The notes under the pieces: generated by a model
Told to the model about the DNA's origin: nothing
Databases searched by the model: none
What the model saw: only the letters and a program-made list of their open reading frames with translations
From: a virus
DNA length: 24,577 nucleotides
IMG/VR virus record: IMGVR_UViG_3300047550_005152
Coordinates: 1 to 24,577 of that record
Strand: one strand, 5' to 3'
Program-made: the position numbers and the translations under genes
Part shown: one piece after another, positions 1 through 24,577 of the stretch
Numbering within the stretch: the stretch's first letter is position 1
Layout: each line of letters begins with the position of its first letter

Positions 1-1575
1 GAGTATAAAAAACAAAGAGCTAAAGAGCAGCAGTTTGATTTTTATAGCGGCATGCCTGGGTTTGATGAGATCTTTAATGTAAACCAAGAACTATCTAACT
101 CGCTTTTGGGGGACACTGGCGTAGGTGGCATCCTTTCGTTAACTGGAAAAAATCAAGAAAAAGCTGAAGAGAGTTTAGAAAGACAGTTTTCTGCTGTCAC
201 TGGAATCCCTTCAAAATCAAACTCAGTTTATAACTGGCAAAAATGGTTTGATGAGACACTGACAAAACGATACGAAGAAGGGGCTACTTTTGCTGATTGG
301 AACGATGCTTCTAAGCAGTATCAAATAGATAAAGAATTTGCAGAAGACTATATTAAACGCTATTTAAATCCACGTTTTAATACGTCACGTTCAATGTCGG
401 AATTCATGAGCTACATGGATGTGGCGCAAGGCGAAGAAAATATTTTCCAAACACAAAGTGCATTAAGTGCACTGAAGATGCAAGCAGATATCAGAGCCGA
501 AGCCTGGCTAAAATCAATTGACAAATTAAATGATAAAAGTTTTGACGCAGATTTTTATTTTAACCCACAGGGAGGAGATACTTCTGCTGAAAAACATTTG
601 GCCCAAAAAGAAGAAGTACAAAAAGCTTGGGATTTAGTCAATACTCCTCAAGGGCGCGATCAAAAAGTACCAGGAGAAAATTATACGTGGGATCAATTAG
701 CTTATTACTACGGGTACGATTTAACAGACAAAGCACAATTTGCAAAACTACACTATCAAGTGTATGGCTCCAAACAAGGGTTTGATCCCGCCAAAGATGC
801 TCTTTCTTTGTCTGATGCACAAACATACATTGATCAAAATATTCTTCCTATCATTGAACAGCAAAAATTAAATATGGGCAATATCTCTTTCTTGAACTTT
901 GTAACGCCTCGTGAATACGCAGACAAAATGCTGGAAGGTATTGACCCGGTCAAGAATAAACCTGAGTGGGAAAAAGTACTTGAATCAATGGGGCTTTCAG
1001 GTAAAGAAATGGGAATCGAAGAAGTAAAAGCATATATTGAAGAGGCGTTCCAAACAGGAGAGGCAACTAAAATCCGTGAAGCAATTAAGTATTTAAATGA
1101 GAAGAAGGAAGCAGTAACGCAAGAAAAACTTGGCGTAGACTATATTCAACGTCCTGAAGACACAGCGGCACGTACTGATCCCACAGAAACACAATTGTAT
1201 AACGTGTTTAAAAACGCAGGATTTGCTGGTACGGAAGATGACTTTTACAAAGAGTTTATGCCTGATGTGAATCGAGAAGACATGGAACTTTTAACACAAG
1301 CAGGAAAAGGTTTTAAAGAAGGCAGCGTGTTTAGCAAGTTGTCTAGTAGTGACCCATTTGAATCCCTTGGTTCAATTGAGACTTTATTTGGAAGTGACGA
1401 AGAAGATAAAAAGAGCAGTAGTAAAACAACAACAACACCTACAACAAAAAGATCTTACTTTAATTTATATGAAGATGAAGATACAGAAGATACTTCAACA
1501 GCAAAATCTAAATCAGGCCAAGGTTTTCTTGGTAGTTTCACAAGCGCATTTAAAGGACTTACACCTAAGTATTGA
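1..1575 (+). CDS. 5'-truncated large protein, probably virion structural
   Basis: The reading frame is already open at base 1 (EYKKQRAKEQQ...) and runs to TGA at 1573-1575, so the first in-frame ATG at 52 is probably internal and the true start lies outside the window. At least 524 residues are visible. The body is hydrophilic, rich in Glu, Lys, Asp and Gln, with many aromatic residues, and has no membrane segment or recognisable enzyme motif. The last ~70 residues are a Ser/Thr/Lys/Asp-rich low-complexity linker (including SSSKTTTT) ending in GFLGSFTSAFKGLTPKY. Codon use is A/T-rich like the gene at 23142-24170. Position before small virion-type genes and a lysozyme suggests a structural or internal virion protein, but I do not recognise the family. 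Confidence 0.8.
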   Translation, partial: EYKKQRAKEQQFDFYSGMPGFDEIFNVNQELSNSLLGDTGVGGILSLTGKNQEKAEESLERQFSAVTGIPSKSNSVYNWQKWFDETLTKRYEEGATFADWNDASKQYQIDKEFAEDYIKRYLNPRFNTSRSMSEFMSYMDVAQGEENIFQTQSALSALKMQADIRAEAWLKSIDKLNDKSFDADFYFNPQGGDTSAEKHLAQKEEVQKAWDLVNTPQGRDQKVPGENYTWDQLAYYYGYDLTDKAQFAKLHYQVYGSKQGFDPAKDALSLSDAQTYIDQNILPIIEQQKLNMGNISFLNFVTPREYADKMLEGIDPVKNKPEWEKVLESMGLSGKEMGIEEVKAYIEEAFQTGEATKIREAIKYLNEKKEAVTQEKLGVDYIQRPEDTAARTDPTETQLYNVFKNAGFAGTEDDFYKEFMPDVNREDMELLTQAGKGFKEGSVFSKLSSSDPFESLGSIETLFGSDEEDKKSSSKTTTTPTTKRSYFNLYEDEDTEDTSTAKSKSGQGFLGSFTSAFKGLTPKY

Positions 1576-1577
1576 TC

Positions 1578-1847
1578 ATGAGTAAACACAAGAAAGCCGC
1601 TAGTGCAGCCAAAATCCATAAGGACTCCATGGAGTGTAACAAACCAAGGCGTGACATTCAAGGAGGTAAAAAATCTGTTGTAAAAGCTTGTGAAGATGGT
1701 GAGGAAAAAATTGTACGATTTGGCGATGCAAACATGGAAATTAAACGCGACAATCCAGAACGTCGTAAAAATTTTCGCGCAAGACATAATTGTGATGAAC
1801 CTAAGAGCAAACTCACTGCTGGCTATTGGTCGTGCAAAGCCTGGTAA
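1578..1847 (+). CDS. Small basic conserved phage protein (FRARHNCD / YWSCKAW type)
   Basis: This gives 89 residues from ATG at 1578. A TTG two codons upstream is in frame but overlaps the preceding stop, so ATG is preferred. The protein is Lys/Arg-rich. Its C-terminal half carries the conserved-looking string VRFGDANMEIKRDNPERRKN followed by FRARHNCD and YWSCKAW. I recognise this pattern from phages, where it occurs as a small protein or as a tail on prohead proteases; the function is not established. The Cys and His residues (HNCD, WSCK) could bind metal. It starts two bases after the stop of the large upstream gene, so the two are probably co-transcribed. Confidence 0.85.
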   Translation: MSKHKKAASAAKIHKDSMECNKPRRDIQGGKKSVVKACEDGEEKIVRFGDANMEIKRDNPERRKNFRARHNCDEPKSKLTAGYWSCKAW

Positions 1848-1854
1848 TCTACGT

Positions 1855-1860
1855 TAAACT
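1855..1860 (+). promoter_or_regulatory. Candidate -10 element (TAAACT)
   Basis: TAAACT sits 23 bases before the ATG at 1884, matching the spacing of similar hexamers before other genes here. I see no matching -35 box. Confidence 0.35.
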
Positions 1861-1883
1861 CTTGAAGCAATCACCACACCAAC

Positions 1884-2006
1884 ATGGCAAAGCCCAAGTC
1901 CACAGCAATCTTGATTGAGTCCAAGCCTAAGAAAACACGGCAAGGAGATGGAAAACACTCACGTCCTAACCATGGACGTAAACTATCTCGCGGTCAAGGC
2001 AAGTAA
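1884..2006 (+). CDS. 40-residue basic protein (KKTRQGDGKHSRPNHGRK type)
   Basis: ATG at 1884 to TAA at 2004-2006 encodes 40 residues. It begins MAKPKSTAILIESKPKKTRQ and ends GRKLSRGQGK. Tiny Arg/Lys/Gly-rich proteins with a KKTRQG...KHGRK...RGQG pattern are familiar from cyanophage and pelagic phage genomes, usually without a function. A candidate -10 lies 23 bases upstream. The strong positive charge suggests nucleic-acid contact, for example inside the virion, but that is inference. Confidence 0.75.
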   Translation: MAKPKSTAILIESKPKKTRQGDGKHSRPNHGRKLSRGQGK

Positions 2007-2014
2007 AAAATAGG

Positions 2015-2020
2015 TATACT
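2015..2020 (+). promoter_or_regulatory. Candidate -10 element (TATACT) for lysozyme gene
   Basis: TATACT lies 23 bases before the ATG at 2044. It is followed directly by the dyad at 2023-2042, which would cover the expected transcription start. No -35 box is evident. Confidence 0.45.
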
Positions 2021-2022
2021 TG

Positions 2023-2042
2023 GGGGTAACACTTGTTACCCC
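2023..2042 (+). promoter_or_regulatory. Perfect 8-bp dyad abutting the lysozyme start
   Basis: GGGGTAAC (2023-2030), a 4-base spacer, then GTTACCCC (2035-2042) form a perfect inverted repeat ending one base before the ATG at 2044. It could be an operator over the promoter's start site or, in a longer transcript, an RNA hairpin restricting ribosome access. There is no T-run after it, so it is not a normal intrinsic terminator. Confidence 0.6.
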
Positions 2043-2043
2043 T

Positions 2044-2673
2044 ATGGATAATTACAAGCAAGCGATTGATTTAATCTGTCGTTACGAAGGCTTTAATGAG
2101 CTTGCTTATGCTGATCCACAGACGGGTGCAGAGCCTTACACTATTGGCTTTGGAACACAATACTATCCTGACGGAAGTGTTGTAAAACGAAACCAATGTT
2201 GTACAAAACATAAAGCCCTGGAGTACCTCATTGATGAACTCACAGTTTTAAACACTGAACTTGAAAAGCTTAACCTGGGGTTAGATGACAGCATGCAGCA
2301 GGCATTGCTTTCATTTTGTCATTCAATAGGCTGGGAAAGTTTTTTGTACAGCGCTATTATTGATTGCCTTGAGGTCGATGATTACGCTGGAGCAACAGAA
2401 GAAATTGCTCGTTGGGTCTTTGATTCTGAGCACCAAGTCATCGGCGGCCTTTTGGAACGCCGCAGAGAAGAGATTAATCTTTTCCTCAGGAATGTTGAAA
2501 CAAAACCCTGGGTAGCTACTGACGTATTGTTACGAGCGTTTAGAAGCTATGGAGCAAAACCACACGAAACTGAAGCAATTCGCAATCTAGAAGCCAGTAT
2601 TAATCCATATTCCTTGGCAGAGTTTGCCAATAGTTTCAAGCTCGAAGAAGCCTCTGCGTATTCAAGTGACTAG
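2044..2673 (+). CDS. GH24 (T4-type) lysozyme
   Basis: 209 residues from ATG 2044; an in-frame TTG at 2020 would place codons inside the dyad and is less likely. Residues 8-40 hold the GH24 signature: catalytic Glu in RYEGF (E15), Asp nine residues later (D24, the same spacing as T4 lysozyme E11/D20), then YTIGFGT with the expected Thr (T33). The helical core continues through LLSFCHSIGWESF and a terminal LLERRREEINLF, typical of the family, to about residue 150. The last ~55 residues are an extra C-terminal segment that may mediate virion or tail attachment. It would hydrolyse the MurNAc-GlcNAc bond of peptidoglycan. A second wall-degrading enzyme is at 11980-12990, so this one may serve entry rather than lysis, but that is not shown. 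Confidence 0.85.
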   Translation: MDNYKQAIDLICRYEGFNELAYADPQTGAEPYTIGFGTQYYPDGSVVKRNQCCTKHKALEYLIDELTVLNTELEKLNLGLDDSMQQALLSFCHSIGWESFLYSAIIDCLEVDDYAGATEEIARWVFDSEHQVIGGLLERRREEINLFLRNVETKPWVATDVLLRAFRSYGAKPHETEAIRNLEASINPYSLAEFANSFKLEEASAYSSD

Positions 2674-2678
2674 CATCC

Positions 2679-2684
2679 TAGAAT
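2679..2684 (+). promoter_or_regulatory. Candidate -10 element (TAGAAT) for NblA-like gene
   Basis: TAGAAT is 22 bases before the ATG at 2707, beginning just after the lysozyme stop. It suggests the NblA-like gene can be transcribed on its own. Confidence 0.4.
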
Positions 2685-2706
2685 AAATGCAGTACTCGGG
2701 CTTTCC

Positions 2707-3003
2707 ATGGAGAACGAAACTACCCGTAAGGAGTTTGAGCTTCCTTTAGAACTGCAGTTTGCTATGCGTAAAGCTGAGCTGCAAACGCAGGAGATGTGTT
2801 GGGACGAACTGCAAGCAGCTTTGCTGAACTTGTATTTTCAACGCATGATGGAGTGGGAAGCCGTCAAAGAAATTATGTGTTCGGAAGGGATTGACATTGA
2901 TTGGGATCTGCCTAGCGAACTGGAGTTAAGTGAACTCGCCCTGGCTTGTATGCAGGACGAGTCAGATGATGACGACGACTTAAACTACGCTCATCCTTTT
3001 TGA
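2707..3003 (+). CDS. nblA: NblA-like phycobilisome degradation adaptor with acidic C-terminal tail
   Basis: 98 residues. Residues 10-58 match the NblA/Ycf18 pattern: a start like FELPLELQFAMR (family: L..EQQF.LR), then AELQTQEM and LLNLYFQRMMEWEAVKEIM, the two-helix region. NblA proteins dimerise, bind phycobilisomes and the Clp chaperone, and direct the antenna to proteolysis. Cellular NblA is about 60 residues; here residues 61-98 add an acidic tail with a run of Asp (DESDDDDD). Phage-encoded nblA is known from the freshwater cyanophages Ma-LMM01 and PaV-LD and has been reported in an uncultured marine cyanophage. The 3' end overlaps the convergent DUF3310 gene by 13 bases. Identification is by pattern only. 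Confidence 0.72.
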   Translation: MENETTRKEFELPLELQFAMRKAELQTQEMCWDELQAALLNLYFQRMMEWEAVKEIMCSEGIDIDWDLPSELELSELALACMQDESDDDDDLNYAHPF

Positions 3004-3317
3004 GCTTCGTCTAATTGAATAAGGCGATCTAAATACCACTGAGCTTTTTTCAGTGATTCGGTACCGCCTTTGTGTTTTTCACGCCAAAGATATTTAGCAA
3101 TATTTCCTTTTAAATATCCACGGAACTCTTCTAGAGTTTGCTGGGCTTCAATTGCTTCAATGCATTCAATGCCGCCATCAGTGTAATGCGAGGGATGATT
3201 TACAACATCCTCTTTAATTATGGGAGTTGTTTCAAGAGGTTTGATTGTAACCCAGGGGACAGGACAAACGCCATCTACACACCCATTGGTTTCTTCAACA
3301 GGGGAAAACATGTCCAT
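2991..3317 (-). CDS. DUF3310 protein
   Basis: 108 residues. After a ~37-residue Pro/Val-rich leader, the DUF3310 core begins at VNHPSHYTDGGIECIEAIEA and continues through FRGYLKGNIAKYLWREKHKGG to LKKAQWYLDRLI, very close to the family consensus. DUF3310 is widespread in phages and sometimes annotated as nucleotide-kinase-like, but no activity is established. The gene converges on nblA with a 13-base stop-side overlap. It belongs to the leftward block that also contains dCTP deaminase, which fits loosely with nucleotide metabolism. Confidence 0.88.
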   Translation of the reverse strand: MDMFSPVEETNGCVDGVCPVPWVTIKPLETTPIIKEDVVNHPSHYTDGGIECIEAIEAQQTLEEFRGYLKGNIAKYLWREKHKGGTESLKKAQWYLDRLIQLDEAQKG

Positions 3318-3350
3318 TGTAAAAATGCCGACTGAAACAGCCTAGCAGTT

Positions 3351-3716
3351 TTAACGCATTAGACCTTTGCGTTTAGCGGAAAGTAAAAGTTCAATATCAT
3401 CTGGATCACCTTCAATATCTCCTTGGATACCAGGTGGCTTGGGATTGGCGCCATACATTGCCATACCTTCTTCCATTGAAGGAATATAACCTGTTACACC
3501 CGGACGTTGTCCGTACAGACCTTGGCCTTCAATATTGAGTGGGTTGCGTTGCATCCCGTCCATTGGAGCAACTAACCCAGTGTTATACATATCCTGCAAA
3601 GGCACGTCATGAGTTTCGGTATCAAGAGGTGCGCCAAAGTCTTCAAAGCCAATGCAACGGCATTTCACTTGATCGTTATTAGCTGCAAACTCTTGCAAAA
3701 ACATTGAAGGACGCAT
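3351..3716 (-). CDS. Hypothetical protein, 121 aa
   Basis: The protein starts MRPSMFLQEFAANNDQVKCR. The middle is rich in Gly, Met, Pro and Gln (GLYGQRPGVTGYIPSMEEGM), and it ends with ELLLSAKRKGLMR. It has no membrane segment and no recognised domain; the composition suggests a largely unstructured protein. It is divergent from the gene at 3754 across a 37-base intergenic space with overlapping -10-like hexamers on the two strands. The DUF3310 gene follows downstream after 33 bases. Function unknown. Confidence 0.7.
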   Translation of the reverse strand: MRPSMFLQEFAANNDQVKCRCIGFEDFGAPLDTETHDVPLQDMYNTGLVAPMDGMQRNPLNIEGQGLYGQRPGVTGYIPSMEEGMAMYGANPKPPGIQGDIEGDPDDIELLLSAKRKGLMR

Positions 3717-3730
3717 TGTTTTCCTAGCGA

Positions 3731-3747
3731 TATATTCTTTCTATAAT
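3731..3747. promoter_or_regulatory. Divergent overlapping -10-like hexamers
   Basis: On the minus strand TATAGA (3745-3740) is 23 bases before the ATG at 3716. On the plus strand there are two candidates: TATATT (3731-3736), 17 bases before the ATG at 3754, and TATAAT (3742-3747), only 6 bases before it, which would give a leaderless transcript. Polymerases could not occupy both directions at once. Confidence 0.45.
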
Positions 3748-3753
3748 GATAAT

Positions 3754-4077
3754 ATGAGCAAGTTTAGAGCCGAGACTTACGACGCCGCTAAGGATTCAGG
3801 TACGTCTGCTGGAGCACCAACGGACTTGAACCCTGGGAGGGCCTACAACGTTGATTTGCGGTACGTAAGGCCAGAAGAGCGAAGGATTGTTGGCTCTGGT
3901 GCCAAAGGAGCAGCAGCACGCGTTGATCGCTACATGAAGAGTGCCAAGGCCGCTGGGCAGTACCAAAAGAATCAATTGGTTAATGAGCCCACCAGTGCCA
4001 CGGCAGGAGACAGTGGTGGGCGTGCAGGAGCTACTGCGTATGCCGATAAACCAAAACGTTCTTTCGGTCGTCTTTAA
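3754..4077 (+). CDS. Hypothetical Gly/Ala-rich basic protein, 107 aa
   Basis: It begins MSKFRAETYDAAKDSGTSAG and contains YNVDLRYVRPEERR, then a Gly/Ala-rich, Lys/Arg-containing second half ending KPKRSFGRL. No domain recognised and probably flexible. It is the only rightward gene in the leftward 2991-6537 block, and its stop overlaps that of dcd by four bases in a convergent arrangement (4074-4077). The basic, low-complexity composition resembles the other small basic proteins here and suggests a virion-associated role, as inference only. Confidence 0.7.
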   Translation: MSKFRAETYDAAKDSGTSAGAPTDLNPGRAYNVDLRYVRPEERRIVGSGAKGAAARVDRYMKSAKAAGQYQKNQLVNEPTSATAGDSGGRAGATAYADKPKRSFGRL

Positions 4078-4661
4078 ACCTGAGGGAACACTACATTGTT
4101 CGGTTGATCTTGATACTTGCCTTTGCGATCTTGGTAACTAACCTGGCAGGGATTACCGCGATAAAAAAGCAATTGAGTAATTCCTTCGTTTGCATAAACA
4201 CGATTGAAAAGCCCGGTGCAATTACTAATTTCGAGTGTTAAGTAACCTTCCCATCCGCTTTCAGCGGGTGTGATGTTAACTAAAATACCCGAACGTGCGT
4301 AAGTAGATTTACCAACTGCAACAACGGTAATATCGCGAGGTAGCTTTAAACGTTCTTGTGCAACGCCTAGGCAATAACCATAAGGCGGGAGAAGAAAGTA
4401 TTCGCCACGTTCATCTTTTAGAAGTTCAGCGGGTTTTAAAATACTTTCATCAAAGTCTTTCGGATCGCAATCACCTGTTTGAATCTTGCCAAAAATTAAA
4501 CATTGGCTTGGAGATAGCCGAATATCGTAACCGTAAGAACTCAAGCCGTAACTTAACAAACGCCGACCATCTTCTTTGCTGATCAAACGATCAACAAAGG
4601 GTTCAATCATCTGTTCTTTTTCGGCGCGTTCTTTGATTTCCCAATCGGCTAGGACGCTCAT
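4074..4661 (-). CDS. dcd: dCTP deaminase
   Basis: 195 residues, the normal length for the Dcd/trimeric dUTPase superfamily. Visible motifs are SYGYDIRLS (about 42-50), VGKSTYARSGI (116-126) and TPAESGWEGYLTLEISN (131-147), with Glu144 of LEISN at the position of the catalytic Glu of E. coli Dcd; QLLFYRG follows near 163-169. The enzyme deaminates dCTP to dUTP, feeding dTTP synthesis. Some family members also hydrolyse dUTP, and the sequence alone does not tell which. The start is ATG at 4661, with TAGACT 20 bases upstream as a possible own promoter. It is the last of the tightly packed leftward block starting with the HTH gene. Confidence 0.93.
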   Translation of the reverse strand: MSVLADWEIKERAEKEQMIEPFVDRLISKEDGRRLLSYGLSSYGYDIRLSPSQCLIFGKIQTGDCDPKDFDESILKPAELLKDERGEYFLLPPYGYCLGVAQERLKLPRDITVVAVGKSTYARSGILVNITPAESGWEGYLTLEISNCTGLFNRVYANEGITQLLFYRGNPCQVSYQDRKGKYQDQPNNVVFPQV

Positions 4662-4679
4662 AAGACCTCAATAGCTTGA

Positions 4680-5288
4680 TTAGTCTACAAGTAGATGACC
4701 GCGTTCGCCGTAGATTTTACAAAAAAGTTCTACTGCATCCCCAGGGCTATCCTTGGGCGGTAAGTACACAAGGAAAGAAGTGCACGTTTGTTTCTTTTCT
4801 ACCTTTCCATTAAGGTTGCGCAGCAGGTAGGGGACAGTGCGTAAAACGCACATTGGAAACTTAAAGATTTTTGGCTCATATCGAATCATGTCGGGACAAT
4901 TGCTGAAATAAAGTCCTTGCTCAATCTCGTTTGAAAGCCAGGCATGGTACATCCGACGAAACCAAACGGCATGCGAAGACGTCAATGTAAGAGAAGAAGC
5001 ACGAGTCATTTTCCATCTCTGGTTTTTTTGGTCCCAGAAATACGATCCCGCTGGCGGAAACAAATAACAACTTCCGTACCACTGCTGGTTATTCAGTCCA
5101 TCGTCCACAGGTGTGTAGTATTCAGTTGCCTGGACGTATTCATTGGCAACTTTTGAGCTTGCAACATCTAAGTCGATGCCACCCAAGAGCTCATTGGCAG
5201 CATGCACTAGGTCTGCATTTGTAATTAACTCAGCACCTTCAACTCTGGCCGAGATACCACGGATACCTTTTTCAGTCATTGCTGGCAA
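4680..5288 (-). CDS. Dam-like N6-adenine methyltransferase-related protein with altered NPPY motif
   Basis: 202 residues; ATG at 5288 or, three codons in, ATG at 5279. The layout follows the phage Dam family (PF05869 type): GIDLDVASS (37-45) like the usual LDVAA, then YYTPVDDGLNNQQW (57-70) like YYT..DDGL...W, then the catalytic-loop position. There the expected (N/D)PPY is LFPPAG (76-81), lacking both the Asn/Asp and the aromatic residue. The region to about residue 180 (HAVWFRRMYHAWL, GLYFSNCPDMIRY) stays well ordered, so it does not look like a decaying gene. It may bind DNA or SAM without methylating adenine, or have a different substrate. Start overlaps the upstream stop by 17 or 8 bases. 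Confidence 0.7.
   Translation of the reverse strand: MPAMTEKGIRGISARVEGAELITNADLVHAANELLGGIDLDVASSKVANEYVQATEYYTPVDDGLNNQQWYGSCYLFPPAGSYFWDQKNQRWKMTRASSLTLTSSHAVWFRRMYHAWLSNEIEQGLYFSNCPDMIRYEPKIFKFPMCVLRTVPYLLRNLNGKVEKKQTCTSFLVYLPPKDSPGDAVELFCKIYGERGHLLVD
4682..4687 (-). promoter_or_regulatory. Candidate -10 element (TAGACT) for dcd
   Basis: Read on the minus strand, TAGACT is 20 bases before the dcd ATG (4661) and overlaps the stop of the upstream methyltransferase-like gene, so dcd may have its own promoter inside the block. Confidence 0.4.
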
Positions 5289-5661
5289 TATCGTTGTAGT
5301 TTATTTCAAAATACCGAATACCCTTTTCATCATTGATGACATAACCAGCTTTTTCCATCGGATCAATTTTTTGTGCTGCTCCTAAGATTCGACGGAAAGT
5401 CTCGGCAAGATCTCCGTTATTTTTTTGTTCACACTCTTCTTCTGCTGCGTGAATTTCTTTTAGAGTCCAAAAGAAAATTGAACGCTCTTTATTGGATGGC
5501 TGGAACACTAGAACACCAGGTCCTTCTGCATCCCAAAATTTTACGTATTGCGCCCCCATGTCACCAAGAATAAACTTGACAGTTGTGTCAAGCATCTTTG
5601 CTTTGGTTTCGTCTAGCTCAGGGCCAATAATTGATGCAATTAACTTTTCACGACGATCCAT
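5272..5661 (-). CDS. Hypothetical protein, 129 aa
   Basis: A soluble, mixed-charge protein beginning MDRREKLIASIIGPELDETK. It has hydrophobic strands (KFWDAEGPGVLVFQ) followed by a long probable helix (IHAAEEECEQKNNGDLAETF) and an acidic end. No domain recognised. The start region overlaps the upstream gene's end by 14 bases and its own end overlaps the Dam-like gene's start, so it is part of one leftward operon and translation is probably coupled. Function unknown. Confidence 0.75.
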   Translation of the reverse strand: MDRREKLIASIIGPELDETKAKMLDTTVKFILGDMGAQYVKFWDAEGPGVLVFQPSNKERSIFFWTLKEIHAAEEECEQKNNGDLAETFRRILGAAQKIDPMEKAGYVINDEKGIRYFEINYNDIASND

Positions 5662-6115
5662 TTTTTAACAAACCTTGCCGGTGCAGGGATTCTAGCAGCT
5701 TTGGTGTTGGTTGGTACAAGACAACCAATTTGCCAAGTACGCCGCGTTTTTTGCAAAGTTTTCCGTGTTCGTCACGAACTTTGTCAAATTCTCCCGATCT
5801 GATTAGATACTCGGCTACGCAACGCAAACGTCGTTTAAGAGGCAGTTCTGCTTGCGGAAATTTACCGCAGATTGTGTCTGGTTCTAAATCTTTAAAAGCA
5901 AGACGCAATCGATTGGCAAGTGTCATACCGGAGTTGGCGTCTTCCTCTTCGTAGTTTCGTAAATTTTCCAGATAGCGACGTAAACACCCGTCATCAAAAG
6001 ATCCCCAAGGAGGTAGGAACATTTCAACTTGATCCACCAAGGACTTGGGCAATAACTCCGTGTGGTTCTCAATGGTTACTACTTTGATATCAATACCGTT
6101 AAAGCGATGTGCCAT
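5648..6115 (-). CDS. Hypothetical protein, possibly DNA-binding, 155 aa
   Basis: Begins MAHRFNGIDIKVVTIENHTE. The C-terminal third is basic and helical (LKRRLRCVAEYLIRSGEFDK, then KLCKKRGVLGKLVVLYQ), which looks like a small winged-helix-type fold, but I cannot name a family. The start codon shares one base with the upstream HTH gene's stop (TAATG at 6117-6113 read leftward), so the two are translationally coupled and may act together. A role in regulation or replication is inference. Confidence 0.75.
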   Translation of the reverse strand: MAHRFNGIDIKVVTIENHTELLPKSLVDQVEMFLPPWGSFDDGCLRRYLENLRNYEEEDANSGMTLANRLRLAFKDLEPDTICGKFPQAELPLKRRLRCVAEYLIRSGEFDKVRDEHGKLCKKRGVLGKLVVLYQPTPKLLESLHRQGLLKNGSS

Positions 6116-6525
6116 TATTCAAGCACCTCTTTAACCGTGCGATAAAGATCGTATTGAGGTCTTAGGTTTTTAAGGTCGATATTTTCATTTTTTGCAAATG
6201 ATTGGATTAGTCGATTCCATGGGATACGCAACACAGCTTTTTTGTGGACGTCAGGAGAAACATTGACATAATGAATGCCTTCAACCCAGCCTTTGCTTGG
6301 TGTTTTTCTTCCGATTGCAATCCAGTTGCGGATGGTTTGATCTGAAACACCTAGTCGTCTGCTGCATTCTTCTGTCGAAATGTACTCGTCGGCAAAAGCC
6401 TGTGGATTCAAGGCATCTGTTTCGCCATTTGCATAGCGACTATGCCACATGGAACCAAGGATATTTTTGATTCCCTTTAGTTCATAAGCAATGTCTTCAA
6501 GACCTTTGCGTAGTCCGTAAGGCAT
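6115..6525 (-). CDS. Helix-turn-helix (excisionase/MerR-like) DNA-binding protein
   Basis: 136 residues from ATG 6525; an in-frame TTG at 6537 would add four. After an N-terminal helical stretch, residues ~50-75 read YISTEECSRRLGVSDQTIRN then WIAIGRK, the classic excisionase/MerR-type HTH (acidic first helix, RLGVS turn, TIRNW recognition helix). This is followed by a wing-like segment and RIPWNRLIQSF. It is the first gene of the leftward dcd block and is coupled to the next gene by TAATG. It could regulate this block or be a replication or transcription factor. I see no integrase in the window, so an excisionase role is not supported. Confidence 0.78.
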   Translation of the reverse strand: MPYGLRKGLEDIAYELKGIKNILGSMWHSRYANGETDALNPQAFADEYISTEECSRRLGVSDQTIRNWIAIGRKTPSKGWVEGIHYVNVSPDVHKKAVLRIPWNRLIQSFAKNENIDLKNLRPQYDLYRTVKEVLE

Positions 6526-6575
6526 ACTGCACTCCAATCCATTAGATGCTAGTCTTTAGAAAACAATTTTGCGTT

Positions 6576-6872
6576 ATGGAAGAACAAATTCCGCCAAGCC
6601 AATTCCCAATGCAACAATCTATGGAGCCTCAGATTACTCCAGAAATGTTGGCTGAAATGAAAACGCGTGCCTTGGAATTAGCCATACAGCAAACAGTACC
6701 GCAACGTCCACCAATGGAAGCACCTCCGCAAATTGTGTACTTGCGACGTAACCTAACGGTGGCAGAACTTTTGCTGGTACTACTGCTTTCTTGTGGAATT
6801 GTAACAGGAATTCAAGGTCTTTGGTACTTAGGTACTAATTTTTTGCCACGTCTTGAGGTTAGGGTGCGCTAA
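6576..6872 (+). CDS. Small single-pass membrane protein
   Basis: 98 residues from ATG 6576; an in-frame ATG at 6546 would add ten. The first ~60 residues are Pro/Gln/Met-rich (PPSQFPMQQ, VPQRPPMEAPPQ), then a hydrophobic segment from about residue 60 to 85 (VAELLLVLLLSCGIVTGIQG) and a short tail ending LEVRVR. The proline-rich soluble part plus one membrane span, just before the fibre genes, would fit a membrane-linked adsorption, lysis or superinfection protein, but I do not recognise it. TAGTCT at 6550-6555, 20 bases upstream of ATG 6576, is a weak -10 candidate. Confidence 0.7.
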   Translation: MEEQIPPSQFPMQQSMEPQITPEMLAEMKTRALELAIQQTVPQRPPMEAPPQIVYLRRNLTVAELLLVLLLSCGIVTGIQGLWYLGTNFLPRLEVRVR

Positions 6873-6883
6873 ATAAGCCGCCC

Positions 6884-6889
6884 TATAAT
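6884..6889 (+). promoter_or_regulatory. Candidate -10 element (TATAAT) for first fibre gene
   Basis: A consensus TATAAT, 26 bases before the GTG start at 6916. AAGGAAAG at 6891-6898 lies between them, too far from the start for a normal ribosome-binding site. No -35 box is clear. Confidence 0.5.
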
Positions 6890-6915
6890 AAAGGAAAGAA
6901 TTGCGCAGTAGATAG

Positions 6916-8709
6916 GTGGCAAATCGCCGTATTACCGAATTCCCTGCAATAGCAGCGAATGAGATTGTCGACCAGGATGTCATGACCCTGGTCCACGTTT
7001 TTGAGGTAGACCCTTCACTGCGCAACAAAAAGATTACATTTTCTCAATTCAGAGATTACTTAGATCTGTACTATGCACCAGGTAGCGGCGCTTTAATTAG
7101 CGGCAACGTTACCATCACAGGAAATCTAACTGTATCTGGCAACTCTAGTTTTAATACGGTAACTGCATCTGGGCTTAGTACCTTTAGTGGCATCCTTGTT
7201 CAGAACAACGCAACAGTCAGTGGAACCATTAGCGGCACCACTTTAACCGGGACGTATGTTCAAGGCAGCCTAGTTAATGCGGTTACTGGTACCTTCACAA
7301 CCCTTGCTACAGGTGCAACTGCATCGTTCCCAACAGGAAACTTTACGAGTCTTACAGGAACCACAACAACTGGTGTCAGTGCGTTTTTTACAAACGGTAC
7401 GTTTACCAACGTAACAGGAACAACGTTTACTGGAACAACTGTTGCAGCTACTACAGGAACTTTCCAAGTACTTGGTACGCCAATTCTTGACGTCAGCGGA
7501 AATTTGTCTGTTGCAAGTGGCTTAACTGTCACAGGAACTGCTCAATTTGCAAACGGTGTTCGAGTTACTGGGACACTTTCAGGAACAACAGTTACTGGAA
7601 CTACAGCACAGTTTTCAACTGTTACAGGCATTTCAGGTGTATTTACTACGCAGGTATCGGGTAACACCATTACCGGAAATACGCTTTTAGTTTCAAATGC
7701 AACAGGTGTTTCGGGAACCTTTACATCTAGAGTATCAGGCGCAACCGTAACAGGCAATACAGGATCTTTTGGAACAGTAACTGGCATCTCTGGTGTCTTT
7801 ACCCAGGTTCTTTCTGGTCAGACAATTACAGGAGAGACTGGGAACTTTGGAACAGTTACGGGAGTTTCAGGCGTCTTTACTACTTTATCTGGGGCAACAG
7901 TTACAGGAAACACTGTAAACGCAGGGATTGTTACTGCAGTTACTGGTAATTTTGGTCGCGTATCAGGGACAACTGTAACAGGAAATGCGGGTCAGTTTAC
8001 TTCTGTTACAGGTGGCACTCTTATTGGAACCACTAGCATTTCAGGAGCAACTGTCACTGGAGATGCGGGTCAATTTACTTCTGTTACAGGCATTACTGTT
8101 GTCGGTACAACTAGTGTTTCAGGTACAACAATAACAGGTAACACAGTACTTGCAACTAATTTAACAGGACAAGTAGGTTCTTTTACAACGAGTATTTCCG
8201 GCGCAACAATTACTGGCAACAGTGTTTTAAGTACGTCGGGAAGGTTTCAAAATATCAGTGGTTTAGTTATTACCGGCGACACAATGCAAGCCGGATTAAT
8301 TTCTGCTGTTTCAGGTGTTTTTACAAATATTGTTTTTGTTAATACGGTTGTTTCTGGTAACTTATCTGTACTAGGAACTGGTATTTTTTCCACTGGAGGA
8401 ATCATTTCTTCCGGCTTAATTAGTGGAAGCAGTGTTACGGCACCAACAGGAACATTTACAACTCTTTCTGGAACAAGTGGTACTTTTGTTTCGCTAACAG
8501 GGACAACAACCACAGGTGTAACCGCAACATTCACAACTGTTTCCGGCGTAACAGTCACTGGTGCGACCGGTACGTTTACCAATATCACTGGCAGTACGCT
8601 TAGGGTTACAACACCCTCTGGTGCAACACCTGCCATTGTTTGTTCTGGTGTTGTTTCAGGCAGCACAAGCGGATTTGTAATCCAAGGTCCGTTAATTATT
8701 CTTCCTTGA
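6916..8709 (+). CDS. Tail fibre-like protein with long Thr/Gly/Val repeat array
   Basis: 597 residues from GTG 6916. The N-terminus (MANRRITEFPAIAANEIVDQ ... NKKITFSQFRDYLDLYYAP, to about residue 56) resembles the particle-attachment end of cyanophage fibre-like proteins. Nearly all the rest is a repeat array built on ..SGxTVTGxxxxFxxVTGxSGVFT.., with clear units of about 25-26 residues in the middle (for example SGATVTGNTGSFGTVTG). Such repeats form trimeric beta-rich shafts. The end, GFVIQGPLIILP, carries no chaperone domain, unlike the neighbouring fibre. It likely contributes to the host-binding apparatus. Long antisense open frames here are a by-product of the repeats. Confidence 0.85.
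   Translation: MANRRITEFPAIAANEIVDQDVMTLVHVFEVDPSLRNKKITFSQFRDYLDLYYAPGSGALISGNVTITGNLTVSGNSSFNTVTASGLSTFSGILVQNNATVSGTISGTTLTGTYVQGSLVNAVTGTFTTLATGATASFPTGNFTSLTGTTTTGVSAFFTNGTFTNVTGTTFTGTTVAATTGTFQVLGTPILDVSGNLSVASGLTVTGTAQFANGVRVTGTLSGTTVTGTTAQFSTVTGISGVFTTQVSGNTITGNTLLVSNATGVSGTFTSRVSGATVTGNTGSFGTVTGISGVFTQVLSGQTITGETGNFGTVTGVSGVFTTLSGATVTGNTVNAGIVTAVTGNFGRVSGTTVTGNAGQFTSVTGGTLIGTTSISGATVTGDAGQFTSVTGITVVGTTSVSGTTITGNTVLATNLTGQVGSFTTSISGATITGNSVLSTSGRFQNISGLVITGDTMQAGLISAVSGVFTNIVFVNTVVSGNLSVLGTGIFSTGGIISSGLISGSSVTAPTGTFTTLSGTSGTFVSLTGTTTTGVTATFTTVSGVTVTGATGTFTNITGSTLRVTTPSGATPAIVCSGVVSGSTSGFVIQGPLIILP
7540..8290 (+). repeat. Coding tandem repeat array (degenerate, ~75-78 bp units)
   Basis: Within the fibre gene, imperfect units of about 25-26 codons recur, each with a TCAGGNNCAACNGTNACAGG-like core followed by an F..VTG..GVF-type segment. 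Units differ at synonymous and non-synonymous positions, so the array is old or under selection for sequence variety. Boundaries are approximate. Confidence 0.6.
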
Positions 8710-8717
8710 TCTTCGGT

Positions 8718-8723
8718 TAAAAT
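8718..8723 (+). promoter_or_regulatory. Candidate -10 element (TAAAAT) for second fibre gene
   Basis: TAAAAT in context GGTTAAAATAG, 19 bases before the ATG at 8743. Nearly the same context (GTTAAAATA) recurs before the endolysin gene. Confidence 0.5.
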
Positions 8724-8742
8724 AGACAAAAAGAGACAACAA

Positions 8743-10797
8743 ATGACTTACGGAACTATTAAGGTTGATACGGTTACTTTTACCAATGATGGTGTTGATA
8801 AGAGCGTTACGCTTTCTGGTTTAGTTCAGAATCCTACTTTTAGCGGTAACGTAACCGTCACTGGCACTCTTTCAGGTGTTACCGTAACTGGTACGACAGC
8901 TAACTTTACGAGCGGTAATTTTACTAATATTAGTGGCGGTACTCATACTATTACATCGGGTGTATTTGCGGCAGGTAGTGCAGCAAGCCCTTCGATTACA
9001 TTTACGGGTGATTTAAATACCGGTATTTACTCACCCGGCGCAGACCAAGTAGCCATCAGCACTGGTGGGTCTGGCAGGTTGTTCGTGGATGCGAGTGGGC
9101 GCGTTGGTGTTGGCAGTGCACCATCGGTTGGGAATGGTATTCACGCAACAATCAACACTAACAACTATGGGACTGCGCTTGTTTTACAAAATGCCAATGT
9201 CAATGGCTGGGCTGCAGAAATGCAGTTTCTTGGAATAACTACAACAGATACTCAAGCAAAGATCGGAGCGCTTGCAACCGGTCCAGGTTCAAATTCCGGC
9301 GCATTGGCTTTTTATACGGCAAATGCAGGTTCGTATTTAGAACGCCTGCGCATTACATCAGCAGGGCTCGTGGGTATAGGGACTAGTTCGCCCGCTTCGT
9401 TACTGTCGGTTGTAAGAGCAGCGGAAGGTACTTCGCTAGAGGCGTTGCGACTTGTAAACGAATCTCCAAACCAACGAAACACTAGTTCTGTCTACATCGG
9501 CATGTATGGCTCAAATGAGGCATACGAACGGGCACGTATTCTCTGTGGCAATCCTACCGATTTTGACGGCAACAACGGGTTCCTGTCTTTTTGGACAAGA
9601 AACGCTGGAACTCTTGCAGAAAAAGTTCGTATCGATAACGCAGGCCGCGTAGGGATTGGCACTACGACGCCTCAGCACTTACTTGATTGCACAAGCATTG
9701 GGCGATTCACAGGCAACACTAACAGTGCAGCCTCTGGAGCTGGCATTGAAATTGGTTACGACTCTGGTAATACCACTGGATTTATTCAGTCCTACAACAG
9801 GGGATCTTCCACGTATCTTTCTACTGCAGTGGATGGGTCAGATGTTCGGTTTAAAACTAGCAGCACCGAACGTGCCCGCATCGACAGCTCCGGCAGGCTC
9901 CTAGTGGGCACGTCTGATGGGTCTGGCGGTGTAAGCAAACTGGTAGTTCAAGGTGCATCAAACGGTTCTGCTGTTGGTGTTGCGCAGATCTCTTACAACG
10001 GATTGGCTTCTGCAGGGTTTGGGGCTGGGACTGACATTGGTTATTTGCGTTTTACTGACCAAGGCAGTAACTCAGGTGTATTCGCCCAGATAACAGCTAC
10101 CGCCGATGCGACCAGTGGGGCAAATGACTACCCAGGTAGGCTGGTGTTCTCCACTACTGCGGATGGGGCAAGTTCTCCGACGGAGCGGATGAGGATTGGA
10201 CAGAACGGTTATATCCAATGCTCAGAAACTGGTACTTACAGTCCAGATGGAGGATCTGTTTGGCATAAATTCTATCAGTCTGTTAATGAGCGTTGCCTGC
10301 AAACATATAACACAGCCGGAACATTTACAAATTATGCTTTAACGCAATATATAGCAGCAGGCGGCGGTACTGGGTCCGGCTTTGCGTCTGGTTTCAGCGA
10401 CAGCGGGTCCATCCAGCGATACATAATCTTCTCAAACGGAAACATCCAAAATATTAACAACAGCTACGGCGCAATTTCTGATTTAAAACTGAAAGAAAAT
10501 ATTGTTGATGCGTCTGAGCAATGGAATGACATCAAAAACCTTCGCGTTAGAAAATACAATCTTAAGCAAGGTGGAGCGCACACCCAGATTGGCGTGATTG
10601 CGCAGGAAATTGAGCTTGTTTCTCCTGGTCTTGTTTATGAAACAACTGACCGCGACACAGATGGCAACGACCTTGGCACCGTCACCAAGAGCGTGAACTA
10701 CTCAGTGCTCTACATGAAAGCAGTCAAGGCGCTGCAGGAAGCAATGGAGCGCATCGAAACCCTTGAGGCCAAAGTTGCAGCTCTTGAAAGCGCGTAG
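8743..10797 (+). CDS. Tail fibre with C-terminal S74 self-cleaving chaperone
   Basis: 684 residues. The first ~70 (MTYGTIKVDTVTFTNDGVDK, then SGNVTVTGTLSGVTVTG) resemble the neighbour's shaft repeats. The middle has the GIYSPGADQVAISTGG segment and at least four modules of (E)RxRI...G(R/L)VGIGT...P type, common in S74 fibres. Residues 579-684 are the peptidase S74 intramolecular chaperone: SDLKLKENI with the expected Ser579/Lys584 dyad, then IGVIAQEIE, then a coiled coil ending ALESA. The chaperone drives trimerisation and then cuts itself off just before Ser579, leaving the mature fibre. The middle region (about 9050-10200) is visibly more G/C-rich than the repeat gene before it, suggesting a swapped receptor-binding module. 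Confidence 0.92.
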   Translation: MTYGTIKVDTVTFTNDGVDKSVTLSGLVQNPTFSGNVTVTGTLSGVTVTGTTANFTSGNFTNISGGTHTITSGVFAAGSAASPSITFTGDLNTGIYSPGADQVAISTGGSGRLFVDASGRVGVGSAPSVGNGIHATINTNNYGTALVLQNANVNGWAAEMQFLGITTTDTQAKIGALATGPGSNSGALAFYTANAGSYLERLRITSAGLVGIGTSSPASLLSVVRAAEGTSLEALRLVNESPNQRNTSSVYIGMYGSNEAYERARILCGNPTDFDGNNGFLSFWTRNAGTLAEKVRIDNAGRVGIGTTTPQHLLDCTSIGRFTGNTNSAASGAGIEIGYDSGNTTGFIQSYNRGSSTYLSTAVDGSDVRFKTSSTERARIDSSGRLLVGTSDGSGGVSKLVVQGASNGSAVGVAQISYNGLASAGFGAGTDIGYLRFTDQGSNSGVFAQITATADATSGANDYPGRLVFSTTADGASSPTERMRIGQNGYIQCSETGTYSPDGGSVWHKFYQSVNERCLQTYNTAGTFTNYALTQYIAAGGGTGSGFASGFSDSGSIQRYIIFSNGNIQNINNSYGAISDLKLKENIVDASEQWNDIKNLRVRKYNLKQGGAHTQIGVIAQEIELVSPGLVYETTDRDTDGNDLGTVTKSVNYSVLYMKAVKALQEAMERIETLEAKVAALESA

Positions 10798-10811
10798 TCC
10801 TTTTCACTTCT

Positions 10812-10958
10812 ATGTCTGACGACACCTGGCTAGAACCGCTTGATCGCCGCATTGATGAGGTGCGGCGTGAAACGGAAGCTATTAAAAATGCCACTGCTGC
10901 TTTAAAACGTCTCTACGCCAACAATGACAAAGGCATGAAGCGTCTTGCTGATAGCTAG
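10812..10958 (+). CDS. 48-residue helical protein
   Basis: ATG 10812 to TAG 10956-10958, starting 14 bases after the fibre stop. It reads MSDDTWLEPLDRRIDEVRRE and then a charged helix with Leu/Ile spacing like a short coiled coil, ending MKRLADS. No family recognised. Close spacing after the fibre suggests co-expression, perhaps as a fibre accessory or assembly factor, but this is inference. Confidence 0.6.
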   Translation: MSDDTWLEPLDRRIDEVRRETEAIKNATAALKRLYANNDKGMKRLADS

Positions 10959-10961
10959 TAG

Positions 10962-10990
10962 TTGGCATCACTACTTACTTCCTGTAAAAT
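10962..10990 (+). promoter_or_regulatory. Candidate sigma70-type promoter (TTGGCA - 17 bp - TAAAAT)
   Basis: TTGGCA (10962-10967) and TAAAAT (10985-10990) are separated by exactly 17 bases, and the ATG at 11010 follows 19 bases after the -10. This is the best two-box promoter I see in the window. Confidence 0.6.
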
Positions 10991-11009
10991 AGTAGAAAAC
11001 ATTGGTATC

Positions 11010-11333
11010 ATGCCTAACGCAACTTGGGATATTGCTCAGCTTGAGCGCAAGCTTCCTGATGGGGATACTTGTCCTGATGGTGCTGTCTACACTGCACACT
11101 GGACTGCTGCCCTGGAAGAGAACGGTGAATCAGTCGGTGTCTATGGCTCCGTTGGTTTTGGTGATCCAGACCCCGATAACTTCACTCCTTTCAGTGAACT
11201 GACCAAAGAAGAGGTTTTGAACTGGGTGTTTGAAACCCTTGGTCCTGATCAAATCGTCACTATCGAAGAAGGACTGTACAATCAACTCCAGCAAAAACTG
11301 AATCCAACCACAGAAGCTGGTGTACCTTGGTGA
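11010..11333 (+). CDS. Small conserved cyanophage protein, paralogue A
   Basis: 107 residues from ATG 11010; the frame is open upstream to 10962 but that would read through the promoter. It begins MPNATWDIAQLERKLPDGDT, has AVYTAHWTAALEENG, a Gly/Val segment VYGSVGFGD, then FSELTKEEVLNWVFETLG and ends AGVPW. The pattern (TW.I..LER.LPD, HW, F..LTKE.V..WV, PW end) matches a small family common beside fibre genes in cyanophages. Function unknown; probably structural. The gene at 11557-11928 is its paralogue. Confidence 0.85.
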   Translation: MPNATWDIAQLERKLPDGDTCPDGAVYTAHWTAALEENGESVGVYGSVGFGDPDPDNFTPFSELTKEEVLNWVFETLGPDQIVTIEEGLYNQLQQKLNPTTEAGVPW

Positions 11334-11340
11334 TTTTTGT

Positions 11341-11346
11341 TATACT
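11341..11346 (+). promoter_or_regulatory. Candidate -10 element (TATACT)
   Basis: TATACT lies 21 bases before the ATG at 11368; the intervening bases contain no Shine-Dalgarno match. Confidence 0.45.
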
Positions 11347-11367
11347 CTTTGAAGTTATTTGTTCATT

Positions 11368-11553
11368 ATGGCTTGCAAAAAATCTGAGCTGATCAGTGCC
11401 ATCAATTCTTTTGGTGCTGCACGTGCTACCGGTGACGGCAATCTGATTGCTTTTTCCGGTAACCTCATCGGTCAACTGATTGAAACGCTTGAGTTTGCAT
11501 CAGAGGAAGAAGAAACTGCCAATGCTATTGATCCTGAAGTTGTTGAAAGCTGA
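11368..11553 (+). CDS. 61-residue conserved cyanophage protein (MACKKSELISAINSF type)
   Basis: ATG 11368 is preferred over an in-frame TTG three codons upstream. It starts MACKKSELISAINSFGAARA, continues as an amphipathic helix LIAFSGNLIGQLIETLEF, and ends in an acidic tail (SEEEETANAIDPEVVES). I recognise this as a small protein repeatedly seen in cyanophage genomes; no function is assigned. It sits between the two paralogues at 11010 and 11557. Confidence 0.8.
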   Translation: MACKKSELISAINSFGAARATGDGNLIAFSGNLIGQLIETLEFASEEEETANAIDPEVVES

Positions 11554-11556
11554 CCA

Positions 11557-11928
11557 ATGAACCAAACTACTTGGGGAATTTCATTACTTGAACGGAATCT
11601 TCCGGACAGTTCTTCTTACCCAGGTAGTGAGGTAACTGCAATTCACTGGTTTGCTTATCAGATGGCGGGCAAGTATACGATCAGCACTTCAGGTGTTGTT
11701 CAGCTTGCCCCCGCTGATAGTAAAAAATGGGTTCCGTACTTGAGCTTGAGTAAAGAAACGGTAATGGGTTGGTGTAAAGATGCGTTAACACCGGATCGCG
11801 TTAAAGAAATTGAAGCCGCACTTGCCGAACGTGTTAATGCAGAACTAAATAAAGCATCTGGGTTACCCTGGGGCACGCCAGATCCTTTGCCGCCTTTACC
11901 GCATCCACTTGGCTACGTTAAAGTTTGA
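11557..11928 (+). CDS. Small conserved cyanophage protein, paralogue B
   Basis: 123 residues, starting three bases after the previous stop. It shares the plan of paralogue A: MNQTTWGISLLERNLPDSSS (TW.I..LER.LPD), VTAIHWFAYQ (HW), then YLSLSKETVMGWCKDALTPD and GLPWG. It has an extra proline-rich end (DPLPPLPHPLG). The two copies are clearly diverged, so the duplication is old or one copy was acquired. Function unknown; probably a structural accessory. Confidence 0.8.
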   Translation: MNQTTWGISLLERNLPDSSSYPGSEVTAIHWFAYQMAGKYTISTSGVVQLAPADSKKWVPYLSLSKETVMGWCKDALTPDRVKEIEAALAERVNAELNKASGLPWGTPDPLPPLPHPLGYVKV

Positions 11929-11951
11929 TTTTAAATAACACTACTATCAGT

Positions 11952-11957
11952 TAAAAT
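11952..11957 (+). promoter_or_regulatory. Candidate -10 element (TAAAAT) for endolysin gene
   Basis: GTTAAAATA context, 22 bases before the GTG start at 11980. AAAGAAG at 11970-11976 may act as a weak ribosome-binding site. Confidence 0.5.
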
Positions 11958-11979
11958 ACAAAAAACTGAAAGAAGTGTT

Positions 11980-12990
11980 GTGACAATTAAACTTACCGAT
12001 GCTGCAGAGTTTTTTAAAAAAGAACCTCAGCAAATTGATGCATGGAATTGGCTTCAAGCTCAGGTTTCTCCTGATGTTTTGGAGTCTTTTGCTGTTAAAT
12101 ACCGCAATAAACAAACGGCAAAAACAGATGTTGCTAATACATGGGAAGGTGTTTTAGCAACAGCAAAGCAAGCTGGTGCTAAATGGCCAGAATGTGTTGC
12201 TGCACAGTGGGCACTTGAATCAGGATGGGGAAAACATTTTTCAGGCACTTGGAATGCGTTTGGTTTAAAAGGGTCTGGATCAAAAGTTGATACGCAGGAA
12301 TTTATTAACGGAAAGTGGGTAACAATTAAAGCAGGTTTTATTGATTTTCCGGATCTTAAAACTTGTATTTACTACTTGGTTGATCGCTGGTATAAAGACT
12401 TTGGTAAATACAAAGGCGTCAATAAAGCAAGTAGTCGAAATGAATGTGCGCGTTTATTGGTAGAAGAAGGATATGCAACTGATCCAAACTACAGCACAAA
12501 ATTAATTCAAATCATGGATAAACAGCTTCAAAACATTGGAGAAAAAGAAAGTAAAAATCCACATGAAAACAATTTCACTCCACAAAGCCCTTTTAGTTAT
12601 AAAGTCACTCCAAATATTACCTATGGCGAATTGACTCTTAACCAAGAGGTGCGGCGTTTTACCAAACAATATCAATGTGACACAGCAAAAGAACTGTGTT
12701 TATTTCTTGAACGAGTACGCAAACAGTTTGGTAACAAGCCTTTAATCATTACCAGTGCATCTCGACCAGAACCCATTAATACACAAGTAGGTGGAGCTAA
12801 AAATAGCGAGCACACCTACAGTTCCGCGTCAACAGGGGCTATTGATTTTTACGTAGAAGGAGCTGACATTAATGCTGTACAAGCATGGTGTGATAAAAAT
12901 TGGCCGTACTCATTAGGATACGGCGCACCAAAAGGATTTGTCCACATTGGTGTCCGCGACGGCAATCCGCGTGTCCGTTGGAACTATTGA
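11980..12990 (+). CDS. Bifunctional endolysin: glucosaminidase plus M15 peptidase
   Basis: 336 residues from GTG 11980. Residues ~55-185 are a glucosaminidase (GH73/LYZ2-like) domain: WPECVAAQWALESGWGKHF with the general-acid Glu80, then WNAFGLKGSG and GYATDPNYSTKLIQIM. A linker (~186-210) leads to an M15-family (Peptidase_M15_3-like) zinc peptidase: LIITSASRPEPIN, SEHTYSSASTGAIDFYV (zinc ligands His278 and Asp289) and GFVHIGVR (His322). The enzyme could cut both glycan and stem-peptide bonds of peptidoglycan. No signal peptide is visible, so a holin is needed; a holin-like gene lies convergently three bases downstream. The first ~50 residues may be a targeting segment. Confidence 0.9.
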   Translation: MTIKLTDAAEFFKKEPQQIDAWNWLQAQVSPDVLESFAVKYRNKQTAKTDVANTWEGVLATAKQAGAKWPECVAAQWALESGWGKHFSGTWNAFGLKGSGSKVDTQEFINGKWVTIKAGFIDFPDLKTCIYYLVDRWYKDFGKYKGVNKASSRNECARLLVEEGYATDPNYSTKLIQIMDKQLQNIGEKESKNPHENNFTPQSPFSYKVTPNITYGELTLNQEVRRFTKQYQCDTAKELCLFLERVRKQFGNKPLIITSASRPEPINTQVGGAKNSEHTYSSASTGAIDFYVEGADINAVQAWCDKNWPYSLGYGAPKGFVHIGVRDGNPRVRWNY

Positions 12991-12993
12991 GTT

Positions 12994-13182
12994 TTAATGG
13001 CGACGACGGCGTTTTTCGTTACCAGGTTCTTTAGCACGACCAACAACCAAAGCCAATAGCTCGATGATGCGATAAGCTTTAACAGCGAACGCATCATCTT
13101 TTGGCGTTGGAGTTAACGCTGTAATGGCAGAAGCTGCTGCGTGTACAGCAAGAGCAGCTTCAATGTAGTTGTTTACAGACAT
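12994..13182 (-). CDS. Holin-like small membrane protein
   Basis: 62 residues: MSVNNYIEAALAVHAAASAI, then TALTPTPKDDAF, then a second hydrophobic stretch RIIELLALVVG and a very basic tail (KRRRRH). Two hydrophobic segments joined by a short Pro/Asp turn with a positive C-terminus is the plan of a class II holin. Its position, convergent and three bases from the endolysin, supports that. The segments are only moderately hydrophobic (many Ala), so this is a candidate rather than a firm call. TAGAAT is 20 bases upstream of the ATG on the minus strand. Confidence 0.6.
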   Translation of the reverse strand: MSVNNYIEAALAVHAAASAITALTPTPKDDAFAVKAYRIIELLALVVGRAKEPGNEKRRRRH

Positions 13183-13202
13183 AAAAGCACCTATTTGTTT
13201 TT

Positions 13203-13208
13203 ATTCTA
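13203..13208 (-). promoter_or_regulatory. Candidate -10 element (TAGAAT) for holin-like gene
   Basis: On the minus strand TAGAAT is 20 bases before the ATG at 13182, overlapping the stop of the upstream 46-codon gene. It could allow separate expression of the holin-like gene. Confidence 0.4.
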
Positions 13209-13346
13209 TCGGTCAAATTCTTTTAAGTAATCCAGATTTTCTTGCTCAGCAAAAAAATCTTCCCAGTCTTTTTCTGTTGCTTCTGTAATTTTAGAAGGAA
13301 CAGGTTGTGGTTTTTCAGGTCTTTGAGGGGGATCTAAGAGAGTCAT
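13206..13346 (-). CDS. 46-residue acidic protein
   Basis: Reads MTLLDPPQRPEKPQPVPSKI, then an acidic aromatic end (EKDWEDFFAEQENLDYLKEF). An in-frame ATG six codons upstream (13364) is possible, but ATG 13346 overlaps the stop of the preceding small gene as ATGA. Proline-rich front and acidic helix; no family recognised. It is the third member of a coupled trio (13462-14370, 13343-13465, 13206-13346). Confidence 0.55.
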   Translation of the reverse strand: MTLLDPPQRPEKPQPVPSKITEATEKDWEDFFAEQENLDYLKEFDR

Positions 13347-13465
13347 ACGTCGTACATGCGGCATGCCGGTGCCGATGGATTGTTTTTACAATAACTCAAC
13401 CAAGCAAGAGTTGGCGAGTGTTTTGTAAACTTTTTTAGAAAAAACGAAAGCAAATACTTTGTCAT
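13343..13465 (-). CDS. 40-residue Cys/Pro-containing protein
   Basis: Starts at ATG 13465, overlapping the stop of the 302-residue gene as ATGA, and ends in another ATGA overlap with the next small gene. It begins MTKYLLSFFLKKFTKHSP and ends SYCKNNPSAPACRMYDV. The paired Cys within a C..NP..PAC pattern looks deliberate and I have a vague memory of similar tiny phage proteins. The hydrophobic, basic front could contact a membrane. Function unknown. The same frame extends upstream inside the larger gene, but the overlap start is the sensible one. Confidence 0.55.
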   Translation of the reverse strand: MTKYLLSFFLKKFTKHSPTLAWLSYCKNNPSAPACRMYDV

Positions 13466-14370
13466 GCCCTGTTTGTTAACGGGATAAACAGCTCGGGAAA
13501 ACGATCTGTATCTTGATGTTCTCTGCTCCAAGCTGCTTGCCAATCTGATAAAGAGTGGTCATGAATAGTATCGTAATACGCGTCATCCCCTGGTTCTAAT
13601 TCAATTTTGTAATTATTGATGTTTGAACTTGGAATGCGATTACCAATAATCCATGTTGAATTTGTTCCAACAGTGACACTGCCCCCTGGAGATTCAATAA
13701 TACAAAGTACCTCAGTGAATGCACCACCATTGGGAGGGATGACAACAGCCGTATCAACAGGGCTAACAATATCAGCAACGTCAATAGTGTATTCTTGCAG
13801 CGCACAACTGCCATCTAGATCTTCAAGTTGCCAAAAACCTTCTAAAGCAGTAGAGGCTGGTTCAATAACAACACCAACTTCGTAATCAAGAGGTTCGTTG
13901 CGTGTTGAAGAGATACAAATGAGATAACTGCCAACGCCTAATGGGAAATAACGGTCATCCCCGCGATCTAAACGCAGACGTTCAAAACTGTTGTACAGAT
14001 CAGACTGTACGCTCATTACCGTATTTAGGTAAGGAACGTACACTTCTCCTAGGTTATTGACACCATCAGTCAATGAATCAGCCTGAAAAACAGGAAGATC
14101 TGTTTGAGGGATGTTATTTAAATCATAAACACTGACGTTGATATACGTAGGACGCGGCGGTCCCTTGGTAACAATGATCCAAGCAGGTGCAGAAAGATTG
14201 ACCTGGAACCAGTTGTTGTAAGTACCGCCGCCAAAACCATTTGTTTTAACTTGGTACTTTGCACCAAGATTCCCACGCAAGTAACGCAGAGAAAGTTGAT
14301 CGAAAGTACCAAGTACTAATGGATTGTTTTTAGTGCGTTGTTCTTGACTAAGTACCGAATTCCTGGGCAT
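13462..14370 (-). CDS. Conserved cyanophage protein, probably virion-associated
   Basis: 302 residues from ATG 14370; upstream in-frame ATGs near 14403 lie deeper in the HNH gene. It begins MPRNSVLSQEQRTKNNPLVL and contains LRGNLGAKYQVKTNGFGGGT, NNWFQVNLSAPAWIIVTKGP and a long beta-rich remainder with no catalytic motif (VDTAVVIPPNGGAFTEVLCI), ending WSREHQDTDRFPELFIPLTNRA in part. I recognise the N-terminal half from cyanophage genomes, where it is uncharacterised and looks structural. The FQVNL...AWIIV pattern resembles a carbohydrate-binding, jelly-roll-like domain, as inference. Its stop is ATGA-coupled to the next gene, and its start overlaps the HNH gene by 23 bases. Confidence 0.72.
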   Translation of the reverse strand: MPRNSVLSQEQRTKNNPLVLGTFDQLSLRYLRGNLGAKYQVKTNGFGGGTYNNWFQVNLSAPAWIIVTKGPPRPTYINVSVYDLNNIPQTDLPVFQADSLTDGVNNLGEVYVPYLNTVMSVQSDLYNSFERLRLDRGDDRYFPLGVGSYLICISSTRNEPLDYEVGVVIEPASTALEGFWQLEDLDGSCALQEYTIDVADIVSPVDTAVVIPPNGGAFTEVLCIIESPGGSVTVGTNSTWIIGNRIPSSNINNYKIELEPGDDAYYDTIHDHSLSDWQAAWSREHQDTDRFPELFIPLTNRA

Positions 14371-15067
14371 ATGAACCGTGATACAGCTCCTGTGTATCAT
14401 CATAATCCGGGGTGTTTTTGTTTAATAACGGATGTTGTATTGTGTGCTGGTATTTAGTGTTCATAATGAGTTCAGGAGTTTCTTTTAAATTGTTGTCAGC
14501 AGAATGCATTAATTTTTCTGGATCAAAGGTGTGATCAAACGGATGAATTTCAAGTGGCGGAAAACTGCGGTTCCAACTGGAAACCATGTGCAAAGGATTA
14601 AGACAAGCTTTATTGCCACATGTGCGTGTAACTACCATCTTGCCAACGTCACCCCATGCGCATTGGTAGATAACTTTGTGAGCGCTAATATTTTCTGCCA
14701 GATTTTTACTGGTCGCGGAACGATAAGAAGGAAAACGAATTCGCGCGGTGGTTAACGCAGGCGTTTCCCAGCATTCATCAAAGTCACCAATAGGGATCTT
14801 GTTCCAGATGGATAGCAAACGGTGCCTGTACAAACCCTCAATGTAGTTAATATCAAAACCACAATTGTTATTAGAAATTTTACGAACGCATTCATAACAC
14901 CAATGGTAAGACTTGTCACGAATGGTATGCCCATGCGGACATATAAAACCACGGTAATATCCGTGACAATTTAATTGTGCTTCTGAAAGTGTTTCTATAT
15001 TTGCTACATACCGAAACGGTGTCAGTACAGAAGCAAACTCATTGATGCGCTTGGTGTAGTTAGCCAT
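14348..15067 (-). CDS. HNH endonuclease with Cys/His zinc motifs
   Basis: 239 residues from ATG 15067, two bases after the stop of the next HNH gene upstream. An N-terminal zinc-ribbon-like part has CPHGH (43-47) and WCYEC (56-60). The catalytic region is AHKVIYQCAWGD (129-140) followed by VTRTCGNKACLNPLHM (146-161). This is the arrangement of phage HNH proteins in which a His in 'HR/HK..Y' precedes a zinc-binding C....C.NP.H loop. These are usually free-standing homing endonucleases or DNA-processing nucleases. No intron or intein context is visible. Confidence 0.78.
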   Translation of the reverse strand: MANYTKRINEFASVLTPFRYVANIETLSEAQLNCHGYYRGFICPHGHTIRDKSYHWCYECVRKISNNNCGFDINYIEGLYRHRLLSIWNKIPIGDFDECWETPALTTARIRFPSYRSATSKNLAENISAHKVIYQCAWGDVGKMVVTRTCGNKACLNPLHMVSSWNRSFPPLEIHPFDHTFDPEKLMHSADNNLKETPELIMNTKYQHTIQHPLLNKNTPDYDDTQELYHGSYAQEFGT

Positions 15068-15069
15068 GA

Positions 15070-15498
15070 TCAAGAATGGATTGTGTTTCCAAGGAGGCGT
15101 TGATATTTGTTGAAAGACATGCCGTCTTCCAGGCTGTAGACCAACTCCCCTTCAGCGTTGCGTGTACGGCGTCGGTAAGAAGGCATACGACGCACCTTGC
15201 GCTGTTTGAGGGTGAGCTCTTCTCGGTTGTCGTAAGCGACGTTATCGGGGTCGTGAAGCACGTCTGCGTTCCCTGGATCCGTGCCAGTACGCAGGTAGTA
15301 GACGATGCGGTGGGCTTGGTAACGGTTGCCGCATAGAGAGACGTAGGCGTACTTCCCATGCAGCCTCCCGGCCATGTCACCGGCCTTGTGGCCACGTGCT
15401 TCCGTCTTCCACGCAAGACCGGTTGCGTACTGGTCAGAGAGCTCTAGCTGCTCCTGTACGTACCAAAGCGGAAGCATCTCGAGATAGGTGCGTGCCAT
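15070..15498 (-). CDS. HNH homing endonuclease (HNH_3 type)
   Basis: 142 residues from ATG 15498. The motif AHRIVYYLRTGTDPG followed by VLHDPDNVAYDNREELTL is the HNH_3 signature (first His in AHR, central H-D, final N-R). It is preceded by a KYAYVSLCGNRY strand pair and followed by a basic tail (VRRMPSYRRRTR). AGGAGGT sits only one base before this ATG, too close for use, so the in-frame TTG at 15522 cannot be excluded. The gene is plainly G/C-richer than the genes around it, suggesting recent arrival. It is downstream of the palindrome at 15565-15756. Confidence 0.82.
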   Translation of the reverse strand: MARTYLEMLPLWYVQEQLELSDQYATGLAWKTEARGHKAGDMAGRLHGKYAYVSLCGNRYQAHRIVYYLRTGTDPGNADVLHDPDNVAYDNREELTLKQRKVRRMPSYRRRTRNAEGELVYSLEDGMSFNKYQRLLGNTIHS

Positions 15499-15809
15499 GA
15501 CCTCCTGGTGGGTGGGGACCAAGGCACTGTACCACTGTTGGGAAGTGTATGCAAGAGATTCTGCGAATACCGTCTTGTGGGAGGGTGAATACCGCCTTAT
15601 TATCTTAGATATAGGGTTTCATACCTTGTTCAAAAATGTCTCACTTCTGTACAGGTCCCAGGGGTCCGTACATAACTGCTACAAAGATTTAACAACGTAT
15701 GAAACCCTATAGAGGGTTAGATAAGACGGTATTTACCCTTTAATAAGCCGGTATCCATTGTTTTACCCGTCTCCTTGCGTTTTCCACAATACATACGTAC
15801 CAACAAACC
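15499..15809. other. 311-bp noncoding region with large palindrome
   Basis: This is the only gene-free stretch above 300 bases. Short open frames here lack any protein-like pattern. Its content is the dyad at 15565-15756 described separately. The remainder, 15757-15809, shows nothing I can name. Confidence 0.7.
15565..15756. repeat. Interrupted palindrome with four phased half-sites
   Basis: Arms are in exact register about a centre between 15660 and 15661. The innermost long match is TATAGGGTTTCATAC at 15610-15624 against its complement at 15697-15711, extending to 21 bp with one mismatch (15610-15630 / 15691-15711). Outside it, ATACCGNCTT occurs at 15567-15576 and 15589-15598, and inverted at 15723-15732 and 15745-15754; each pair is spaced 22 bp. 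The inner ~60 bp are mostly unpaired, apart from a TGTAC/GTACA element near the centre. It could be a protein-binding array, a structured RNA, or a mobile-element remnant. Confidence 0.75.
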
Positions 15810-17072
15810 TCACTTACCAAGCTTCCTAGTCCGTGTGCGTTCCTTTCGCTCCTTCTTTTTTTCTTTAGGTTCTGCCACAGTTTCAGGCTCTTGGGACAAC
15901 ACCTCCTCAAATACTCCACCAAACTGAGACGCAACTGTGTCCCATGAGAATTGAGGATCAGTTACGCGTTTGTAACAAGCCTCTGCAACTTCTTTTTCAA
16001 TGTCAGGATTTTCATATAAATAGTCAAGTAATTCCGTGAGATGTTCTGCAGAAGGACATGGCATTTCTCTCGAATAATTGGTATCCACATCAACGTGGTC
16101 ACAACGAATTAATTGACCGTAGCCTTCAAAAATTTCTCGGCACGATGTATGGTCAGGAACAATTTGAGCAACACGACATGCGGCGTGTTCAAAGTTGACA
16201 AGACCCCAGCCTTCGCCTTTGCAGGTATTAACACCCACATCACATGCGTTATAGATGTCATTTAGCATTTCTACCGACACATTTGGTGGATTAGCTTGGT
16301 TTGACGTCATGATGATCCTTCCGTTTGGATCAATACCAACACGTGTCATCTCACGTGCAAACACCTCCATGATGTCCCAGCCCTGGTCCTTAAGACCCAT
16401 GTGCAGGTACAACATGGCTTCAGGTCTATCAACGGCAAAATCAGCAAATGCTTTGATTGTGATGTCAATCCGTTTACGGAATTGATTGCGGTTACCATTG
16501 AAAACAATGTAGCTATCTTGTTTAAGGCCCAAGCGTTGCCGTGCTTCTGCTTTATCGACAGGATAGAACTGCCCTGGTGTTACCCCATGCGGAATAACAG
16601 TCACAGGCTTCGTAATACCACCACGCATAAATTCATATGCACCAAATTCTGTGTATGAAATAACTGCATCCCATTCATTGGCTGTATCTGCTAGGCAACC
16701 GGTCCATGCATACGAATCCATGGGTGCGTAGCCAACAAATTTAAATCTGCCGGCCTTGTGCAAATCTCTAATTTGGTTGTATTGCTCATTAATAATCCAC
16801 ATATCATTGATAGTGAACACAATGTCAGGTTGTTCACGTTCAACGATTTCACGAATGCGTTGCTCGCCAAAGGGCGCAGTTTGATGCCGATTGGAGGACG
16901 GATACATTTTGTACTCCTGCTGCAGAGGAGTTGGATCACCCCACCAGTTGTTACCTAAAACAACAATTTCAAAGTCGTCTTTTAGACGAGAGATAACATT
17001 CTCGGTTACACGGGCAAACCCAGTCATGGCAACAATGTCACCACACCACAAAAGTTTTGCTTTCTTAGACAT
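15810..17072 (-). CDS. GT4-family glycosyltransferase
   Basis: 420 residues from ATG 17072; a longer frame to 17105 would run through the dyad. It begins MSKKAKLLWCGDIVAMTGFA, the N-terminal Rossmann fold with a Gly-rich loop. FNGNRNQFRKRID (191-203) is the donor-phosphate-binding region. GEGWGLVNFE (286-295) gives the E-x7-E motif (Glu287/Glu295) of retaining group 1 transferases. The last ~30 residues are a Lys/Glu/Arg-rich tail (KEKKKERKERTRTRKLGK). It would move a sugar from a nucleotide donor to an unknown acceptor, such as modified phage DNA, a virion protein or host lipopolysaccharide. It follows speD after 20 bases. Confidence 0.88.
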   Translation of the reverse strand: MSKKAKLLWCGDIVAMTGFARVTENVISRLKDDFEIVVLGNNWWGDPTPLQQEYKMYPSSNRHQTAPFGEQRIREIVEREQPDIVFTINDMWIINEQYNQIRDLHKAGRFKFVGYAPMDSYAWTGCLADTANEWDAVISYTEFGAYEFMRGGITKPVTVIPHGVTPGQFYPVDKAEARQRLGLKQDSYIVFNGNRNQFRKRIDITIKAFADFAVDRPEAMLYLHMGLKDQGWDIMEVFAREMTRVGIDPNGRIIMTSNQANPPNVSVEMLNDIYNACDVGVNTCKGEGWGLVNFEHAACRVAQIVPDHTSCREIFEGYGQLIRCDHVDVDTNYSREMPCPSAEHLTELLDYLYENPDIEKEVAEACYKRVTDPQFSWDTVASQFGGVFEEVLSQEPETVAEPKEKKKERKERTRTRKLGK

Positions 17073-17095
17073 TAGATCGGAATAACTCCGATCTA
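17073..17095 (-). promoter_or_regulatory. Perfect 9-bp dyad between speD stop and GT start
   Basis: TAGATCGGA (17073-17081), a 5-base spacer, then TCCGATCTA (17087-17095) form a perfect inverted repeat. It includes the speD stop codon and ends exactly where the glycosyltransferase ATG begins (17072). There is no T-run, so it is probably an RNA hairpin affecting translation or processing between the two genes, or an operator. Confidence 0.6.
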
Positions 17096-17455
17096 CTCTA
17101 CACAATTAACGGGTTCAATTGATCGTACAAGTTCTTTTTCATCTGCTGTTTCTGCGCCTAACTTCTTTTTTAAAAACTCTGCAGCCTTATGGGTAAGCGT
17201 CGTATCTCCACAGGTATAGAGATCAACTGCCGCATACCCTACTTCAGGCCACGTATGAATAGATGCATGCGATTCCGATAGGAGTGCTAACAGGGTCACG
17301 CCTTGCGGTTCAAATTTCTCGCCAAAGATACGTAAGATATTTGCTTTTGCTAAAACAAGAGAAGCTTCCAGCAAATGCTGGAGCTCCTCATAGTTATTTA
17401 AAAGGTTCTGATCGCAACCATACAGGTCAAGGATCAGGTGACGCCCGTTACTCAA
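17093..17455 (-). CDS. speD: S-adenosylmethionine decarboxylase (prokaryotic class 1B)
   Basis: 120 residues, the usual length for the short bacterial proenzyme. It starts at TTG (17455), and the family's opening GRHLILDLYGC follows at once. The cleavage site is LLSESHASIHTWPE: the chain would cut between Glu61 and Ser62, Ser62 becoming the pyruvoyl cofactor. His67 and Cys82 (YTCGD) match the processing His and the catalytic Cys, one position off the Thermotoga numbering (63/68/83). The product, decarboxylated SAM, is the aminopropyl donor for spermidine. speD is a known cyanophage accessory gene. Start and upstream stop overlap as TTGA, so its translation is coupled to the primase-helicase. 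Confidence 0.93.
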   Translation of the reverse strand: MSNGRHLILDLYGCDQNLLNNYEELQHLLEASLVLAKANILRIFGEKFEPQGVTLLALLSESHASIHTWPEVGYAAVDLYTCGDTTLTHKAAEFLKKKLGAETADEKELVRSIEPVNCVE

Positions 17456-20085
17456 TGGTCTGGTGCGATGTGTTCTTCCATTATCGCAGGATTAACACCA
17501 TACTCCATTGCATAACGTGTAGGGTCAGAGGCTACTTCCAGAATGGAAGGATAACCCTTGTAGCGTTCCGGTGCACCTTCACGAACGAGGATGTTATGGA
17601 CCATCAAACCATTGGTGTTTTTGGTTGTGTACACATTGAGTTTTAATTGGTTTTTACAGATGTCCATAAGGAGCACTTCAAATCGAGCACGCCCAGAAAC
17701 ACCAACGTTGGCACCACGGCAATGTTCTGCATAGGACGGATACAGCAGTGTGGACCAATCGACATAGTAATTGTTACCACCAGCGGAAGGCTTACAGGTA
17801 CCAATGACAGACCGTTCTCCCGGAGCAAAAATAACGTGTTTGTCCAACCAATCCAAAAGCGGATTAGAACGAATGGCTTGATCCTTCTCGTACACCTGGA
17901 AGAAATCAACGTGCTTTGATGTTTCCATCAAGTAATCACGCATTTCAGATTCAGACATATCCAGTATCCAGTTCACAAGCCCTGGCAGTAAGGGCGCAAA
18001 ATCTCCTTGCGGAATGCCTTTGTTATCAAATCCCATCAACGTACGTTGTTCTGCTTGACCACCAGTGAAGGGACGATCAAACGGAATAGTGAGGCGACGA
18101 CGGGCAAGACCCGAGGTGTAATCGGTAGATTGAATTGCTTCGTTAGCCGTAATGATGACAACACCTTGGAACTGGAAGGGTTCAAGTTGTTCTGCTTGAT
18201 ATTTAAACTCAGAACGAATCCAGTCACCACCAGTGATTGCTTTTAGTTTTGAAACACTGCCGCCATAACGGTCAGAATCCTGGAACAAGATAATTTTCTT
18301 ACCCATGAAACTGGCAGTTTCAAATCGGTTCTTCTCAATTTGTTCTAGTTCCGTTGAGCAAACGTTCCGTTTGCCAACAAGAGCAACACAAAGGTTGGCG
18401 TAGGTTGATTTGCCAGATTTACCAGGGCCTACCAACTCAAGAAACTTTTGCAGTTCGTAACGGCCAAGGAGAGTTGCTCGCAGCCAAGCACGCAGAACTT
18501 GTGTGCGCTGCTCTGAACCATGTTGTGTGTAACGCAGCCAATCAATGATCGGTTGACACGTTGCCTGAGGATTGTATGCGTAAGGCATTTGCTGTGTCAT
18601 ATGGAGATTGCGATCAAACGGCCGCAATTCCCGTGTGGTCACATCAAGCACACCGTTGGTGAAAAGCAAAACGTCTGTTGCTTCGTGCCATTTATCACAA
18701 GGCACCATTGCTTGGAGTTGCTTGAACATGTCATCAAGCATTTGGAAGCTAAATCCTTCACGCAACCAGCCACTTAACAGAAGGGCTTGAAGCTTGGAGC
18801 GGATATCGCCAAGCATTTCAATCTTGCTCACTTTATTCCACAACCCCTGGCTAGGGTCGTACATAAAGAATTGATTGTGAGGCAAGCTAAATAGCAGGTT
18901 GTTACCGTAAGTAGCTAACAGTTTGTCGGCAATTTCATTCTTAGGTTGCCGCATTTCTTTTTCTTTTTTCTTGCTCCGCTTTTGCGATTGAGGTTCATCA
19001 ATGTAGTCTTCGGTTTGCATTGAAATAGTGTCGTTTGGTGTAGCTGTTTTTAGTAGATGATCCATTTCATCTTCCACATGTCTTTCGATTTCGGGAAGAA
19101 TGGTTGCTACGTGGTTGATAGTAGCATCGTCTGGAGGGAACACCTTGTCTTCCTGCGGACGCTTCCATCCGTTTTGTTCAGCCAGATGGTAAAGTGTCCC
19201 AATACCACGGCCACCACCTTTTGTAAAGGATAGCCAACGCTTATGGCATTCACCTTCTTTATATTTATCGCTTTGTTTGGACCATTCATCCCATTGATCG
19301 AGCAGGGATTCATCAAGTTCATGAAGCGATTGTCCGATAGCAATCCAAATGTCGTAGTCATCAACCGCCTCAAGGGGAAGCGCCCACATTGCGGAGGTAG
19401 CCAATTGCATATCCCGTTCCAGCCCAATGCGACTGGTGATTGCAAAAGAGTTACCAATGACTCGTGATACTTCTTCTGCAGGACGTCCTTGTTTTGCGTT
19501 GCGGGTAATGATGGCATTTAACACCCAGCCTGGCAGCTCAGGAATTTTGTCTGCCCATTCAAATCCCAATCCTTCTGCAGTGAAATAACCTTGCGTATCT
19601 GGATGCGAACCCATTAACACACCTTGGTGCCGTTTCCACAGGATTTCTAGTTTTTCCATGGACCCCTGCGAGGTCCATGTATATTTATTACGTACAAAAT
19701 GTTTTTGTTTTTCTTTACTTACTTTGTATAGACGCCGTTCACGCCCTGCTTTACCACTGAGGATGGTAAGGGTGGGAGGCAACGCATCGAGTAAGCAGAG
19801 GTTTGAGATTTGTTCGATGAGCTCATAGACGGATGGTCCGTCAACATCAACCCAAACGAAACCATAAGGATTGTTGTAGGCAGGACCACCAAGTAATCCG
19901 ATGGCTTTGCATTCCCCTTTAATAATTTCATTTTCAATTGCTTCAGTCGTAAACGGTTTATTTTGCCAACCCAATACATATGGATCTTTGTTGGGACCAA
20001 GAGGAGTTAAGGGCCAATCAATAGGAATGAGGTCGAGTCGGATTTCACCAGGTTTTACTGCTTGTTGGTTCATGTGCATCGTCAC
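17452..20085 (-). CDS. PrimPol-SF3 primase-helicase
   Basis: 877 residues from GTG 20085 (GTGA overlap with the upstream stop); ATGs at 20079 and 20073 are alternatives. Residues ~10-190 are an archaeo-eukaryotic-type PrimPol domain with VWVDVDG (Asp80/Asp82) and MGSHPDT (His161). Residues ~220-310 resemble PriCT_2 (DIWIAIGQSLHEL ... LYHLAEQNGW). A charged linker with KRSKKKEKE precedes the D5_N-like part (~385-540). The SF3 helicase follows: Walker A GPGKSGKST (553-561), Walker B IILFQDSD (598-605), motif C VVIITANE (642-649) and ARRRLTIPF (661-669). It should unwind the origin or fork and make primers. The C-terminal ~150 residues are an accessory domain. Confidence 0.9.
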   Translation of the reverse strand: MTMHMNQQAVKPGEIRLDLIPIDWPLTPLGPNKDPYVLGWQNKPFTTEAIENEIIKGECKAIGLLGGPAYNNPYGFVWVDVDGPSVYELIEQISNLCLLDALPPTLTILSGKAGRERRLYKVSKEKQKHFVRNKYTWTSQGSMEKLEILWKRHQGVLMGSHPDTQGYFTAEGLGFEWADKIPELPGWVLNAIITRNAKQGRPAEEVSRVIGNSFAITSRIGLERDMQLATSAMWALPLEAVDDYDIWIAIGQSLHELDESLLDQWDEWSKQSDKYKEGECHKRWLSFTKGGGRGIGTLYHLAEQNGWKRPQEDKVFPPDDATINHVATILPEIERHVEDEMDHLLKTATPNDTISMQTEDYIDEPQSQKRSKKKEKEMRQPKNEIADKLLATYGNNLLFSLPHNQFFMYDPSQGLWNKVSKIEMLGDIRSKLQALLLSGWLREGFSFQMLDDMFKQLQAMVPCDKWHEATDVLLFTNGVLDVTTRELRPFDRNLHMTQQMPYAYNPQATCQPIIDWLRYTQHGSEQRTQVLRAWLRATLLGRYELQKFLELVGPGKSGKSTYANLCVALVGKRNVCSTELEQIEKNRFETASFMGKKIILFQDSDRYGGSVSKLKAITGGDWIRSEFKYQAEQLEPFQFQGVVIITANEAIQSTDYTSGLARRRLTIPFDRPFTGGQAEQRTLMGFDNKGIPQGDFAPLLPGLVNWILDMSESEMRDYLMETSKHVDFFQVYEKDQAIRSNPLLDWLDKHVIFAPGERSVIGTCKPSAGGNNYYVDWSTLLYPSYAEHCRGANVGVSGRARFEVLLMDICKNQLKLNVYTTKNTNGLMVHNILVREGAPERYKGYPSILEVASDPTRYAMEYGVNPAIMEEHIAPDH

Positions 20086-20267
20086 TTCGTTGGGTAGGTA
20101 AGGGAGATTCTAAAGCTGCGGTCAGGGTATTGACCGTCTTTTATTAAGTTGTAAGCATGGAGATGCATAGGCGTTGGAAGACAAAACAAATCCCCATCCG
20201 CCGCATTGGACATACGGCTAACGAGGGTATGCATCCATTCGCCCACGCCGATGACGTGGGTACTCAT
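20082..20267 (-). CDS. Small hypothetical protein, 61 aa
   Basis: Reads MSTHVIGVGEWMHTLVSRMS, then GDLFCLPTPMHLHAYNLIKD and RSFRISLTYPTK. Soluble, with aromatic and His residues spaced like a real small domain. The stop overlaps the GTG of the primase-helicase gene (GTGA at 20085-20082 read leftward), which supports both being genuine and coupled. I do not recognise a family. It could be a small replication accessory protein. Confidence 0.6.
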   Translation of the reverse strand: MSTHVIGVGEWMHTLVSRMSNAADGDLFCLPTPMHLHAYNLIKDGQYPDRSFRISLTYPTK

Positions 20268-20335
20268 GTGGTTTTGTGGGTTGTCTTTTTATCCTACGGC
20301 CACCAACCCAGAACGTCCTAGGACTTTTGGTTTTA

Positions 20336-20518
20336 TTACTGAGACTTATTAGACTCAGCTTGTTTGTATTTAGTTCTCTTATCCATATCACTAAATTCAT
20401 TCATGAGTTTGTTGTAAATTGTTACAGCATCTTCTTTTGTGACAACTGCGCGTTCACAAGCAATTGTCCAAGCCAGTCGTTTTCTGCACTCCATTTTTCC
20501 CTGTGGATTGTAAAGCAT
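20336..20518 (-). CDS. Small hypothetical protein, 60 aa
   Basis: Starts at ATG 20518, 12 bases after the nuclease stop; an internal ATG eight codons later is an alternative. It reads MLYNPQGKMECRKRLAWTIA, then a helical KEDAVTIYNKLMNEFSDMD and a Lys/Ser-rich tail. Helical, mixed charge; no domain recognised. Position between the nuclease and the replication genes in the same orientation suggests operon membership. Confidence 0.5.
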   Translation of the reverse strand: MLYNPQGKMECRKRLAWTIACERAVVTKEDAVTIYNKLMNEFSDMDKRTKYKQAESNKSQ

Positions 20519-20530
20519 CTTTTAAAGTTT

Positions 20531-21385
20531 TCAAATCAAATCTGGATCATATACATTGCAATTTTCAATTTGTTTGTAGTACTCATCAACAATTTTGTAC
20601 CAATCTTCTCTCAACATATTAAGAAAATTTCTTGAGATTTTAAACACTTGCGTACGTACTGGAGTTGACACTAAGATTGCAGCTTGTTGTACCGTCATGC
20701 CAAGCGTTTGTTCGATAGCAATGTCGTATGCAGCTAATTGCTTGCAAGTCTTTTTAAACTTAAGATGACCACTAAGCAGATCTCTCCACTCTTGGGACCC
20801 CTTTTCCAAATCTTTTGGCCACTTACGACTATAGGGTTTGACACTGGTTTTTAGATCGGCAAGTGTCAGCTTGTTATTGGCGACAGCAATAATATCAGGA
20901 GCACCAGCCCAAGCACGACCTTCTGAGTCACAACCCCAGACGCGAGCAACGTCATCAGCACCAATAGTGAAGTCAAACTTATCCAGAACAGGGGACTCGG
21001 CCCAAAGGACTTCCTCAAATTGATCCAGGATTGATGGCATACCCGACCAAAAGTCCGCATATTCTTCTGGAATATCAGGAGTTTTATTCCCTTTGAGGTA
21101 CTGTTCCATGCCATAGTGGATGGCAGTTCCTCGTTCGGCAGCAGCTTCTTTGACACCTGGATTTGCTTTCGACCACATTTCAAGCTTCCGTTTGTTTGCT
21201 TCGGAAACCGTCTCACTAATGATAGTGGTTACGGATGGCGCAGGTCCAGTGGGTAACGGCGTTGTATAGTGACGTCTACCGTTAAGCGAGATTCTGGCTG
21301 CGGTCCTATTCAACGACCGCATAACTTCTGGTTGCTCTTCCTTGGCTATAATCCAAGGATCTGACGTATTCAGTCTAGCAACCAT
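20531..21385 (-). CDS. PD-(D/E)XK nuclease (RecB/Cas4-like exonuclease)
   Basis: 284 residues. ERGTAIHYGMEQYL (84-97) is the N-terminal RGT..H motif seen in Cas4/RecB-like phage exonucleases. GAPDIIAV (161-168) and LADLKTS (175-181) provide the PD and D-x-K catalytic residues (Asp164, Asp177, Lys179). KQLAAYDIAIE (215-225) contains the QxxxY motif, typical of RecB/AddB-like nucleases. It would degrade or process DNA ends with divalent metal during replication or recombination. It is the first gene of the long leftward replication block, with TAGACT 23 bases upstream. No cas genes are nearby, so a CRISPR role is not suggested. Confidence 0.85.
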   Translation of the reverse strand: MVARLNTSDPWIIAKEEQPEVMRSLNRTAARISLNGRRHYTTPLPTGPAPSVTTIISETVSEANKRKLEMWSKANPGVKEAAAERGTAIHYGMEQYLKGNKTPDIPEEYADFWSGMPSILDQFEEVLWAESPVLDKFDFTIGADDVARVWGCDSEGRAWAGAPDIIAVANNKLTLADLKTSVKPYSRKWPKDLEKGSQEWRDLLSGHLKFKKTCKQLAAYDIAIEQTLGMTVQQAAILVSTPVRTQVFKISRNFLNMLREDWYKIVDEYYKQIENCNVYDPDLI

Positions 21386-21408
21386 TGTTGGTTTTGTGTA
21401 TTGCGACT

Positions 21409-21414
21409 AGTCTA
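21409..21414 (-). promoter_or_regulatory. Candidate -10 element (TAGACT) for nuclease/replication block
   Basis: On the minus strand TAGACT is 23 bases before the ATG at 21385, within the 33-base gap to the divergent gene at 21419. Confidence 0.4.
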
Positions 21415-21418
21415 GCAA

Positions 21419-21541
21419 ATGAAAGAGCCTAATGTGATGGACGGATTCAACTACGCAATCGCTTCGATCCTTGGTGCGATGCTTGTCGTCATTAGCATGG
21501 ATGCCTACTTATTCTTCATGGAAGTCGCATCACGTCAATGA
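21419..21541 (+). CDS. 40-residue membrane microprotein coupled to hli
   Basis: ATG 21419 to TGA 21539-21541. It reads MKEPNVMDGFNYAIASILGA, then a hydrophobic span MLVVISMDAYLFFMEVASRQ. One membrane helix is predicted from about residue 12 to 35, with a short N-terminal part. Its stop overlaps the hli ATG as ATGA. The size and single span recall small photosynthetic-complex subunits, but it matches none I know (not PetN, PetM, PsbT or PsaJ). A membrane partner of the Hli protein is a reasonable guess only. Confidence 0.6.
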   Translation: MKEPNVMDGFNYAIASILGAMLVVISMDAYLFFMEVASRQ

Positions 21542-21780
21542 ACAAATTCCTACTAGGCATCCAAGGGTACGTGTCTTGCTTTGGTTGGATTTTTGTTGCG
21601 ATTTGGCAGTGGATCCTGGAAGCAGCACCTGATCTTAAAATTTGGAAAAGGCACACTGACTTAGGTGATCACTTTTGGTATGCTGAACGTGTTAACGGAC
21701 GCCTTGCGATGTTAGCAATTGCATACATTCTCATCAGATGTTTAACCCATGGCATCAAACTTAACTCGCTTTTATTTTGA
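21538..21780 (+). CDS. hli: High-light-inducible protein (Hli) with N-terminal extension
   Basis: 80 residues. The chlorophyll-binding helix motif is YAERVNGRLAML (48-59), fitting ExxNGRxAM with Glu50, Asn53 and Arg55 as the pigment-contact residues, and continuing IAYILIRCLTHG. Hli proteins bind chlorophyll and carotenoid in thylakoids and protect photosystem assembly; they are common in cyanophages. Residues 4-29 form a second strongly hydrophobic segment (LLGIQGYVSCFGWIFVAIWQ) that typical one-helix Hli proteins lack, followed by a charged linker. Coupled to the upstream microprotein by ATGA; the next gene overlaps its end by 32 bases. Confidence 0.82.
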   Translation: MNKFLLGIQGYVSCFGWIFVAIWQWILEAAPDLKIWKRHTDLGDHFWYAERVNGRLAMLAIAYILIRCLTHGIKLNSLLF

Positions 21781-21910
21781 CTTTGACGAAGAGTGTCGCA
21801 CAGGTTGTTTTGTTAACCTTGCGTATCAAGATGTAGAAACCATCGAAGCTGACGCTTACGAGAGGGAGCTACAATCACAAGACGTACCTTACACCCGCAT
21901 TGACCTGTGA
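21749..21910 (+). CDS. 53-residue acidic protein
   Basis: ATG 21749 lies inside the end of hli (32-base overlap), and the stop overlaps the next gene's GTG (GTGA, 21907-21910). It reads MASNLTRFYFDFDEECRTGC and then an acidic stretch ending PYTRIDL. Soluble, aromatic and acidic, with two Cys. No family recognised. Overlaps on both sides and a clean open frame argue that it is real. Confidence 0.55.
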   Translation: MASNLTRFYFDFDEECRTGCFVNLAYQDVETIEADAYERELQSQDVPYTRIDL

Positions 21911-22494
21911 CAGAAGAACGCACCTGGAGCACTTACTTCGAGCCTTTGAAGGCACGGCTAGGTGCACGTAAAGAAACGTTTGAAAAAATTTTTCAACATC
22001 TTGACTTGTGTGACGAGCCAATCATTGTTGAAACAGGTACGTATCGTGAAGAAAACAATTACACAGGTGATGGTTGTTCAACTTTGTTGTTTGATAATTA
22101 CATTGACATCAGAGGTACTGGTCAGTTAATTTCAATTGATATTGATCCGGCAGCTTGCGAGCTTGCACGTAAATCCACAAAGCATGCAGAGGTTATTGAA
22201 TCAGATTCAGTAGAAGCTCTTGACACAATGCATGGGCATGTGTCTCTTCTTTATCTTGATTCGTATAACATCACTGATTGGAATCACGACTGGGCACCAG
22301 CTTCTCACCATCTAAAAGAATTGTTTGCAGCCTCTGGGCTCCTGGGACCCAACACGCTGATTGTTGTGGATGACAATATCAAAGCACCAGATGGTCGCCG
22401 GCATGGCAAGGGACGGCTTGTGTACGAACTGATGGAGTCCTTGGGTATAGATCCGTACTTTGACTCATATCAAATTGGTTGGATCTGGTGCTAA
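21907..22494 (+). CDS. Class I SAM-dependent methyltransferase
   Basis: 195 residues from GTG 21907, coupled to the upstream stop. IIVETGTYR (39-47) is motif I-like, GDGCSTLLFD (54-63) the Gly/Ser loop, and LISIDIDPAAC (74-84) ends the second strand with acidic residues that hold the SAM ribose. LLYLDSYN (114-121) and LIVVDDN are the later strands. The pattern VETGT..G.ST...SIDID....YLDS resembles Methyltransf_24-type proteins found in phages and sugar-modification clusters. The substrate is unknown: small molecule, sugar or protein. It lacks DNA-methyltransferase motifs such as (N/D)PPY. Confidence 0.78.
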   Translation: MTEERTWSTYFEPLKARLGARKETFEKIFQHLDLCDEPIIVETGTYREENNYTGDGCSTLLFDNYIDIRGTGQLISIDIDPAACELARKSTKHAEVIESDSVEALDTMHGHVSLLYLDSYNITDWNHDWAPASHHLKELFAASGLLGPNTLIVVDDNIKAPDGRRHGKGRLVYELMESLGIDPYFDSYQIGWIWC

Positions 22495-22519
22495 TCTATT
22501 TGTATTGATTTGAAATGTA

Positions 22520-22729
22520 ATGGCTCTTTCTGCTCAGGTTAAAGGCTCATTAGATGAGGCAAGCAGCCATCTGCGCGATGCACTTGCTTTTGCAGCTCGC
22601 ACTGAACACCCAGTGACCATCAATGCGATTACTGATTTAATGTGTCGCATTGAATCCCTGGAACAGATTGACATGATTATTGAACGTTTTGGAAGCAACA
22701 ATGAAGTGCCACATTCCTTCCGAGGCTGA
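22520..22729 (+). CDS. 69-residue conserved cyanophage protein
   Basis: Begins MALSAQVKGSLDEASSHLRD, then ALAFAARTEHPVTINAITDL and a short acidic helical end. A helical, soluble small protein of a kind I recognise from cyanophage genomes with no assigned function. TAATCT at 22492-22497 is 22 bases upstream. It overlaps the next gene by 29 bases in another frame. Confidence 0.75.
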   Translation: MALSAQVKGSLDEASSHLRDALAFAARTEHPVTINAITDLMCRIESLEQIDMIIERFGSNNEVPHSFRG

Positions 22730-22877
22730 ACGCCTCGAAAAATATTTTGCAAAATTAAATCAAGACTTTCCTTACATTAGTGAGGAAGAATTACAAGAAG
22801 TGATTAAACGTCCGTGTAAGTGGGCTAAACTATTAGAAGAGCGTATGAAAGATCCTGATGTCTCAGGAGAAGAATAA
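22701..22877 (+). CDS. 58-residue hypothetical protein
   Basis: ATG 22701 is preferred; the frame opens at a TTG seven codons earlier. It reads MKCHIPSEAERLEKYFAKLN and continues with charged helices to DPDVSGEE. Soluble, no domain recognised. Its two ends overlap both neighbours (22520-22729 and 22858-23142), so it belongs to the same transcription unit. Confidence 0.6.
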   Translation: MKCHIPSEAERLEKYFAKLNQDFPYISEEELQEVIKRPCKWAKLLEERMKDPDVSGEE

Positions 22878-23142
22878 GTACACAAAACCAGAGTTACGCG
22901 AACGTATTAAAGATCGTGTGATGGCTGGTTCTGAAGGTGGTAAGCCTGGGCAGTGGTCTGCCCGTAAGGCTCAAATTGTTGCACGTGAGTACAAGGAAGA
23001 AGGCGGTGGTTATAAAGGGGGTAAGGGTGAAAAACAAAAGTCTTTAGAGAAGTGGTCGGACGAAAAGTGGATGACAAAGGATGAGTACGAAAAAAGAAGT
23101 AAAGCAAAGTCTGCGGCCAAGAAATACAAGGAGAGTAAGTGA
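22858..23142 (+). CDS. DUF5872-type protein, N-terminal half
   Basis: 94 residues: KYTKPELRERIKDRVMAGSE, then GGKPGQWSARKAQIVAREYK, EGGGYKGGKGEKQKSLEKWS and a Lys-rich end. This matches, from memory, the N-terminal half of DUF5872 (KPGQWSARK...YKG...QKSL.KW). In proteins I recall, the domain continues with TKRYLPKKAW...KLS..EK..TD.KK..GSK.GKQ(F/Y)V. That half is absent here but appears as a separate gene at 24173-24373. Strongly basic; DNA contact is plausible. The stop overlaps the next gene's ATG as TGATG. Confidence 0.75.
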   Translation: MSQEKNKYTKPELRERIKDRVMAGSEGGKPGQWSARKAQIVAREYKEEGGGYKGGKGEKQKSLEKWSDEKWMTKDEYEKRSKAKSAAKKYKESK

Positions 23143-24170
23143 TGGAATTATTCCAGAAGTTTTTAAATCGTGTAAGCCGTGGCTACGGTCAAGTAGATAA
23201 GAATGTATTTGGAGGTTTGTTACCAGGTGGTTCTGATAGTCGTTTAGTTTCTGCGCCACAAAATCCATTACGTCCTGCAGCTATTGTTAGGTCAGCTCCC
23301 TTTCAAGTAGTACGCGACGTTGCATTAGAAAAATCTGGTTTACCAAAACCAGAGCAATTTTTTGTAAAAGCAATGACAGGAGGCTCAAAAGATATTACAA
23401 CAATGACACCAGAAGAACTTTCTTTAGTTAAAGGTGCATACAACAAAAAATATAACACAATTCCTTTAACTGACGCACAGTTATATGAAATGGCGAAAGC
23501 CCAAGAATTAAATCATAAAGCTTTTATTGAGAAGGCAAAACAACAATACGCCTCTGCATCACCAGAAATAAAAAATAGCCCTTTAGGACAAATGATGTTG
23601 CAGACAATAAACACTCCCTTTGACATTAATAATGTCATGACAGGAATTAAGGCAGGAGCTGAAGCGCACAAAAATTATCTTAAGAATTCAGGCCCTGTTG
23701 TTAATTTGTATGGACAAGGAAGAAATATGAAGATGGCCTATGGAAGTCTTTCTGTTTTTCCACAGGCAAAAGGAGGCGTGGAAATTTATGATCGATGGAA
23801 AGTTGATCCGGCAGATAAAGTTATTCCAGGATTAGGCAAGATGGGTCTTGCCGATAGGGCTGATGCAGTAGCAGACCTTGGTGAAGGTGGCCCTATTCCA
23901 GCATTAATTTATAATGCAGCAAAAACCTTAGGTACGTATGAGCCGTTTGATATTCGTGTAAATGTACCAGCTCAAGAATGGCAAAATATAACAGGAAAAA
24001 CTTACGAAGGAACGGTGCCTTTTAAACCTGCAGATTTTGAAAAAGAAGAACAAGGTGATCTTCTTAACCGTTTAAACACATTATATTTTCAAATGAAAGA
24101 AAAAATCGCACCTAAAAATCTTATGCCAGGATCAAAGATAACTCCATTTGCTCCTCCGTTAGCTCCTTAA
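23142..24170 (+). CDS. Hypothetical protein, possibly virion-associated, 342 aa
   Basis: ATG 23142 overlaps the previous stop by one base; GTG 23139 adds one residue. It starts MELFQKFLNRVSRGYGQVDK, has a helical middle (TDAQLYEMAKAQELNHKAFI), then GPVVNLYGQGRNMKMAYGSL and a Pro-rich end. No domain recognised and no membrane span. Codons are markedly A/T-rich compared with the flanking small genes and similar to the gene at 1-1575. It lies between the two halves of what looks like one DUF5872 protein, suggesting insertion. A structural or internal virion role is a guess. Confidence 0.75.
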   Translation: MELFQKFLNRVSRGYGQVDKNVFGGLLPGGSDSRLVSAPQNPLRPAAIVRSAPFQVVRDVALEKSGLPKPEQFFVKAMTGGSKDITTMTPEELSLVKGAYNKKYNTIPLTDAQLYEMAKAQELNHKAFIEKAKQQYASASPEIKNSPLGQMMLQTINTPFDINNVMTGIKAGAEAHKNYLKNSGPVVNLYGQGRNMKMAYGSLSVFPQAKGGVEIYDRWKVDPADKVIPGLGKMGLADRADAVADLGEGGPIPALIYNAAKTLGTYEPFDIRVNVPAQEWQNITGKTYEGTVPFKPADFEKEEQGDLLNRLNTLYFQMKEKIAPKNLMPGSKITPFAPPLAP

Positions 24171-24172
24171 TT

Positions 24173-24373
24173 ATGGTAGACAAAGCAATTCAGAAAGGAT
24201 ACACCAAGCGGTACCTACCAGAGAAAGCATGGGCCTCACTCTCTAAAGAAGAACGTGCGGAGACCGACCAAAAGAAAAGAGCTGGTAGTAAGGAAGGTAA
24301 ACAGTTTGTGCCTAACACTGAACGTGCAAAAAAAGCCGGACGTGCTGCCCGTCGTTACAAACAAGGTAAGTAA
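24173..24373 (+). CDS. DUF5872-type protein, C-terminal half
   Basis: 66 residues starting two bases after the previous stop. TKRYLPEKAWASLSKEERAE and TDQKKRAGSKEGKQFVPNTE match the C-terminal half of DUF5872 as I remember it, followed by a basic tail (KKAGRAARRYKQGK). It has its own ATG, so it may be a free partner of the N-terminal half at 22858-23142 rather than a broken remnant. Very basic. Confidence 0.72.
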   Translation: MVDKAIQKGYTKRYLPEKAWASLSKEERAETDQKKRAGSKEGKQFVPNTERAKKAGRAARRYKQGK

Positions 24374-24376
24374 CTT

Positions 24377-24382
24377 TATAAT
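24377..24382 (+). promoter_or_regulatory. Candidate promoter (TATAAT, with weak TTACAA -35)
   Basis: TATAAT is 21 bases before the ATG at 24404. TTACAA at 24355-24360 is 16 bases upstream and could serve as a -35. Confidence 0.5.
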
Positions 24383-24403
24383 CAATTAAGACACATTAAC
24401 AAC

Positions 24404-24571
24404 ATGGCTGACGCTAAGAAACCTGCAGGTGGCAAAGCAGTTCCCCCTAAGGGTAAACCCGTACCTCCCAAGGGAAAAGCGGGTGGTACCGACAAGCAAG
24501 CTGCTGCACGCGACAAGTTCAAAGCAATGATTGAAGCGAAGAAAGCTGCGGCCGCAAAGAAGAAAAAATAG
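24404..24571 (+). CDS. 55-residue Lys/Ala/Pro-rich basic protein
   Basis: ATG 24404 to TAG 24569-24571. It begins MADAKKPAGGKAVPPKGKPV with a repeated (V/A)PPKGK unit, then DKQAAARDKFKAMIEAKKAA and a Lys-rich end. It has a histone-H1-tail-like composition: a Pro/Lys-rich unstructured front and an Ala/Lys helix. No family recognised. DNA binding or packing in the virion is plausible by composition only. It has its own candidate promoter. Confidence 0.65.
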   Translation: MADAKKPAGGKAVPPKGKPVPPKGKAGGTDKQAAARDKFKAMIEAKKAAAAKKKK

Positions 24572-24577
24572 TGATAT

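Follow-up and report, generated by a model that had tools for sequence, protein, structure and literature searches.

Introduction

In proteins of the NblA family (PF04485), ClpC binding has been assigned to an N-terminal motif and the binding of phycobiliproteins to a motif near the C-terminus (PMC4103541, citing Karradt 2008 and Bienert 2006). Cellular NblAs, represented in the PDB by 1OJH and 3CS5, form a two-helix hairpin that dimerizes into a four-helix bundle, and those sampled here are 54-67 aa long where the start is clear. NblA genes are also carried by phages. The Microcystis phages Ma-LMM01 and MaMV-DC encode a tailless NblA of 65 aa whose gene adjoins a ribonucleotide reductase gene, and a distant, HHpred-predicted NblA of 54 aa has been assigned in the picocyanobacterial phage S-SCSM1 (QFG06501; L266 28952-29116; PMC9602691). 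Expression or activity has been reported for other phage NblAs (PMC9602691, PMC5780444). A docking signal of another kind is found at the end of bacterial SSB. In E. coli, SSB terminates in DFDDDIPF, a tip onto which other proteins dock, and partner enzymes do so through its terminal IPF (PMC10143822).

The window analyzed in this study is an IMG/VR virus contig of 24,577 bases, and its sole isolate relative is the Synechococcus phage S-EIV1 (KJ410740), whose host is a Synechococcus. S-EIV1-type phages are widespread and made up 3.3% of marine cyanophage content in one survey (PMC5332604). This 2017 survey does not list nblA for the S-EIV1 group, and there is a small chance that the gene was named earlier elsewhere. 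Here, we describe an NblA-like gene of this lineage, whose product joins an NblA-homologous core to a conserved C-terminal extension.

Results

The NblA-like gene is a core gene of the S-EIV1 lineage

The open reading frame at 2707-3003 (+), running from ATG to TGA, was confirmed as a real gene encoding a 98-aa protein. The protein is under strong purifying selection, with a pooled dN/dS of ~0.03 in residues 10-58, 0.06 (0.064) in residues 59-82 and 0.19 in residues 83-98. Its direct orthologue in S-EIV1, AHV82245.1, is labeled "hypothetical protein" in GenBank. The two proteins are 58% identical over residues 1-69, have the same neighbors, and share the acidic tail and the terminal -PF, but the S-EIV1 protein is longer (106 aa) because of a longer linker. 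In addition, the window and S-EIV1 have the same gene order through the lysozyme and dCTP deaminase genes, and elsewhere they have a primase, speD and glycosyltransferase group in common. The NblA-like gene is a gene of the S-EIV1 cyanophage lineage. A PHROGs search gave no family for the protein, the single sequence from the window had no match in NCBIfam, and no cellular relative turned up when GTDB genomes were scanned with the phage family.

Directly upstream, 33 nt away and on the same strand, lies a phage lysozyme/endolysin gene (2032..2673, +; PF00959, E 4e-18). Downstream, a DUF3310 gene (2991..3317, -) is convergent with the NblA-like gene and overlaps it by 13 nt. Among loci picked for having the NblA-like gene, the lysozyme gene was directly upstream on the same strand in 145 of 145, with gaps of 37-110 nt between the tblastn matches, and the convergent DUF3310 neighbor was present on the opposite strand in 155 of 155. 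When contigs were instead picked by an unrelated downstream marker gene, the NblA-like gene was found in all 67 that span the site. It is a core gene of the sampled S-EIV1 lineage, and it is likely to be expressed late, together with the lysis genes.

The preliminary description had grouped this gene with hli and speD as host-manipulation genes, and the presence of both is supported, each with a counterpart in S-EIV1. The speD gene (17093-17455, -; S-adenosylmethionine decarboxylase, PF02675, E 2e-34) adjoins the primase gene, with a Group 1 glycosyltransferase gene beside them (15810-17105, -), and the same trio is found together in S-EIV1. In S-EIV1, the annotated CDS at 9579-9737 covers part of the speD tblastn match only; the match runs on to 9397 in another frame, possibly owing to a frameshift. 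The hli-like gene (21538-21780, +) contains an ERVNGRLAM motif and scores below the Pfam cut-off. Its S-EIV1 homologue (KJ410740 13726-13848; 51% identity over 41 aa) has no annotated CDS. Elsewhere in the window, the region 6916-8709 (+) encodes a 597-aa protein consisting mostly of Thr/Gly/Ser/Val-rich repeats (TGTTVTG-like), which is probably a tail fibre; the long antisense ORFs there are by-products. At the DNA level, the window is similar to known phages only in short stretches (84-94%), e.g., 10579-10788 (+), and in these the matching Synechococcus phage genes are those for tail fibres or endosialidase chaperones.

Residues 9-58 are distantly homologous to NblA

The preliminary description had recognized an NblA pattern in residues 10-58 of the protein. 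Against PF04485, residues 11-57 scored 20.8 bits (E 5.5e-4), so that the single sequence lies below the curated cut-off of 25 bits. At the family level, however, PF04485 matched 32 of 37 diverse homologues at E<=0.01 (best E 1.6e-5). A profile-profile comparison by hhalign between the phage family and 24 NblA sequences (23 cellular and one from a Microcystis phage) gave a probability of 96 and an E value of 3.1e-9 over 52 ungapped columns, and the match to cellular NblA is gapless over 50-52 columns in residues 9-58 (2731..2880, +). In a profile search of the PDB, Anabaena NblA (1OJH) was the best match (E 8e-4), and nothing else fell below 0.1; NblA 3CS5 appeared weakly at E 0.37, and the remaining matches, at E 0.12-0.2, were to unrelated chains. 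With an HMM made from the 24 NblA sequences used above, the window protein scored 29.2 bits. The best of ~30,900 unrelated viral ORFs reached 17.0 bits, and core-shuffled controls reached at most 14.2 bits, with 0 of 22,200 attaining the score of the window protein. Taken together, these comparisons well support the homology of residues 9-58 to NblA, which appears secure at the family level as that of a distant relative.

In a tree of 41 short sequences, the phage clade was monophyletic on a very long branch (3.3 changes per site), and the branching order did not settle its place among cellular NblAs. The S-SCSM1 "NblA" likewise has a very long branch, and the S-EIV1-lineage family is far closer to cellular NblA in sequence than it is.

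The AlphaFold2 monomer model of the window protein contains helices at residues 14-29 and 32-59, corresponding to the NblA two-helix hairpin. In the control, Nostoc NblA, helices were predicted at 9-22 and 27-55, which map to 14-27 and 32-60, and the helix boundaries of the two proteins are equal after the alignment offset of +5. The predicted hairpin and the family-level profile match thus both agree with the NblA assignment made in the preliminary description. A Foldseek/VIA search of the PDB and viral models with the predicted model returned nothing, but this null result carries no weight because the true Nostoc NblA control also failed to retrieve 1OJH.

The putative ClpC-binding end is better conserved than the putative phycobiliprotein-binding end

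The N-terminal motif LPLELQF-AMRKAE (residues 12-24; 2740..2778, +) is near-invariant in the phage family and corresponds to the motif through which NblA reportedly contacts ClpC. Residues L12, L14, E15, Q17, F18 and R21 are held in common with cellular NblA, giving the shared pattern L.LE.QF..R. From here toward the end of helix 2, where the residues differ, similarity to cellular NblA falls from a mean BLOSUM score of 1.69 to 0.48. We take the L51/K53 region of Anabaena NblA to be the C-terminal phycobiliprotein-binding motif. In the phage family, the position of L51 is occupied by I or L, so that the residue type is kept, whereas that of K53 is A, C or E. Since this motif is also not invariant among divergent cellular NblAs, the lost K53 does not exclude membership in the NblA family.

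The presumed protease-contact end therefore seems to be kept better than the phycobiliprotein end, although the gradient is modest and its functional reading is our inference. The preliminary description had suggested that the tail could alter the Clp contact or the target. Considering that the N-terminal ClpC motif is the best kept part and the phycobiliprotein end the most diverged, a changed substrate or partner would be likelier than a changed Clp contact.

A three-part extension ends in a conserved Pro-Phe tip

The remainder of the protein had been described as an Asp/Glu-rich extension, spanning residues 61-98, that ordinary NblA lacks. The tail is indeed absent from the sampled cellular NblAs, which lack a third helix, an acidic linker and a -PF tip, and from the NblAs of Microcystis, Nodularia and S-SCSM1 phages, but only its middle is acidic. 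The segment at residues 59-82 (2881..2952, +), aligned as sE.[IV][DE]I[DE][WF]D.P[TS].[LI]EL.ELA, is conserved and of ordinary amino-acid composition, and a predicted third helix (residues 71-87, AlphaFold2) continues from it. The acidic linker follows at residues 83-92 (2953..2982, +); it varies in length among homologues by indels and is largely disordered by prediction. The protein ends in a Pro-Phe tip (residues 97-98; 2995..3000, +), and 88 of 96 unique homologues end the same way. Nor is the tail a peculiarity of the window gene, since the three-part extension is universal among the lineage homologues examined, which are 94-106 aa long. They thereby depart from the usual NblA size of ~60 aa without an added module, a trait that is typical of the family but does not strictly define it.

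Among the other non-redundant ORFs at these loci, 11 of 3834 end in -PF, and none of them has a comparably acidic tail. Conservation is higher in the tip than in the linker preceding it, and the tip survives the linker indels. We considered that the overlap with the convergent DUF3310 gene might force the -PF ending, and we rejected this explanation: of the 24 variants that have no overlapping downstream gene, 19 still end in -PF, and across homologues the tip is written with seven different codon pairs. Accordingly, the tip is selected at the protein level.

The tip resembles the end of the phage SSB

Of the 129 proteins annotated in S-EIV1, only 2 have a -PF end, namely the NblA-like protein and the SSB AHV82175.1, whose SSB domain was confirmed. 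Both genes were found on 20 further contigs with both products ending in -PF (17, plus 3 found through the SSB gene). On one contig, the NblA-like protein ends in KSFL and the SSB in CFQLF, so that neither has -PF. This SSB (contig 3300006810_000037, L511 1369-2259) may reflect either a real change or a sequencing frameshift, and its sister SSB (L523) ends in DDDNQPF.

The E. coli tip and the NblA-like tail are alike in having an acidic stretch followed by terminal Pro-Phe; they differ in that at least one residue usually separates the acidic stretch from PF in the tail (e.g., LQPF, AHPF). Mimicry of the host SSB tip was rejected because just 1 of 29 cyanobacterial SSBs ends in -PF. The NblA-like protein showed no OB fold or SSB profile (PF00436) and has predicted helices only; it is at most a mimic of the SSB tip and not itself an SSB. 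The match between the tail tip and the phage SSB tip points to a possible docking function that the preliminary description did not contain. The simplest interpretation to draw on this likeness would be an additional docking site that the protein has in common with the phage SSB. Given the shortness of the motif and the relatedness of the genomes, we regard this as a lead and not a demonstration.

Discussion

We consider it probable that the protein is a divergent, phage-lineage-specific ClpC adaptor of the NblA family with a new architecture, and this is the best-supported reading of our results. In this case, the gene would be transcribed late, along with the lysis gene. The hairpin core would dimerize as NblA does, and host ClpC would be docked via the conserved N-terminal LPLExQF motif. 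Phycobilisome (antenna) proteins may then be brought to the Clp protease and presumably degraded, so that late in infection amino acids would be freed and light absorption would be lowered. The C-terminal module, composed of the third helix, the acidic linker and -PF, could form a second docking site for a putative partner and thereby set the adaptor's place or target. The long branch and the sub-cut-off score of the single sequence count against an adaptor of the NblA type, as do its lack of an NCBIfam match and the loss of the K53 counterpart at the end of helix 2. The branch and the score, together with a gene position that always follows the lysozyme gene directly, would fit an NblA-resembling hairpin with another function unrelated to phycobilisomes, such as a lysis regulator. 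We regard this as decidedly improbable, as the profile similarity is specific to the sequence and was matched by none of the shuffled controls, and the protein is acidic with no holin-type hydrophobic stretch.

The readings that remain differ in what they make of the extension. On the one hand, the protein may be an ordinary phage NblA, in which the extension tunes stability, solubility or substrate choice (e.g., for phycoerythrin-rich picocyanobacterial antennae) and the likeness to SSB is coincidental. The NblA-like core, the conserved extension helix and the faster change of the tail (dN/dS 0.19 vs. 0.03) agree with this rather unlikely explanation. Tuning alone, however, predicts neither that the tip outlasts linker indels nor that it is better kept than the linker. 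On the other hand, the adaptor may have been retargeted. The core would still bind ClpC, but the SSB-mimic tail would dock phage or host readers of the tip, such as polymerase, primase-helicase or nucleases. Instead of working chiefly on antennae, the adaptor would then recruit Clp to proteins of DNA metabolism or be retained where replication takes place. The known docking role of the bacterial tip speaks for such retargeting, as do the restriction of -PF ends in S-EIV1 to these two proteins, the paired endings on the further contigs with the lone non-PF tip accompanying a non-PF SSB, the retention of the tip through linker indels and codon changes, and the divergence of the putative phycobiliprotein-binding end. 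Nevertheless, the genomes are related, so the pairing is not independent and the contrast is a single one, weakened by the sister SSB that does end in -PF. Moreover, two residues make a small motif, and the rarity of -PF among cyanobacterial SSBs makes host partners doubtful. We therefore consider retargeting unlikely. Its more specific form, in which an NblA-type Clp-adaptor core is fused to a mimic of the phage's own SSB tip and acts as a two-ended adaptor linking ClpC proteolysis with phage DNA-replication proteins or sites, seems quite unlikely to us.

Under the favored reading of a divergent NblA-family ClpC adaptor, the distribution of the gene has a direct consequence. If this core gene encodes an active NblA, antenna proteolysis would be standard across a whole cyanophage lineage and not the work of a sporadic auxiliary gene. 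Its conserved tail would further provide a naturally occurring example of a Clp adaptor that has been extended, possibly by a second docking signal.

Follow-up and report, generated by a model that had tools for sequence, protein, structure and literature searches.

The window, i.e. the whole stretch of 24,577 bases that we analyzed, is an IMG/VR virus record corresponding to a cyanophage contig of the S-EIV1 lineage. Among named phages, Synechococcus phage S-EIV1 is its closest relative judged by the glycosyltransferase (GT; 65% identity), and the genes around the site studied here are ordered alike in both. Among the relatives fetched, this order is conserved as exonuclease, primase-helicase, speD, glycosyltransferase, palindrome, HNH 1, HNH 2, and a 313-aa protein (Table 1), with speD or HNH 1 not found in some of the blocks. 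In some members, the two HNH genes are fused and encode a protein of ~350 aa (L065:2908-3981, L160:10711-11772). The HNH neighbors are long-standing genes of the lineage and not sporadic insertions. By eye, the reading frame at 21538-21780 of the window resembles high-light-inducible proteins, which are encoded by photosynthesis genes of cyanobacteria.

Table 1. Features of the palindrome and of the surrounding gene block (window coordinates).
Feature	Position	Strand	Remarks
Interrupted palindrome (proposed replication origin)	15567..15754	.	centre 15660/15661
Outer half-site ATACCGTCTT	15567..15576	+	
Second half-site ATACCGCCTT	15589..15598	+	22 bp on from outer half-site
Inner arm TATAGGGTTTCATACCTTGTTCAA	15610..15633	+	
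Variable centre	15634..15687	.	
Inner arm, inverted	15688..15711	-	
Inverted half-site AAGACGGTAT	15723..15732	-	
Inverted outer half-site AAGCCGGTAT	15745..15754	-	
HNH gene 2 (CxxC + NPLH motif)	14348..15073	-	throughout lineage
HNH-like gene 1	15070..15522	-	starts 45 bp past palindrome; not found in some lineages
Glycosyltransferase (GT, phrog_2170)	15810..17105	-	ends 55 bp from palindrome
speD (S-adenosylmethionine decarboxylase)	17093..17455	-	
Primase-helicase (proposed initiator)	17452..20085	-	Prim-Pol, PriCT_2, D5_N, DUF5906/SF3, putative C-terminal winged-helix-like region
Exonuclease (phrog_298)	20531..21385	-	first gene of the block

A first-pass annotation made from the sequence alone had described here an interrupted palindrome centred between 15660 and 15661, with a near-perfect 21-bp inner arm and four half-sites (15567, 15589; inverted at 15723, 15745), and we confirmed each of these elements. 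In the 21-bp arms (15610-15630 and 15691-15711), all but one position match, i.e. 20 of 21, and the arms can be extended to 15633 and 15688 at 92% match; within them, TATAGGGTTTCATAC is invariant across both palindrome copies of the window family (see below). When the window was compared to its own reverse complement, 15567-15754 matched at 71% (E 7e-17). The best gap-free symmetric score within the 400 bp around the palindrome was 31, against a mean of 8.7 (sd 1.2, maximum 15) in 200 dinucleotide shuffles. The half-site motif, allowing at most one mismatch, occurs four times in the palindrome and four times in the rest of the 24.6 kb. A nucleotide search of INPHARED with the palindrome returned chance matches only. 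The two arms are not equivalent in detail: one of them carries CCCTCTATAGGG in the glycosyltransferase sense (window 15688-15725, minus strand; 7380-7410 in L017), a sequence that faintly resembles the end of a T7-type promoter. This arm can fold into a small hairpin while the other cannot, and the asymmetry is conserved within the palindrome. A cyanobacterial DnaA-box-like sequence, TTTTCCACA (15780-15788), lies beside the palindrome; it is not kept in relatives and was rejected as a host DnaA box.

Ten close relatives keep all four half-sites at spacings of 0/22/156/178. As the first-pass annotation had proposed to check, their half-sites and inner arms are conserved, the arms being invariant at key positions, and the inner ~55 bp are variable. 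In relatives that are further away (glycosyltransferase 60-79% identical), the corresponding gap is again occupied by a palindrome, but its sequence differs. In total, 65 loci belonging to 35 lineages (non-redundant groups) pass the palindrome threshold, several low-scoring loci show the same pattern by eye once a longer gap is searched, and the palindrome was also found in more distant primase relatives. In each of the 11 genomes examined as a whole (S-EIV1 and 10 near-complete contigs), it outscores every other interrupted palindrome and lies 150-260 bp past the glycosyltransferase stop. Its score is 32-49 against 13-17 for the runner-up in most of them, with thinner margins in G011 (18 vs 16) and S-EIV1 (17 vs 14). 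No palindrome was seen at one locus, L171, and none of this kind around the glycosyltransferase of S-CBS4 (46% identical, in a different gene order); the palindromes found beside distant primases of other phages are not as large. The S-EIV1 record does not annotate the element. Altogether, the element is real, acts at the level of DNA, and is conserved in the widespread S-EIV1 lineage, where nearly all members examined have it in the same location next to the replication genes. The 22-bp phasing, previously read as placing the half-sites on one face of the DNA, is found in the window's own family, but no lag-22 peak appears over the 35 lineages, so it is not supported as a general feature. Many lineages (e.g. 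L057, L062, L071) share a recurring dyad close to GTCTCATGAGAC, positioned at the centre of the palindrome or close to it.

Four contigs of the window family carry the palindrome twice, the second copy being 75% alike and located 33.7-34.5 kb upstream (distances from contig ranges). A fifth contig fits this distance if the genome is circular and ~84 kb long. The other near-complete genomes contain one copy only.

The first-pass annotation had stated that loss of the symmetry at the neutral rate would speak against a functional site; in distant relatives, the sequence turns over and the symmetry stays. We analyzed double changes in 14 disjoint lineage pairs covering 880 symmetric pairs. Both sides had changed in 46 of them, and 36 of these 46 were still complementary (Watson-Crick), while independence predicts 14.8 double changes with about 5 complementary. 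In controls with the partner shifted by 1-6 bases, 7-18 pairs were complementary, and the window family contributed little to the double changes (0/1). Mirror homogenisation via template switching could add to the kept symmetry; it would leave the fixed position unexplained.

Such compensatory-type changes could also be expected from a structured RNA, namely a large hairpin in a transcript, and the predicted folds are indeed strong (z -8 to -9). However, they are so on either strand, as for any inverted repeat. An RNA hairpin tolerates G·U and avoids A·C on its strand. Over the 35 groups, the arm mismatches comprise 149 G·T and 149 A·C, so wobble pairs are not favored on the transcribed strand, indicating that the palindrome works as double-stranded DNA. 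Rfam gave no match either. The RNA fold, one of the alternatives raised by the first-pass annotation, is thus very unlikely.

The primase-helicase gene lies 1.7 kb from the palindrome in the same block. Its product contains the Pfam domains Prim-Pol, PriCT_2, D5_N, and DUF5906 (SF3-like). The structure model (mean pLDDT 78.7, pTM 0.49) matches the SaPI5 primase-helicase 7OLA (TM 0.67 by target) and also full-length AsfvPrimPol. In the model, the C-terminus shows a winged-helix-like order of elements and may form a DNA-binding domain. The protein is therefore predicted to have the make-up of a PICI/SaPI-type initiator, i.e. a primase and/or SF3-type helicase with a C-terminal DNA-binding domain. 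PICI origins are located 3' of the initiator rep gene, and two iteron sets flank a melting region (PMC6092414), while in SaPIs the C-terminus of the Rep helicase contacts the origin, to which Rep apparently binds as two hexamers (PMC7581432). Likewise, in the S-EIV1 lineage two repeat sets stand on either side of a centre, as mirrored arms in 35 lineages, downstream of the gene for an initiator candidate of related fold. In contrast to PICIs and SaPIs, the cyanophage site belongs to a full-size phage, and its sets mirror each other in a near-continuous palindrome. It also does not follow the primase-helicase gene immediately: two genes intervene in the window and speD and/or the glycosyltransferase across relatives, with ~1.4-3.4 kb from the primase to the glycosyltransferase stop. 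Finally, a marked AT-rich melting region is not clearly evident between the sets (centre 60% AT vs 54% for the locus, with AT peaks ~65 bp on either side). The site, which is probably the replication origin, thus resembles the PICI type without sharing all its features.

The SCCmec Cch2 origin, from a staphylococcal island, carries AAGTG iterons as direct repeats (PMC7581432). This iteron of a related helicase is enriched 7.2-fold in the palindromes over all lineages relative to flanking, mostly coding, DNA, a five-letter match that makes for a weak likeness; the window's own palindrome is AAGTG-poor, and the cyanophage arms are mirrored in contrast to the direct repeats of SCCmec. In the freshwater phage record LR797314, iterons are found directly 3' of the gene for a cousin primase. 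Beyond what the general tree explains, similar palindromes did not go with similar C-terminal domains of the primase (partial r -0.07); for the PriCT region the partial r was 0.30 (p 0.0025 before any correction for the eight tests made).

Taking together the PICI/SaPI papers, the domains and structure model, the AAGTG enrichment, and the LR797314 iterons, an origin is the best explanation of the site. To the reading that the palindrome is the replication origin of the phage and the adjacent Prim-Pol/SF3 primase-helicase its initiator, we give an even chance; both the binding of this protein to the palindrome and the start of replication there are what we infer from these comparisons. The primase-helicase would bind the mirrored sites via its putative C-terminal DNA-binding domain, and two hexamers would assemble face to face, one per arm. 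The DNA would then be opened in or beside the arms, and both forks would be primed by the primase-helicase itself. Thus, of the earlier proposal of a protein-binding site, the DNA-level site with paired putative half-sites stands, with an origin as its likeliest role, while the general 22-bp phasing does not. The GC-skew check suggested at the same time did not help the origin reading once codon positions were controlled. The flip in raw skew seen at the palindrome amounts only to a local block in the genome-wide profile, and there is no switch at fourfold sites, so this candidate signal was dropped.

The proposed arrangement has counterparts in other replicons. The alpha protein of phage P4 is a primase-helicase initiator that works with two cis regions, ori and crr, made of short iterons. 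The proposed initiator is of the same kind, and the two site copies of the window family recall the two cis regions; in contrast, P4 uses short iterons, and among the cyanophages only the window family has the second copy. SV40 T-antigen and papillomavirus E1 are SF3 helicases that assemble as a double hexamer on inverted half-sites. The same assembly is proposed here, although the cyanophage element is much larger; the analogy to the SV40 T-antigen and papillomavirus E1 origins was made in PMC7581432.

Other roles for a symmetric DNA site have to be weighed against an origin. HNH proteins are packaging partners in some phages, and HNH gene 2, which is universal, lies directly past the palindrome and is fused to gene 1 in some lineages. 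The palindrome could therefore be a processing site for these nucleases (nicking, concatemer resolution, or packaging initiation). We regard this as unlikely: the S-EIV1 terminase is far off, at 54-57 kb with the palindrome at 7.9 kb, no gene 1 was found in several of the lineages with the palindrome, and the scatter of contig ends relative to the palindrome shows that the genome has no fixed end there. The genes on both sides run in the same direction, with HNH gene 1 downstream of the palindrome; this location and the resemblance of the dyads to dimer sites would suit an operator through which a phage regulator controls the HNH genes or a late switch. However, ~190 bp with mirrored arms far exceeds the usual operator size, a one-way promoter needs no mirror symmetry, and gene 1 is not always present, making such a regulatory site improbable as well.

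A partition, recombination, or other site for some other phage protein would agree with symmetry at the DNA level and with the window family having another copy at a distance of 34 kb, but a non-exhaustive look at the genes beside the palindrome revealed none for ParA/ParB or a recombinase, and we hold this to be quite improbable. The two copies, 75% alike, also recall a miniature inverted-repeat mobile element, which the first-pass annotation had named as an alternative. A mobile element would be expected at variable positions and in unrelated genomes. Instead, the position is the same in 35 lineages, and the second copy lies at a constant distance in four contigs. The arm pair of the window family has no match in the cellular genome collection, and its viral matches fall mainly in window-family contigs (two contigs unassigned). 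No obvious target duplication, empty sites, or scattered copies were seen. The conserved position and the lack of cellular copies of the arm pair thus make a mobile element highly unlikely.

If the palindrome is an origin, the site can be found by its symmetry and not by its sequence, and for dozens of uncultured phages there would be an origin that can be tested. The rewritten sites would also form a natural series for studying the joint change of an SF3 initiator and its DNA. No description of origins of S-EIV1-type cyanophages was found in the literature searched or in the S-EIV1 record. We tentatively suggest, as a possibility with somewhat less than an even chance, a lineage-specific class of palindromic origins in which initiator specificity drifts fast and the mirrored half-sites are rewritten jointly, while architecture and position stay fixed. 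The duplication 34 kb off in the window family might then represent two origins, or an origin and a replication enhancer. The left flank of the second copy (L137:2900-3200) carries more GGTATGTACC-type repeats in a small-gene region, and in G015 an extra reading frame beside this copy looks by eye like a GIY-YIG nuclease.
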